A stretch of 64,000 nucleotides of DNA from Tessaracoccus defluvii (GTDB lineage Bacteria; Actinomycetota; Actinomycetes; Propionibacteriales; Propionibacteriaceae). Location of the stretch: the NCBI RefSeq assembly GCF_014489575.1, contig NZ_CP060789.1, positions 992,001-1,056,000 on the forward strand, given 5' to 3'. A program made the position numbers and the translations under genes. Below the pieces are notes generated by a model. It had not been told where the DNA came from. It made no database searches and was given only the letters and a program-made list of their open reading frames with translations. This document shows, one piece after another, positions 1 through 64,000 of the stretch (the first letter of the stretch is position 1; each line of letters opens with the position of its first letter).

Positions 1-365
1 GTGCGCGATCACCCGCTTCGTGGGCAGGATCGAGTCCAGCACCCCCGAATGGCCGTGCGGGCCGTAGACGGGGTCCACGGCGAGCCGCGCGTAGACGAGC
101 AGGTCGTGGTAGACGCCCTCGGGCGTTCGATGACCGACCGCAGCCGCCCCTCGAGCCGGAACCCGGCCCGGTGCAGTGCCGTGCGGGCAGGCGCATCCCA
201 GGCAGGCAGCTCGACCTGGAGGCGCCGCAGCCCGCGGCCCACGAGCGCGTCGTCGGAGGCCAGCGAGACGGCGCGCGAGAGGGTGGCCAGGTCGACCTCC
301 TGCTCGCCCCAGCGCAGCCGGCCGGCGTCGCCGTCCGCGTCGACCTCGACCAGGAACTCGCTCAC
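1..365 (-). CDS. GNAT-like / possible Nudix protein, partial, frame break
   Basis: This gene runs off the left edge. Its GTG start at 365 overlaps the glgB stop as GTGA, so it is the last visible gene of the glycogen operon. The first 80 or so residues resemble the C-terminal half of a GNAT acetyltransferase, including a segment reading ARTALHRAGFRLEGRLRSVI. The frame then breaks in the C/G run at 116-123; adding one base gives PEGVYHDLLVYARLA, as expected at the end of a GNAT fold. The last visible residues, SILPTKRVIAH, look like the entry into a Nudix hydrolase domain, so a GNAT-Nudix fusion is possible. The substrate is unknown, and the Nudix box itself lies outside the window. Confidence 0.55.
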
Positions 366-2260
366 GGGGCCGTGGAGTAGCGCAGCCAGATCGACCCCAG
401 CGGCGGGACAGTCACCCGCGCGGTGGCGGGGAAGTGACTCCAGGGACGGTCATCGGCGACGATGCGGCCCAGGTTGCCGAACTCGCCGGAGCCGTCGTAG
501 ATGGGGGCGTCCGTGTTCAGGATCTCCTCCCAGTCGCCCGGGGTGGGCAGCCCGATCTCGTAGTCGGTGAGGGGCTCCGGCGAGAAGTTCGTGATGCAGG
601 CGACGTGGTTGCCCTGTCCGTCGTGGCGCACCCAGGCCAGCGTGTTGCGGGCCGCGTCGTCGGCGTTGATCCAGCTGAACCCCGACGGGTCGTTGTCGAG
701 CGCGTACAGCGCCGGGTTGGCCCGGTAGGTCAGGTTGAGGTCGCGGAACAGGCGCTGCAGCCCGCCGTGGCCCCACAGCTCGCTGACCCACCACTCGAGG
801 CTGATCGACTCGTTGAACTCCGGCCGCTGCCCGAACTCGCAGCCCATGAACACGAGCTGCTTGCCGGGGAAGCTCCACATGTACGAGTAGAAGGCGCGCA
901 GGGTGGCGAACTTGCGCCAGTCGTCCTGCGGCACCTTGTTGACCATGGAGCCCTTGCCGTGGACGACCTCGTCGTGGCTGATGGGCAGGAGGAAGTTCTC
1001 CGAGTACTGGTAGACCATCGCGAACGTGAGCAGGTTGTGCTCGTACTGGCGGTAGACCGGGTCGAGCTGCACGTAGCGCAGCGAGTCGTTCATCCATCCC
1101 ATGTTCCACTTGAAGCCGAAGCCCAGGCCGCCGGCGTGGACGGGCTTGGTGACCCCCGGGAAGCTGGTGGACTCCTCGGCGATCATGATGATGCCCGGCT
1201 CACGCTCGTACAGGTGCGTGTTGACGTAGCGGAGGAAGTCGATGGCGTCGAGGTTCTCCCGGCCGCCGAACTCGTTGGGCACCCACTGACCCTCCTCGCG
1301 GGAGTAGTCGAGGTACAGCATGGAGGCGACGGCGTCGACGCGCAGGCCGTCGATGTGGAACTCTTTGGCCCAGTACAGCGCGTTGCTGACCAGGAAGCTC
1401 TTCACCTCGTTGCGGCCGTAGTTGAAGATGTAGGTGCCCCAGTCCATGTGCTCGCCCTGACGGGGGTCCGCGTGCTCGTAGAGCGCGGTGCCGTCGAAGC
1501 GGCCCAGCGCCCACTCGTCCTTGGGGAAGTGGCCCGGCACCCAGTCCATGATCACGCCGATGCCGGCCTGGTGGAGCCTGTCGATGAGGTAGCGCAGGTC
1601 GTCGGGCTTGCCGAAGCGTGACGTGGGAGAGAAGTAGCCGGTGACCTGGTAGCCCCAGCTGGGCTCGAACGGGTGCTCGGCGAGCGGCATGAACTCCACG
1701 TGCGTGTAGCCCTGCCACTTCACGTAGCTGACGAGCTCCTCGGCCAGGTCCAGGTACGACTTGCCGCGGCGCCAGCCACCCAGGTGCAGCTCGTAGACGC
1801 TCATGGGCTCGGCGTGCGCCGCGGAGGCGGCGCGGGCCTGCATCCACTCATCGTCGGACCACACGTAGCGGGACTCGTAGACGATCGACGCGTTCGCAGG
1901 CGCCTGCTCGCTGAACCTGGCCATGGGGTCGACCTTCTCGACCCACGAGCCGTCCGCCGTCTCGATGCGGAACTTGTAGAGCGTGCCCTCGCCAAGACCC
2001 TCGATGAAGGTGGCCCACACGCCGCTGCCCGGCACCAACTGGAGCGCGTCGCCGGTCCACCAGTTGAAGTCGCCGATGACCTGCACCGATCGGGCGTTGG
2101 GGGCCCAGACGGCGAACCGCACGCCGGTCGCCTGCCCGCCCGCCCCGTCAGGGAGAGTCACGACGTGGCTGCCGAGGCGCCGCCACAGCTCCGTGTCACC
2201 CCCGTTGTGGAATCCCTCGAGATCCCTCCCGGTCAGTCCGCCGAACTGGTCGTGGCCCAT
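362..2260 (-). CDS. glgB: 1,4-alpha-glucan branching enzyme GlgB
   Basis: GlgB (GH13) cuts alpha-1,4 chains and rejoins them as alpha-1,6 branches; in the GlgE route it branches the growing glucan in the cytoplasm. An N-terminal CBM48-like domain (GVRFAVWAPNARSVQVIGDF) precedes the catalytic barrel. The GH13 blocks are visible in order: DWVPGHFPKD, GLRVDAVASMLYLDY with the nucleophile Asp, MIAEESTSFP with the acid/base Glu, and PISHDEVVHGKGSM. At 632 residues it is shorter than the ~730-residue actinobacterial form that carries an extra N-terminal domain. I chose ATG 2260 because a GAAGGAG box lies 7 bases upstream. An ATG at 2266 overlaps the maltokinase stop as ATGA but sits too close to that box. 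Confidence 0.95.
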   Translation of the reverse strand: MGHDQFGGLTGRDLEGFHNGGDTELWRRLGSHVVTLPDGAGGQATGVRFAVWAPNARSVQVIGDFNWWTGDALQLVPGSGVWATFIEGLGEGTLYKFRIETADGSWVEKVDPMARFSEQAPANASIVYESRYVWSDDEWMQARAASAAHAEPMSVYELHLGGWRRGKSYLDLAEELVSYVKWQGYTHVEFMPLAEHPFEPSWGYQVTGYFSPTSRFGKPDDLRYLIDRLHQAGIGVIMDWVPGHFPKDEWALGRFDGTALYEHADPRQGEHMDWGTYIFNYGRNEVKSFLVSNALYWAKEFHIDGLRVDAVASMLYLDYSREEGQWVPNEFGGRENLDAIDFLRYVNTHLYEREPGIIMIAEESTSFPGVTKPVHAGGLGFGFKWNMGWMNDSLRYVQLDPVYRQYEHNLLTFAMVYQYSENFLLPISHDEVVHGKGSMVNKVPQDDWRKFATLRAFYSYMWSFPGKQLVFMGCEFGQRPEFNESISLEWWVSELWGHGGLQRLFRDLNLTYRANPALYALDNDPSGFSWINADDAARNTLAWVRHDGQGNHVACITNFSPEPLTDYEIGLPTPGDWEEILNTDAPIYDGSGEFGNLGRIVADDRPWSHFPATARVTVPPLGSIWLRYSTAP

Positions 2261-2262
2261 CG

Positions 2263-3432
2263 TCATGCTCCTTCGGGAAGTTCTGACAGAAAATCTAGTG
2301 GCACCCGCATGAGGTGGGGGCGATAACGCGCTTCGTAGGAGACTTCGTAGCCTGCTTTGTCCGTTTCGTACGCCGTCAACAGCGGATTCGGCACGTCGGG
2401 GTCGAGACCGTAGCCCTCCAGGAACGCGCGCCGGCAGGCCAGCAGCCAGGAGGCGGGGGCGCCGCCGTCAGCCCGGGCGTAACCGAACGATCGCAGCATG
2501 CCCGCGAGGTCGCGCAGCGGGGTGTCGGGGGCCCGCCGCTCCTCCAGGGAGGCCATGGGCTCGCCCTCGAAGTCGACGTAGACCCAGCGGCCGCGGGTCA
2601 GCAGCACCTGCCCGAGGTGGCAGTCGCCATGGATCCGCTGCGTCGCGACGACTTCGTCTGCGATGGCCCCGAAGACGGCGTCGACGGCGGCGCTGTGGGT
2701 GGCCACCTCGTCGACCTCGGCCTCGACCTGCGCGAAACGACGGCGGAAGCCAGCCGCGAGGACGGCGCCGGAGGCAGTGGTGTCGCTCGGCAGCCGCTCG
2801 GCGAGCGTGCGGTGGACCGTGGCGAGAGCCTCTCCGAGCGCCCACGCGTGCGTGGTGAAGTCGGCGCCGTCGCGGGCGTGGCGGCAGGCCAGGACGTAGC
2901 CGTCCGTCGGATCGGGCAGGGCCTCAAGGAAGACGGCGTAGTCGGTTCCATCGACGCGCCAGCGCCCGTACAGCTCCGCGGCCACGCCGGAGCCTGCGAG
3001 AACCTCGTGCAGTTCCACGTCGACGTTGATGCCGGGCTCGATACGGCGGAACACCTTCACCAGCAGCTGGTCGGAGAAGAACACCGTCGTGTTGGACTGC
3101 TCGCCCGCGAAGCGCCGGGCCGGCAGACCGGCGGGGATGGGCCTGGTGGCCTCGAAGCCGGGGGCGCCGCTGCGCAGCGCCTCCAGGAGCACGGCGCCGT
3201 CGTCGCATGCGTCCATGGGGGGTTTGCCGTCGCGCAGCACCAGTGGGATCAGGTAGTCCTCCCGACGGCCGTCGGGGAAGGCCACCTCCAGCACCGCGGG
3301 CAGCAGGCGCGCGTCGTGTACCTCGACAGCCTCCCCGGCCCTGGCTCCCGCCACGGTCCCTCCGCGGCCCGGGAACCACCGCTGCTGGGAGGCGAGGTCC
3401 CACAGCAGGTCGCGGAGTTGCTGGTCGGTCAC
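2263..3432 (-). CDS. mak: Maltokinase (Mak/Pep2)
   Basis: It phosphorylates maltose with ATP to give maltose 1-phosphate, the donor used by GlgE. The 389-residue protein has the aminoglycoside-phosphotransferase-like fold of the family. The catalytic loop IHGDCHLGQVLLTRG and the metal-binding YVDFEGEP motif are clear, and the N-terminus has the typical WFPGRGG segment. I chose GTG 3432, which overlaps the glgE stop as GTGA; an open frame extends further upstream but that part does not resemble the family. The glgE-mak-glgB order is a hallmark of the trehalose/maltose-1-phosphate route to alpha-glucan in actinobacteria. Confidence 0.93.
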   Translation of the reverse strand: MTDQQLRDLLWDLASQQRWFPGRGGTVAGARAGEAVEVHDARLLPAVLEVAFPDGRREDYLIPLVLRDGKPPMDACDDGAVLLEALRSGAPGFEATRPIPAGLPARRFAGEQSNTTVFFSDQLLVKVFRRIEPGINVDVELHEVLAGSGVAAELYGRWRVDGTDYAVFLEALPDPTDGYVLACRHARDGADFTTHAWALGEALATVHRTLAERLPSDTTASGAVLAAGFRRRFAQVEAEVDEVATHSAAVDAVFGAIADEVVATQRIHGDCHLGQVLLTRGRWVYVDFEGEPMASLEERRAPDTPLRDLAGMLRSFGYARADGGAPASWLLACRRAFLEGYGLDPDVPNPLLTAYETDKAGYEVSYEARYRPHLMRVPLDFLSELPEGA

Positions 3433-5434
3433 AGAGGCGTCACATGGAGGATGTGGGCCGGCCGGCCCGGGTAGAGGCGGACATAGGCCTGCTCGCCCCA
3501 CTCGTAGGTCTCGCCGGTCAGCTCGTCACGGACGCTGAACCGGGTCGCACCGGGGAAGCCGAGGGCGGCGACGTCGAGGCGCAGCAGAGACTCGACCGTC
3601 TCGTCCGGATCGAGCGAGACGACCATCAGCGTGGTGTCGTCGCCGTCGGTCTTGGAGTAGGCGATCACGCGGTCGTGGGGCGCGTGATGGAAGTGGATCT
3701 CGCGCAGCTGCTGCAGTGACGGGTGGTCCTCGCGGATCTGGTTCAGGGTGCCCAGCAGGAGGTTGAGGTTGGGCTGCGCGTCGAAGTTCCGGGGGCGGAA
3801 CTCGTACTTCTCGGAGTCGAGATACTCCTCGCGCCCGGGGCGAGCGGCGCGTGTTCGAACAGCTCGAACCCGGAGTAGACACCCCACGACGGTGACAGCG
3901 TCGCGGCCAGGATGGCGCGGATGGCGAACAGCGCCGGGTTGCCCGACTGCAGCGGGAACGGGTTGATGTCCGGGGTGGTGACGAAGAAGTTGGGCCGGTA
4001 GTAGGCGGCCATGTCTCCCGAGAGCTCGGTGAGGTACTCGGTGAGCTCCCACTTCAGGTTGCGCCACGTGAAGTAGGTGTAGCTCTGCTGGAAGCCGACC
4101 TTGCCGAGCGCCGCCATCATCTGCGGCTTCGTGAAGGCCTCGGCGAGGAAGATCACCTCGGGGTTCGTCTCGGCGACCCGCTCGAGGAGCCAGTCCCAGA
4201 ACTCCACCGGCTTGGTGTGGGGGTTGTCGACCCGGAAGATCGTGACGCCGCGGTCGATCCAGAAGCGGATCAGCCGCAGGCACTCGTGGTAGATCCCGAC
4301 CGGATCGTTGTCGAAGTTGATCGGGTAGATGTCCTGGTACTTCTTCGGCGGGTTCTCGGCGTAGGCGATGGTGCCGTCGAGCCGCGTGGTGAACCACTCG
4401 GGGTGTTCGGCGACCCACGGGTGGTCGGGCGACGCCTGCAGCGCGAAGTCCAGCGCGACCTCGAGGCCCAGCGATTTCGCCTTCGCAACGAACTCGTCGA
4501 AGTCCTCGAACGTGCCGAGATCGGGGTGGATGGCGTCGTGGCCGCCGTCGGCCGACCCGATGGCCCACGGTGACCCGGGATCCTGCTCGCCTGGCGTCAG
4601 GGAGTTGTTCTTCCCCTTGCGGAACGCCGAGCCGATCGGGTGGATCGGCGGCAGGTAGACGACGTGGAAGCCCATGGCGGCCGCCGCCTCGAGCCTCTCA
4701 TGGGACGACCGGAAGGTGCCGGAGTGCCAGGTGCCGTCCTCGTCGACCCAGGCGCCCTGGGAGCGGGGGAAGAACTCGTACCACGAGGAGTACAGGGCCC
4801 GGCGGCGCTCGACCCGGATCGGGAACTCGGCGGTGGGGGAGATGTGTTCGCGGGGGCCGAACCGGGCCATGGCCCGGCGGATCGGGGCGGAACCGATCAG
4901 CTCCAGCAGCTCGTCGACGGGCGTGGCGGCGTCGACGCTCTGGGCCGTGGCCCGCAGCAGACCCGCGGCACCGGTCACGCCGAGGGCATCGGCGTTGTCC
5001 GCCGTCCGTGCCAGGAGGTCGCGGCCCTCCATCACGACCAGGTCGACGTCGATTCCGGCGGGGAGCTTCTTCTCGGCGTGGTGCACCCAGGTGCCCCATG
5101 GATCCGACCAGCCCTCCACCCGGTAGGTCCAGTCACCCAGTTCGGCCATGCGGATGTGCGCCTGCCAGACGTCGAGGCCGAGCGGCTCGACCTGCGTCAT
5201 GTCGACGCGGCGCTGCGTCCCGGCAGGGGAGGTGAGGATCACGGAGGCCATCACGGCGTCGTGGCCCTCGCGGAACACGTTGGCCTGGATCAGCAGCCGT
5301 TCGTGTTCGACGGCCTTGACCGGGTAGACACCGCCCTCGATGACGGGGCTTACCCCGACCACGGGGATGCGGCCGAGGCCGCCTTCGGTGCGGACAATGC
5401 GCCTGGAGGCGCGGGCGGGGAACACATCGGTCAC
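3429..5434 (-). CDS. glgE: Maltose-1-phosphate maltosyltransferase GlgE (one frame break)
   Basis: GlgE (GH13) transfers maltosyl units from alpha-maltose 1-phosphate to the end of an alpha-1,4-glucan. Active-site blocks are visible: IFRVDNPHTKPVEFW (nucleophile Asp), FLAEAFTKP (acid/base Glu) and TTPDINPFPLQ. The frame breaks in the CCCGGGG run at 3834-3840, between ELFEHAPLAPG and REEYLDSEKYEFRP. One added base gives 668 residues, normal for the family, ending in the usual C-terminal beta domain. I chose GTG 5434, just after a TAGGCT hexamer, over an upstream TTG at 5452 that would lie across that hexamer. It is followed by mak with a 4-base overlap. Confidence 0.92.
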
Positions 5435-5441
5435 GTGCCTC

Positions 5442-5447
5442 AGCCTA
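5442..5447 (-). promoter_or_regulatory. Leaderless-type -10 (TAGGCT) for glgE
   Basis: On the minus strand TAGGCT ends 7 bases before GTG 5434, and no Shine-Dalgarno sequence is present. This spacing places the transcription start at or next to the start codon. It would give the glgE-mak-glgB group its own promoter inside the 58-base gap after glgX. Confidence 0.55.
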
Positions 5448-5492
5448 GCCAAGTAGGGGAGGTCGCGTTGCGGGACGCAGCCACCGCCTCCG

Positions 5493-7637
<2,145 letters not shown>

Positions 7638-7668
7638 GGTTTCCTTCCCTCGGATGCGCGGGCCGGTC

Positions 7669-7696
7669 AATTCTGCCACTTTCGTTCATCGGTCAA
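7669..7696 (-). promoter_or_regulatory. Possible promoter for glgX
   Basis: The minus strand carries TTGACC (7691-7696), 16 bases, then AGAATT (7669-7674), about 30 bases before the glgX start. The -35 is good and the -10 is weak, so this is a tentative call. It lies in the 96-base gap shared with the divergent cysteine desulfurase gene. Confidence 0.35.
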
Positions 7697-7721
7697 CTAA
7701 TCTCGGCGAGCGACACGACCG

Positions 7722-7727
7722 TAGAGT
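7722..7727 (+). promoter_or_regulatory. Leaderless-type -10 (TAGAGT) for the cysteine desulfurase
   Basis: TAGAGT ends 6 bases before GTG 7734 and there is no ribosome binding site, the same arrangement as at glgE and several other genes in the window. Confidence 0.5.
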
Positions 7728-7733
7728 GGCGGC

Positions 7734-8851
7734 GTGCCCAGCTATCTCGACCACGCGGCCACCTCGCCCCTGCGTCCCGAGGCTCTCGAGGCCTTCACCG
7801 CGGCGTCCGCCGTCGTGGGGAACCCGGCGTCCCTGCACCGGCCCGGTCAGCGCGCCCGTTCGGCGCTGGAGGAGGCCCGCGAGGAGCTTGCCGCGGCGCT
7901 GGGGGCCCACCCGACCGAGGTGATCTGGACGTCAGGAGGGTCCGAGGCGGACTCGCTCGCCGTCCTCGGCGCCTGGGCCGCCACCCGCGCCGGCCGCCCG
8001 CGCTGCCTCGTGTCCGCCGTCGAGCATCCCGCGGTGCGGGGCGCCGTCGACCACGGCGCCGGGCTGCTGCCGGTGACGCCGTCCGGGGAGGTCGATGTGG
8101 AGGCCGCGGCCCGGCTCATCGGCGCGGACGTCTCTCTGGTCTCCGTGATGTGGGTCAACAACGAGACGGGCATCGTGCAGCCCGTGGAGCAGGTGCGGCG
8201 GCTGGCCGTCCGGGCCGGCGCCCTGATGCACAGCGACGCCGTCCAGGCACTCGGGCATCTGCCCCTCGACTTCGCGGCCTCGGGCCTCGACCTGCTGTCA
8301 GTGTCGGCGCACAAGGTCGGCGGCCCCGTCGGGGTCGGCGCCCTGCTGGGGCGGCGCAGCGTCGGGCTCGTGCCGCTGGGGCTTGGCGGGGGACAGGAGC
8401 GTGGGGTGCGCTCCGGCACGGCCTCGGTCCCACTCGCCGCCGCCTTCGCCCGCGCCACCACGTTGGCGGTCGCCGAGCTCGCCGCGGAGGCGCCCCGGCT
8501 GACGGCGCTGCGCGACGCGATCGCCGCCGTCGTCGTGGGGGTCGGGGGACGACTCAACTCCCGCCAGGACGGGGCCCCCACATCGTCAACGTCACCTTCG
8601 ACGGCGTCCGCGCCGACGACCTGTTGTTCCTGCTCGACCAGCGGGGCGTGCACGCCTCCGTCGGCTCCGCCTGCCGGGCCGGGGTGCACCAGCCGAGCGA
8701 GGTGCTGCTGGCGATGGGACGCACCCCGGACGAGGCGACCCAGTCGCTGCGGTTCTCGCTGGGCCGCGGCTCGTCGTCGGCCGACGTGGAGGCGTTGGCG
8801 CGGGCACTGCCCCCGGCCATCGATCAGGCCAGGGCCGCGTTCCGCGCGTAG
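7734..8851 (+). CDS. Cysteine desulfurase, NifS/IscS family (one frame break)
   Basis: This PLP enzyme takes sulfur from cysteine as a persulfide. The PLP lysine is in SVSAHKVGGPVGVGAL, and the persulfide cysteine is in SVGSACRAGVHQPSEVL. The frame breaks in CCCCC at 8575-8579; one added C joins QDGAP to HIVNVTFDGVRADD and gives 372 residues, normal for the family. mnmA starts 24 bases downstream, so the likely job is to donate sulfur for tRNA 2-thiouridine, as with the paired desulfurase and MnmA genes of other Gram-positives. A general role in Fe-S assembly is not excluded, but no scaffold gene is nearby. Confidence 0.9.
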
Positions 8852-8854
8852 ACT
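8849..8854 (+). promoter_or_regulatory. -10-like TAGACT overlapping the desulfurase stop codon
   Basis: The TAG stop of the desulfurase is the first half of TAGACT, 21 bases before the mnmA start, which has its own GAGAGGAG ribosome site at 8866-8873. It could give mnmA extra transcription of its own. The hexamer alone is weak evidence. Confidence 0.35.
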
Positions 8855-8875
8855 GGCCCGCCGACGAGAGGAGAC

Positions 8876-9955
8876 GTGGCCGTGCGGGTGCTGGTGGCGA
8901 TGTCCGGCGGGGTCGACTCCGCCGTAGCGGCGGCGCGCCTGGTGGCGCAGGGTCACGACGTGACGGGCGTGCACCTGGCCCTCTCGAAGAACCCCGCGTC
9001 CTACCGGTCCGGCGCCCGCGGCTGCTGCTCGCTGGAGGACTCCCACGACGCCCGCCGCGTGGCGGACCGCCTCGACATCCCCTTCTACGTGTGGGACTTC
9101 GCCGAGGAGTTCCACGAGGCCGTGGTCGAGGACTTCGTCGCCGAGTACCGGGCCGGGCGGACCCCGAATCCGTGCCTGCGCTGCAACGAGAAGATCAAGT
9201 TCGCCGCGGTGCTCGACCGTGGGCTCGCTCTGGGCTTCGACGCGGTCGCGACGGGCCACTACGCGGACCTGCGCCGCCACGACGACGGCACCGTCACGCT
9301 CCACCGCGCGGCCGACGACGCCAAGGACCAGTCCTATGTGTTGGGGATGCTGACGCAGGCCCAGCTGTCGCGCTGCCTGTTCCCGCTGTTCGACGTGGAG
9401 AAGCCGGTCGTCCGCGAGGAGGCGCGCGCCCTGGGGTTCGGCGTCGCGAAGAAGCCCGACTCCCACGACATCTGCTTCATCGCCGACGGCGACACCCAGG
9501 GGTTCCTGTCGCGACACCTCGACGACGCGCCGGGCGACATCGTCGACGCCGACGGCGCCGTGCTCGGGCGGCACAGCGGCACCCACAACTTCACCGTCGG
9601 GCAGCGCAAGGGCCTCGATCTGCGGGTCCCCGCGCCGGGAGGCGAGCCACGCTACGTGCTGAGCATCGAGCCGGTCGCCCGACGGGTCGTCGTCGGCCCC
9701 CGCGAGGAGCTCGCGGTCACGCGGCTCGCGGGGATCCGGCCCACCTGGACCGGCGTCCGGCCGGACGGCCCGTGGCGCGGCAGGGCCCAGTACCGGGCCC
9801 ACGGCGTCGCGCAGGCCGCCACGATCGAGACGGCCGGCGACACGCTCACCGTCTCCCTGGACGAGCCCGCCTCCGGCGTCGCGCCCGGCCAGACGGTCGT
9901 CCTCTACGACGGCGACCGGGTCGTCGGCAGCGCCGTCATCGCCGAGGCCGCCTGA
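8876..9955 (+). CDS. mnmA: tRNA-specific 2-thiouridylase MnmA
   Basis: MnmA adds sulfur to uridine 34 in the anticodon wobble position of tRNA Lys, Glu and Gln, using ATP and a persulfide relay. The 359-residue protein has the PP-loop [13 protein letters not shown] near residue 10, the [12 protein letters not shown] motif with the first catalytic Cys, and [12 protein letters not shown] with the second. The GTG start has a GAGAGGAG site at good distance. It sits between a cysteine desulfurase and a MetE-like gene, the same order seen upstream of gatCAB in mycobacteria. Confidence 0.96.
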
Positions 9956-10908
9956 TGCGGATCACGGCTTCCGGGTCGCTGCCGGGCGACGACTTCCGCG
10001 GCGCGCTGACCGCCATGGCCGAACTGCTGCCCGACGTGACCCCGCTGCCGGAGCTGCCCGCCCGCGGCGTGGGCTCCCAGTTCATCGGTCGCGCACTCGG
10101 CCTGATCGACGGCCTCGGCTTCGACCTGCAACCCGCAGGCTGGCGGCTCACGCACCACCCGTCCGCCGACCAGCGGCGCGCCGCGGCCCAGTGGCGACGC
10201 GACCTCGACGACGCCGAGGAACTCCTGCAGGGTTTCGACGGCACGTGCAAGGTCGCCGTCGCGGGGCCCTGGTCACTGGCGGCCTCCGTCGAACGCCCCA
10301 TGGGCGACCGGCTCCTGGCCGACCACGGGGCCCGGCGCGAGCTGGCCCAGGCCCTCGCCGCCGCCGTCGGTTTCCTGCGTGACGACATCGCCCGCCGGCT
10401 CCCGGAGGCCACGGTCCTCATCCAGATCGACGAGCCCTCCCTGGTCGCCGTCGGCGCCGGCCGCGTGCCGACCGCCTCCGGTTTCTCCCGTCACCGCCGC
10501 GTCGACGGCCCCGAGCTCGTGGCGGCCCTCGCCCCGCTCGCCGCCGGCGCCTGGCTCCACTGCTGCGCACCCGGCGCCTGGCTCGACGTCGCCCGCCGTG
10601 CCGGGTTCGCCGGTGCGGCCGTCGACTCCCGGCTGGCCGACCTCGACGACCTGGCCGCCTGGCTCGACGACGGCTCCGCCCTCGTCCTCGGCGTGGTCGA
10701 CACCGCCGCGACCATGCCGCAGGGCGTCGACGACCTGGTCCGGGAGGCGCTGAGGGTGCTGCGGGCCCTGCAGGTCACCCCGGGGGACGGTCTGCTGCTC
10801 GGCACCGCGTGCGGGCTGGCCGGGTGGCGGCTGCGCGACGTGCCGGGCCAGCTCGAGGCGCTCTCCCGCGCGGCCGCGCTCACCGACGAGGCACTCGGCC
10901 GCGGCTGA
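9955..10908 (+). CDS. MetE C-terminal-like (UROD/MetE superfamily) protein
   Basis: The 317-residue protein resembles the C-terminal half of cobalamin-independent methionine synthase. Likely zinc ligands are His and Cys in WLHCCAPGAWL and a late Cys in LLGTACGLAGW; QIDEPSLVAVGAG matches the MetE core segment. It lacks the N-terminal half of MetE, so it is not a full methionine synthase. The ATG overlaps the mnmA stop as TGATG, so the two are translationally coupled. A homologue holds the same place after mnmA in mycobacteria. Its substrate is unknown; zinc-assisted methyl or thiol chemistry is inferred from the fold. Confidence 0.8.
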   Translation: MRITASGSLPGDDFRGALTAMAELLPDVTPLPELPARGVGSQFIGRALGLIDGLGFDLQPAGWRLTHHPSADQRRAAAQWRRDLDDAEELLQGFDGTCKVAVAGPWSLAASVERPMGDRLLADHGARRELAQALAAAVGFLRDDIARRLPEATVLIQIDEPSLVAVGAGRVPTASGFSRHRRVDGPELVAALAPLAAGAWLHCCAPGAWLDVARRAGFAGAAVDSRLADLDDLAAWLDDGSALVLGVVDTAATMPQGVDDLVREALRVLRALQVTPGDGLLLGTACGLAGWRLRDVPGQLEALSRAAALTDEALGRG

Positions 10909-10934
10909 CCCGGCCGACCGGCTCCCGCACCGCC

Positions 10935-10940
10935 TAGACT
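10935..10940 (+). promoter_or_regulatory. Leaderless-type -10 (TAGACT) for the 67-residue protein
   Basis: TAGACT ends 7 bases before ATG 10948 with no ribosome site between, supporting that start and suggesting a leaderless transcript. Confidence 0.5.
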
Positions 10941-10947
10941 GACCGCC

Positions 10948-11151
10948 ATGCGCGTGTTCTCCGATCTGAACCTGAACGGCCGGGCACCCACCCGTGCACA
11001 GCCGGGGCGGGGGACCTGGGGGCCCGCCGGCGTCGTGTCGACCCGTGCCAAGAAGATCATCCGGATCGTGGTACCCATCGTCGTCGTCGCGATCGCCGTC
11101 GGCCTGTTCTTCCTCGGCCGCATGTTCTACCTCATGCTCACCGGCGCCTGA
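10948..11151 (+). CDS. Small single-pass membrane protein, unknown function
   Basis: The 67-residue protein has a basic N-terminal half (TRAKKIIR) followed by one strongly hydrophobic helix at about residues 39-63 (IIRIVVPIVVVAIAVGLFF). The positive-inside rule predicts a cytoplasmic N-terminus and a very short C-terminal tail. I do not recognise a family. It stands alone between the MetE-like gene and gatC, where the DNA ligase gene ligA sits in several actinobacteria. The promoter placement and clean frame support it being real. Confidence 0.6.
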   Translation: MRVFSDLNLNGRAPTRAQPGRGTWGPAGVVSTRAKKIIRIVVPIVVVAIAVGLFFLGRMFYLMLTGA

Positions 11152-11184
11152 CCCGCCGGACCGGTGCGGCACGGGCCGGCGCCC

Positions 11185-11202
11185 GGGCCCTAAGATGGGC
11201 CC
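11185..11202 (+). promoter_or_regulatory. gatC promoter -10 (TAAGAT) flanked by GGGCCC repeats
   Basis: TAAGAT at 11191-11196 is bracketed on both sides by GGGCCC, a perfect self-complementary hexamer. Transcription from here would give a leader of about 40 bases containing the AGGAG site of gatC. Whether the flanking repeats are an operator or chance is unknown. Confidence 0.4.
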
Positions 11203-11241
11203 AGCCGCCACCGCGGCGAGAAGCCAACCTAGGAGCACGAA

Positions 11242-11534
11242 GTGGGTCTCACCGCCGACGACGTGGCTCGGCTGGCAGCCCTGGCCCGCATCCAGCTCAC
11301 CGAGCAGGAATGCGCAGAGCTTGCCCCCGAGTTGGACGTCATCCTGCAGTCCGTCGCGAGCGTGTCGGAGGTCGCCGGCCCGGACGTGCCGCTGGCCACG
11401 CACGCCATGGAGATGAGCAACGTGTTCCGCGCGGACGTCGTGACGGCGTCGCTGACGCAGGAGGCGGCCCTGGCCGGCGCCCCGACAGCGAGGACGGCCG
11501 CTTCCGCGTCCCCCAGATCCTGAGCGAGGACTGA
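11242..11534 (+). CDS. gatC: Asp/Glu-tRNA amidotransferase subunit GatC (one frame break)
   Basis: GatC is the small subunit that clamps GatA and GatB in the enzyme turning Glu-tRNA(Gln) and Asp-tRNA(Asn) into Gln- and Asn-tRNA. GTG 11242 follows an AGGAG box by 6 bases. The frame breaks in CCCC at 11480-11483; one added C changes the tail to [18 protein letters not shown], the conserved GatC ending, and gives 97 residues. The repaired stop at 11532-11534 overlaps the gatA ATG by one base. The gene should be essential, so the break is most likely a sequence error. Confidence 0.93.
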
Positions 11535-13045
11535 TGAGCACCCTGCTGACCCGTTCCGCCGCCGACCTCGGCCGCGCCATGGTTGCCGGTGAGCTGACCT
11601 CCGAGGAGCTCACCCGCGCCTGCCTCGACCGGATCGAGGCCCTGAACCCTGTCCTGAACGCGTTCGTCGCGCTGGACGCCGACTCCGCGCTGGCCCAGGC
11701 CCGCGCCGTCGACGCCCGCCGCGCGGCGGGCGAGGAGCTGGGCCCGCTCGCCGGGGTGCCCATCGGCGTGAAGGACAACTTCTGCACCACCGACTTCCCG
11801 ACAACGTGCGGCTCGCGGATGCTGCGCGACTGGGTGCCGCCCTACGACGCCACCGTCGTCACGCGGCTACGGGAGGCGGGCCTGGTCATCGTCGGCAAGA
11901 CGAACATGGACGAGTTCGCCATGGGCTCGTCGACGGAGACCTCGTTCTTCGGCCCCACCCGCAATCCGTGGGACACCGACCGGATCCCCGGCGGCTCCGG
12001 CGGCGGGTCCTCCGCGGCCGTCGCCGCGCTCATGGTCCCGCTGGCCGTCGGCTCCGACACGGGTGGCTCCATCCGCCAGCCCGGCTCGGTCACCGGCACC
12101 ATCGGCGTCAAGCCCACCTACGGCGGCGTCTCGCGCTACGGGCTCGTCGCGATGGCCTCGAGCCTCGACCAGCCCGGCCCCGTCACGCGCACAGCCGAGG
12201 ATGCGGCCCTCCTACAGCAGATCATCGGTGGCTATGACCCCCGCGACTCTGCGTCCATCGACCAGAGCGTGCCCGATCTCGTCGCGGCTGCGGCGGCGAC
12301 CGATCTGGCCGGCGTCCGCGTCGGCGTCGTCGCCGAGTTCCGCGGCGACGGCTACGAGCAGGGCGTGCTCGACCGGTTCGACGAGGCCATCGAGGTGCTG
12401 CGCGCCGCCGGCGCCGAGATCGTCGAGGTCTCGTGCCCGGCCTTCACCTACGCGCTGCCCGCGTACTACCTGATCCAGCCCGCCGAGCTCAGCTCGAACC
12501 TGGCCCGCTTCGACGGGATGCGCTACGGCCTCCGCGTCGGCGACGACGGCACCGCGTCGGCCGAGCAGGTGATGAACCTGACCCGCGAGGAGGGCTTCGG
12601 CCGCGAGGCGAAGCGGCGCATCATCATCGGCACCTATGCGCTGTCGGCCGGCTACTACGACGCCTACTACGGCTCGGCCCAGAAGGTCCGCTCACTGATC
12701 CAGCAGGACTTCGACCGGGCCTTCGCCAGCGTGGACGTGCTCGTCTCGCCGACGACGCCCACCGTCGCCTTCCGCGTGGGGGAGCGCACCGCCGACCCGA
12801 TGAGCATGTACCTGGCCGACCTGTGCACGATCCCCAGCAACATGGCGGGCAACGCGTCGGCGTCGTTCCCGGCCGGGCTCAGCGAGGGCCTTCCCGTGGG
12901 CCTGCAGGTGATGGCGCCGCCGATGGCGGACGAGCGCCTGTACCGGGTGGGCGGCGTCCTCGAACGCGCCCTCGAGGCGCACTGGGGCGGGCCTCTGCTC
13001 GCCCGCATGAACCAGATCGACGGATCGAAGGTGGTGTCCGCATGA
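11534..13045 (+). CDS. gatA: Asp/Glu-tRNA amidotransferase subunit GatA
   Basis: GatA is the amidase-signature subunit that frees ammonia from glutamine for the tRNA amidotransferase. The 503-residue protein has the catalytic Lys in [10 protein letters not shown], the Gly/Ser-rich [14 protein letters not shown] block and the second Ser in [12 protein letters not shown], which form the Ser-cisSer-Lys triad. [12 protein letters not shown] is the family block before it. It overlaps gatC by one base and gatB by four (ATGA), consistent with stoichiometric expression. Confidence 0.97.
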
Positions 13046-14529
13046 GCGCGACGGTCGACTACGACGAACTCCTCACCCGCTACGAGCCCGCGCTGGGCCT
13101 CGAGGTGCACGTCGAGCTCAACACGGCCACCAAGATGTTCTGCGGCTGTGTCAACGAGTTCGGCGGCGAACCCAACACGCACGTGTGCCCGGTGTGCCTC
13201 GGGCTGCCCGGCTCGCTGCCCGTCATCAACGGCAAGGCCGTCGAGTCGGCGATCCGGATCGGGTTGGCGCTCAACTGCTCCATCGCCTCGTGGTGCCGCA
13301 TGGCGAGGAAGAACTACTTCTACCCCGACATGACCAAGAACTTCCAGACGTCGCAGTACGACGAACCCATCGCGTTCGAGGGCTACGTCGACGTCGAGGT
13401 CGACGGCGAGACGTACCGCGTCGAGATCGAGCGCGCGCACATGGAGGAGGACGCGGGCAAGGCCACGCACATGGGCGGCTCCGGCCGCATCCACGGTGCC
13501 GACTACTCGCTGATCGACTACAACCGTGCCGGCGTGCCCCTCATCGAGATCGTGACGAAGCCCATCCGCGGTACCGGCGCCAAGGCGCCGCAGGTCGCGA
13601 AGGCCTACGTGGCGCACCTGCGTGAGCTGATGAGGGCGCTCGGAGTCTCGGACGTGAAGATGGAGCAGGGTTCGCTCCGCTGCGACGCGAACGTGTCGCT
13701 GGCCCCCATCGGTTCGGAGACACTCGGCACCCGCACCGAGACGAAGAACGTCAACTCCCTGCGCTCCGTCGAACGCGCCATCACCTACGAGATGACCCGG
13801 CAGGCCGCCGTCCTCGATGAGGGCGGCCGGGTCACGCAGGAGACCCGTCACTTCCATGAGGCCGACGGCACCACGTCGTCCGGCCGCTCGAAGGTGGAGG
13901 CGGAGGACTACCGCTACTTCGCCGAGCCCGACCTGATGCCGATCGCTCCGAGCCCAGAGTGGGTCGAGCAACTGCGCGCAACGCTGCCTGAGCCCCCCGC
14001 CGAGCGGCGGGCACGGCTGCAGGAGGCCTGGGGCTTCAGCGACATCGACTTCGCCGCCGTCGTCAACTCGGGCGCGCTGGGCGTCGTCGAGGAGACCGTC
14101 GCCGCGGGCGCGGCCCCGGCCGCGGCGCGCAAGTGGTGGGTCACCGAACTCGCCCGGCGGGCGAACGAGGCTGGCATCGAGCTCGACGAACTGGCGATCA
14201 CCCCGGCCCAGGTGGCGGGGGTGCAGGCCCTCGTCGACGCAGGCACCGTCAACGACAAGCTGGCCCGGCAGGTGATCGACGGCGTGCTGGCCGGTGAGGG
14301 CGAGCCCGCCGAGGTCGTCGAGCGGCGGGGACTGGTCATCGTCTCCGACGAGGGGGCGCTCAGCGTCGCCGTCGACGAGGTGATCGCGGCCAATCCCGAC
14401 GTCGCGGACAAGATCCGCTCCGGCAAGGTGCAGGCCGCGGGTGCTCTCATCGGACAGGTCATGAAGGCCATGAAGGGGCAGGCCGACGCCGGCAAGGTCC
14501 GCGAACTGGTGCTCTCCAAGCTGGCCTGA
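13042..14529 (+). CDS. gatB: Asp/Glu-tRNA amidotransferase subunit GatB
   Basis: GatB binds misacylated tRNA, activates the side-chain carboxylate with ATP and completes amidation. The 495-residue protein begins the catalytic cradle with [19 protein letters not shown], including zinc-site cysteines (CGC and CPVCLGLPG). It ends in the helical and YqeY-like tail ([18 protein letters not shown]). The order gatC-gatA-gatB with 1- and 4-base overlaps shows a tight operon. This organism therefore probably makes Gln-tRNA, and possibly Asn-tRNA, by the indirect route. Confidence 0.97.
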
Positions 14530-14555
14530 CCCCGGCACATCCTTGCGTTACCGAC

Positions 14556-14593
14556 GCCATACGATAGGTTAACTCTGTAACCTATCGTATGGC
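14556..14593. repeat. Perfect 16-bp inverted repeat upstream of the Fic gene
   Basis: Arms 14556-14571 (GCCATACGATAGGTTA) and 14578-14593 match perfectly around a 6-base spacer (ACTCTG). The block is AT-rich against its surroundings and lies 26 bases after the gatB stop and 23 bases before the Fic start. There is no T-run after it, so a simple terminator is less likely than an operator for a dimeric DNA-binding protein. The winged helix of the downstream Fic protein is the obvious candidate binder. Confidence 0.75.
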
Positions 14594-14616
14594 TCGTTGA
14601 GCGTCAGGATGTGCGC

Positions 14617-15780
14617 ATGAGTGAAGGGTGGCCGGTCGCCGGTTCCGAGACCATCCACTGGAAGGACCAGTGGCGGCCCTACGTGGCCGCGGTGCTGCCC
14701 TCGATCGCCGGCCGCGACCTTGCCGATGTCCTGTCAGGCGACATTGCCGTCGAGGTGGGAGCGGCCCAGCAGTCGATCGTGGACTTCGATGCCGCGTTCG
14801 CATCCGAGTTCGGCGGACTGGGCATCGAGACGATCGACACGGTCCTCGTCCGTTCCGAGGCCGCCTCCTCGTCCCAGATCGAGCACCTCACCGTGTCCGC
14901 GAAGCAGCTTGCCCTGGCCGAGCACGGCTCCTCCCGCAGCGGCAACGCGCGCCTCGTCCACGCCAACGCCGTCGCCATGGCGGACGCGCTTGCCGAGGAA
15001 CGTCCGCTCGACACCGCGCTGGCCGACCGCATGCAGGCGGATCTGCTGGGGGAGACGGGGCTGCACCTGGGCATCAGGGAGGAGCCCGTCTGGATCGGCA
15101 CCTCGGGCTCCTCGCCGCACGGGGCGGACTACGTGGCGCCGCACCACGGCCGTGTGGCCGCGTCACTCGACGACCTCTGGCGGTTCCTCGCCCAGCCGAC
15201 GGCACTGCCGCTGGCGCAGATCGCCGTCGGCCACGCCCAGTTCGAGAACATCCATCCGTACGTCGACGGCAACGGCCGCGTCGGGCGGGCGCTCATCCAC
15301 CGCCACCTGCGCAGGACCGGCCTCGCGCGGACCGTCACGGTTCCCGTCTCGGCGGGGCTGCTCGCCGATCCGCGGGGATACGTGGAGGCGCTCACGCAGC
15401 TGCGGGCGGGTGATCCCGTGCCGATCGTCCTCGCCTTCACCCGGGCCACCCGGGTGGCCACCGCGCTGGGCCGGGAGCTCATCGACGACCTCGCGGCGTT
15501 GCGCGACGCGTGGCAGCTGCGGCTGACGGCGCGCAGCGACTCGGTCGCCTGGCGCATCGCGGACGCCCTGGTGGGGCGGCCGGCCATCAGCGCGAACTCC
15601 GCCGCGGAGCGGTTCTCCGTCACGCCGGCGGCGGCCCGCACCGCGATCCAGGCACTCGTGGACGCGGGCATCCTCCGCCAGGCCTCGACCGGGAGCCGGA
15701 ACCGGGTGTGGGTGGCCGAGGAGGTGACGGCGGCCTACGACCGGCTCGCCGTCCTGATCGGGCGCCGTCGCCCCTACTGA
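14617..15780 (+). CDS. Fic-family protein with C-terminal winged helix
   Basis: Fic enzymes usually move AMP from ATP onto a target hydroxyl. The core motif HPYVDGNGRVGR matches HxFxDGNGRxGR with Tyr for Phe. An N-terminal segment SSSQIEHL resembles the inhibitory helix motif (S/T)xxxE(G/N), but with His after the Glu, so control may differ. The last ~70 residues form a winged helix (NSAAERFSVTPAAARTAIQA) that could bind the palindrome just upstream. I chose ATG 14617 (387 residues) with a weak AGGA; GTG 14611 is an alternative. No antitoxin-like gene adjoins it, and the target is unknown. Confidence 0.85.
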   Translation: MSEGWPVAGSETIHWKDQWRPYVAAVLPSIAGRDLADVLSGDIAVEVGAAQQSIVDFDAAFASEFGGLGIETIDTVLVRSEAASSSQIEHLTVSAKQLALAEHGSSRSGNARLVHANAVAMADALAEERPLDTALADRMQADLLGETGLHLGIREEPVWIGTSGSSPHGADYVAPHHGRVAASLDDLWRFLAQPTALPLAQIAVGHAQFENIHPYVDGNGRVGRALIHRHLRRTGLARTVTVPVSAGLLADPRGYVEALTQLRAGDPVPIVLAFTRATRVATALGRELIDDLAALRDAWQLRLTARSDSVAWRIADALVGRPAISANSAAERFSVTPAAARTAIQALVDAGILRQASTGSRNRVWVAEEVTAAYDRLAVLIGRRRPY

Positions 15781-15793
15781 CCCGGGAGACGAC

Positions 15794-15823
15794 GAAGGGG
15801 CGCCGGTCGCCCGACGCCCCTTC
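15794..15823. terminator. Bidirectional hairpin between Fic and orphan trpB
   Basis: Nine-base perfect arms GAAGGGGCG (15794-15802) and CGCCCCTTC (15815-15823) flank a 12-base loop in the 55-base gap between convergent genes. It can serve either strand, although neither side has a long T-run. Confidence 0.65.
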
Positions 15824-15835
15824 CATCTCGTTCCG

Positions 15836-17034
<1,199 letters not shown>

Positions 17035-17040
17035 GTGCGG

Positions 17041-17046
17041 ATGGTA
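17041..17046 (-). promoter_or_regulatory. Leaderless-type -10 (TACCAT) for orphan trpB
   Basis: On the minus strand TACCAT ends 6 bases before ATG 17034 with no ribosome site. The orphan trpB is thus probably transcribed separately from the TIGR03085 gene upstream. Confidence 0.5.
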
Positions 17047-17104
17047 GCGATCAGGCCACCCGCCGTGTCGGCGGCGTTCGCAGGACGGATACCCGCCGGG
17101 CCCG

Positions 17105-17713
17105 TCAGAGGGAGGAGATGGCCTTGTCCCAGCGTTCCACGTCGGCCGGCTCGCCCGTGACGGTGACGTCGCCGTCACGCCCGCTCAGGTGCAGCAGCAG
17201 CTCCGAGGGGAGCCCGACCAGGTGGACGACCCGTGCCCCGGTGCCCCACACGGCCTGGGCGCCGGTGTCGGAGCGGGTGACGCGGATCTGGTGACCGAAC
17301 CGGAACTGGGTGCGGCGCCCCAGGACGGCCGCGATCGGCCACAGCTCCTGCTGTTCGGCCGCGGTCAGGCTCTGGTGGCGGTCGTTGGCCCGCAACACGT
17401 CCTCGTGGTGGATGAACAGCTCGCTCGTGTTGACGAGGCGGTCCAGCGGGCGCATCACCCAGCCAGGCGAACGGATCGCCTGCACGAGTGCCGGGTAGCC
17501 GAGCGTGTGCAGCGCCTCCACCTGGATCCTGCGCGTCTGCTCGGAGAACCGCTCGCTGCCGATGCCGGGTAGAGCCAGGGGCCGGTGCTCGCGGATGTAC
17601 AGGTGCGCGGCCAGCTCCTGCGTCCGCCACCCCTCGCACTTCGTCGGCGCGAAGGGGCCGAGTTCGTCGAGGAGGTGGGCGAGGGCGGCGCGCTGCCGGC
17701 GGGCGAAGCTCAT
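17105..17713 (-). CDS. TIGR03085-family protein (DinB/maleylpyruvate isomerase-like fold)
   Basis: The 202-residue protein matches the pattern of an actinobacterial family of putative metal-binding proteins with a DinB-like four-helix bundle. Typical segments are [20 protein letters not shown] near the N-terminus and [15 protein letters not shown] in the middle; His residues in AAHL and FIHHED would be the metal ligands. The biochemical role is unknown; related proteins use bacillithiol or mycothiol. I chose ATG 17713, immediately after a TAGGCT hexamer. It is divergent from the MOSC gene and upstream of orphan trpB on the same strand. Confidence 0.75.
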
Positions 17714-17720
17714 GCCCGAC

Positions 17721-17757
17721 AGCCTACCCATCGTCGTCTCCGCGGGATGACTAGGCT
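17721..17757. promoter_or_regulatory. Pair of divergent leaderless-type promoters
   Basis: TAGGCT occurs on the minus strand at 17721-17726 (7 bases before ATG 17713) and again on the plus strand at 17752-17757 (6 bases before GTG 17764). The two identical hexamers lie back to back within a 50-base gap, and neither gene has a ribosome binding site. Confidence 0.6.
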
Positions 17758-17763
17758 GGACGG

Positions 17764-18461
17764 GTGACCCAGCTCGGAACCATCTCTGCCGTGCGCGTCG
17801 GCCGCGCCCACGATCACTCCTGGAGCGGCTCCGTGGTGCGCAGCGCAGGTCTCAAGCTCCCCGTCGAGGGTCGCGTCAGCCTCGGGCCGCTCGGCCTGGC
17901 GGGCGACGAGCAGGCCGACACCGTCCACCACGGCGGCCAGGAGAAGGCCGTCCTGTGCTACGCCGCCGCGAACTATCCGCGCTGGCGCAGCGGGGAGGGG
18001 CTGGACCTGCCGCTGGGAGCCTTCTTCGAGAACGCGACCCTGGACATCCCCGGCTGGGACGAGACGACGCTGCGGCTGGGGAGACGTGGCGGCTCGGGAG
18101 CGCCGTCGTGCAGGTCTCCGAGCCGCGGCAGCCATGCTACAAGCTGGCGAAGCGGTGGGGGATCGACGACCTGGTGGTGCGCGTCCAGCGCACCGGCATG
18201 TCCGGCTGGTACCTGCGGGTGCTGGAGACCGGAGACGTTGGCGCCGGCGACACGGTGGCGCGCCTGGCCGACTCCGCGGGGCCGACGCTGCGCGAGGCGT
18301 CCGTCGTCGTGCAGGGACTCACGGACGATGCGGACCTGATCCGGCGGGTGCTGGCCTTCGAGGGCCTGCCGACCCGGTGGCGGCCGCGGATCGAGCGGCG
18401 GCTCGCAGGGGGCCGGGTCGACGAGTCAGCCCGCGAGCGTGGCCCGGCCGCGGACCGGTGA
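17764..18461 (+). CDS. MOSC-domain protein, YiiM-like (one frame break)
   Basis: MOSC proteins handle molybdenum cofactor sulfur or reduce N-hydroxylated compounds. Characteristic segments are [22 protein letters not shown] and [14 protein letters not shown], the latter carrying the conserved Cys that would bind the cofactor or persulfide. The frame breaks in GGGG at 18078-18081; one added G gives [18 protein letters not shown] and 232 residues. No molybdenum cofactor genes adjoin it, so the partner is unknown. The start follows a leaderless-type promoter. Confidence 0.85.
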
Positions 18462-18483
18462 TCCCGGTGCGGCGCGACGTTGG

Positions 18484-18489
18484 CACAAT
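18484..18489 (+). promoter_or_regulatory. Leaderless-type -10 (CACAAT) for hisI-trp operon
   Basis: CACAAT ends 6 bases before ATG 18496, with no ribosome site in between. It is the only visible promoter ahead of hisI-trpE, so it probably drives the first part of the trp cluster. Confidence 0.45.
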
Positions 18490-18495
18490 GTCCGC

Positions 18496-18822
18496 ATGCG
18501 TGAACTGACGTACAACGCCGAGGGGCTGATCCCCGCCATCGCCCAGGATGCAGAGACCCGCGAGGTCCTCATGCTGGCCTGGATGGATGCCGAGGCACTC
18601 CGGCGGACCCTGACCACGGGCAAGGCGACCTACTGGTCACGCTCCCGGAAGGAGTACTGGGTCAAGGGCGAGACGTCGGGCCACCACCAGCGGGTCGTCT
18701 CCGTGGCCGCCGACTGCGACGGCGACACGATCCTCCTGACCGTCGAGCAGACAGGCGCAGCCTGCCATACCGGCAACCACACCTGCTTCTTCACGGAGCT
18801 GACCGCCGGAGACGTCGCATGA
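18496..18822 (+). CDS. hisI: Phosphoribosyl-AMP cyclohydrolase HisI
   Basis: HisI opens the purine ring of phosphoribosyl-AMP in the third step of histidine synthesis. The 108-residue protein has the zinc site [15 protein letters not shown] followed by the Cys pair in [13 protein letters not shown], and the [19 protein letters not shown] substrate loop. The start was placed at ATG 18496 by the adjacent -10 hexamer; the open frame extends further upstream without family similarity. It overlaps trpE as ATGA, so histidine and tryptophan genes share a transcript here. The rest of the his cluster lies at 47436-51797, and hisF, hisE and hisG are not in the window. Confidence 0.95.
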
Positions 18823-20308
18823 TCGTCGAACCCTCCCTGGCCGAGTTCACGGAGCTGGCCCGCACCCGCCGCGTCATCAGCGTGCACGCCCGTCTGCTGG
18901 CCGACGACCTCACGCCCATCGCCGTCTACCAGTCGCTGTGCGGCGCACGGGAGGGCACCTTCCTGTTCGAGTCCGCCGAGGCAGGCATCTGGTCGCGCTA
19001 CTCGTTCGTCGGCGTGCGGTCGGCCGCGACGCTGACCGCGGCCGACGGCCGCGCCGTCTGGCTGGGGCGCGAGCTCACGGGCCTCGACGGCGACGCCGAT
19101 CCGCTCGAGGTGCTGCGGCGCACGCTCCACGAGCTGGCCACCCCGGCCGCGCCCGGGCTGCCCCCGTTCCACGCCGGCATGGTCGGCTACCTGGGCTACG
19201 ACGTGGTCCGCCGCCTCGAGCGCCTCCCCGACACCACCGTCGACGACCTGCAGCTGCCCGAGCTCGTGATGATGCTCGCCAGCGAGGTCGCCGTGCTCGA
19301 CCACCACACGGGCGAGCTCTGGTTGATCGCGAACGCGATCAACTACGACGGCACCGACGAGGGCGTCGAGCGCGCCTACCACGGGGCCGTCGCGGCCGTC
19401 GAGGCGATGGCCGGTCAGCTCGCGAAGCCGCGCAGCACGCTGGCGGTGCAGGAGGGCCCGGCGGTGGTGCCGGAGATCCGGCGGCAGCGCACGTCGGCCG
19501 AGTACATGGAGCTCGTGGAGGCCGCCAAGGAGGAGATCCGCGCCGGGGAGGCGTTCCAGATCGTCGTCTCGCAGCGCTTCGACATCCCGACCGACTCCGA
19601 CGCGCTCAACGTGTACCGGGCGCTGCGCCTGACCAACCCCAGCCCCTACCTGTACCTCCTGCGACTTCCCGGGTTCGCGGTCGTCGGGTCCAGCCCCGAG
19701 GCGCTGGTCAGCGTCAACGACGGCCTCGCGACCACCCGGCCGATCGCCGGATCCCGCCCCCGGGGGCCACGGTCGAGGCCGACCGCAGGCTGGCCGAGGA
19801 ACTCCTGGCCGACCCCAAGGAGCGCGCGGAACACCTGATGCTGGTCGACCTTGGCCGCAACGACCTGGGCCGCATCTGCGAGCCGGGCAGCGTCACCGTC
19901 CACGAGTTCATGCACGTGCGCCGCTACTCGCACATCATGCACCTCGAGGCGGCCGTCTCCGGACGCGTCGACGCGCGCCACACCGCGCTGGACGCCGTGC
20001 TGGCCTGCTTCCCGGCCGGCACGCTGTCCGGGGCGCCGAAGGTGCGCGCCATGCAGATCATCGACGACCTGGAGGCGACCCGCCGCGGGCTCTACGGCGG
20101 GGTCGTCGGCTACTTCGACTTCGCAGGCAACGCCGACGTGGCCATCGCCATCCGCACCGCGGTGCTGCGCGACGGCGTCGCGCACGTGCAGGCCGGCGCT
20201 GGGATCGTCGCCGACTCCGACCCGGCCACCGAGGACGCGGAGTGTCAGCACAAGGCGCGGGCGGTCGTGACCGCCATCGGGCGGGCCGCGGGGATGGCGT
20301 CGTCGTGA
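18819..20308 (+). CDS. trpE: Anthranilate synthase component I TrpE (one frame break)
   Basis: TrpE converts chorismate and ammonia (from TrpG) to anthranilate, the committed step of tryptophan synthesis. The frame breaks in CCCCCGGGGG at 19757-19766; one added base gives [20 protein letters not shown] and 496 residues, as expected. FLFESAE near residue 48 matches the LLES motif that binds feedback-inhibiting tryptophan. The C-terminal catalytic half includes [18 protein letters not shown] and [15 protein letters not shown]. trpG is not adjacent and must be elsewhere. Confidence 0.95.
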
Positions 20309-20721
20309 GGCCAGGGCGCGGGCCGGTCACGGTCGCGACGGCGGCCGCGGGGTTGGTCGTCGTGCTGGCCGCGCAGGCGGCCGGATCCCCGCTCGGCTCG
20401 GTGGCGTGGGCGCTGCTGGCCGGCGTCGGGCTGTCCCTGATGCTGCGCGGGTTCTCCCTGCGCATCGTCGGCATCGCGCTGGCGACGCTGGCGGTCGCCG
20501 GTGCGGGCTGGGCGGCCGTGGAGGCCCGCTGGGTCGAGCTGGGAGGTTTCGTCGTCGCCGCCGTGGCCGCCGCGGGCTTCGTCCTGTGGGGTCCCGGGTG
20601 GGTGCGGCGCCCGTCGGCCGGGCCCAGGGCGGGCAGCGACCCGTGGAAGGCGATGGACGGGGGGATCGACCCCACCGACGGGGATGAACAGGACATGCGG
20701 CAGCCCGGCGGGCCAGGGTAG
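20305..20721 (+). CDS. TIGR02234-like Trp-region membrane protein
   Basis: The 138-residue protein has three or four hydrophobic segments (for example [18 protein letters not shown] and [16 protein letters not shown]) and a hydrophilic tail ending [17 protein letters not shown]. That tail and its position after trpE match a conserved actinobacterial membrane family of unknown function in trp operons. GTG 20305 overlaps the trpE stop as GTGA. A role in tryptophan or intermediate transport has been suggested by context only. Confidence 0.75.
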
Positions 20722-20724
20722 GCT
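20719..20724 (+). promoter_or_regulatory. -10-like TAGGCT overlapping the upstream stop codon
   Basis: The TAG stop of the TIGR02234 gene (20719-20721) is the first half of TAGGCT. It lies 39 bases before the HGxxP start, which has an AAAGG element upstream. It could serve as an internal promoter for HGxxP-trpC-trpB-trpA. Confidence 0.4.
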
Positions 20725-20762
20725 GAGCTGCGTTGATGCCCTCTCACGAAAGGCCTGGGACC

Positions 20763-20969
20763 ATGGCGCGTACCCCGAAGTACTACCACCACGGCAGGAG
20801 CCCCGCCGCCTGGACGGGCGTCGTCATCACGGCCATCGGCTTCGTGCTGGGCGCCATCGGCTCCGTGATGGGCCCGAACTGGGCGCTGGTGCTCACCGGC
20901 GCGGCCATCGTGCTCGTCGGCGGCCTCACGGTCATGGTCATGAAGACCGTTGGCCTCGGCCAGCCGTGA
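20763..20969 (+). CDS. HGxxP-motif small membrane protein in trp operon
   Basis: The 68-residue protein starts with a short charged segment containing the motif HGRSPAAW, followed by two hydrophobic helices ([20 protein letters not shown] and [20 protein letters not shown]). Proteins with this HGxxPAAW signature are found between trpE and trpC across actinobacteria; their role is unknown. I chose ATG 20763 because the conserved family sequence begins there. It overlaps trpC by GTGA. Confidence 0.75.
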
Positions 20970-21760
20970 GTGTCCTTGACGACATCATCTCGGGAGTCCG
21001 GCTCGACCTTGCGGAGCGCGCGGCGCGCGTTCCGCTGAGCGATGTCCGCCGCGCGGCCGCGGACGCCGCGCCTGCGCGACCGGTGATGCCGGCGTTCCGC
21101 TCCGACGCGCTCTCGGTGGTCGCCGAGGTCAAGCGCAAGTCCCCCTCCAAGGGTGACCTGGCGGAGATCCCCGACCCCGCGGCCCTGGCCGCCGCCTACG
21201 CCGCCGGGGGCGCGACCGCGATCTCCGTGCTCACGGAGGAGCGGCGTTTCCGCGGCTCGCTGGCCGACCTGGACGCCGTCCGGGCCGCCGTCGACGTGCC
21301 GGTGCTGCGCAAGGACTTCATGGTCGACGAGTACCAGTTCCACGAGGCGCGAGCACACGGGGCCGACCTCGTGCTCCTCATCGTCGCGGCCCTCGGCGAC
21401 GCCCAGCTGTCGGACTTCCTGGCCCTGACGGCGGAGCTGGGGATGACCGCGCTGGTCGAGACCCACACGGCCGAGGAGGTCGACCGGGCGGTGGCCGTCG
21501 GCGCCGAACTGATCGGCGTCAACAACCGCAACCTCAAGACCCTCGACGTGGACCTCGCCACCTTCGGCGGCCTCTCCGAGCGGATCGGTCCCGGCGCCGT
21601 CCGCGTGGCCGAGTCGGGCATCTTCACGGCCGCGGACGTGGCCACCGTCGCCGCCCAGGGCGCCGACGCCATTCTCGTGGGGGAGGCCCTCGTCCGGCAC
21701 GGGGACCCCACCGCAGCGATCGCGGGCTTCATCGCGGCCGCGGAAAGGGCACGGGCATGA
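20966..21760 (+). CDS. trpC: Indole-3-glycerol phosphate synthase TrpC
   Basis: TrpC closes the indole ring from carboxyphenylamino-deoxyribulose phosphate. The 264-residue barrel shows [15 protein letters not shown] (catalytic Lys and phosphate loop), [28 protein letters not shown] and [12 protein letters not shown]. It is a single-domain form without a fused TrpF, and no trpF gene is present. GTG 20966 overlaps the HGxxP stop, and its own stop overlaps the trpB start as ATGA. Confidence 0.97.
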
Positions 21761-22992
21761 GCCTGCCTACCAGCAACGGACACTTCGGCATCTTCGGCGG
21801 GAGGTTCGTCCCGGAGGCGCTGCAGGCGGCCCTCAGCGAGCTGACCGTCGCGTTCGACGAGGCCATGGCCGATCCGGCCTACCACGCGGAGCTGGCCCGC
21901 CTGCAGCGTGATTACGCCGGACGTCCGACGCCCATCACCGTCGCCTCCAACTTCTCGAAGCAGTGCGGCAACGCCACGATCCTCCTGAAGCGTGAGGACC
22001 TGAACCACACGGGCGCCCACAAGGTCAACAACGTGCTCGGGCAGGCCCTGCTGACCAAGCGCATGGGCAAGACCCGCGTCATCGCGGAGACCGGCGCCGG
22101 CCAGCACGGGGTGGCCACCGCCACCGCCGCCGCGCTGCTCGGCCTCGAGTGCCGCGTCTACATGGGCGAGGTCGACACGCAGCGGCAGGCCCTGAACGTG
22201 GCCCGCATGCAGCTGCTCGGCGCCGAGGTCTACGCGGTGGCCGCCGGCTCCCGCACGCTCAAGGACGCCATGAACGAGGCGATGCGTGACTGGGTCACCA
22301 CCGTCGACAACACGCACTACCTGATCGGCACCGTCGGCGGCCCGCACCCGTTCCCGTACCTGGTGCGCGAGCTGCAGCGGGTCATCTCGACCGAGGCCAG
22401 GGCGCAGATGCTGGCCGACCACGGCGCGCTGCCCGACTACGTCGCGGCGTGCGTCGGCGGCGGCAGCAACGCCATCGGCATGTTCTACGACTTCATCGGC
22501 GACGAGTCCGTCTCCCTCTACGGCTTCGAGGCCGGCGGCGACGGCGTCGAGACCGGCCGGCACGCGGCCACCATCACAGCGGGCAGCCACGGCGTGCTGC
22601 ACGGGTCCCGCACCTTCGTGCTGCAGGACGAGGACGGTCAGACGATCGAGTCGCACTCGATCTCCGCGGGCCTCGACTACCCGGGCGTCGGCCCCGAGCA
22701 TGCCTGGCTGGCCGAGACGGGGCGCGCCGTCTACGAGCCGATCACCGACGACGAGGCGATGGACGCGTTCCGCGAGCTGACCTGCACCGAGGGGATCATC
22801 CCGGCCATCGAGTCGGCCCACGCCGTCGCCGGGGCCAAGCGCCTCGGCCAGCGGATCGCCGAGCAGGATCCCACCGCCCGCCCCACCATCCTCGTGTGCC
22901 TGTCCGGCCGGGGGGACAAGGACGTGGCCACCGCGTTCGAGTACTTCGGGCTGCCCGGCGTGCCGGACAAGACCGTTGGAGGCATGGCATGA
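21757..22992 (+). CDS. trpB: Tryptophan synthase beta chain TrpB
   Basis: This is the canonical trp-operon TrpB, 411 residues, which makes tryptophan from serine and indole channelled from TrpA. It has the PLP lysine block [16 protein letters not shown], the [10 protein letters not shown] phosphate loop and the C-terminal [10 protein letters not shown]. It overlaps trpC and trpA by 4 bases each. The orphan paralogue at 15836-17034 differs from it throughout. Confidence 0.97.
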
Positions 22993-23837
22993 GCCAGTTC
23001 ACCGATCCGGCCCGACTGGGCATCTCGGGCGCCGTCGTCGCGCGCTGCCTCGACGCGGGCCGCCCCGCGCTCGTGGGCTACCTGCCCGTCGGATACCCGG
23101 ACGTGGCCGGCTCGCTGGACGCCGTGCGCGCCATCACCGAGGGCACCGACGGCCGCGGCGTCGACCTCGTCGAGATCGGCATCCCGTACTCGGACCCGCT
23201 GATGGACGGCCTGGTCATCCAGCACGCCACCACGAAGGCCAGGGCGCGCGGGGTCCGCACCCGCGACGCCTTCGCCGCCGTCGAGGCCGTCGCCGCCACG
23301 TCGGCCACGCCCATGGTGATGACCTACTGGAACCTCGTCGAGGCCTACGGCCCCGACGCGTTCGCCCGTGACCTAGCAGCCGCCGGCGGCGCGGGCGTCA
23401 TCACGCCGGACCTGCCGCCGGACGACTGCCCCGAATGGTTCGCCGCCACCGACGCCCACGGCCTCGACCGGGTCTTCCTCATCGCGCCGTCCTCGCTGGA
23501 CGAACGGATCGCGCTGACCATGGACTCCTGCCGCGGCTGGGTCTATGCCTCGTCCGTGATGGGCGTCACCGGCACCCGCGCCGCCACCTCCGACGCGGCG
23601 CCCGTGATCGTCGAGCGGGCACGCAGGGTCGACCCCGGTCTGCCCGTCGGCATCGGGCTCGGCGTCAGCAACGGCGACCAGGCCGCCGAGATCGGCGCCT
23701 TCGCGGACCTCGTCATCGTCGGCTCGGCCCTCCTGAAGTGCCTCGACAGCGACGGGGCGGACATGCCCGGCGACCTGGCCCGGCTGCGCGCTTTGGCGGG
23801 CGAACTGGCCGAGGGCGTCGACCGGTCCCGGCGATGA
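22989..23837 (+). CDS. trpA: Tryptophan synthase alpha chain TrpA
   Basis: TrpA cleaves indole-3-glycerol phosphate to indole and glyceraldehyde 3-phosphate. The 282-residue barrel has the catalytic Glu and Asp in [17 protein letters not shown], the [11 protein letters not shown] segment and the phosphate-binding [14 protein letters not shown]. It overlaps both trpB and the following Sco gene as ATGA, so all are co-translated. Confidence 0.97.
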
Positions 23838-24445
23838 TCTCCCGGCGCGGCCTCCTCGGCCTCGGCGGGATCACGCTGGTGGCCGGCTGCGTGCCCGACG
23901 CGCCGCCCGCGACGACGACGGCCGGCGACTGGCACGGCACCCACCTGGCGGACGGCGGGAATCCGCTGCCCGACGTCACCCTGATCGACCAGTTCGGGCA
24001 GCCGTACAACCTGGCCACGGGCCCGACGACCCGCGCCGTCGCCCTGTTCTTCGGCTACACCAACTGCCCCGACGTGTGCCCCGGCATCCTCGCCGACATG
24101 GCGACGGCGAAGCGGCGGCTGCCCGCCGAGATGGTCGACGACGTGACGCTGATCGTCGTCACCACCGACCCCGCCCGCGACACCCCCGAGGTGCTCAAGG
24201 AGTACCTGGTGCGCGTCGACGACTCGTTCGTCGGCCTCACCGGCGACCTGGAGACGATCAAGCCCGCGGCCATGAGCCTCGGGATCGACATCTCGGAGGG
24301 CAAGCAGCTGCCGTCCGGCGGGTACGAGGTCGACCACGGCAGCTACGTGATGGGCTTCGGCGAGGACCGCAGGCTGGCCGTCGTCTGGAGCCAGATCGCC
24401 CCGGCGGACCTCAAAGAGGACTTCGAACGGCTCCTCGCCGCCTGA
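23834..24445 (+). CDS. SCO1/SenC-family copper chaperone lipoprotein
   Basis: Sco proteins deliver copper to or reduce the CuA site of cytochrome c oxidase outside the membrane. The 203-residue product starts with a lipoprotein signal (RRGLLGLGG then lipobox LVAGC). It has the CxxxC copper site FGYTNCPDVCPG and the distal His in EVDHGSYVMGF. It is tied to trpA by an ATGA overlap, which reflects operon layout and not a shared pathway. A redox role in place of copper delivery is possible. Confidence 0.9.
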   Translation: MISRRGLLGLGGITLVAGCVPDAPPATTTAGDWHGTHLADGGNPLPDVTLIDQFGQPYNLATGPTTRAVALFFGYTNCPDVCPGILADMATAKRRLPAEMVDDVTLIVVTTDPARDTPEVLKEYLVRVDDSFVGLTGDLETIKPAAMSLGIDISEGKQLPSGGYEVDHGSYVMGFGEDRRLAVVWSQIAPADLKEDFERLLAA

Positions 24446-24465
24446 GCGGCGCACCCCTCGCCGAC

Positions 24466-24471
24466 TAGCAT
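24466..24471 (+). promoter_or_regulatory. Leaderless-type -10 (TAGCAT)
   Basis: TAGCAT ends 7 bases before GTG 24479 and no ribosome site is present, matching the layout at several other genes here. Confidence 0.45.
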
Positions 24472-24478
24472 CTCGGGG

Positions 24479-25180
24479 GTGTCCCACACTCCCGACTTCC
24501 TGCCGCCCGGTCCCGCGCCGTCGCGTTCCTCCGACGGATCGGCTCCGCCGCCTCCGCCGTCGCCCGCCACCGGGCCCTCCGTGCGGCGCCTGCCCCGCTG
24601 GCTCCTCATCGCGCTGGCCGGACTGGCCGGCTTCGCGCTCATCCTCGGCGCGGCCGTCGTCGCCGGGCGGGGGGAGCCGGCCCCGACCGTCGAACCCACC
24701 CTGCTCAACCCCGGCTACCGCCCCAGCGCCGGGCCGGGGGCCCGCCCGTTCGCGGAGCCGAGGACGTCGCGGCCGCCGGTGCAGCCACCCGACGCCACCC
24801 CGGCCCAGACCTGGCCGGAGCGGGAGTCCTCCACCGACCTGACCGGCTGGCGGGACGTCGTCAACCCCGAAGGTGGCGGATACCGGATCCCGTCGGGATG
24901 GACCCACAAGGAGGGGGACGTCGTCGGCTACGAGACGATGAACAGCATCGTCGCGGGAGGGGTCGCCTCCTTCGACCCAGGCCCGCAACACTCCTTCGTG
25001 CCCATGTACCCCGATGACTACTCCTGCAACACGCCCGCGATCCGGTTCACCGCCGTCACCCGCGAGGCGGGAGGCGCCGCGCACACCATGCTGGCCGTCT
25101 CCCACATCGGCGAGGCCGGTTCGCTCAGCGCGGCGGCAGAGCAGGAGATCCTGGCGACCTTCACGGCGCCGGGTCGGTGA
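24479..25180 (+). CDS. Membrane-anchored extracellular hypothetical protein
   Basis: The 233-residue protein has a Pro/Ser-rich cytoplasmic N-terminus (about 35 residues) and one transmembrane helix near residues 42-63 (LIALAGLAGFALILGAAVVA). A Pro-rich linker follows, then a ~110-residue exported domain with the segment RDVVNPEGGGYRIPSGWTHK. I recognise no family. One cysteine occurs in the exported domain (YSCNTPA). It ends in a terminator shared with the convergent DUF5107 gene. Confidence 0.7.
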   Translation: MSHTPDFLPPGPAPSRSSDGSAPPPPPSPATGPSVRRLPRWLLIALAGLAGFALILGAAVVAGRGEPAPTVEPTLLNPGYRPSAGPGARPFAEPRTSRPPVQPPDATPAQTWPERESSTDLTGWRDVVNPEGGGYRIPSGWTHKEGDVVGYETMNSIVAGGVASFDPGPQHSFVPMYPDDYSCNTPAIRFTAVTREAGGAAHTMLAVSHIGEAGSLSAAAEQEILATFTAPGR

Positions 25181-25191
25181 CCCGGCGCCGT
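25163..25191. terminator. Bidirectional hairpin overlapping a stop codon
   Basis: Perfect 13-base arms ACGGCGCCGGGTC (25163-25175) and 25179-25191 flank a 3-base loop. The last codons and the TGA of the plus-strand gene lie inside the hairpin, and the minus-strand DUF5107 gene ends 6 bases beyond it. Confidence 0.75.
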
Positions 25192-25196
25192 CGGCC

Positions 25197-28115
25197 TCAG
25201 CGGGTGAACAGCAGCAGCTCCGGCAGGCTCGTCGCGAAGTAGTCGGTGCTGCCGTCGTCGTGCCGCGCCACCGGGGGGACGTAGACGGGCCGGGCCTCAC
25301 CCAGCGTCGCCGGTGGATCGGCGGGCTCGAGCCCCAGCGCCGCGCGCGTGGCATCCCAGGCGGCCAGCGCCTTGCCCTCGCCGCCCTCCCACGGGTGGAA
25401 CCGGCGGGTCGTGAGGATCTGGAAGGCCCGGTCGGCCCGCCCCTGCGTCAGCAGCAGGCCGATGAAGCTGATGGTCAGGTCGTCACGGGTCAGCACCACG
25501 TCCTCGACGTCGACGAGCCGGGCGTAGCGGTCGGCCTCCGTGTCGCCCAGCCGGACGGCGAGCTGGTCGCGCTCGTAGCGGAGCCGCGCGTCGCGCGGCG
25601 CGACGGCCACGGCCCTGTCGTAGCGGGAGCGGGCGGCCGCGTCGTCGCCGGCCACGTTGAACTGGGCCAGTGCCGCGTTGCGCAGGAGGACCGGGTGTTC
25701 CCAGCCCGCCGCCAGCGCGGCCTCCCAGTGGTCGAGGGCCTCGCGCCGTCGGCCGGCCTGGTAGAGCAGCATCCCGAGCAGGTGGTGGGCCACGGGGCCT
25801 CCCGCGTTGCGCGCAACGGCCGCGGTCAGCGCGTCGTGGGCGTCGAGGCCGTCGGGGAAGACCCAGGTGAGATCGCCCCCGGCGGCCGCCGCACGGCGTG
25901 CCTGGGCGTCGACGGGGCGGCCCAGCGTTTCCAGCAGCTCCGCCGCCACATAGCCGGCGACCGGCCCGAAGGTGCCCGCCGGCGCGGGGGGAGCGGCCTC
26001 GACGAGCCCGAGCAGCCGCAGCGCGTCGTCGGTCTCCCCACAGTCGCGCAGGAACACGGCGACGTCCAGCAGCGTGCCCGCCTCGCCGGGCAGGACGCCG
26101 GCCAGGACGCGGAGCTCCGCGGACAGGGGGTCGGTGGCCAGAGCCTCGGCGACGAGGGCATCGGCGTCGCCCGCCCGACCGACACGGCGGAGCAGTACGG
26201 CCCGCAGGGCGATCCGCCGCGTGTCATGTCCGACGACGCCGTCGAGGGTGTCCAGCACCCGCAGCGCCGCCCGGTTGTGACCGAGCCGGGCCTGCAGGCT
26301 CGCCAGCTCGAAGCCGGCGGGCGCCGCCCAGGCCGCGTCCCAGCCCGCCTTGCCGAACGCCCGGGCCGCGTCGGTCGTGCGGCCGAGCCGCAGCAGGATC
26401 AGGCCGTGGAGGTAGTAGGCCTCGGCGTTGAGTGGCTGCGCGTTGAGGCGCGTCAGCCGGGTCAGCGCCGTCGTGGTGAGCGCGAGGGCGGCCTCGTACC
26501 CGCCGGCGCGGAAGGCCCGCTCGGCCAGCGCCACGTTCGTGGGGGCGTGACCGGGGTCCCGGCGCAGGGCCTCCTCGTAGTAGGGCAGCGGCGAGCGGGT
26601 CGGATGCCGGTACTGCTCGAGGTGGACGCCGGTCAGGTAGAGCTCCTCGACCGACCCGAGCTCCATCGGGGCGGCGGGAGCCTCGGCCGGCGCGGGCTCG
26701 ACGTCGCTGGGCAGCTTCGGCTCCCACCGGACCAGCAGCAGGCCGGCCGCGTCCAGGAGTTCGGCGGTCAGCCCACCGGTACCTGCGACGGCCTCGGCCA
26801 CCGTCGCGACGTGGCCCGGCTCGAGGTCGACGACCTGCTCCGCCACGACGACACCGTCGCGCAGCAGCCGCGCAACAGCCCCGGGGCGGGGTGAGGTCAC
26901 GGAGAAGCGGGCCACGGCGGCGCCGTCCCTGGCCACGTGCACGGCCGCGTCCGGAGTGGCCTGGTGCGCGGGGCCGATCGCCGGGATGGGGTACCAGTAC
27001 TGCGCGAAGACCTTCGTCTCGCCAGGCAGCAGCCACGTGAAGTCGGGCTGGTTGTCGGTGTACACGCCGGCCATCAGCTCGACGTAGGGGCCGTCGGCGT
27101 CCGTGAGCTGCGCGTCCCAGGCCCGGCCGAACGGCGAGTTGCCCCAGGTCCACTGCTTCTTGCCGGGCGAGACCCTGCGCTCGGCCCAATGCACGAAGCC
27201 TGCGCCGACGCCGTGGTCGTAGCCGCCGAAGAAGTCGTCGAAGCTGTCGACGATCATGTAGGAGGTGGGCACGGGGATGTTGCGGTACCAGTCGACGCGG
27301 TCCGCGCCGGGGCGCTCGGCGGCCAGCGCGGAGTAGTCGACGCCGTAGTAGGGGCGGTCCGCGCAGGGGAAGGCCGTGATGGCGCGGCGGGCGTGGTCGG
27401 CGACATGGGCGACGTCCTCGGGGAAGAACGTCTGGTAGTCGTCGCCGACGGCGGCGGCCACGTTGGCCCACCAGAGGAACGACTGTCGCAGCGCGGTGCG
27501 GTTGTGCAGTCGCACGCGCAGCTCGATCACGGAGGAGTCGGGCCGCAGGCGGATGCCGTGCTGAGCCGACATCCGGGCGAACGGGTCGTGGTCGCCGCAC
27601 CAGAGGGTGACGGCGCCGTCGGCCTCCTCCTCGATGGTGGTGTCGACCCCGAGCCAGGTGGCGGGGCGGTGGTGCTGCGGCCAGTTGAACTCGATGCCGC
27701 CGCTGATCCACGGCCCGCCGAGCCCGACGAGCGCGGGCTTGATGACGTTGTTGCGGTAGAAGAAGTCGTAGCCGGTGGTCTTGTCGTAGCCGATGTGGAT
27801 CCGGCCGCCGAGCTCGGGCAGCACGACGAGGCGCACGTACCGGTTCTCGAGGTGCACCGCGCGCCAGCTACGGAGCCTTGGCTCGTCGGCGACCTGCTCC
27901 ACGAACGGGACCGGGTAGATCCGGCCGCTGGAGCCCTGGTAGACGCGGTTGTCGAAGTACATCGGGTAGGGGCTGGGGTCCGCGGCGTCGTAGGTGAGGA
28001 TCTCCAGGTCCTCCTCCCAGGCGACGGCGCCTCCGTCGGCCAGCCGGGCCGCCAGATCGGCGGGGGCGTCGGGAAGCTGGAGCGTAGTGGGGGCCTGGGT
28101 CGAGGGGGTCAGCAT
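25197..28115 (-). CDS. DUF5107 protein with TPR repeats
   Basis: The 972-residue protein begins with a ~430-residue DUF5107-type domain: FDNRVYQGSSGRIYPVPFV, LPELGGRIHIGYDKTTGYDF and GGIEFNWPQHHRP are characteristic. It looks like a sugar-binding beta-sandwich related to aldose epimerases. The remainder is an alpha-helical array of TPR-like repeats. No signal peptide is seen, so it should act in the cytoplasm. It follows the GH35 gene with a 7-base overlap and has an AGGAG site, so the pair probably processes one sugar. The reaction is unknown; a mutarotase- or hydrolase-like role is inference. Confidence 0.75.
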   Translation of the reverse strand: MLTPSTQAPTTLQLPDAPADLAARLADGGAVAWEEDLEILTYDAADPSPYPMYFDNRVYQGSSGRIYPVPFVEQVADEPRLRSWRAVHLENRYVRLVVLPELGGRIHIGYDKTTGYDFFYRNNVIKPALVGLGGPWISGGIEFNWPQHHRPATWLGVDTTIEEEADGAVTLWCGDHDPFARMSAQHGIRLRPDSSVIELRVRLHNRTALRQSFLWWANVAAAVGDDYQTFFPEDVAHVADHARRAITAFPCADRPYYGVDYSALAAERPGADRVDWYRNIPVPTSYMIVDSFDDFFGGYDHGVGAGFVHWAERRVSPGKKQWTWGNSPFGRAWDAQLTDADGPYVELMAGVYTDNQPDFTWLLPGETKVFAQYWYPIPAIGPAHQATPDAAVHVARDGAAVARFSVTSPRPGAVARLLRDGVVVAEQVVDLEPGHVATVAEAVAGTGGLTAELLDAAGLLLVRWEPKLPSDVEPAPAEAPAAPMELGSVEELYLTGVHLEQYRHPTRSPLPYYEEALRRDPGHAPTNVALAERAFRAGGYEAALALTTTALTRLTRLNAQPLNAEAYYLHGLILLRLGRTTDAARAFGKAGWDAAWAAPAGFELASLQARLGHNRAALRVLDTLDGVVGHDTRRIALRAVLLRRVGRAGDADALVAEALATDPLSAELRVLAGVLPGEAGTLLDVAVFLRDCGETDDALRLLGLVEAAPPAPAGTFGPVAGYVAAELLETLGRPVDAQARRAAAAGGDLTWVFPDGLDAHDALTAAVARNAGGPVAHHLLGMLLYQAGRRREALDHWEAALAAGWEHPVLLRNAALAQFNVAGDDAAARSRYDRAVAVAPRDARLRYERDQLAVRLGDTEADRYARLVDVEDVVLTRDDLTISFIGLLLTQGRADRAFQILTTRRFHPWEGGEGKALAAWDATRAALGLEPADPPATLGEARPVYVPPVARHDDGSTDYFATSLPELLLFTR

Positions 28116-30403
28116 GACTCTTTCTCCTGCGATGGGTGGAACGTGAGGGGGATACGGGAGACCTGGATCAGGTCGATGGAGCGGAGGGTGACGCCGGGCG
28201 GCGCGTCGCGGACGGAGGGATCGACCCAGACGCCCGCGGCCGGGTCCCAGCCCAACAGCTCAAGCGTGACGCCGCCTGCGGCGAGGATCGCGTCACGGTG
28301 GTCACTCAGGCAGGTGTCCCAGACCCGGCCGTGCCAGAAGTGGTCGCTGATGACCTCGTCGCCGACGAGGCAGCGCCCGACATCGCCCGACCAGGCGATC
28401 CGCAGCAGCGTGGTCGGGGCATCCAGGGCCTCGGCGGGAATGGTGACCTGAACCCTGCCGGCGCCGGAGAAGTCGGTCGGCGCGCTCAGCCGCCCCAACG
28501 GACCACCCGGGCGCGGGCGGTACGGCTCGGCGACGACCGGGCTTGATTCGACGGTAATCGAAGAATGTCCGGCATCTGCCTGCCGGACCTGCCAGCTCGA
28601 CCACCAGTCGGCGGGCTCCAGGGCGATGGCGGCGGGGGACCGCGGCGGGGCGGTCGGGGGCCAGACGGCCAGGCGGAACGAGGCCTGCTCGCAGTGGGCG
28701 ACCAGCCCATCGGGGGTTGCACGGACGGGGACCTCGGAGAGGATGAGCCGGTCGCGTCCCGCCACGGGGAGGCGGTAGGCCTGGTCGGCGGCGGCCTCAT
28801 CCAACACCAGCAGGGTGACGCCGTCGACGTCGAAGCGACACCCGGCGCCGGGAGCGACCGTCGGCCGGAGCCGGACACCGCCGTCGACCGCCTCGGCGGT
28901 GACGGGACCGTCGACGGCCGGGGACCCGTCGAACACGAACTCCGGGGCGACGCCGTCGGTGGCGACGAACACCACGAGGGGCTCTCCACCGTCGAAGCGG
29001 GTCAGCAGCTCGGCCGTGGCGCTGCGCAGCGTGAGGTCGTCGGTCAACGGGTACCGCAACGGCCACGCCACGGAGACGCCCGCCGGCAGGTCCACGGGGC
29101 GGTGCGGCACGGTGACGGTGGCGTCGTCGAAGTCGACGGTGATCTGGACTCCGGGCTGCGGCGCCAGCGGGTACCTGTCGACCTGGTAGGTCGTGAGGAA
29201 CAGGTAGCCGCGTCGCCCGTCGCCGCGGACGGCCCAACGCAGCTCCTCCGGATCGTCCGATCCGCCGCCGATGTGCACCGGCATGGCCGCCAGGGCCGCG
29301 CCGTCGGCGGCGAGCCACAGGTGCTGGCGCCGGAGCAGGTGGTGGTGCGGCCTGATCTGACCGAACTCGCCGATGGGGGCGAAGAAGTCGTAGCTGCGGG
29401 TCGGGACGTCGTTGGGGTAGTTCGTCGCCTGGGACTCCTGCTCCGTGCCGTGGGGGCCGACGCGCATCGTGCCTCCCGCATACATGTAGTAGCCCTGCCA
29501 GATCGATCCAGAGCCGAGCTTCGCCTTCGCCAGGGCGGCCACGTCGCGGGCGGTGACCAGGGGACGGCGATGGTAGGCCACGTGCATGCCGCCGCCCAGC
29601 TCGCAGGTCGCGAAGGGGAATCTGTGTTCCTCGGCGACGGTGCCGTCCGCCGTCGACGCGTCGAGAGCGGCGCGCAGATCCGCGCCGACCCCCAGGTCAT
29701 CGCGGACGGTGCTGTACCGGAAGTGCGTGGCCGCGAAGGCCGGCCACGGGGTGGCCGAGTCCTCCCAGAAGCCGTCGACGTAGGCGCTGTACACCGGCAG
29801 CAGGTTCTCCGGCAGCTGCGCACCTCCCCAGCCGGTGGCCGTCCACAGCGGCACGCGGAGGCCGAGCTCCTCGGCGATCGTGCGCAGCGTGGCCAGATGG
29901 CCGGGCTGGTCGTAGAGCTCGTTGTCGACCTGTACGCCGACGACCGGGCCGCCCTCGCCGTGCGTGAGGCCGTGCAGCTGGTCGATGATCTGTGCATACA
30001 GGATCGTGACGAGCGCCAGGTAGGCCGGATCGTCGGTGCGGGGGACGAGTGGGAGGTCCAGCAGCCAGTCGGGGAAGCCGCCGTGGCGGGCCTCCCCGTG
30101 CGCCCAGGGGCCCAGCCGGACGATGACCTCGAGACCCTGGTTGGCCGCGGCCTGGATGAAGGCCCTCAGGTCGAGGTTGTCGTCCCAGCGGAAGTCGCCG
30201 CGGGTGGGCTCGTGGGCCTGCCAGAAGACGTAGGTCGCCACGGTCGTCAGGCCGCCGGCGCGGGCGTGACCGAGCACCTCGTCCCAGCGGGCGCGCGGAA
30301 TGCGTGAGTAGTGGATCTCGCCCGTCACGGGGAACCAGGGGGCTCCGTCGCGGAGCAGGTGTGTCGGGGTGACCTCGATGCGGCGCGGTGGGCTGGCTGG
30401 CAT
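28109..30403 (-). CDS. GH35 beta-galactosidase
   Basis: The 764-residue glycoside hydrolase removes terminal beta-galactose from oligosaccharides. The N-terminal barrel shows FPVTGEIHYSRIPRARWDEV, a typical GH35 opening. The acid/base Glu is in VVGVQVDNELYD (about residue 162) and the nucleophile in FATCELGGG (about residue 268). The C-terminal half is beta-rich, with a jelly-roll ending in SVRDAPPGVTLRSIDLIQVS. It lacks a signal peptide, so the substrate is likely imported. ATG 30403 has AGGAGAG upstream. It is divergent from an AraC regulator, the likely controller. Confidence 0.9.
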   Translation of the reverse strand: MPASPPRRIEVTPTHLLRDGAPWFPVTGEIHYSRIPRARWDEVLGHARAGGLTTVATYVFWQAHEPTRGDFRWDDNLDLRAFIQAAANQGLEVIVRLGPWAHGEARHGGFPDWLLDLPLVPRTDDPAYLALVTILYAQIIDQLHGLTHGEGGPVVGVQVDNELYDQPGHLATLRTIAEELGLRVPLWTATGWGGAQLPENLLPVYSAYVDGFWEDSATPWPAFAATHFRYSTVRDDLGVGADLRAALDASTADGTVAEEHRFPFATCELGGGMHVAYHRRPLVTARDVAALAKAKLGSGSIWQGYYMYAGGTMRVGPHGTEQESQATNYPNDVPTRSYDFFAPIGEFGQIRPHHHLLRRQHLWLAADGAALAAMPVHIGGGSDDPEELRWAVRGDGRRGYLFLTTYQVDRYPLAPQPGVQITVDFDDATVTVPHRPVDLPAGVSVAWPLRYPLTDDLTLRSATAELLTRFDGGEPLVVFVATDGVAPEFVFDGSPAVDGPVTAEAVDGGVRLRPTVAPGAGCRFDVDGVTLLVLDEAAADQAYRLPVAGRDRLILSEVPVRATPDGLVAHCEQASFRLAVWPPTAPPRSPAAIALEPADWWSSWQVRQADAGHSSITVESSPVVAEPYRPRPGGPLGRLSAPTDFSGAGRVQVTIPAEALDAPTTLLRIAWSGDVGRCLVGDEVISDHFWHGRVWDTCLSDHRDAILAAGGVTLELLGWDPAAGVWVDPSVRDAPPGVTLRSIDLIQVSRIPLTFHPSQEKESC

Positions 30404-30487
30404 GGTTCTCTCCTGCTGACGTCGGTGTCGACATGGTCAATCTATCGGGGCTTGACTGACATCGGCATGGTGCTTTTGACTGTGGGT

Positions 30488-31375
30488 ATGGAGGAAACGC
30501 CGACCGACGACGGTGCAATGCGCGACGGCTTCGCTGGCCAGCGCATGGTGGTCGTGCCGCGCCCCGCGGTCCGGGCCGCGCTGAACCGGCCCGTGACCCG
30601 ACGACTCGCCGTCACCGACGCCGGCTACTTCCCGCGGGCCGCCCGGCACGGGCGGATCCGGCCCGCCGGCGCCGCCGAGAATGTCCTGCTGGTCTGCACC
30701 GACGGCGCGGGCTGGTGCCGCCTCGACGGGGCCCGGCTGCCGGTGGGCCGCAGCGACGCCGTCGTGCTGCCCGCCCGGATCGCCCACGAGTACGGAGCCG
30801 CGGAGGAACGCCCGTGGACGCTGTGGTGGCTCCACTTCACCGGCGGCGACGCCGATGAGCTGGTGGCGGCCCTGCGGGCCTCGGCTGGGAGCCCCGTCTC
30901 CCACCTGGCCGATCCTGCGCCGCTGGCCAGCCTCGTCTCGCAGGCCATCGACGGCCTGGACGAGGCCACCCTCGGCGGGCTGGTCGCCGCGGCGGGGGCG
31001 GCCTGGCAGGCGCTCGCCACCCTCATCGCGACGGGCCGCCGTCCCTCGGGTGGAGGAACCGGGCCGGTCGAGCGGGCCCTGGCGCACCTGCGCGCCACCT
31101 CGCCGCGCCGCACGTCCGTCGACGAGCTGGCCGCCATGGTCGGCCTGTCGACCTCACAGTTCGCAGGCCTCTTCAAGGAGCAGGTGGGGGTCCCGCCGCT
31201 GCGGTACCAGAGCGACCTGCGGATGGCCAGGGCGCGGGAACTGCTCGACACGACCGACCTGAGCGTCGCCGCCGTCGCAGAGGCCTGCGGGTACGACGAT
31301 CCGCTCTACTTCTCCCGGCAGTTCACGCGGCTGCATTCGGTGGCACCGAGCCGGTACCGGCAGCGCCCGTCATGA
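30488..31375 (+). CDS. AraC-family regulator with N-terminal cupin-like domain
   Basis: The N-terminal ~150 residues resemble an AraC sugar-binding domain (ENVLLVCTDGAGWCRLDG, HEYGAAEERPWTLWWLHF). The C-terminal domain has two helix-turn-helix units (VDELAAMVGLSTSQFAGLFK and VAAVAEACGYDDPLYFSRQF). It sits divergently to GH35-DUF5107 with an 84-base gap and probably switches that operon by sensing a galactoside. The start is uncertain: in-frame ATGs occur at 30467, 30488 and 30518, none with a good ribosome site; I give the middle one (295 residues). Confidence 0.85.
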   Translation: MEETPTDDGAMRDGFAGQRMVVVPRPAVRAALNRPVTRRLAVTDAGYFPRAARHGRIRPAGAAENVLLVCTDGAGWCRLDGARLPVGRSDAVVLPARIAHEYGAAEERPWTLWWLHFTGGDADELVAALRASAGSPVSHLADPAPLASLVSQAIDGLDEATLGGLVAAAGAAWQALATLIATGRRPSGGGTGPVERALAHLRATSPRRTSVDELAAMVGLSTSQFAGLFKEQVGVPPLRYQSDLRMARARELLDTTDLSVAAVAEACGYDDPLYFSRQFTRLHSVAPSRYRQRPS

Positions 31376-31445
31376 CGTGCGCCACCTCGCGTGTTTCGGC
31401 GACGTAACAATTGTGCGAAGACATTTCGCATGCGGGTGGACTGGC

Positions 31446-31475
31446 TTGGAGAGTGGAAAATCGCGGTCCTAATGT
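31446..31475 (+). promoter_or_regulatory. gltBD promoter (TTGGAG-18-TAATGT)
   Basis: TTGGAG at 31446-31451 and TAATGT at 31470-31475 are 18 bases apart in the 154-base gap after the AraC gene. This would give a leader of about 48 bases containing the GAGGAGG ribosome site of gltB. It is one of the few promoters in the window with a recognisable -35. I see no clear attenuator in the remainder of the gap. Confidence 0.55.
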
Positions 31476-31529
31476 GATGCCGCCGGGCAGGTTCCGGCGC
31501 AGTGTGCCCGCAACCGAGGAGGACCGTAG

Positions 31530-34500
31530 ATGGCTCAGACCGTGTTCCCGCAGCGCGAGAAGATCGGACTCTACGATCCCGCCTTCGAGCACGACGCCTG
31601 CGGCGTGGCCTTCGTGGCCCGCCTCGACGGCGTCGCCCGCCACGAGATCGTCGCCCAGGGCCTCGAGGCCCTGCGCAACCTCGACCACCGCGGAGCCACC
31701 GGCGCCGACGAGGCCGCGGGCGACGGCGCAGGCATCCTGATCCAGGTGCCCGACGCCTTCCTGCGGGGGGTCCTCGACGTCCGGCTGCCGGACGCGGGGG
31801 AGTACGCCGTCGGCATGGCGTTCCTGCCCACCGACGCGGCCTCCAGGCAGACCGTCAGGACGGCCATCGAGGCGATCGCCGACGAGGTGGAGCTCGACGT
31901 CCTCGCCTGGCGCGAGGTGCCCGTCCGCACCGAGACCCTGTCGCCCATCTCCATCGGCGCCATGCCGCACTTCGAGCAGCTCGTCGTCGCCGGGCGCGCA
32001 GGCCAGGCGGGCATCGACCTCGACCGCCTCGCGTTCGTCCTGCGGCGCCGTGTCCAGCACGAGGCCGGGGTCTACTTCTCGTCGTTGTCGGCGCGCACGC
32101 TCGTCTACAAGGGCATGCTGACCACCGATCAGCTCGAGGAGGTCTTCCCCGAGCTGCACGACGAGCGGATGGCCTCGGCGCTGGCGCTGGTCCACTCCCG
32201 GTTCTCGACGAACACGTTCCCGGCGTGGGAGCTGGCCCACCCGTACCGCCTCATCGCCCACAACGGCGAGATCAACACCGTCCGCGGCAACCGCAACTGG
32301 ATGCGGGCCCGCGAGGCCCTGCTCACCTCCGACCGGTTCCCCGGCGCGCTCGACAGGCTGTTTCCGATCTGCACCCCCGACGGCTCCGACTCGGCCTCGT
32401 TCGACGAGGTGTTGGAGCTGCTGCACCTGGGCGGGCGCTCGCTGCCGCACGCCGTCCTCATGATGATCCCCGAGGCCTGGGAGTCGCACGCGGAGATGGA
32501 TCCGGCGCGGCGGGCGTTCTACGAGTACCACTCCATGATCATGGAGCCCTGGGACGGGCCCGCCTGCATGACGTTCACCGACGGCACCCTGATCGGCGCC
32601 TGCCTCGACCGCAACGGGCTGCGTCCCGGCCGGTTCTGGGAGACCGACGACGGGCTGGTCGTGTTCGCCTCCGAGGCGGGGGTGCTGCCCATCGAGCCGG
32701 AGCGGATCGTGCGGAAGGGAGGCTCCAGCCGGGCCGGATGCTCCTGCTCGACCTCGAGCGCCACGCCGTCCTGTCCGACGACGAGGTCAAGGGCGCGCTC
32801 GCCGCGGAGCACCCGTACGAGAAGTGGGTCGCCGACAACAAGATCGTGCTCGACGCCCTTCCGGGCCGGGCCCACATCGTCCACTCGCACAGCTCCGTCA
32901 CCCGACGTCAGCAGGTCTTCGGCTACACGCAGGAGGAGCTGCGGGTCCTGATCGCCCCCATGGCGAACACGGGGGCCGAGGCCATCGGGTCGATGGGGAC
33001 GGACTCGCCCATCGCGGTGCTCTCCAGCCGGCCGCGGCTGATCTTCGACTACTTCACGCAGCTGTTCGCGCAGGTCACGAATCCGCCCCTCGACGCGATC
33101 CGGGAGGAGCTGGTCACCAGCCTCACGGCCAAGATCGGGCCGGAGCGCAACCTGCTCGAGCCCACCCCCGAGGCGGCGCGCCTCATCATCATGGGCAAGC
33201 CGATCCTCGACTCGGAGCAGCTGGCCAAGATCGTCCGCCTCAACCGCGACGGCGAACTCCCCGGCTACCACACGCACGTCGTCAGCGGCCTCTACAAGGT
33301 CGCAGGCGGGGGACGGGCGTTGGCGTCGCGGATCGACGAGCTGTGCGGGGAGGTCTCGGCCGCGATCCGGGGTGGCGCCCGCGCCATCGTGCTCTCGGAC
33401 CGCCACTCGACGCCCGAGCTGGCACCGATCCCGTCGCTGCTGCTGACCGCCGCCATCCACCATCACCTCGTCCGCGAGAAGACCCGCACCCAGGTGGGGC
33501 TCGTGGTCGAGGCGGGCGATGTGCGCGAGGTGCACCACATCGCGCTGCTGCTCGGGTACGGGGCGGCCGCCGTCAACCCCTACCTCGCGTTCGAGTCCGC
33601 CGAGGACCTGGCGCGGCGGGAGATGTACGTCGACGTCACGCCTGAGAAGGCGATCGCGAACGTCGCCAAGGCGCTGAGCAAGGGCGTGCTCAAGGTGATG
33701 AGCAAGATGGGCGTGAGCACCGTCGCCTCCTACACCGGCGCCCAGATCTTCGAATGCGTCGGCCTCGGCCGTGACGTGGTGGACCGCTACTTCACCGGCA
33801 CCACCAGCCGGCTCGGCGGGCTCAGCCTCGACCAGCTCGCCGACGAGATCCGCAGCAGGCACCTGCAGGGCTATCCGGCCGACGGGATCCCGCTGGCGCA
33901 CCGCGACCTGCAGGTCGGCGGCGAGTACCAGTGGCGTCGGGAGGGCGAGCCGCACCTCTTCGATCCGGAGACCGTGTTCAGGCTGCAGCACTCGACGCAG
34001 ACCGGCGACTATGCGGCGTTCAAGAAGTACACGGCGCTGGTCAACGACAACGCGCGCCGGATCATGACGCTGCGCTCGCTCATGGAGTTCCGCAGCAGGG
34101 AGCCGATCAGCATCGACGAGGTCGAGTCGGCCACCGAGATCGTCAAGCGCTTCTCCACCGGCGCGATGAGCTACGGCTCCATCTCGATGGAGGCCCACCA
34201 GACGCTCGCCGTCGCCATGAACCGCATCGGCGGCAAGTCGAACACGGGCGAGGGCGGCGAGGACCCGGAACGGCTCCACGATCCGCAGCGCCGCTCGGCG
34301 ATCAAGCAGGTCGCCTCCGGCCGGTTCGGGGTCACCTCCGAGTACCTCACCTACGCCGACGACATCCAGATCAAGATGGCGCAGGGGGCCAAGCCGGGGG
34401 AGGGCGGTCAGCTGCCCGGCCCCAAGGTCTACCCGTGGGTCGCACGGACGCGCCACTCGACGCCCGGCGTCGGCCTCATCTCGCCGCCCCCGCACCACGA

Positions 34501-36058
34501 CATCTACTCCATCGAGGACCTCAAGCAGCTCATCCACGACCTCAAGTGCGCCAACACCCGCGCCCGGGTCCACGTGAAGCTCGTCTCCGAGATCGGGGTC
34601 GGGACGGTCGCGGCCGGCGTGTCCAAGGCCAAGGCCGACGTCGTGCTGATCTCCGGCCACGACGGCGGAACCGGGGCCGCGCCCCTGACCTCCGTCAAGC
34701 ACGCGGGCGCCCCCTGGGAACTGGGCCTGGCTGAGACGCAGCAGACGCTGCTCCTCAACGGGCTGCGCGACCGGATCGTCGTCCAGTGCGATGGTCAACT
34801 GAAGACGGGCCGCGACGTGCTGGTCGCCGCCCTGCTCGGCGCCGAGGAGTTCGGCTTCGCCACCGCCCCGCTCGTGGTGTCCGGCTGCATCATGATGCGC
34901 GTCTGCCACAAGGACACCTGTCCCGTCGGCGTCGCGACGCAGAACCCCGAGCTGCGCGGTCGGTTCCACGGCGACCCCGACCACGTCGTCAACTTCTTCA
35001 TGTTCATCGCCGAAGAGGTGCGAGAACTGCTGGCGCAGCTGGGCTTCCGCACCCTGGAGGAGGCCGTGGGTCGCGTGGACCTGCTGGACGTGAGCGCCGC
35101 CGTCGGCCACTGGAAGACCAGTGGGCTCGACCTCGCCCCGATCCTCACTTCGATCACTCCGCCGCCGGGCACGGCGCTGCACCGCACCACGGTGCAGGAC
35201 CACGGCCTGGACGCCAAGCTGGACGTCGAGCTGATCCGCCTCGCGGCCCCGGCACTGACCGACGCCCTGCCGGTCCGGCACACGCTGCCCGTGCGGAACA
35301 TCGACCGCACGGTGGGCACGATGCTCGGCCACGAGGTGACCAAGGCGACCGAGGGGCGCGGGCTCGAGCCCGGCACGATCGACTTCACCCTGACCGGGAC
35401 CGGCGGGCAGAGCTTCGGCGCCTTCCTGCCGCGCGGCGTCACCCTGCGCCTGATCGGCGACTCGAACGACTACGTCGGCAAGGGGCTCTCGGGCGGACGC
35501 ATTGTCATCACTCCGCCGGAGGGGGCCGGGTTCGACCCGGCCACCCAGATCGTGGCGGGCAACGTCATCGGCTACGGCGCCACCAGCGGGCAGCTGTTCC
35601 TACGCGGCCTGGTCGGCGAGCGGTTCTGCGTCCGCAACTCGGGGGCGACCGCCGTCGTGGAGGGCGTGGGCGATCACGGCGTGGAGTACATGACGGGGGG
35701 CGAGGTCCTGGTCCTGGGCCCGACGGGCCGCAACTTCGGGGCAGGCATGTCCGGGGGAGTGGCCTGGGTGCTCGACGCCCATCCGTTGCGGCTCAACACC
35801 GAGCTCGCCGACCCCGTGCCGATGGCACCGGGTGACGTGGCGCGCGTGCGCGAGCTGATGGCCGAGCACAGGGCGGAGACCGGCTCGCTGGTCGCCGACG
35901 CACTGCTCCACCTCGACGACGCCACGCTGGCGCGCCGCTTCACCAAGATCGAGCCGCGTGACTACGCGCGCGTCATGGCCGTGCGGGCCACCTCGGCCGC
36001 CGAGGGGCTCGACGAGAACGAGACCACCCAGCTGATGATGGAGGCCGCTCATGGCTGA
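31530..36058 (+). CDS. gltB: Glutamate synthase large subunit GltB (one frame break)
   Basis: GltB takes ammonia from glutamine and aminates 2-oxoglutarate to glutamate. The mature N-terminus should be the Cys of [15 protein letters not shown] after removal of ~22 residues, forming the amidotransferase nucleophile. The synthase part has FMN-site and loop segments ([25 protein letters not shown]) and the 3Fe-4S cysteines in [18 protein letters not shown]. The C-terminal GXGXG beta-helix ends the protein. The frame breaks at 32717-32722; one added G gives [14 protein letters not shown] and 1509 residues. GAGGAGG precedes ATG 31530. It pairs with gltD by an 8-base overlap. Confidence 0.96.
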
Positions 36059-37517
36059 TCCGAAGGGCTTCATGACGACCCCCCGCGAGGTGGCGCAGCG
36101 CCGCCCGGTCGAGGAGCGCGTACACGACTGGAAGGAGGTCTACCCGGGCACGCCGGGCCGGGCCCTCCTGCCGATCATCTCGAAGCAGGCGGGCCGCTGC
36201 ATGGACTGCGGCATCCCGTTCTGCCACAACGGCTGCCCGCTGGGCAATCTGATCCCCGAGTGGAACGACCTGGTGTGGCGCGACGAGTGGCAGCCGGCGC
36301 TCGAGCGGCTCCACGCCACCAACAACTTTCCGGAGTTCACCGGTCGCTTGTGCCCCGCGCCCTGCGAGACGGCCTGCGTCGTGGGCATCAACCGCGACCC
36401 CGTCACGATCAAGAACGTCGAGGTCGCCATCATCGACAAGGCGTGGGACGACTCGCGCGTCGTCCCGCAGCAGCCCGCCTGGCACACGGCCAAGACGGTC
36501 GCCGTCGTGGGCTCCGGGCCCGCGGGCCTGGCGGTGGCCCAGCAGCTGACGCGCGCCGGGCACACTGTCGTCGTCTACGAGCGGGCCGACGCCATCGGGG
36601 GACTGCTGCGCTACGGCATTCCCGAGTTCAAGATGGAGAAGGCCGTCCTCAACAGGCGCCTGAAGCAGATGGTGCTGGAGGGGACGCAGTTCAAGACGGG
36701 CGTCACCATCGGCCACGACATCTCCGGGCGCGACCTGCTCGACCAGTACGAGGCTGTGGTGCTCGCGATCGGCGCCACCCTGCCGCGGGACCTGCCTGCA
36801 GAGGGCCGGGAGCTCGGCGGCATCCACCAGGCCATGGAGTTCCTCCCGCAGGCCAACCGGGTCGCGCTGGGCGGACGCGTCGAGGACCAGATCACTGCGG
36901 CAGGCCGCGACGTCGTCATCATCGGCGGCGGCGACACCGGGGCGGACTGCCTCGGCACGTCGATCCGGCAGGGCGCCCGCTCCATCACGCAGCTGGAGAT
37001 CATGCCGATGCCGCCGGAGCAGCGTCCGTCCGGACAGCCCTGGCCCACCTACCCCATGACGTTCAAGATCACCTCGGCGCACGAGGAGGGCGGGGACCGG
37101 GTCTACGCGGTGTCGACCGAGCGGTTCGTGGGCGACGAGCACGGCAACGTGGCGGGCCTCGACATCGTGGAGGTCAGGTTCGAGGCCGGGCGGTTCGTTC
37201 CCGTTGAGGGCACCCAGCGCCACATCCCGGCGCAGCTGGTGCTGCTGGCCATGGGGTTCAGCGGGCCGGAGCAGGCGGGGCTCGTGGAGGAGTTGGGGGT
37301 CGCCCTTGACCCGCGCGGCAACATCGTCCGCGACGAGTCGTTCGCGACGAACGTCCCCGGCGTCTTCGCCTGCGGCGACGCGGGGCGCGGCCAGTCGCTG
37401 ATCGTGTGGGCGATCGCCGAAGGCCGCTCCTGCGCCAACGGGGTGGACGCGTTCCTGTCCGGTTCCTCGAAGCTGCCCCGGCCGATAGGCCCGGAGCTGC
37501 GGCAGCTGCTCGTCTGA
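36051..37517 (+). CDS. gltD: Glutamate synthase small subunit GltD
   Basis: GltD passes electrons from NADPH through FAD and Fe-S clusters to GltB. The 488-residue protein has N-terminal cluster cysteines ([17 protein letters not shown] and CPAPCETAC), the FAD site [17 protein letters not shown] and the NADPH site [16 protein letters not shown]. The last FAD loop is [23 protein letters not shown] site for its start lies within gltB. The operon ends at a strong hairpin 11 bases past the stop. Confidence 0.96.
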
Positions 37518-37527
37518 TGCAGGGCCC

Positions 37528-37561
37528 CCGGCGCCGCCCCGGGATTCCGGGGCGGCGCCGG
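37528..37561 (+). terminator. gltBD terminator hairpin
   Basis: Perfect 15-base arms (37528-37542 and 37547-37561, CCGGCGCCGCCCCGG and its complement) enclose a 4-base loop. There is no T-run. The hairpin abuts the next promoter, TATGCT at 37562-37567. Confidence 0.8.
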
Positions 37562-37567
37562 TATGCT
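37562..37567 (+). promoter_or_regulatory. rpiB -10 (TATGCT) directly after the gltBD hairpin
   Basis: TATGCT begins at the base after the hairpin, so any -35 element lies inside the right arm. It would give a leader of about 20 bases with the AAGGGA ribosome site of rpiB. Confidence 0.5.
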
Positions 37568-37592
37568 GTGGGGCGACCCGAAGGGAAGTGCA

Positions 37593-38069
37593 ATGCGCGT
37601 AGCCGTCGCCAGCGACCACACCGCCATGGAGCTCCGCCAGGAGATCATCGATCTCGTCCGCGGACTCGGACACGAGGTCTCCGACCTCGGCACCCACGAC
37701 CCGACGAAGGCCGACTACCCGGTGTACGGCCGGCTCGTCGGCGAGGCCGTCGCGGCCGGTGAGTTCGACCGGGGGATCGCGATCTGCGGCACCGGCATCG
37801 GCATCTCCATCGCCGCCAACAAGGTCGACGGCGTGCGCTGCGTCGTGTGTTCCGAGCCGTACTCCGCCGTGCTGTCGCGTCGGCACAACGACTCGAACGT
37901 CCTCGCCTTCGGCGCGCGCGTCATCGGCAACGAGATGGCCAAGCTGATCACGCAGCAGTGGCTGGAGACCGAGTTCGAGGGTGGGCGCCATCAGCGCAGG
38001 GTGAACCAGCTCATGGCGATCCAGAACGGCGTCGCGATCGAGGATCAGGTCGACCCGGGACTCTGCTGA
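37593..38069 (+). CDS. rpiB: Ribose-5-phosphate isomerase B (RpiB/LacAB family)
   Basis: RpiB interconverts ribose 5-phosphate and ribulose 5-phosphate in the pentose phosphate pathway. The 158-residue protein shows VAVASDHTAMELRQEI at the N-terminus, the active-site loop AICGTGIGISIAANK with catalytic Cys, and CSEPYSAVLSRRHNDSNVL with the phosphate-binding Arg/His. I chose ATG 37593, with GAAGGGA upstream; the open frame extends 30 bases further without similarity. A related role with other pentose or hexose phosphates is possible. Confidence 0.92.
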   Translation: MRVAVASDHTAMELRQEIIDLVRGLGHEVSDLGTHDPTKADYPVYGRLVGEAVAAGEFDRGIAICGTGIGISIAANKVDGVRCVVCSEPYSAVLSRRHNDSNVLAFGARVIGNEMAKLITQQWLETEFEGGRHQRRVNQLMAIQNGVAIEDQVDPGLC

Positions 38070-38117
38070 CGCGCCCTGGGGGGTGCCCGCCTGGCGATGA
38101 TCACGCCGCGGCAATGC

Positions 38118-38123
38118 TTAACT
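38118..38123 (+). promoter_or_regulatory. AT-rich TTAACT element before the ROK gene
   Basis: TTAACT ends 7 bases before ATG 38131, the same spacing as the leaderless promoters elsewhere, although its second base is T. The local AT-rich tract TTAACTAACAAAC stands out in this GC-rich sequence and could also be an operator for the ROK repressor itself. Confidence 0.4.
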
Positions 38124-38130
38124 AACAAAC

Positions 38131-39276
38131 ATGACACCGGCGATCACACCACAGGGCATCGGCAGCCTTGCCGTCTCCTCGGCTTCGCTGGGTCAGGCGA
38201 AACTGCGTCCCGAGGACGCACGCCGGTACAACCGCTCGCTGGTGCTCACGGTGCTCTTCCGCGAGGCGCCGATGAGCCGCGCGGACCTGGCCCGGGCCAC
38301 GGGCCTGACCCGCGTCACGATCTCCGCGCTGGTCGCCGACCTCATCGACGAGCACTACGTGGTCGAGATCGGGCTGAGCGACGATGTGCGCCCCGGCAAG
38401 CCCGCGACGATGATCGACCTGGACACCACGAGCCGCTGCGTCGTCACGCTCGACCTCTCCGGCAACGACGCCCTCACGGGTGCCCAGCTCACCGTCCGCG
38501 GTGAGGTCATCTCCAGCATCTCGCGGCCCCGACCCGCCGACGGCCCCGCCATCCTCGAGGCGGCCCTCCAGCTCGTCACAGACCTGGTCGCGTCCGCCCC
38601 CAGCGCGGTCGCGGGGGTCGGCGTCGGCACGCCCGGCATCGTCGACGCCAACGGCACCGTGCTCAGCGCCCCGAACTTCGGATGGGAGGACGTCGCGCTC
38701 GCCCGCCTCATCGGGGAGCGGGTGGACGTCCCCGTCATCGTCACCAACGACGCCAACGCCGCGGTGCTCGGCGAGTTCATCTTCGGCGGGTCCGCCCAGG
38801 ACGTGCTCCTGATCCGCATCGGACGCGGCGTCGGTTCCGGACTGCTGACCTGCGGGCGCGTCCTGGCGGGTTCGCACCTCGCCGGAGGCGAGCTCGGCCA
38901 CGTCACGGTCGGCACCGACGGCGGCCCGCAGTGCGCCTGCGGCAAGGTCGGGTGCCTGGAGGCCTGGCTCGCGGAGAGCGCCCTGGCCGCCCACGTCGCG
39001 GCCAGCGACACCGCAGCTCTGCGTGCCGCGGGCGAGCGGCTGGGCATCGCCCTTGCCCCGGTGCTCGGCGTCCTCGACATCTCCGAGATCCTTCTTTCCG
39101 GTCGCCCCGAGCTCCTCGACGGCGAACTCAAACAGGCGACCTTCGAGACCCTGCGCGCCCGGACCCTGACCGACTTCCATGACGCGGTCGAGGTCCGGAT
39201 GGCAGGCCAAGGCGACGACATCGTGCTGCGCGGTGCCGCCGTCCCCGTCCTCAACGCCCAGTTGGGACTCTTCTGA
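38131..39276 (+). CDS. ROK-family transcriptional repressor (NagC/Mlc-like)
   Basis: The 381-residue protein has an N-terminal winged helix (SRADLARATGLTRVTISALV) followed by a sugar-kinase-like ROK fold. The zinc site is complete: GELGHVTVG followed by CACGKVGCLEAW. The sugar-binding loop VTNDANAAVLGEF is present, so it can bind a sugar. Its neighbours are a sugar ABC transporter and a GH20 hexosaminidase, suggesting N-acetylglucosamine or chitobiose as inducer. Confidence 0.88.
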   Translation: MTPAITPQGIGSLAVSSASLGQAKLRPEDARRYNRSLVLTVLFREAPMSRADLARATGLTRVTISALVADLIDEHYVVEIGLSDDVRPGKPATMIDLDTTSRCVVTLDLSGNDALTGAQLTVRGEVISSISRPRPADGPAILEAALQLVTDLVASAPSAVAGVGVGTPGIVDANGTVLSAPNFGWEDVALARLIGERVDVPVIVTNDANAAVLGEFIFGGSAQDVLLIRIGRGVGSGLLTCGRVLAGSHLAGGELGHVTVGTDGGPQCACGKVGCLEAWLAESALAAHVAASDTAALRAAGERLGIALAPVLGVLDISEILLSGRPELLDGELKQATFETLRARTLTDFHDAVEVRMAGQGDDIVLRGAAVPVLNAQLGLF

Positions 39277-39300
39277 TCCGGCCTCCGGCCACCCCCAGGG

Positions 39301-40028
39301 ATGCACTCCCGCGGTGTCTCCGGCGTCTGGTTCCCGGGCAAGGACTGGTACAACGCCCTCCCGTTCATCTGGGAGAACGGCGGCGAGGTCGCCGTCGAGA
39401 TGGACGGCAAGTGGGACGCCCAGTTCTCGAGCCCCGAGTCGCAGGCCGGCATCAAGCAGGTCCAGGAGATCATGACCAAGGGCTCCACCGCCCCGAAGGA
39501 CGGCGACGAGCGTGACGCCTGGGTGCCGCTGCGCACCGAGAAGGCCGCCACTCTGTCGGCCCCCAGCTGGGCGTACTGGTCGATCATCGCCGACGAGGAC
39601 AAGAAGGACACCGCGCTGACCACCACGCTCGGCTACTTCAACCTCCCGGGCAAGGACGGCGGCGTCGCCTCCGTGTTCGCCGGCGGCTCGAACATCGGGA
39701 TCTCGGCCAAGTCGGCCAACCCCGAGCTCGCCCAGAAGGCGCTCGAGATCATCATGAGCGAGGAGTACCAGACGATCCTGGCGAGGGTGGCCTCGTCCCG
39801 GCCCGCACCTCCCTGAGCGGCAAGGTCGCGGCGGCGACGCCCGAGCTGGCCGCGCTGATCGCCGAGGCCGCAGTGAACGCCCGCCTCACCCCGCCCAGCG
39901 CCAACTGGGCCGAGGTCGAGGCGCAGGGTCTCCTGCAGGACTACTTCGTGCAGGTTGCCAACGGCGGTGACACTGCGGCGCTGGCCGCCGAGCTCGACAC
40001 CAAGATCGAGGCGATCCTGAACGCCTGA
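39301..40028 (+). pseudogene. Sugar ABC transporter substrate-binding protein, 5' half missing, one frame break
   Basis: About 242 residues match the C-terminal half of an extracellular sugar-binding lipoprotein (GKDWYNALPFIWENGGEVAV, SSPESQAGIKQVQEIM). The signal peptide, lipobox and first ~190 residues are absent: similarity begins 24 bases after the ROK stop, with no promoter or ribosome site. The frame also breaks at GGG 39785-39787; repair gives GGLVPARTSLSGKV and the normal ending. As it stands the product could not be exported. Either the region was deleted in the organism or the assembly lost ~600 bases. The likely ligand, from context, is an N-acetylglucosamine oligomer. Confidence 0.75.
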
Positions 40029-40050
40029 TCCGTTCACGCACCACCAGGTC

Positions 40051-40081
40051 GGGGTCCGGGGGACACGTTCCCCCGGACCCC
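40051..40081 (+). terminator. Hairpin between binding-protein and permease genes
   Basis: Perfect 13-base arms GGGGTCCGGGGGA (40051-40063) and 40069-40081 flank a 5-base loop, 22 bases after the binding-protein stop. Such structures often stabilise the binding-protein message and reduce read-through into the permeases. Confidence 0.7.
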
Positions 40082-40125
40082 GCACCATCACGTGCACCCA
40101 CGCCCAGAGAGAAAGGGAGGGACCC

Positions 40126-40864
40126 ATGCTGGCTCCCCGCGGCACCTCCTCACCGACCCCGTGTTCTGGGCCGTGCTCGGCCGCAGCATCGCGTTCGCCG
40201 CCGTGTGCGTCGTGCTGACCATGCTGCTCGGCGTCGCCATCGCGGTGCTGATGACGAAGCTGGGCGCCGTGATGCGCACCGTCGTCTCCGTCGGCCTGCT
40301 GCTCGCCTGGTCGATGCCGGCGCTGACCGCGACCATCGTGTGGGGCTGGATCTTCGACACGTCCTACGGCCTCGTGAACCACCTGCTCACCCGCGTCACC
40401 GGCGACAACTGGATGGGCTACAGCTGGCTGATCAACCCCTGCAGTTCTTCACCGTCGCCGGCATGATCATCGTCTGGGGCGCTGTCCCGTTCGTGGCGCT
40501 CAGTCTCTACGCCGCGCTGACGCAGGTGCCGGGAGAGGTCCTCGAGGCCGCCTCCCTCGACGGTGCAGGAGGCCTGAAGCGCTTCTGGTTCATCACCGTC
40601 CCCTACATCCGCTCCATCCTCGTCGTCCTCGTGATCCTGCAGATCATCTGGGACCTGCGCGTCTTCGCGCAGATCTACGCGCTGCAGACCATCGGCGGGG
40701 TGCGCGAGACCACCAACACCATCGGCGTCTACATCTACAACGAGTCCATGGCCTCCGGAAAGCTCGGCACTGGCGGCGCCATCTCCGTGATCCTCGTCGC
40801 CATCATGCTCGCCATCTCGGCGTACTACATCCGGCTCACCCTGAAGCAGGAGGATGACCAGTGA
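40126..40864 (+). pseudogene. Sugar ABC transporter permease 1 (MalF type), N-terminus missing, frame break
   Basis: A strong GAAAGGGAGGGACCC site precedes ATG 40126, but the first codons are out of frame with the permease that follows. The permease sequence begins in the middle of the family at HLLTDPVFWAVLGRSIAFAA, so the first transmembrane helix and ~80-100 residues are gone. Later segments are normal, including the EAA loop (LEAASLDGAGGLKRFWFITVP) that contacts the ATPase. A second break at CCCC 40436-40439 repairs to LINPLQFFTVAG. The retained ribosome site beside a mid-gene junction points to an internal deletion, real or from assembly. Confidence 0.75.
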
Positions 40865-41693
40865 AGGCCAGGAAGTTCCTCTCCCGCAGCGCGCTCAACA
40901 TCGCCGCGCTCATCGTTTTCGTCTGCTCGGCGTTCCCCGTCTACTGGATGGTGAACACGTCCTTCCTTCCCGCCTCGGCGATCAAGGGCGACACCGTCCA
41001 CATGTGGCCTGACGAGTTCACGCTGCGCAACTACTCGACAGCACGGGACGGCGGCTTCCTGTCGGCGCTGAAGGTGTCGCTGAGCGCCACCGGCATCACG
41101 CTCGTCGTGGCCCTGCTGTTCGCGTTCATGGCCGCACTGGCGCTGTCGCGCTTCAAGTTCCGCTCCCGCAAGTCGATCATCGTCCTGGTGCTGGTGATCC
41201 AGATGATCCCGGCCGAGGCGCTCATCATCTCGACGTTCCGGGTGCTCGACGGCTGGTACGCGACCAACACCATCCTCGGCCTGTCGGGCGTCTACATCGC
41301 CATGGTGCTGCCGTTCACCATCTGGACGCTGCGTGGCTTCGTCAACGGCGTCCCCGCCGACCTGGAGGAGGCCGCCATGATCGACGGCTGCAGCCGGTCG
41401 GGCGCGTTCTGGCGGATCACCTTCCCGCTGCTCGCCCCGGCCTCGTCGCCACGGGCGTGTTCGCGTTCATCCAGGCGTGGAACGAGTTCGTGTTCGCCCT
41501 GGTGATCATGAACCGGCCCGAGAGCCAGACGCTGCCGATCTGGCTGCGGACCTTCGTCCAGGCGACGAAGGCCACCGACTGGGCAGTCGTGATGGCGGGC
41601 TCTACGCTGATGGCGATCCCTGTCGTGATCTTCTTCCTCATCGTCCAGGGCCGCATGACCTCGTCCATGGTCTCCGGCGCAGTGAAAGGTTAG
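40861..41693 (+). CDS. Sugar ABC transporter permease 2 (MalG type, one frame break)
   Basis: This is the second membrane subunit of the importer. GTG 40861 overlaps the permease 1 stop as GTGA. Six hydrophobic segments are visible, starting with LNIAALIVFVCSAFPVYWMV. The EAA loop reads LEEAAMIDGCSRSGAFWRIT. The frame breaks in CCCC at 41435-41438; one added C gives LAPGLVATGVFAFIQAWNEF and 277 residues, full family length. No ATPase gene is present, which is usual because a shared MsiK/UgpC-type ATPase is encoded elsewhere. Confidence 0.88.
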
Positions 41694-41696
41694 TCA

Positions 41697-43196
41697 ATGG
41701 CCGACTACAACCTCGTCCCCGTACCCGTGCACCTCGAGGAGGGCGACGGCGTCCTGCCGCTGGCCGGCGTCACCGTCGGCGGCCCGCTGGCGGAGCTTCT
41801 CGCCTCCGAGCTGGCCACCCTCATCGGCGGCGACGTCCCCGTCGTCCAGGAGCCGGTCGTCTCGCTGGCCGTGGAGGACGGGGGAGAGGCCGGCTCCTAC
41901 GAGCTGGCGATCACCCCCGGCGGCGCCACCGTCACCGGCGCCGACCGGGCCGGCCTGCGCTACGGCATCTTCACCCTCGCTCAGCTCGCGCGGCGCGCGG
42001 GGGAGGGCTGGGAGCTGCCGGCGGTCGCCATCCAGGACGCGCCGCGGTTCGCCTACCGCGGCGTCATGCTGGACACCGCCCGTCACTTCTTCGACGTGGC
42101 CACGGTCAAGCGGGTCATCGACCGCGCGGCGCGGCTGAAGCTCAACGTCCTGCACCTGCACCTGACGGACGACCAGGGCTGGCGGATCGAGATCGAGTCC
42201 CGGCCGGAGCTCACCCGGCTCGCCTCGGGCACCGGCGTGTTCTCCGACGAGGGCGGCCACTACACGAAGGCCGACTTTGCGGAGATCGTCGCCTATGCGG
42301 CCGCCAACGACATGGTCGTCGTCCCCGAGATCGACCTGCCGGGTCACACGCACGCCATCTCCCTCGCCTACCCCGACCTGATGGAGGAGCCCCAACTGCT
42401 TCCCAGCGTCATGGAGTCGGTCGAGGCCTACGGCGGCGACGCCCCCATCAACGGAGAGCCCTACCGCGGCATGGCCGTCGGCTTCTCGTCGGTGCGGATC
42501 GACCACGAACCCACCTACGAGTTCCTGGCCGACGTGCTGGGTGACCTCGCCGAGATGACGCCCGGCCCCTGGCTGCACATCGGCGGCGACGAGTGCCACG
42601 GCACGGACAAGGCCGACTACGTCGCCTTCATCAACCGGGTCACCGATATGGTCGCCGGGCTGGGCAAGACCCCCATGCTGTGGCACGAGGCGGGTGCGGC
42701 GGACTCCCTGGCCTCCGGCGCCGTCGGCCAGTTCTGGGATCTGCGCAGCCACGACGCGGACGTCGCCGAGAAGACGCGGGCGTTCCCCGCGGTGGGAGGT
42801 AAGGTCGTGCTCTCTCCGGCCGATGCGGCCTACCTCGACATGAAGTACGACGCGGACACCGAGATCGGGCTGGTCTGGGCCGACGGCCCCACCAGCGTCG
42901 AGCGCTCGTACGACTGGGAGCCCGGCACGCTGGTCCACGGACTGGCCGAGGACGACATCCTGGGCGTCGAGGCGCCGCTGTGGACCGAGACGGTCACCGA
43001 CCTGGCCGCCATCGACCAGCTCATGTTCCCGCGGCTCGCGTCGGCGGCGGAGCATGCCTGGTCGCCCGCCAAGGGCGCGCACCCCTCCCGTACCTGGGAG
43101 TCGTTCGCCGACCGCCTCGGCGGCCTCGCCCCCCTGTGGGAGGCGCAGGGCGTCGGATTCCACCGCAGCCAGGAGATTGCCTGGGTCGACGCCTGA
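41697..43196 (+). CDS. GH20 beta-N-acetylhexosaminidase
   Basis: GH20 enzymes remove terminal N-acetylglucosamine or N-acetylgalactosamine by substrate-assisted catalysis. The 499-residue protein has a GH20b-like N-terminal domain and a barrel with DTARHFFDVATVKRVID and LHLHLTDDQGWRIEI. The catalytic Asp-Glu pair is in LHIGGDECHG. There is no signal peptide, so it should act on imported oligosaccharides. It lies 3 bases after permease 2 and is probably controlled by the ROK repressor upstream, forming an amino-sugar uptake and hydrolysis unit. Confidence 0.93.
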   Translation: MADYNLVPVPVHLEEGDGVLPLAGVTVGGPLAELLASELATLIGGDVPVVQEPVVSLAVEDGGEAGSYELAITPGGATVTGADRAGLRYGIFTLAQLARRAGEGWELPAVAIQDAPRFAYRGVMLDTARHFFDVATVKRVIDRAARLKLNVLHLHLTDDQGWRIEIESRPELTRLASGTGVFSDEGGHYTKADFAEIVAYAAANDMVVVPEIDLPGHTHAISLAYPDLMEEPQLLPSVMESVEAYGGDAPINGEPYRGMAVGFSSVRIDHEPTYEFLADVLGDLAEMTPGPWLHIGGDECHGTDKADYVAFINRVTDMVAGLGKTPMLWHEAGAADSLASGAVGQFWDLRSHDADVAEKTRAFPAVGGKVVLSPADAAYLDMKYDADTEIGLVWADGPTSVERSYDWEPGTLVHGLAEDDILGVEAPLWTETVTDLAAIDQLMFPRLASAAEHAWSPAKGAHPSRTWESFADRLGGLAPLWEAQGVGFHRSQEIAWVDA

Positions 43197-43204
43197 CCGT
43201 CTGC

Positions 43205-43246
43205 GACGCCGGTCACCCCGATCAACCTGACGGGGTGGCCGGCGTC
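43205..43246 (+). terminator. Hairpin after the GH20 gene
   Basis: Sixteen-base arms (43205-43220 and 43231-43246) pair fully apart from one G-U pair around a 10-base loop. The hairpin begins 8 bases after the GH20 stop and separates it from dnaE. Confidence 0.75.
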
Positions 43247-43282
43247 CGGCTTGTCGGGGGCCGCCGGTCCCCGCGGCCGGGG

Positions 43283-43288
43283 TATGGT
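43283..43288 (+). promoter_or_regulatory. dnaE -10 (TATGGT)
   Basis: TATGGT lies 31 bases before the dnaE start, leaving a short leader that includes the GGAGG ribosome site. Confidence 0.4.
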
Positions 43289-43319
43289 GGGTCGTCGTCG
43301 CCAGGGTTTGGAGGAACCG

Positions 43320-46300
43320 TTGTCAGATTCGTTCGTGCACCTTCACACCCACACCGAGTTCTCGATGCTCGACGGCGCCGCGCGGGTCAAGGACCTGTTC
43401 GAGGGTGCGCAGCGGATGGGGATGCCCGCGCTGGCCATGACCGACCACGGGAACCTGTTCGGCGCATACGAGTTCTACAAGGCGTCGAAGGACTACGACG
43501 TCAAGCCGATCATCGGCCTTGAGGCCTACCTCACGCCCCGCACCCACCGCTCCGAGCGCAAGCGCGTCCAGTTCGGCGACGGCACCGGCGACGACGTCGC
43601 CTCGAAGGGTGCCTACACGCACATGACCATGTGGGCGGCCAACACCGCCGGCATGCACAACCTGTTCCGGCTGAGCACCCGCAGCTCGCTCGAGGGCTTC
43701 TTCTACAAGCCGCGCGCCGACCGGGAACTGCTGAACGAATACGGCAACGGCCTCATCGCGACGACGGGCTGCCCCTCCGGCGAGGTGCAGACCTTCCTGC
43801 GGCTCGGCCAGTACAACAACGCCAGGGAGGCGGCGTCCGAGTTCCGCGACATCTTCGGCGAGGGCAACTTCTACGTCGAACTGATGGACCACGGCCTCGA
43901 CATCGAGACGCGCGTCCGCAAGGACCTGCTGCGGCTCGCGAAGGAACTGAGCCTGCCGCTGGTGGCCAGCAACGACCTCCACTACGTGCACGCCGAGGAC
44001 GCCGACGCGCACGACACGCTCCTGTGCGTGTCGTCCGGCTCCCGCAAGGCGCAGCCCGACCGGTTCAAGTTCGACGGCAACGGCTACTACCTCAAGTCGC
44101 CCGCGGAGATGCGGGCGCTGTTCCGGGAACTCCCCGAGGCGTGCGACAACACCCTGGCCATCGCCGAGCGGATCGAGACGAAGTTCGATGAGGGCATCGG
44201 CACCTACATGCCCCGCTTCGACGTGCCAGAGGGCCACACCGAGGACTCCTGGTTCCGCGCTGAGGTAATGCGCGGGCTCGACTACCGTTACCCGCAGGGC
44301 ATCAGCGCCCAGACCATGAAGCGCGCCGAGTACGAGATCGGCATCATCATCCAGATGGGCTTCTCCGGCTACTTCCTCGTGGTCGCCGACTTCATCAACT
44401 GGGCCAAGCACAACGGCGTCCGCGTCGGCCCCGGCCGTGGCTCGGGCGCAGGATCCATGTGCGCGTACGCCATGCGCATCACCGACCTCGACCCGATCGA
44501 GCACGGCCTGATTTTCGAGCGCTTCCTCAACCCGGAACGCGTCTCCATGCCCGACTTCGACATCGACTTCGACGATCGTCGCCGCGGCGAGGTGATCAAC
44601 TACGTCACGGAGAAGTACGGCAAGGAGTACGTGGCCCAGATCGTCACGTACGGCTCCATCAAGGCCAAGGCCGCGGTGAAGGACTCGGCCCGGGTGCTCG
44701 ACATGCCGTTCGCCATCGGCGAGCAGATCACCAAGGCCATGCCGGCCGACGTGATGGGCAAGGGCGTGCCGCTGAGCGAGCTGTTCAACGAGGAGCACAA
44801 ACGCTACGCGGAGGGCAACGAGTTCCGCGAGCTCTACGCTTCGTCGCCCGACGTGCGCACCGTCGTCGACACAGCCAAGGGCATCGAGGGACTGAAGCGC
44901 CAGTGGGGTGTCCACGCCGCCGGCGTCATCATGAGCCGTGCGCCCCTCATCGACATCGTGCCGCTCATGAAGCGCGAGGCCGACGGCGCCATCATCACGC
45001 AGTTCGACTACCCGGGCTGCGAGTCGCTCGGGCTGATCAAGATGGACTTCCTCGGCCTGCGGAACCTGACGGTCCTCGACGACGCGGTGCGCAACGTCAA
45101 GCTCAACCAGGGCGTCGACATCGACCTGGAGCAGTTGGAGCTCGACGACCCCAAGACGTTCGACCTGCTGCAGCGCGGCGACACGCTCGGCGTGTTCCAG
45201 CTCGACGGCGGCCCCATGCGGGCCCTGCTGCGGTCCATGCAGCCCGACTGCTTCGACGACATCTCCGCCGTCGGCGCCCTCTACCGTCCCGGCCCCATGG
45301 GCGCCGATTCCCACAACAAGTACGCCCGCCGCAAGACGGGGCGCGAGCCCGTCGAGCCGCTCCACCCCGACCTCGCCGAAGCGCTCGAGCCGATCCTCGG
45401 CGAGACGTACGGACTGATCGTCTACCAGGAGCAGGTGATGGCGATCGCGCAGCAGCTAGCCGGCTACACCCTGGGTGGAGCCGACATGCTGCGCCGCGCC
45501 ATGGGCAAGAAGAAGAAGTCCGAGCTGGACGCCCAGTACGAGGTGTTCTCGGGCGGCATGATCGAGCGCGGCTTCTCGAAGGCGTCGATCCAGGCGCTGT
45601 GGGACGTGCTGCTTCCCTTCTCCGACTACGCCTTCAACAAGGCCCACTCCGCGGCCTACGGCGTCATCTCGTACTGGACGGCGTGGCTCAAGGCCAACTA
45701 CCCGGTCGAGTACATGGCGGCGCTGCTGCAGTCGGTACGCGACGACAAGGACAAGTCGGCGCTCTACCTCGCCGAGTGTCGGCACATGGGCATCGAGGTG
45801 CTGCCGCCGGACGTCAACTCCTCCGAGGTCATGTTCACCCCGGTGGGGGAGCACATCCGCTTCGGCCTCGGCGCGGTCCGCAACGTGGGCGACAAGGTCG
45901 TCAACGCCTGGATCGAGGAGCGGCACACGGCGGGCCCCGCCACCGACTTCCACGACTTCCTCGACAAGGCCCCGCTGCTGATGTGCAACAAGCGGGTCAT
46001 CGAGTCGCTCATCAAGGCGGGCGCCTTCGACGACCTCGGGCACACGCGCCGCTCCCTGATGGGGATCTTCGAGGAGGCCGTCGACTCCATCATCGACGTG
46101 AAGCGCAACGCGGAGAACGGGCAGGACGGCTTCGACTTCGGCTTCGCTGAGGCGACCGAGGAGTCGGGCGGCCCGGCCCTGACGGCCCACATTCCGGAGG
46201 TCGACGAGTGGGACCGGCGCACCAAGCTCGCGTTCGAGCGGGAGATGCTCGGCCTGTACGTCTCCGACCACCCGCTCAACGGGCTGGAGCACGTGCTGCA

Positions 46301-46859
46301 GTCCAACAGTGAGCGGCCCATCGCCTCGGCGGCGGCGGAGGACGGCTACCGCGGTCCCTCCAAGCTGTGCGGGCTCATCACCGCCGTCAACCGCCGTGTG
46401 AACAAGGCGGGCAACATCTGGGCCCAGATCGTGCTGGAGGACCTGACCAGCTCCATCGAGGTCACCGTGTTCCCCCGCGTCTACGACCAGGTGGCGGCCC
46501 ACCTCGTGCCCGACACGATCGTGTCGGTCGACGGCATCGTCGAGTCCGGGGAGGACCGGGGCCGCGTCCGGGCCCAGAACATCGTCTCGCCGCACATGAG
46601 CGCAGAAGGCAACGCCGGGCCCCTCGCGCTGACGCTGCCGGCGGTGCGCTGCACTCCGGGGGTCGTCAACCGGCTCAAGACGATCCTCGCCCAGTACCCC
46701 GGGTCGGCGGAGGTCCACCTGAACCTGCGCACCGGTGACCAGGTCAAGACGTTCAGGCTCGGCGACGGGTTCCGCGTCGAGCTCACCTCGGCTCTCTTCG
46801 CGGACCTCAAGGCGGTGCTCGGCCCCTCCTGCGTCGGTCTCGGGAGAGAATCCCAGTGA
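43320..46859 (+). CDS. dnaE: DNA polymerase III alpha subunit DnaE
   Basis: This is the replicative DNA polymerase catalytic subunit, 1179 residues. The N-terminal PHP domain starts HLHTHTEFSMLDGAA. The polymerase acidic residues are in MPDFDIDFDDRRRGEVI, and VGPGRGSGAGSMCAYAM is a conserved palm segment. A helix-hairpin-helix region and an OB-fold (KLCGLITAVNRRVNKAGNIW) follow. I chose TTG 43320 because GGAGG lies 5 bases upstream and the PHP domain starts at once. No intein is present. Confidence 0.96.
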   Translation: MSDSFVHLHTHTEFSMLDGAARVKDLFEGAQRMGMPALAMTDHGNLFGAYEFYKASKDYDVKPIIGLEAYLTPRTHRSERKRVQFGDGTGDDVASKGAYTHMTMWAANTAGMHNLFRLSTRSSLEGFFYKPRADRELLNEYGNGLIATTGCPSGEVQTFLRLGQYNNAREAASEFRDIFGEGNFYVELMDHGLDIETRVRKDLLRLAKELSLPLVASNDLHYVHAEDADAHDTLLCVSSGSRKAQPDRFKFDGNGYYLKSPAEMRALFRELPEACDNTLAIAERIETKFDEGIGTYMPRFDVPEGHTEDSWFRAEVMRGLDYRYPQGISAQTMKRAEYEIGIIIQMGFSGYFLVVADFINWAKHNGVRVGPGRGSGAGSMCAYAMRITDLDPIEHGLIFERFLNPERVSMPDFDIDFDDRRRGEVINYVTEKYGKEYVAQIVTYGSIKAKAAVKDSARVLDMPFAIGEQITKAMPADVMGKGVPLSELFNEEHKRYAEGNEFRELYASSPDVRTVVDTAKGIEGLKRQWGVHAAGVIMSRAPLIDIVPLMKREADGAIITQFDYPGCESLGLIKMDFLGLRNLTVLDDAVRNVKLNQGVDIDLEQLELDDPKTFDLLQRGDTLGVFQLDGGPMRALLRSMQPDCFDDISAVGALYRPGPMGADSHNKYARRKTGREPVEPLHPDLAEALEPILGETYGLIVYQEQVMAIAQQLAGYTLGGADMLRRAMGKKKKSELDAQYEVFSGGMIERGFSKASIQALWDVLLPFSDYAFNKAHSAAYGVISYWTAWLKANYPVEYMAALLQSVRDDKDKSALYLAECRHMGIEVLPPDVNSSEVMFTPVGEHIRFGLGAVRNVGDKVVNAWIEERHTAGPATDFHDFLDKAPLLMCNKRVIESLIKAGAFDDLGHTRRSLMGIFEEAVDSIIDVKRNAENGQDGFDFGFAEATEESGGPALTAHIPEVDEWDRRTKLAFEREMLGLYVSDHPLNGLEHVLQSNSERPIASAAAEDGYRGPSKLCGLITAVNRRVNKAGNIWAQIVLEDLTSSIEVTVFPRVYDQVAAHLVPDTIVSVDGIVESGEDRGRVRAQNIVSPHMSAEGNAGPLALTLPAVRCTPGVVNRLKTILAQYPGSAEVHLNLRTGDQVKTFRLGDGFRVELTSALFADLKAVLGPSCVGLGRESQ

Positions 46860-47425
46860 GCGACGACATCCTGGTCCTGTCGCGGCAGCGGCAACTGGCG
46901 GAGCTGTGGGGACGCACCTCGTGGCGGTCGATGGTCTACCTGACGCTCTGCGTCGCCCTCGGCGCGATCGGGGGCCTCATCTGGGCCGGCATCACACCGC
47001 TGGCGACGTACACGATCGGCGACGTCCTCGTGGCGACCATCTCCGAGCGGGGCCAGGCGAGCATCGTCGCCGCCGATGCCACCTTCACCCTCATCGCCTG
47101 CGCCGGAGGGCTGCTGAGCGGCATCGCGGGTTGGTTCGTGCTGCAGACCCGCGGCTGGGTCGTCATCGCCGTGCCGCCGCTGGCCGCGGCCCTGGCCGGG
47201 CTGATGACGTGGCGGGTGGGGCTCGTCGTGGGCAGCAGTGGCTTCGCGGAGCGCATCGCTGCGGCGCCTGTCGGCGACGTCGTACAGATCGATCTGCAGC
47301 TGCGGGCCTTGTCGGCGCTGCTTGTCGGCCCGTTCGCCGCCGTCACCCCCATCATGCTGCTCGCAGCCTTCTGGCCGGAGCCGCCCGATGGGCACGGTCA
47401 GGCCATCGAGTCGCCGTCCGACTAG
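46856..47425 (+). CDS. Four-helix membrane protein, unknown function
   Basis: The 189-residue protein has about four hydrophobic segments: [54 protein letters not shown] and [20 protein letters not shown] do not recognise a family. It overlaps the dnaE stop as GTGA and its own TAG stop forms part of the hisD promoter hexamer, so it is boxed tightly between two well-known genes. The connection to either is unclear. Confidence 0.7.
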
Positions 47426-47428
47426 AAT
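47423..47428 (+). promoter_or_regulatory. Leaderless-type -10 (TAGAAT) for the his operon
   Basis: TAGAAT ends 7 bases before GTG 47436 and its first three bases are the stop codon of the upstream membrane protein. It is the best match to the consensus among the leaderless-type hexamers here. Confidence 0.6.
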
Positions 47429-47435
47429 CGGGCGC

Positions 47436-48737
47436 GTGCTCCGTACTCTCGATCTGACCGGCGTCGATGGCGCCTACCGCTCCCTGCTGCCCCGTGGTGA
47501 GTTCGACGTGGAGGCGGCCCTGGACCGGGTCCGCCCCATCGTCGACGACGTCGCCGCCAGGGGAGCCGAGGCCCTGACCGAGTACTCGCATCGCTTCGAC
47601 GGGGTTGTGCCGCCCTCGCTCCGCGTGCCCGCGGACGTGCTCGCCCGGTGTGCCAGTGAGCTCGATCCGCAGCTCGCGCAGGCGTTCGCCGAGGCGATCA
47701 GGCGTCGCCGCGCCGTCGCCGAGTCGCTGGAACGAGACGCCGATCCCGCGCCGGCCCAAGTGGCCGACGGCGCCCGCGTCGGGCTGCGGAACGTGCCGGT
47801 GCGTCGTGTCGGCCTGTACGTCCCCGGGGGCCTCGCGCCGCTGGCGTCCAGCGTCATCATGAACGTCGTCCCCGCGCAGGTCGCGGGCGTCACCTCCATC
47901 GCGATCGCCTCCCCGCCGCAGAAGGACTTCGGTGGGCTGCCGCACCCCAGCATCCTGGCTCTGTGCCACCTGCTCGGCGTGGACGAGGTGTACGCCGTCG
48001 GCGGCGCCCAGGCGATCGCCATGTTCGCCCACGGCGTCGCGGATCTCTGCGAGCCGGTCGACCTCGTCACCGGTCCGGGCAACATCTACGTCGTCGCCGC
48101 CAAGCGCCTCGTCCGCGGGCTCGTGGGCATCGACGCTGAGGCGGGTCCCACCGAGATCGCGATCGTCGCCGACGCCACCGCCGACCCCCGGTACGTCGCG
48201 GCCGACCTGATCTCTCAGGCCGAGCACGACCCTCTCGCCGCCGCCGTGCTCATCACCGCGTCGGAGGACCTCGCTGCGCGCGTGCAGGAGGAGGTGGCCG
48301 CCCAGGTGGCCGCCACACGGCACGCCGAGCGCGTCACCACCGCCCTCGCGGGGGAGCAGTCCGCGATCGTGCTGGTCCGCGACCTCGACCAGGCCGTCGC
48401 AGTGGCCGACGCCTATGCCGCGGAGCACCTCGAGATCCAGACCGCCGACGCCGCCGCCGTGGCGGCCCGGATCAGCAACGCCGGCGCGATCTTCGTGGGC
48501 GACTACTCGCCCGTCTCGCTGGGCGACTACTCGGCGGGCTCCACGCACGTGCTCCCGACCGCCGGCTGCGCCTGCCACAGCTCCGGGCTGACCGTCCGGT
48601 CCTTCATGCGCACCGTCCACGTCATCGACTACTCGCGCGAGGCGCTGCTCGAGATCGCCGACGGCGTCGAACTGTTCGCGCTCGCCGAGAACCTCCCCGC
48701 CCACGCCAACGCCGTGACGGTGCGGAGGGACGCATGA
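47436..48737 (+). CDS. hisD: Histidinol dehydrogenase HisD
   Basis: HisD oxidises histidinol to histidine in two NAD-dependent steps. The 433-residue protein has [18 protein letters not shown], the catalytic segment [31 protein letters not shown] and the zinc-site region [13 protein letters not shown]. The GTG start is set by the adjoining -10 hexamer. It overlaps hisC as ATGA and opens the his operon. Confidence 0.96.
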
Positions 48738-49823
48738 TCGAGCTGTCCGACCTCCCGCTGCGTGCCGACCTCGTCGGCCAGGAGCCCTACGGGGCGCCCC
48801 AGCTCGACGTCCCCGTCGTCCTGAACGTCAACGAGAACCCGTACCCGCCGTCGCCGGCGCTGCGCCACGAGATGGCCGCCGCCATCGTCGCGGCGGCCGG
48901 GGATTCAACCGCTACCCCGACAGGGAGGCGCTGGGGCTGCGCTCCGACCTCGCCGCCTACCTCGGCCACGGCCTGACCGCCGACAACGTGTGGGCCGCCA
49001 ACGGCTCCAACGAGATCATGAGTCACCTGCTCACCGCGTTCGGCGGGCCGGGGCGCAGCGTCCTGACGTTCACGCCCACCTACTCGATGTACCCGGAGTA
49101 CGCCCGCAACACGTGCACCACGTACGTCACGGCGCGCCGCCGCGACGACTACACGCTCGACGCCGGCCTGATCCTCGACGCCATCGCCCTGCACCGGCCC
49201 ACCGTCGTGCTGATCACCACGCCGAACAACCCGACGGGCACGGCCGTCAGCCTCGACGTCATCGACGAGGTGTGCGCGGGCACCGACGCGATCGTGGTGG
49301 CCGACGAGGCCTACCAGGAGTTCTCGGCCCGCCCCAGCGCCGTCGAGCTGCTCGACCGGCACGACCGGCTCGTGGTATCGCGCACCATGTCGAAGGCGTT
49401 CGCCCTGGCAGGGGGGCGCGTCGGCTACCTTGCCGCGGCCCCGGCCATCGTCGACGCCTGCCGCATCGTCCGGCTGCCGTACCACCTCAGCGCCCAGACG
49501 CAGGCCATCGCCCGGGTCGCGTTGGCGCACTCCGACGAGCTCCTGGCCCAGGTCCGGTCGCTCGCCGCCGAGGCCCGCGCGTTCGAGGCCTGGGCCCGGT
49601 CCCGCGGCTACGCCGTCGTCGACTCGGAGGCCAACTTCACCCTGTTCGGTCGGTTCGCCGACCGGCACCGCGTCTGGCAGGATCTGCTGGATCGCGGGAT
49701 CCTCATCCGCGAGACCGGCCCGGCCGGCTTCCTCCGCGCCTCCGCCGGGACCCCGAGGAGATGGCGCTGCTGAGCGCAGCGCTGGACGAGATCGCCCCGA
49801 CCATCGAAGGAGACGTCAAGTGA
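48734..49823 (+). CDS. hisC: Histidinol-phosphate aminotransferase HisC (two frame breaks)
   Basis: HisC transfers an amino group from glutamate to imidazole acetol phosphate using PLP. Breaks lie in GGGG at 48899-48902 (repairs to [15 protein letters not shown]) and GGG at 49747-49749 (repairs to [15 protein letters not shown]). The repaired length is 363 residues, normal for the family. Key parts are [32 protein letters not shown] and the PLP lysine in [18 protein letters not shown]. It overlaps both hisD and hisB by 4 bases. Confidence 0.94.
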
Positions 49824-50428
49824 GCCGCACCGCAACGATCGAACGGTCCACCAGCGAGAGCACCATCCGCGTGAGCCTCGACCTCGACGGCACCGGTGCC
49901 TCCTCCATCAGCACCGGGGTCGGGTTCTACGACCACATGCTCACCGCGCTGTCGAAGCACTCGCTGATCGACCTCACGGTCGAGGCGACCGGCGACCTCC
50001 ACATCGACGGCCACCACACGGTCGAGGACACGATGATCTGCATCGGGCAGGCGCTGAAGCAGGCGCTGGGCGACAAGGCGGGCATCCGCCGCTACGGTCA
50101 CGCCGTCGTCCCGCTGGACGAGGCGGTCGCCGAGGTGGTCGTCGACGTCGCGGGCCGACCGTACGTCACCTGCACCGGCGAACCGGAGGGCCAGCCCTAC
50201 GCCCTCATCGGCGGTTCGGGCGTGCCCTACGCCGGCTCCATGACCTACCACGTCTTCGAGGCGCTGGCCCTCAACGCGGGGCTGTGCCTGCACCTGACGC
50301 TCCGCGCGGGGCGCGACCCGCACCACATCGTCGAGGCCGAGTTCAAGGCACTGGCCCGCGCGCTGCGCCAGGCCGTCGAGATCGACCCCCGCCAGCAGGG
50401 GATCCCGAGCACGAAGGGCGCGCTCTGA
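49820..50428 (+). CDS. hisB: Imidazoleglycerol-phosphate dehydratase HisB
   Basis: HisB removes water from imidazole glycerol phosphate. It is the single-function form, 202 residues, without a fused phosphatase. Metal-binding His motifs are clear: [32 protein letters not shown] and the later [20 protein letters not shown] 49820 overlaps the hisC stop as GTGA. The next gene begins at a CTG overlapping the hisB stop. Confidence 0.96.
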
Positions 50429-51039
50429 GCACCCGGATCGGGCTGCTCGACTACGGGTCGGGGAACCTGCACTCCGCGGCGCGGGCGCTCGCCGGGGCGG
50501 GCGCCGACGTGATCGTCTCGGCCGACCCGACGGAGCTGGGGCGCTGCGCCGGTCTCGTCGTGCCCGGTGTCGGGGCCTTCGCCGCCTGCATGGACGGCCT
50601 CACCGCCGTCGGAGGGGACGACCTCATCCGCGACTGGGTGGCGGGGCAGCGTCCGCTGCTCGGCATCTGCGTCGGACACCAGGTGCTGTTCTCCCGCGGC
50701 GCCGAGCACGGCATCGAGGTGGCAGGTGTCGGCCTGCTCGACGGCGCCGTCACGGGCCTGCGGGCCGAGCGGTTGCCGCACATGGGCTGGAACACCGTCT
50801 CCGCGCCGGAGGGCAGCCGCCTGTTCGCCGGCGTCCGCGACGAGCGGTTCTACTTCGTGCACAGCTACGCCGCCACGGCCGCCGTCCCCGGCGCCGTGAC
50901 CACCTTCGCCGCCCACGAGGGAGTCCCCTTCGTCGCGGCCGTCGAGGCCGGTCCGGTCAGCTCGACACAGTTCCATCCGGAGAAGTCCGGTGCCGCCGGC
51001 GCCAGGCTCATCTCCAACTGGCTCGCGACCGTCGCGTGA
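50425..51039 (+). CDS. hisH: Imidazole glycerol phosphate synthase subunit HisH, apparent CTG start
   Basis: HisH is the glutaminase that feeds ammonia to HisF. The 204-residue protein has the nucleophile Cys in [12 protein letters not shown] and the His-Glu pair in [14 protein letters not shown]. The N-terminus [16 protein letters not shown] is conserved right up to the hisB stop. No ATG, GTG or TTG is available there, only CTG 50425, overlapping the TGA as CTGA. The alternative, GTG 50511, would remove the first conserved strand. hisF is not in the window. Confidence 0.93.
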
Positions 51040-51051
51040 CAACGATTCGGA

Positions 51052-51057
51052 TAGGGT
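51052..51057 (+). promoter_or_regulatory. Leaderless-type -10 (TAGGGT) for hisA
   Basis: TAGGGT ends 8 bases before GTG 51066, in the only real gap (26 bases) of the his operon. It may give hisA and the downstream lipid-type genes independent expression. Confidence 0.45.
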
Positions 51058-51065
51058 GAATCCTC

Positions 51066-51797
51066 GTGGAGAAGTTGCAGTTGCTGCCCGCGGTCGACGT
51101 CCAGGGCGGCCAGGCCGTGCAGCTGGTGCAGGGCATCGCCGGCACCCAGAAGGAGTTCGGCGACCCGCTGGAGGCCGCGCTCAGATGGCAGCGCGGCGGG
51201 GCCGAATGGCTCCACCTGGTCGACCTTGACGCCGCCTTCGGGCGCGGCTCGAACGCCGACCTGCTGGCACGGATCGTCGCAGGCGTCGACATGCAGGTCG
51301 AGCTCTCCGGAGGCATCCGGGACGAGGAGTCGCTGCAGCGCGCGCTGGCCAGCGGCGCCCGCCGCGTCAACATCGGCACGGCCGCGCTCGAGCAGCCCGA
51401 GTGGTGCGATCACGTGGTGGCCGAGTACGGCGACAGGGTCGCGATCGGCCTGGACGTGCGCGGCGAGAACCTGGCGGCCCGGGGCTGGACCACCGAGGGC
51501 GGCCCCTGGACCGAAACGCTCGACCGCCTCGTCGCGGCCGGCTGCGAACGGTTCGTCGTCACCGACGTCAACGCCGACGGCATGCTGACCGGCCCCAACG
51601 TCGACCTCCTGCAGGCCGTCGCCGCCCGCAGCGGCCGCAAGGTCATCGCGTCGGGGGGCATCGCGACCCTCGACAACCTCCGGGACCTGCGCACCCTCGT
51701 CGATTCCGGGGTCGAGGGGGCCATCATCGGCACCGCCCTGTACGTCGGCCGGTTCACGATCGAGGAGGCCCTCGCGGTGGCCGGGGGAGAGGCCTGA
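51066..51797 (+). CDS. hisA: Phosphoribosyl isomerase HisA/PriA
   Basis: HisA isomerises ProFAR in histidine synthesis; the actinobacterial form PriA also performs the TrpF reaction. The 243-residue barrel has the catalytic Asp residues in [18 protein letters not shown] and [15 protein letters not shown], with [16 protein letters not shown] and [13 protein letters not shown] around the phosphate site. No trpF gene accompanies the trp genes and trpC is not fused to one, so dual PriA activity is the economical reading. The sequence alone does not prove it. Confidence 0.92.
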
Positions 51798-54138
51798 TGG
51801 TCCAGCCACCCGCCAGCACGTTCGGCACCGCCAGCGTCGTCCACACCCCGCCGCTGCTGGACGGGCGGATCTCCGACCTGCTCGCAGGCAAGAAGATCGT
51901 CATGACCGGCGTGACGGGCTTCATCGGCGAGCAGCTGCTGTGGAAGGTGCTGCGGGACTGCCCGGACACCACCACCGGCGTCATCGTCCGCCGCAAGGGC
52001 TCCGTCACCGCGCACCAGCGCGTGGTGTCGCTGCTGAAGAAGAAGATCTTCGCCGACATCGTGGCACAGGCGGGCGGCGTCGAGGAACTCATGGCCGCCC
52101 GGGTCCAGGTGATCGAGGGCGACCTGCCCGACGTTCCCGACCTGCCCGCCGACCTCGACGTGCTGCTCCACTGTGCCGGGGACGTGTCGTTCGACCCGCC
52201 CATCGACCAGGCGTTCATGACCAACGTCGTCGGCACCAAGGCGCTGCTCACGAAGCTGCGCGAAGCCGTCACCGACGACGACGGCAACCTCATCAAGGTG
52301 CCGCACTACCTGCACGTCTCCACTGCCTACACGGCGGGACGGCGCCGTGGCACCATCCCGGAGGCCGCGCACGTGCACGACGTCGACTACGACGCGGAGA
52401 CGGCGGCCGCGCTGGCCATGAAGGAACACGTCGAGGCGCGTTCCCGCAGCTCCGAGCAGCTGACGAAGCTGCGCGAGGAGGCCGAGGCCCTGCACCGGCA
52501 GGCCGGCTACCTCACCACGTCGGCCGACACCGAGCGCCGTCGCCTCGAATGGGTCAAGGCCGAACTCGTGGCCGCCGGCACCGAGCGCGCCCGCTCGCTG
52601 GGCTGGACGGATGTCTACACCTTCGCCAAGGCCATGGCTGAGCGGGTCGTCGCCGACCTGGCCGGCGACTTCATGGTCTCGATCGTCCGCCCCGCCATCG
52701 TCGAGTCGTCGCTGCGGCAGCCGTACCCCGGCTGGATCGAAGGCTTCAAGATGGCCGACCCGATCATCCTCGCCTACGGCCGCGGCCAGCTGCCCGAGTT
52801 CCCCGCCTCCCCGGACGCGGTGATCGACATCATCCCGTGCGACATGGTCGTCAACGCCATCATCGCCGTCTGCGCGACCCGGCCGGAGCCCGGGAGCCCG
52901 GAGTTCTACCACTGCAGCTCCGGCGCCAGGAACCCGCTGACGTTCCGGGGCGTCTACGAGCACGTGCGCCAGTACTTCACCGACCATCCGTACACCTCGG
53001 GGCAGGGCTCGACCCCGCTGGCGACCTGGAACTTCCCCGGCGCGGAACCCATCGAGCGGTTCATGTGGCTCGCGGACAAGGGCGTCACCCTCGGCAACAA
53101 GGTGCTGTCCTACGCCCCCCGCGGCAGGAAGACCCGCAAGCTGGCCACGTCGCTCGACAAGTCCGCAAGCAGCTCGACTTCCTCGGCAAGTACCTCACCC
53201 TCTACGGCGAGTACCTCCAGTCCGAGCTCCACTTCGTCGACGACTGCACGCTGGCGCTGCACAACTCGTTGCATCCCGACGACGCCGACTCGTTCGGCTT
53301 CGACTCGGCGAGCTACGACTGGACGCACTACATGCAGGAGGTGCACATCCCGGCCATCACCGACCCGGTGCGCCGCCTCGAGGCCGCCCGCAAGCGACGC
53401 CAGGGCCGCTCCGAGACCTACCGGACGCTGCAGCCAACCACCCCCGGCACGGTGCTGGCCGCCTTCGACCTCGACGGCACCGTCATGGCCACCAACGTGG
53501 TCGAGACCTACCTGTGGGCCAGGATGCCGGAGCTCTCTCCGCTGCGCCGGGTCCGCGAGGTCGTCAGCGTCGCCGCCCAGCTGCCGATGTACCTGGGCGC
53601 GGAGCGGCGCGACCGCGGCGTCTTCCTCCGCTCGATCTACCGGCGCTACGCCGGCGCCGATCTCGCGGAGCTGGAACGCTACGTCGACGAGCGGCTCGCG
53701 CCCCTGATCCTCGACCGGATGTCGCCCGCCGCGATCCGGCGGATCCGGGAACACCGCGACGCCGGCCACACGACCATCCTGATGACGGGCGTCATCCGGC
53801 CGCTGACCCGCCCCTTCGAGGGCCTGTTCGACACCATCGTCGCCGCGGAGCTCGCGACCGATGCCGACGGACGCTGCACCGGGTTCCTGAGCGGCCCGCC
53901 CATGGTGGGGGAGTCACGCTCCGCGTGGCTGCGTCACTACGCGCAGCTCCACGACATGGACCTCGGCCGCTCGTTCGGGTACGCGGACAGCCACGTGGAC
54001 CTGCCCATGCTCGAGGCCGTCGGCAACCCCGTCGCGGTCAGCCCCGACATCGGCCTCATGAGGGCCGCCAAGTCAAAGGGCTGGTCGATCGTCGAATGGC
54101 CCGAGATCTCTCCCGTGCCCCGCTGGAGGATGCCGTGA
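51797..54138 (+). CDS. Fatty acyl-CoA reductase-like SDR fused to HAD-IB phosphatase (one frame break)
   Basis: The N-terminal ~530 residues match the fatty acyl-CoA reductase (male sterility/NAD-binding 4) family, with TGVTGFIG near residue 37 and catalytic YTFAK near 274-278. The C-terminal ~220 residues form a complete HAD-IB phosphatase: AFDLDGTVMATN near residue 557, LMTGVIRPL and GYADSHVDLPMLEAVGN. The frame breaks at 53161; one added G gives LDKVRKQLDFLGKYL and 780 residues. ATG 51797 overlaps the hisA stop as TGATG. It may reduce an acyl-CoA to aldehyde or alcohol and remove a phosphate in the same pathway. The substrates are unknown. Confidence 0.82.
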
Positions 54139-54154
54139 ACGGAAAGGACCGCTG

Positions 54155-55674
54155 ATGTCGCGCCCAGGATTCGTGCTGGAGGTCGACGACCGGACCCCGC
54201 AGCTGCTGACCATGTCGGGGGCGCAGCTGCGCCTCGACCGCCTCGGCGTCGGGACCCATGTCGTGTATGCGGCGGACGCCGAGGAGTCGAGCGATCCGGT
54301 GCCGCTGATCGACTCGGCCCTGTCGGCCCCCAGGGGACCGCGGCGCTGCTGGACCAGCTGCACCCGGACCTCAAGCTGACCCTCGTCGTCGTCGACACCG
54401 AACGGCCGCTCCCGCAGCCGCGGTTCGATCCCCGGCGCACGCTGGCCGAGCAGGTGCTCGCCCTGGCGGCCCGTGCCGGGGTCACCGACGTCGAGGTCGT
54501 CATCGCCAACGGGCTGCGGAAGCGCTGGAACAGCGATGACATCACCCGTGTCCTCGGCGACCGGGTCGCCACCAGCTTCCTGCCCGACGGCCTCATCACG
54601 AGCCATGACGTCACCGGCGCCGACCTGGTCACGGTCGGCGAGGTCGATGGGGTCCCGGTCCGGCTGAACCGCCGGGTCGCGCAGTCGGACCTCGCGGTCG
54701 TCATCGGTCTGCGGGCAGACAACAGCGACGGCTGCGCACTCTCGGCCGGGCTCACCGACGTGGCGACCATCAACCGCATCGGAGGAGCCGACGGCGATCC
54801 GCAGCTGGCGGTGGCCGTCGGACGCCTGGTCACCTCGGCCGTCAACACGTTCGCGCTCACGGCAGTGCTGGGCCAGCCGCTGTTCGACCGGACCCTGCGC
54901 TTCACCTCCAAACGGGAGTGGGAGTGGACGGCGCTCGACCGGCTCGCCTTCGCCGTGGAGCGGCAGGTGGTGGCAGGTCTGCCGCGTCGCGGCGCACAGA
55001 TCGTCCGCGGCGCGCTGCGGGCCGACTACCCGGTCATCGACGTGCTGGGCGGCACCTACGAGACCGTGCTGACCGAAGCCCGAGACGTCTGGCAGGCCGC
55101 CAACGCCGTCGAGACCCCCGGCCCCGCGGACGTCCTCGTGACGTCGGTCTGGGGCGCCGGGGTCGACGAATCCGACCCGATCGGCTCCCCGCTGGATGCC
55201 GCCCACCACGCGCTCGTGCGGCAGGCGGGCAGCCACCTCGGCTCGCCCTTCGTCCGTGAGGACGGCGTGCTGATCGCCATGCACCCGCTGCGCAACCGGT
55301 TCTCGAACCGTCGGCAGTCGGCGGCGTCCGACTTCTTCGCGAAGGTACTCACCGCGACGCTCGACCCGCAGGAGATCGCGGCAGCCCACGAGGCGGCCGC
55401 CATCTCCGACGAGTGGTACCTCGACCTGTACCGCAAGCACCACGGCGCGCACCCGCTGCACGTGTTCCATCAGTGGTACGACATCGCCCGTGCGGCGGCG
55501 CAGCTCGGAGACGTGATCTGGGTCGGGGGAGACCGGCGCTCCGCGGCCGTGCTCGGCCACCGCTCCGCGACGACCTACGCCGACGCGCTGGAGATCGCCT
55601 CGGACCGTGTGGGCCCCCACCCGTCCATCACGGTGCTGCGCGGTGCCGGACTGGCTCTCGGCGACGTGCGATGA
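54155..55674 (+). CDS. LarA/DUF2088-family protein with altered active site (one frame break)
   Basis: LarA is a lactate racemase that carries a nickel-pincer cofactor on a lysine. This 506-residue protein keeps the N-terminal layout (LTLVVVDTERPLP, VTDVEVVIANGLRKRW) and a His in LITSHDVTGADLV. Where LarA has the PH...GGxK segment with the second His and cofactor lysine, it reads VIGLRADNSDGCALSAGL, apparently lacking both. It may be a LarA homologue without racemase chemistry. The frame breaks in CCCCC at 54327-54331; repair gives LSAPQGTAALLDQLHPDL. GGAAAGGA precedes ATG 54155, and the next gene overlaps as ATGA. Confidence 0.75.
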
Positions 55675-56461
55675 GCAGAAAGCTGCCCTCCTGGGCCCAG
55701 TCCCGCTCCGGACGCCAGCGCCCGTCGCTGACGTTGCCGGGCGACCTGGTGGTGCAGGCCGGAGCGGCGCTGAGGCGCCGCCGGCCACGCAACGCCCCCG
55801 CACCGGTGCCCGTCAGCCGTGAGGTGGGGCTGCGGGCCTACCTCGCCGGTCGGCACCTGACGCTGAGGCTGCTCAGCCTGCGTTTCGACATCGAGCTGGT
55901 CGGCGCGGACGCCCTGACCGGGCTGCGGCACCCCTTCGTCTTCGGCGCGAACGAGCAGGGAGTCCTCGACTACCAGATCCTGCGCCTCGCGCTGCCGTCC
56001 CGGCTCCGGCCGACGATGATCGCGCCCTCCCGGGCTCTGGCCGCCGCCGCAACGTCGTCGTCTTCACCGATGAGGCGGTCGGTACCCGGATGGTGGGGGA
56101 GTTCTCCGGGGTCGCAGCCGGGCTGGCCAGCCAGCACAACGTCGCCATCGTCCCCGTCGGGCTCGTCGGCACTTTCAAGCTCAAGGAACTGCTGAAGCTG
56201 CCGCTGCGGACCAGGCCGAAGGTGTCGATCCGCTTCGGCGCCCCGATCTACGTGCGGGGCCGCCAGCTCGACGAGGCCACACGCGAGCTGCAGCAGCGCG
56301 TCGAACAGCTGGTCCACGAGGGCGACCTGACGTGGTGGACGGTCGAGCGGCGCCGCATCGTCACGCCGGACGCCGGCCCCGTCGACCCCGTGCCGCGGTG
56401 GCGCAGGCTCTGGGACCAGTCGGCGCCCACGCCGCCGGCCCGCCGCCGCATCTGGCGCTAG
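55671..56461 (+). CDS. PlsC-like acyltransferase homologue lacking the catalytic His (one frame break)
   Basis: The 263-residue protein resembles 1-acyl-glycerol-3-phosphate acyltransferases. A break at 56039-56040 repairs to RALGRRRNVVVFTDEAVGT. Where the family has the catalytic HxxxxD motif, this reads FGANEQGVLDYQ, with Glu (about residue 95) in place of His. The FPEGTR block is also altered to FTDEAVGTR. The later IVPVGLVGTFKLKEL segment fits motif III. It is either an inactive or repurposed acyltransferase or a member of a distinct subfamily. It is coupled to the LarA-like gene by ATGA. Confidence 0.75.
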
Positions 56462-56476
56462 CCGGGAGGCCCGATC

Positions 56477-57439
56477 GTGACCGACATGGACCTGTACATC
56501 GAGCCGCACCTGCGCTGGCGGCTGCTGCAGTCCGGCGACGCGGAGGCGCTCGCCGCACTGCGCACCCAGCTCGAGGCGCTCGACAACTCGGTGCTCACCG
56601 GGCTGGGCGCCGAGTTCACCGGCCAGGACACGCACGTCCCGGCCGCCCTGGCCGTCGGCGGCTGGGACCCCTACGACTCGCTGTCGGCGTACGGGCTGGC
56701 CTACCAGCCTGACGAGTCGGTGCTGAAGCTCCACCTGCTGGGAGGGGTCCATCCCGTGCACCGGCACATGTCCGTCGGATCGTCGCTGCTGCGCTGGCAG
56801 GTGGAACGCTCGATCGCGTGGCGCGACGAGGTGCACCCCGGGCAGGACCTGACGCTCTGCTGCCACGCGGAGACCGGCCGACCCGGGCTGGAGAGGGCCG
56901 CGCTGGCCATCGGCTTCACGCCGGAGCGCTACTACTACGACCTACACCGCGACCTCGGCAGCCCCATCCCAGAGCGCACTGTCGACGGCGTGCGCGTGGT
57001 CTCCTTCCCTCCGGAGCGCTCCGATGACGTCCGGCGGGTACACAACCGCTCGTTCGCGAACCTGGGCAGCGCCGAGGTGTCGCCCGAGCAGTGGGGGGCC
57101 CGGATCGAGGATCCCGCCTTCCGACCCGAGTGGTCGTCGATCGCGCTGGTGGGCGAGCGGGTCGTCGGCTACGCCCTGTGCGTCGAGGAGGGCGAGGCGG
57201 GACAGCGTGTCGGCTGGACGGAGCGCTTCGGCGTCGACCCGGACCACCGGAGGCGCGGCATCGCGCTGGCGCTGCTGAGCCGCAGCCTGCGGGCGATGAG
57301 GGCGGACGGTTGCGTCGAGGCGGGCATCGGCATCGACACCCCGGACGGCCTCGGGCTGGCGCGCATCGGCGAGGACCTCGGCTACACGACGCGCGACGCG
57401 GTCGCCCTCCTGACGAGGGTCGTTCCCGCGGACCGGTAA
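56477..57439 (+). CDS. Tandem GNAT acetyltransferase
   Basis: The 320-residue protein appears to have two GNAT-like halves, as in mycothiol synthase and related enzymes. The C-terminal half has a good acetyl-CoA loop: ERFGVDPDHRRRGIALALLS, followed by GLGLARIGEDLGYTTRD. The N-terminal half is more degenerate. GTG 56477 lies 15 bases after the PlsC-like gene and may belong to that operon. The substrate is unknown; I see no specific evidence that it is MshD itself. Confidence 0.75.
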   Translation: MTDMDLYIEPHLRWRLLQSGDAEALAALRTQLEALDNSVLTGLGAEFTGQDTHVPAALAVGGWDPYDSLSAYGLAYQPDESVLKLHLLGGVHPVHRHMSVGSSLLRWQVERSIAWRDEVHPGQDLTLCCHAETGRPGLERAALAIGFTPERYYYDLHRDLGSPIPERTVDGVRVVSFPPERSDDVRRVHNRSFANLGSAEVSPEQWGARIEDPAFRPEWSSIALVGERVVGYALCVEEGEAGQRVGWTERFGVDPDHRRRGIALALLSRSLRAMRADGCVEAGIGIDTPDGLGLARIGEDLGYTTRDAVALLTRVVPADR

Positions 57440-57442
57440 GCT
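57437..57442 (+). promoter_or_regulatory. -10-like TAAGCT overlapping the GNAT stop codon
   Basis: The TAA stop of the GNAT gene forms the first half of TAAGCT, 38 bases before the yebC start. The leader would contain the GTGGGAG ribosome site of yebC. Confidence 0.4.
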
Positions 57443-57480
57443 TGCGCCGAGTTTGATTCGGCACGAGAAAGTGGGAGCTG

Positions 57481-58254
57481 ATGTCCGGCCATTCCAAGTG
57501 GGCGACAACCAAGCACAAGAAGGCCATCATCGACGCCAAGCGCGGCAAGCTGTTTGCCAAGCTGGTGAAGAACGTCGAGGTGGCTGCACGCATCGGCGGC
57601 GGTGACCCCGGCGGGAACCCCACCCTCTACGACGCCATCCAGAAGGCCAAGAAGTCGTCGGTGCCCAACGACAACATCGACCGCGCCGTCAAGCGCGGTT
57701 CCGGTGCCGAGTCCGGTGGCGCCGACTACGAGACGATCATGTACGAGGCGTACGGCCCCGCCGGCGTCGCGGTGCTCATCGAGTGCCTGACCGACAACCG
57801 CAACCGCTCTGCCTCCGACGTGCGCGTCGCCGTCACCCGCAACGGCGGGACCATGGCCGACGTCGGCTCCGTCCAGCGGCTGTTCTCCCGCAAGGGCGTC
57901 GTGACGATCCCGAAGGCCCAGGAGTCCGGCGAGCTCTCCGAGGACAGCGTGCTCGAGGCCGCCCTCGACGCGGGTCTCGAGGAGGTCGTCGACGGCGGTG
58001 AGGCGTGGGAGGCGCTCTGCGATCCCAACGACACCGTCGAGGTGCGCAAGGCGATCGAGGCCGCCGGCCTCGACTACGACTCGTCCGAGGTGCAGTTCGT
58101 CGCCTCGTTCGATCAGGCGGTCGACAGCGTCGACGTGGCGCAGAAGATCTTCCGGATCATCGACGCGCTCGAGGACTCGGACGACGTGCAGAACGTGTTC
58201 ACCAACGTCGACCTCACCCCCGAGGTCGAGGCCGCGCTCGAGGCAGAGGACTGA
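57481..58254 (+). CDS. yebC: YebC/PmpR-family (TACO1-like) protein
   Basis: The 257-residue protein begins [20 protein letters not shown], the family signature, and runs through [20 protein letters not shown]. YebC proteins have been described as transcription regulators and, more recently, as factors that ease ribosome stalling at proline-rich stretches. Its place just before ruvC is conserved widely. A GTGGGAG site precedes ATG 57481. Confidence 0.95.
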
Positions 58255-58263
58255 GCTGACGGG

Positions 58264-58788
58264 ATGCGGGTCATGGGGATCGACCCCGGACTCACCCGTT
58301 GCGGGGTCGGGGTCGTGGAGGGGCGTGTCGGCAGGCCGCCGACGCTGATCGGCGTCGGCGTCGTCCGCACCCCCTCCGACCTCGACGTCGCACGCAGGCT
58401 GCTGGCCCTCGAGCAGGGCCTGGAGGTCTGGCTCGACGAGCATCGGCCCGAGGCCGTCGCCATCGAGCGGGTCTTCGCGCAGCACAACCTGGCCTCCGTC
58501 ATGGACACGGCCCAGGCGGCCGGCGTCGCGGCCCTGACCGCGGCCCGACGCGGCCTGCCCGTGACCTTCCACACGCCCAGCGAGGTGAAGGCGGCGGTGA
58601 CCGGGTCGGGCTCCGCGGACAAGGCCCAGGTGGCCGCCATGGTCACCCGCATCCTCAAGCTCGACGCCGCACCCAAGCCCGCCGACGCGGCCGACGCCGT
58701 CGCCATCGCGATCTGTCACGTCTGGCGGGGCAGCACCACCAACCGTTACGCCGCAGCCGTTGCGGCAGCCAAGGGGAAGAACCAGTGA
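58264..58788 (+). CDS. ruvC: Holliday junction resolvase RuvC
   Basis: RuvC cuts four-way DNA junctions as a dimer. The 174-residue protein has acidic catalytic residues in [29 protein letters not shown] and the C-terminal [14 protein letters not shown]. It starts 9 bases after yebC and overlaps ruvA as GTGA. Confidence 0.96.
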
Positions 58789-59399
58789 TCGCCACGCTCA
58801 CCGGCACCGTGCTCACGGCCGGGGCCACCAGTTGCGTCGTCGACGTCTCCGGGGTCGGCTTTCTGCTGCAGGTGACGCCGGCGACCGCGGCCGGCCTGCG
58901 GGTGGGGGAGAAGGCGACCCTGCACACACATCTCGTGGTGCGGGAGGACTCGCTGACGCTCTTCGGCTTCGCCGACGAGGACGAGCGGTCCGCGTTCATC
59001 ATCGCCCAGTCCGCCTCCGGCGTCGGGCCGAAGCTCGCACTCGCCGTCGTGTCCGTGCTGAGCCCGACCGACCTGCGGCTCGCGATCACCAGCGCCGACC
59101 TCGCGCGGCTCACCTCGGTGCCCGGGATCGGGGCCAAGGGGGCCCAGCGGCTGGTCCTCGAGCTGAAGGACAAGGTGGCCCTGCTCGGTGCAGGCACCCC
59201 CGCCCCGGCCGGGGGCCCGGCTGCGGGCGAGCCCGAGGTCTGGCGGGCGCAGGTCACCGAGGGTCTCCAGGGCCTCGGCTGGTCCCTGCGTGACGCGGAG
59301 GCCGCCGCCGACACGGTGGCCCCCCTCGTGGACGAGGACCCGACCATCGGGGTCGGGCAACTGCTGCGCGCCGCGCTCAACTCGCTCGCGAGGCGCTAG
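58785..59399 (+). CDS. ruvA: Holliday junction DNA helicase subunit RuvA
   Basis: RuvA binds the junction as a tetramer and loads RuvB. The 204-residue protein has the OB-fold domain ([17 protein letters not shown]), helix-hairpin-helix motifs ([16 protein letters not shown] and [18 protein letters not shown]), a flexible linker rich in Ala/Pro/Gly, and the C-terminal RuvB-binding helices. GTG 58785 overlaps ruvC; its TAG stop directly abuts the ruvB ATG. Confidence 0.96.
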
Positions 59400-60427
59400 A
59401 TGGAGCACTCAGAGATCGACCCGCACGCCACCGTCGAGGAGCGTGACTTCGAGGCCGCGCTGCGGCCGAAGACGCTCGCGGAGTTCGACGGGCAGCCGCG
59501 GGTCCGCGAGCAGCTCGGCCTCGTCCTCGACGCGGCACGGCACCGCGGCACGGCGCCGGACCATGTGCTGCTGTCCGGCCCCCCGGGCCTCGGCAAGACC
59601 ACGCTCGCGATGATCATCGCCGCGGAGCTGGGGGCGGGGCTCAGGATCTCCTCCGGCCCGGCCATCCAGCACGCCGGCGACCTGGCCGCGATCCTTTCTG
59701 GGCTCGACGAGGGCGACGTCCTCTTCCTGGACGAGATCCACCGTCTCGCCCGTCCCGCGGAGGAGATGCTCTACCTCGCGATGGAGGACTTCCGTGTCGA
59801 CGTCATCGTCGGCAAGGGGCCCGGAGCCACCGCCATCCCCATCGATCTGCCCCCCTTCACGCTCGTGGGAGCCACCACAAGGGCCGGCATGCTGCCCGGG
59901 CCGCTGCGCGACCGGTTCGGCTTCACCGCCCAGCTCGACTTCTACGAAGCCGACGATCTCGCAGGCATCGTCGGCGGCTCGGCCCGCAAGCTGGCCGTCG
60001 CCCTCGACGACGCGGCCCGCGTGGAGATCGCCCGCCGCTCCCGTGGCACCCCGCGCATCGCCAACCGGCTGCTCCGCCGCGTCCGCGACTTCGCCCAGGT
60101 CCGCGGCCACGCCGTCGCCGACCTCGGCGTCGCCCGCGGTGCCCTCGAGCTGTATGAGGTCGACGAGCGGGGCCTCGATCGGCTGGACCGGGCGGTCCTC
60201 GACGCGCTGACCCGTCTCTTCGACGGCGGCCCGGTGGGCCTGTCCACCCTCGCGCTCTCGGTCGGCGAGGAGATCGAGACGGTCTCCGAGGTGGCCGAGC
60301 CGTTCCTGATCCGTGAGGGTCTGCTCGTCCGCACCCCCGGGGCAGGGTGGCCACGCGCGCGGCCTACGCCCACCTCGGGCTGCGACCACCGGCCGCTGCC
60401 ATCCAGTCCCTCTTCGGCGACGGCTGA
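59400..60427 (+). CDS. ruvB: Holliday junction branch-migration ATPase RuvB (one frame break)
   Basis: RuvB is the AAA+ motor that drives branch migration. It has Walker [14 protein letters not shown], Walker [13 protein letters not shown], sensor [10 protein letters not shown] and the arginine-finger region GPLRDRFGF. The frame breaks in CCCCC at 60334-60338; one added C gives [18 protein letters not shown] and the conserved C-terminus IQSLFGDG, 342 residues. Without repair the reading frame would run into yajC with unrelated residues. Confidence 0.95.
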
Positions 60428-60457
60428 AGCCCGTTCAGCCGATCTGCTCTGCTCCGC

Positions 60458-60463
60458 TATCCT
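60458..60463 (+). promoter_or_regulatory. yajC-secDF -10 (TATCCT)
   Basis: TATCCT lies 32 bases before the yajC start in the 68-base gap after ruvB, with an AAAGGA ribosome site further on. No convincing -35 is seen. Confidence 0.4.
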
Positions 60464-60495
60464 GAAACACGGCCCGTACTCAAAGGAAACCCGTT

Positions 60496-61002
60496 ATGCC
60501 ATTTGACCTGATCCTGATGATGGTCGCGCTGTTCGCGATCATGTACTTCCTGATGATCCGCCCGCAGCAGAAGAAGATGAAGGCGGCGCAGGAGATGCAG
60601 GCGTCTCTCGGCGTCGGCAGCCGGGTGCTCCTGACCTCCGGCATCTTCGCCACCATCGTGCACTCGGGTACCCGTCAGGTCATCGTCGAGCTGGCCCCCG
60701 GTGTCGAGATCACCATCCTCCGCGGCAACATCGCCCGCGAGGTCGCCGCGGATGAGGAGGAGTTCGAGTTCACCGACGATGTCGTCACCGACGAGGCCCT
60801 CGTCGACGGTGAGGCCGAGCTGAACACCGACGAGACCTTCGCTCCCGACGAGGCCTTCACTGAGGGCTATTCGGTCGACCCGGCCCAGGAGCTGGCCGCC
60901 GACGGCTCAGCCGACGGTGACGCCGAGCAGCAGGCCGCGGAGAATGCCGAAGAGGATCCTGCCGGCTACCAGCCGTGGCAGCGCACGGAGGACACCAAGT
61001 AA
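60496..61002 (+). CDS. yajC: Sec translocase accessory subunit YajC
   Basis: YajC associates with SecDF at the Sec channel. The 168-residue protein has one transmembrane helix at the N-terminus ([17 protein letters not shown]) followed by [13 protein letters not shown], the family signature, and a small SH3-like domain. The last ~75 residues are an acidic, low-complexity tail, longer than in Gram-negative homologues. The secD GTG immediately follows its TAA stop. Confidence 0.95.
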
Positions 61003-62589
61003 GTGGCCACCTCCGCCAGACGGGGCCGACCGGGGGTCGTCCTCTCAGTATTCCTCCTCATTATCGTAGGCCTGTACGTCATCATGGCCGCGACGCAGAC
61101 CTGGACCCCGAAGCTGGGGCTCGACCTGCGTGGCGGCCAGACCATCACGCTCCAGGCCACCAACAGCACCGTCACCGCCGAGCAGATGAACCTCGCGCGC
61201 GACATCATCCAGCAGCGCGTCGACGGCCTCGGCGTCGGTGAGGCGAGCGTCACCGTGCAGGGCGAGCGCCACATCGTGGTGTCGGCCCCGAACGTGCACG
61301 GAGACGATCTGGTCGAGCTGGTCGGCGCCACCGCCGAACTCAGCTTCCGTCCCGTCCTCGCGTCGACGACGGGCACGGGCAGCGTCGAGGGTGAGATGCC
61401 CGGTCTTCCCCGGCCCCTGCCCGAGGGAGCGGACGATCCGGACGACGAGCAGCTGTCGATCGACGACGTCCTCGCCTACCAGGCCACCGCCGACGACTAC
61501 GCCGCGCTCGAGAGTCACGTGTGCGGCACCGACGTCACCCAGTACCTGACCAGGGCCATCGTCGCCTGCGACCAGGACGGCGTGCAGAAGTACCTGCTCG
61601 GCCCTGTCGCCGTGCGCGGCCAGGAACTGGAAACCGCATCGGCCGGCATCCAGCAGGGCGACCTGCAGTACAGCGTCACCCTGAGCCTCAAGTCCGAGGG
61701 CACGAGCCAGTTCAGCACGCTGACCAAGGCGCTGCTGACCAGGACGTCGCCCCAGGATCTCTTCGCGATCGTCCTGGACGGCGAGGTCCGCTCCGCGGTC
61801 AAGCCGCAGGTGCAGATCAGCAACGGTCAGGCGGTCATCTCCGGAAACTTCACCCCGGAGGACGCGACCTCGCTCGCCAACGTGCTCAAGTACGGCTCGC
61901 TGCCGCTCAACTTCGAACACGACCAGGTGGAGACGGTGTCTGCGACGCTCGGCGGCGAGCAGCTGCGTGTCGGCATCATCGCCGGCATCATCGGCCTCGC
62001 CGTGGTCGCCCTCTACTCGTTCCTCTACTACCGCGGCATGGGCATCGTCGTCGTGGCCTCCCTCGCAGTGGCCGCCGCCGCCACCTACGCGATGATGGTC
62101 CTGCTCGGCACCTCGGTCGGCTGGGCGCTGAGCCTGCCCGGCATCGCCGGCGCCATCGTCGGCATCGCGGTCACAGCGGACTCGTTCATCATCTACTTCG
62201 AACGTATCCGCGACGAGATCCGTGACGGCCGCAGCCTCAAGTCGGCGCTCAGCTCCGGCTGGGTCAAGGCCCGCGGCACCATCGTCATCTCGGATGCGGT
62301 GTCGCTGCTGTCGGCAGTGGTGCTGTTCCTGTTGGCGATCGGGTCGGTGAAGGGCTTCGCGTTCACGCTCGGCCTGACCACCCTGCTCGACCTCGCCGTG
62401 GTGTTCTTCTTCACCAGGCCGCTGGTCGAACTCCTCGGCCGCACCAAGTTCTTCGGCGAGGGCCACAAGTGGTCCGGCCTGGACGCCGCCCACATGGGCG
62501 TCACGCAGGACTCGCTGCTCGGCCGCCGATTCCGTAGGTCGAAGACCGCGGACACTCCCGCATCCGCGCCCACCCCGCAGGAGGCATGA
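61003..62589 (+). CDS. secD: Protein translocase subunit SecD
   Basis: SecD with SecF uses the proton gradient to pull exported proteins out of the Sec channel. The 528-residue protein has an N-terminal helix, LGLDLRGGQTITLQ (motif D1), a large exported domain (about residues 45-320) with an acidic insertion, and five C-terminal helices containing GIAVTADSFIIYFERIRDEI (motif D4). GTG 61003 abuts the yajC stop; its own stop overlaps secF. Confidence 0.96.
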   Translation: MATSARRGRPGVVLSVFLLIIVGLYVIMAATQTWTPKLGLDLRGGQTITLQATNSTVTAEQMNLARDIIQQRVDGLGVGEASVTVQGERHIVVSAPNVHGDDLVELVGATAELSFRPVLASTTGTGSVEGEMPGLPRPLPEGADDPDDEQLSIDDVLAYQATADDYAALESHVCGTDVTQYLTRAIVACDQDGVQKYLLGPVAVRGQELETASAGIQQGDLQYSVTLSLKSEGTSQFSTLTKALLTRTSPQDLFAIVLDGEVRSAVKPQVQISNGQAVISGNFTPEDATSLANVLKYGSLPLNFEHDQVETVSATLGGEQLRVGIIAGIIGLAVVALYSFLYYRGMGIVVVASLAVAAAATYAMMVLLGTSVGWALSLPGIAGAIVGIAVTADSFIIYFERIRDEIRDGRSLKSALSSGWVKARGTIVISDAVSLLSAVVLFLLAIGSVKGFAFTLGLTTLLDLAVVFFFTRPLVELLGRTKFFGEGHKWSGLDAAHMGVTQDSLLGRRFRRSKTADTPASAPTPQEA

Positions 62590-63713
62590 TGAGCACCGAG
62601 AAGAAGGCGAGCATCGCCCACCGGCTGTACACCGGCCAGCTCAGCTACGACTTCAACGGGCACCGCAAGCTGTGGTTCATCGTCTCCGGCGTGATCATCG
62701 GCATCAGCCTGCTGCTGCTGCCGTTCCAGGGACTGAACCTGGGCATCGAGTTCCGCGGCGGAACCGACTTCACCGCGCCGATGACCGTCACCGATTCGAC
62801 GGTGGACAAGGTCCGTGCCGAGATGGATGGTTCCGAGGTCAAGGACCTCGGGACGCAGGTCTTCTCGGTCGGCGAGACCAACATCCGGGTCCAGACCCGC
62901 GTGCTGACCACCGAGGAGACCTCGATCGTCCGCGCGGAGGTCGCCGAGATCGCCGACACCGACATCGACTCCGTCACCTACAACGCCATCGGCGCCTCGT
63001 GGGGCAAGTCGATCTCGCAGCAGGGCGCCATCGCGCTGGTGGTGTTCCTGGTGCTCGTCATGCTCATGATCGCCATCTACTTCCGTGACGTGAAGATGTC
63101 GGTCGCCGCCATCGTCGCGGTGCTGCACGACCTGCTCGTCACCGTCGGCGTCTACGCCGCGCTGGGCTTCACGGTCACGCCGTCGACGGTCATCGGTGTG
63201 CTGACGATCCTCGGCTACTCGCTCTACGACACGGTCGTGGTGTTCGACAAGATCCGCGAGAACATCGTCGGCCTGGAGAAGACGAACAAGACGTACTCCG
63301 AGCAGGCCAACCTGGCCGTCAACCAGGTGCTGGTGCGTTCGATCAACACGACCATCATCGGCGTCCTGCCTGTGGCGGCGCTGTTCGTCGCCGGTGCCAT
63401 GCTGCAGAGCGGTCCGCTGGCCGACCTCGGCCTCGCCCTGCTCGTCGGCATGATCGCCGGCGCCTACTCGTCGATCTTCATCGCGGCGCCTCTGCTGTCG
63501 CTGATGAAGGAGCGCGAGCCGGCCATGGTCGAGCACCGGGCCCAGATCGAGCGTCGCATCAAGCGCGCCGAGCACAAGGCAGCCGGCCGCACCCTGGCCG
63601 CCGCGGAGATCGGCGGCGACGATACGGAGCAGGTGACCCTGGCCGTGTCCGCTGGCGAGCGTCAGCAGCGTCGCACCGCCTCGACGCGGGCGGAACGGAA
63701 GGGCCGGAAGTGA
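62589..63713 (+). CDS. secF: Protein translocase subunit SecF
   Basis: SecF is the partner of SecD. The protein has FQGLNLGIEFRGGTDF (the SecF counterpart of D1) and LTILGYSLYDTVVVFDKIRE in the membrane core, and six helices overall. Two adjacent ATGs (62586, 62589) follow an AGGAGG box; I chose the second for better spacing, giving 374 residues. The basic C-terminal tail is longer than usual. Confidence 0.95.
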   Translation: MSTEKKASIAHRLYTGQLSYDFNGHRKLWFIVSGVIIGISLLLLPFQGLNLGIEFRGGTDFTAPMTVTDSTVDKVRAEMDGSEVKDLGTQVFSVGETNIRVQTRVLTTEETSIVRAEVAEIADTDIDSVTYNAIGASWGKSISQQGAIALVVFLVLVMLMIAIYFRDVKMSVAAIVAVLHDLLVTVGVYAALGFTVTPSTVIGVLTILGYSLYDTVVVFDKIRENIVGLEKTNKTYSEQANLAVNQVLVRSINTTIIGVLPVAALFVAGAMLQSGPLADLGLALLVGMIAGAYSSIFIAAPLLSLMKEREPAMVEHRAQIERRIKRAEHKAAGRTLAAAEIGGDDTEQVTLAVSAGERQQRRTASTRAERKGRK

Positions 63714-64000
63714 ACAACGAGTCCCAGGAGCGACGCTCACTGGTCAGCAGCCTCATCGAGGATGTGCCCGACTTCCCGAAGCCTGGAGTGATGTTCAAGG
63801 ACATCACCCCGCTGCTGGCGTCGGCCCGGGGTTTCCAGGCTGCCGTCACCGAGCTGGTCACCACCGCCCCGCGGCACGTGGACGTGGTGGTCGGGATGGA
63901 GGCCCGCGGGTTCATCTTCGCGGCCCCCGTGGCGCTGGCCTTGGGGGCGGGCTTCGTCCCCGTCCGCAAACCGGGCAAGCTGCCCGGCGACACCATCAGC
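63710..64000 (+). CDS. apt: Adenine phosphoribosyltransferase Apt, partial
   Basis: Apt salvages adenine to AMP with PRPP. Only the first 97 residues are in the window. They include VPDFPKPGVMFKDITPLL and VVGMEARGFIFAAPVALALG, both strong family blocks, ending in RKPGKLPGDTIS. GTG 63710 overlaps the secF stop as GTGA. The order secD-secF-apt is typical of actinobacteria and usually continues with relA. Confidence 0.94.
   Translation, partial: MNNESQERRSLVSSLIEDVPDFPKPGVMFKDITPLLASARGFQAAVTELVTTAPRHVDVVVGMEARGFIFAAPVALALGAGFVPVRKPGKLPGDTIS

Follow-up and report, generated by a model that had tools for sequence, protein, structure and literature searches.

The elb operon of Myxococcus xanthus joins FAR-like (fatty acyl-CoA reductase-like), acyltransferase and HAD phosphohydrolase domains; as far as the consulted part of its description goes, ElbD additionally has acyl-CoA synthetase and ACP domains, and elbD is needed for most of the ether lipid (PMC9131029). 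The same part mentions neither LarA nor a zinc dehydrogenase. Among the LarA homologues (LarAH), the absence of a His174 equivalent from groups 14 and 15 has been reported before (PMC12611868, consulted excerpt). The catalytic and cofactor residues of groups 12, 13 and 16 were reported as not conserved, and the LarAH14 of Frankia was inactive on the substrates tested (both from the consulted excerpt of PMC7583248). No description of the reaction of a FAR/HAD fusion was found among the literature matches listed. Likewise, the freely readable text of the matches listed contained nothing on LarA or a nickel-pincer enzyme together with a fatty acyl-CoA reductase or HAD-IB, and nothing useful on dimethyl acetals, plasmalogens, fatty alcohols or ether lipids of the genus and family studied here.

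We analyzed a stretch of 64,000 nucleotides from Tessaracoccus defluvii (the window; contig NZ_CP060789.1, positions 992,001 to 1,056,000). It contains an operon of three genes with the following features and neighbours (positions within the window):

51066..51797, forward strand: priA (hisA/trpF), adjoining the operon upstream
51797..56461, forward strand: operon of three genes, FAR/HAD, LarA-like and PlsC-like
51797..54138, forward strand: FAR/HAD, fatty acyl-CoA reductase (NAD_binding_4, weak FAR_C/Sterile match) fused to a HAD-IB phosphatase
51905..51928, forward strand: TGVTGFIG, nucleotide-binding motif (TGxxGxxG) of the reductase
52616..52630, forward strand: YTFAK (YxxxK), catalytic motif of the reductase
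53467..53481, forward strand: DLDGT, nucleophile motif of the HAD domain
53983..54000, forward strand: ADSHVD motif of the HAD domain
54155..55674, forward strand: LarA-like protein (related to LarAH14/15/16) without the nickel-pincer cofactor site
54604..54606, forward strand: His codon of SHD, equivalent of the catalytic His108 of LarA
54706..54780, forward strand: stretch replacing the GG[HWD]K...HHH segment (Lys184/His200 equivalents) of the ancestral LarA
55671..56461, forward strand: PlsC-like protein, all three acyltransferase motifs lost or broken
55950..55970, forward strand: NEQGVLD, Glu at the His position of HX4D
56477..57439, forward strand: GNAT-family acetyltransferase gene, downstream, also in most genus loci read
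57481..58254, forward strand: yebC, conserved downstream neighbour

An earlier note on this DNA had described three genes coupled by gaps or overlaps of at most 16 bases, and this was confirmed. The ATG of the FAR/HAD gene (51797) shares one base with the stop codon of priA, a gap of 16 bases precedes the ATG of the LarA-like gene (54155), and the ATG of the PlsC-like gene (55671) overlaps the stop codon of the LarA-like gene by 4 bases. The order priA, FAR/HAD, LarA-like, PlsC-like, with all genes adjacent, was found in 28 of the 29 loci read in this Tessaracoccus/Arachnia-type genus; the remaining locus (L063) is cut by a contig end. Because the same order recurs in so many loci, the adjacency is not due to chance.

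The coordinates and motifs given in the earlier note hold, but it had not reported that none of the three genes is a single open frame in this assembly. One frame change lies inside each gene, at about 53150-53170 (FAR/HAD), 54327-54346 (LarA-like) and 56040-56060 (PlsC-like). In 26 genus loci, FAR/HAD is a single frame of 777-788 codons and the LarA-like gene one of 500-506 codons; of 29 genus loci, 28 have a PlsC-like frame of 245-271 codons, and the gene call for the remaining one gives 314 codons. Broken frames also occur at two more genus loci (L050 and L051). Comparison with the syntenic region of a relative shows frame shifts in five more window genes, each as one missing base would give, and the HisN-like gene of the window's genome is likewise split. 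Since other conserved genes of the genome break alike, the three frame breaks are probably assembly indels. Strain-specific decay is a less likely cause, and we set aside the reading of the breaks as a sign of a dead operon in this strain.

The FAR/HAD protein matched the Pfam families NAD_binding_4 (6.9e-45) and HAD (3.6e-33), and its match to TIGR01490 (HAD-IB) was over the cut-off (103 versus 98.3 bits). The FAR_C (Sterile) match reached 30.2 bits in the window piece against a cut-off of 35.4 bits, and 37.4 bits in a relative (L052). The reductase part matched a fatty acyl-CoA reductase relative (PDB 7eoz, 1.1e-44), and, compared with a FAR of this type with FAR_C, fused to HAD-IB, the window protein has intact reductase and HAD domains. 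Public names for the matches of a phylum-level relative were alcohol-forming fatty acyl-CoA reductase and HAD-IB family hydrolase. All four motifs that had been described as intact are present in the window, with DLDGT and ADSHVD supplying the DxD nucleophile and the DxxxD of HAD-IB phosphatases, and the FAR and HAD motifs are intact in 25 of 26 genus rows of the alignment and in 74 of 76 named rows.

For the LarA-like protein, we take the residue numbers His108, His174, Lys184 and His200 to be those of LarA, with the register set by alignment. The earlier note had proposed that this protein lacks the second active-site His and the cofactor Lys. Indeed, the His174 and Lys184 equivalents are gone, and so is that of His200, while the His108 equivalent is present in SHD. 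The LarAH_14_15_16 profile (NF052592) matched the window piece with 9.6e-81 and 271.7 bits and a genus relative (L033) with 314.6 bits, compared to a cut-off of 740 bits and a score of 915.3 bits for a protein from another family (L061). The LarA-like protein is related to this group over its whole length, its C-terminal part aligning to the profile end; the two scored genus proteins remain far below the cut-off, and the genus proteins differ in additionally lacking the Lys184 and His200 equivalents. These residues (cofactor Lys and nickel-ligand His) are absent from 46/46 Propionibacteriaceae rows and present in 24/24 rows outside the family, with one paralogue row (L060) set aside. The His174 equivalent is absent outside the family too.

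In the PlsC-like protein, Glu occupies the His position of HX4D, as claimed before, and the losses go further: the protein also lacks the motif II segment and motif III (PEGT). An intact HX4D was found in none of the 29 genus rows, and all 29 lack both further motifs. Across the genus, the alterations of the LarA-like and PlsC-like sites are conserved, although the Glu itself occurs in only 25 of these 29 rows. Outside Propionibacteriaceae, NHxSH[LV]D and PEG[TGA]R are present in 20/20 PlsC rows. Pfam scanning of one genus protein gave no match, and two scanned cassette homologues from outside the family matched PF01553, with whose members the PlsC-like protein aligns. A profile built from genus sequences alone matched PDB 5kym (4.7e-5). 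The genus protein is thus homologous to PlsC (1-acyl-sn-glycerol-3-phosphate acyltransferase), but its motifs are broken or missing.

The co-occurrence of the genes was assessed in a sample of 296 Actinomycetota genomes, leaving out the genome of the window. FAR/HAD is present in 71 of 71 genomes with a LarA over the family cut-off, compared to 7 of 224 others. In all nine order-level loci, the order is FAR/HAD, zinc alcohol dehydrogenase (ADH), LarA, PlsC; of 15 phylum-level loci in which LarA is linked to FAR/HAD, 14 have a detected ADH and 11 a detected PlsC. Kribbella is one of the genera with all four genes. The ADH motif GICGSD, whose Cys is a catalytic zinc ligand, occurs in 50/50 cassette rows outside the family (some genomes counted twice). 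Judging by these comparisons, the operon is derived from an ancient Actinomycetota cassette of FAR/HAD, zinc alcohol dehydrogenase, LarA (LarAH14/15/16) and PlsC, in agreement with the suggestion that these are not three unrelated housekeeping enzymes. The earlier note had counted homologues that keep the His and Lys residues against its proposal. Beyond the family, homologues with the cofactor Lys and with the His of PlsC do exist. The proposal stands, since they indicate that the ancestor had four enzymes and that the sites were altered by lineage-specific loss.

In the FAR/HAD tree, Propionibacteriaceae form one group (SH-aLRT 100, quick method). The zinc dehydrogenase is missing from the loci read in this family, except for one nested metagenome-assembled genome (L191), whose cassette ADH is 63-65% identical to the best outside copies and has GISGSD, with Ser for Cys. 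Our assumption that the dehydrogenase was lost strictly on the family stem was withdrawn for this reason; the gene would either have been lost several times in the family or regained once.

LarC, which functions in cofactor synthesis, tracks LarA across the phylum (62/71 cassette genomes versus 130/224 others, p 3e-6). Within Propionibacteriaceae, it is uncoupled from the LarA-like gene (17/39 genomes with versus 32/77 without that gene, p 0.84; own genome left out). No LarC was found in the genome of the window, and 7 of 36 genus genomes have one. Nine of the 71 cassette genomes show no LarC and several cofactor-type LarA proteins outside the family lack the His108 equivalent, which makes the chemistry of the ancestral LarA itself unsure.

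A lipid-type role fits this operon, since the combination of a FAR relative, a HAD phosphatase and PlsC resembles the elb ether-lipid operon, with which it was compared from the genes alone. The dedicated lipid-type pathway proposed in the earlier note is therefore retained as a candidate role with a putative product, but the operon is probably a reduced derivative with pseudoenzymes rather than a new pathway that uses two unusual catalysts. We give a modest preference to the following course of events. Starting from the four-enzyme cassette, the LarA-like protein would have lost its cofactor site on the Propionibacteriaceae stem, and the dehydrogenase itself and the activity of the acyltransferase would have been lost on branches within the family. 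FAR/HAD stayed intact and is likely an active enzyme, which may produce a fatty alcohol or aldehyde and dephosphorylate a partner molecule. The LarA-like and PlsC-like proteins, presumably inactive given their missing residues, may remain as non-catalytic partners, for example as subunits that anchor FAR/HAD at the membrane or guide its substrate.

Preservation of both proteins suggests such a partner role. All 938 LarA-like and all 885 PlsC-like pairs computed (0.1<dS<1.5) have a dN/dS below 1, with highest values of 0.57 and 0.84, respectively; in the pair with the lowest dS (L046/L048), the values are 0.18 and 0.13. If the two proteins were instead functionless remnants of a dying pathway, in which FAR/HAD alone matters, one would expect their genes to be broken or gone after so much divergence. 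However, LarA-like frames are open in 26 loci of this deep genus and the coupled gene starts are retained across the loci of relatives, so that we regard slow decay as unlikely, despite several observations in its favour. Median dN/dS is 0.40 for the LarA-like and 0.47 for the PlsC-like gene compared to 0.21 for FAR/HAD, i.e., both evolve about twice as fast. The PlsC motifs erode stepwise within Propionibacteriaceae. Moreover, the losses are nested: PlsC without LarA was found in none of the named loci with enough sequence, LarA without detectable PlsC occurs in L194 and L203, and some other loci have FAR/HAD alone. Over evolution, both genes are dispensable, because the LarA-like gene is not seen in 11 of the 50 family genomes that carry FAR/HAD (in one of the 11, G439, the sequence ends near FAR/HAD) and an uncultured Arachnia (L175) has lost both. 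This dispensability, the fast evolution, which fits slow decay as well, and the frame breaks in all three window genes speak against the partner role.

It is improbable that the two proteins have gained new, cofactor-free activities and still act as enzymes of a modified lipid pathway. SHD is kept in 26/26 genus rows although some cofactor-type LarA proteins outside the family have Phe or Tyr at this position, and the PlsC-like protein strongly conserves a WW...WRRLW region near its C-terminal end, both of which would suit such a gain. However, we see no catalytic residues that could replace the old set; the stretches that would carry the nickel-ligand His and motif II of PlsC are absent, not exchanged.

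That the HAD domain provides the histidinol-phosphatase that the neighbouring his cluster lacks, with the rest as passenger, is hardly credible and was set aside: despite a weak similarity to HAD-type histidinol-phosphatases (80.8 bits versus a cut-off of 280) and the position after priA in the genus and several order-level loci, HisN-like genes matched in 116 of 117 family genomes (6 over the cut-off of 275.15, most full-length at 240-275 bits, some weaker or partial), and phylum-level cassette loci outside the order, some ended by contig ends, showed no priA match.

Beyond the preferred reading of a working FAR/HAD with two non-catalytic partners, we tentatively suggest, as a possible but doubtful extension, that the ancestral cassette was a nickel-pincer-dependent lipid pathway. 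In it, LarAH14/15, working alongside FAR/HAD, ADH and PlsC, would have acted on a hydroxy acid that is long-chain or derived from lipids. Propionibacteriaceae would then have dropped nickel chemistry, dehydrogenation and acylation but retained LarA and PlsC as FAR/HAD subunits that do not catalyse. If so, the orphan LarAH14/15 groups would gain a context. In any case, the LarAH14/15/16 groups now have a strict genomic context (FAR/HAD, zinc ADH and PlsC), which narrows the search for their substrates to lipid-type hydroxy acids. The genomes also form a natural series, with active sites lost from three enzymes of a single operon and two of the proteins preserved, a tractable case for studying the role of pseudoenzymes. 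If FAR/HAD yields fatty alcohols or ether lipids in Propionibacteriaceae, the family would have a bacterial lipid route that is still to be described.

The operon belongs to a genome assembled as one contig of 3.86 Mb. Judged by the protein fusing a fatty acyl-CoA reductase to a HAD-IB phosphatase (FAR/HAD), Tessaracoccus bendigoensis is its nearest named relative, at 83% across 451 columns. A GNAT gene and then yebC follow the PlsC-like gene. Each of the three operon genes contains one frame change, and five further genes in the window are shifted against the open frames of a relative's syntenic region:

51797-56461, + strand: three coupled genes (FAR/HAD, LarA-like, PlsC-like), directly 3' of priA
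1-365: gene with frame change at ~120
5553-7560: gene with frame change at ~6995
7743-8833: gene with frame change at ~8575
31506-36055: gene with frame change at ~32717
48734-49761: gene with frame change at ~48905

A sixth gene outside the operon, near 16350, was found to be shifted by comparison with a paralogue. In these six genes and the first two operon genes, the shift corresponds to one missing base (or, equivalently, two added), and the HisN-like gene of the same genome is also split over two frames. The assembly seems to contain many small indels throughout. Because these other genes are broken too, the breaks in the operon were treated as probable assembly indels, and the statements below are therefore based on relatives with open frames. 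Another member of the Tessaracoccus/Arachnia-type genus (locus L051, genome G008) carries frame breaks in its hisH, priA, FAR/HAD, LarA-like and GNAT genes, suggesting a second noisy assembly.

Among 60 genomes, including our own, all 36 members of the genus gave a match to the LarA-like protein (in a few only as fragments), as did 18 of the 24 order-level genomes. In the 29 loci read from the genus the order is priA-FAR/HAD-LarA-PlsC, with L063 cut by a contig end; the nine order-level cassette loci read have FAR/HAD-zinc alcohol dehydrogenase (ADH)-LarA-PlsC, an arrangement also found in named records of Kribbella, Actinopolymorpha and Nocardioides. In a sample of 296 genomes of the phylum, again including our own, LarA exceeded the NF052592 cut-off in 71. 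Leaving aside our own genome, which has diverged copies of both genes, FAR/HAD, whole or in part (E below 1e-40), was present in 71/71 genomes with LarA, but in only 7/224 others. Four of these seven (G154, G197, G200, G345) contain LarA fragments below the cut-off; G123 is a 62% complete genome, the sole LarA of G099 is of a different type on another contig, and in G317 the start of LarA is weakly matched at a contig edge. LarA was linked to FAR/HAD in 15 of 20 phylum loci fetched. In these 15, ADH was detected in all but L140 and PlsC in 11 (not in L122, L130, L132 or L136, the last ending where PlsC would be sought). The other five (L133, L134, L135, L138, L141) are LarA paralogues not linked to a full cassette.

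Positions in LarA were assigned by aligning the rows with crystal sequences of LarA and LarA-like proteins: Lys184 (LarA numbering) lies in GGxK, and His200 is the last His of HHH. Both equivalents are kept in 24/24 cassette rows outside Propionibacteriaceae and absent in 46/46 rows within the family (26 from the genus, 20 other), counts that omit the paralogue L060, broken or short rows, the five paralogue loci and L059. A selection of 33 of the 80 named loci agrees (absent in 24/24 family rows, kept in 8/8 outside). The His174 equivalent is absent in all rows, inside and outside the family; a published study already reports its absence in LarAH groups 14 and 15 (PMC12611868). The His108 equivalent is kept (SHD) in 26/26 genus rows. 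In 7 of the 24 outside rows Phe (L054, L055, L061, L128, L136) or Tyr (L130, L132) stands here, which speaks against simply taking His108 to be essential. These seven cofactor-type proteins lack both catalytic histidines, yet have the cofactor lysine and the nickel ligand.

LarC is required for synthesis of the LarA cofactor. It was found in 18/18 order-level cassette genomes, compared to 0/6 without the cassette, and in 7/36 genus genomes; LarE was above its cut-off in the same 18/18, compared to 6/36 in the genus. With our own genome left out and weak matches included, LarC occurred in 62/71 cassette genomes of the phylum sample versus 130/224 others (p 3e-6), and within the family in 17/39 genomes with the LarA-like gene versus 32/77 without (p 0.84). 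Within the family LarC thus does not follow the LarA-like gene, and the Propionibacteriaceae protein is decoupled from nickel-pincer synthesis.

Further losses in the family concern the dehydrogenase and ACYLTRANSFERASE. The 20 other family loci yielded no ADH, nor was one seen beside FAR/HAD in named family loci, except in the metagenome-assembled L191, where it reads GISGSD; all 50 other cassette ADH rows, in which some genomes are present twice, read GICGSD. Outside the family, PlsC has NHxSH[LV]D and PEG[TGA]R in 20/20 rows. Within it, the motifs are intact in L119 and L231, nearly intact in L191, partly eroded in L102, L105, L121, L196, L198 and L199, and lost in further rows. All 29 genus rows lack an intact HX4D as well as motifs II and III; the His position holds Glu in 25, Gly in two and Ala in one, and L065 has His without the Asp. 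A genus-only profile still matches PlsC (5kym, 4.7e-5).

Of the 26 open-frame genus rows, 25 retain the FAR and HAD motifs in full and one, L067, reads DLNGT; in the named set, all four motifs occur in 74/76 rows. Among 116 family genomes (our own omitted, FAR/HAD fragments included), 50 have FAR/HAD and 39 the LarA-like gene, all 39 within the 50. For the remaining 11, no LarA or PlsC match was found near FAR/HAD in the ten loci read, the eleventh (G439) being at a contig end. Sequence extends for 3.5 kb or more past FAR/HAD in 67 named loci, and in none of them did PlsC occur without LarA; LarA without detected PlsC occurred in L194, L203 and L222 (Kribbella), and both were missing from L175, L181 and L205. 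This nested presence gives the order of retention in the family: FAR/HAD over LarA over PlsC. In the Raineyella-type loci L114, L116 and L203 (g226), no PlsC was detected between the LarA-like gene and yebC. L152-L156 (genera g212, g215, g228), excluded from the 50, carry a FAR/HAD relative of another kind that shares 42-47% identity with the outside type. No ADH, LarA or PlsC match lies near it, and in several of these loci an in-frame stop interrupts the matched stretch, perhaps reflecting separate FAR and HAD genes.

Purifying selection acts on the LarA-like and PlsC-like proteins, less strongly than on FAR/HAD. For pairs with 0.1<dS<1.5, several genomes being present twice and distant pairs being near saturation, median dN/dS was 0.40 for LarA-like (0.13-0.57, 938 pairs), 0.47 for PlsC-like (0.09-0.84, 885 pairs) and 0.21 for FAR/HAD (0.03-0.35, 1046 pairs). 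The lowest-dS pair (L046/L048) gave 0.18, 0.13 and 0.05, and the six distinct lowest-dS pairs 0.16-0.53, 0.13-0.56 and 0.05-0.32, respectively. Slow decay, with both proteins as remnants lacking a function of their own, appears rather unlikely to us. In a FAR/HAD tree built from 94 rows by a quick method, with SH-aLRT as its only support measure and several long branches flagged, Propionibacteriaceae form one group (support 100) that also takes in a few rows with other names (L206, L231 and some MAGs) and stands beside Kribbella and Nocardioidaceae. A single event on the family stem would account for the missing LarA cofactor site, and several later ones for the loss of ADH and the erosion of PlsC.

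LarAH groups 14-16, FAR/HAD fusions and PlsC are already known. In the literature searched, neither the cassette nor the joint active-site loss was described; the supplementary context table of a 2020 superfamily paper may cover parts. The best solved relative of the FAR domain is the fatty acyl-CoA reductase 7eoz (1.1e-44, 505 residues of a relative), and public sources carry the fusion under several names, alcohol-forming fatty acyl-CoA reductase among them. Among described operons, the closest in its kinds of enzyme is elb of Myxococcus xanthus; there, elbD is required for most ether lipid (PMC9131029). A lipid role is supported by such analogy only. A LarA without its cofactor site and a PlsC without acyltransferase motifs, both kept beside FAR/HAD, suggest a non-catalytic partnership with it. 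We lean towards a reduced cassette in which FAR/HAD is likely active and the LarA-like and PlsC-like proteins would serve as its non-catalytic partners.
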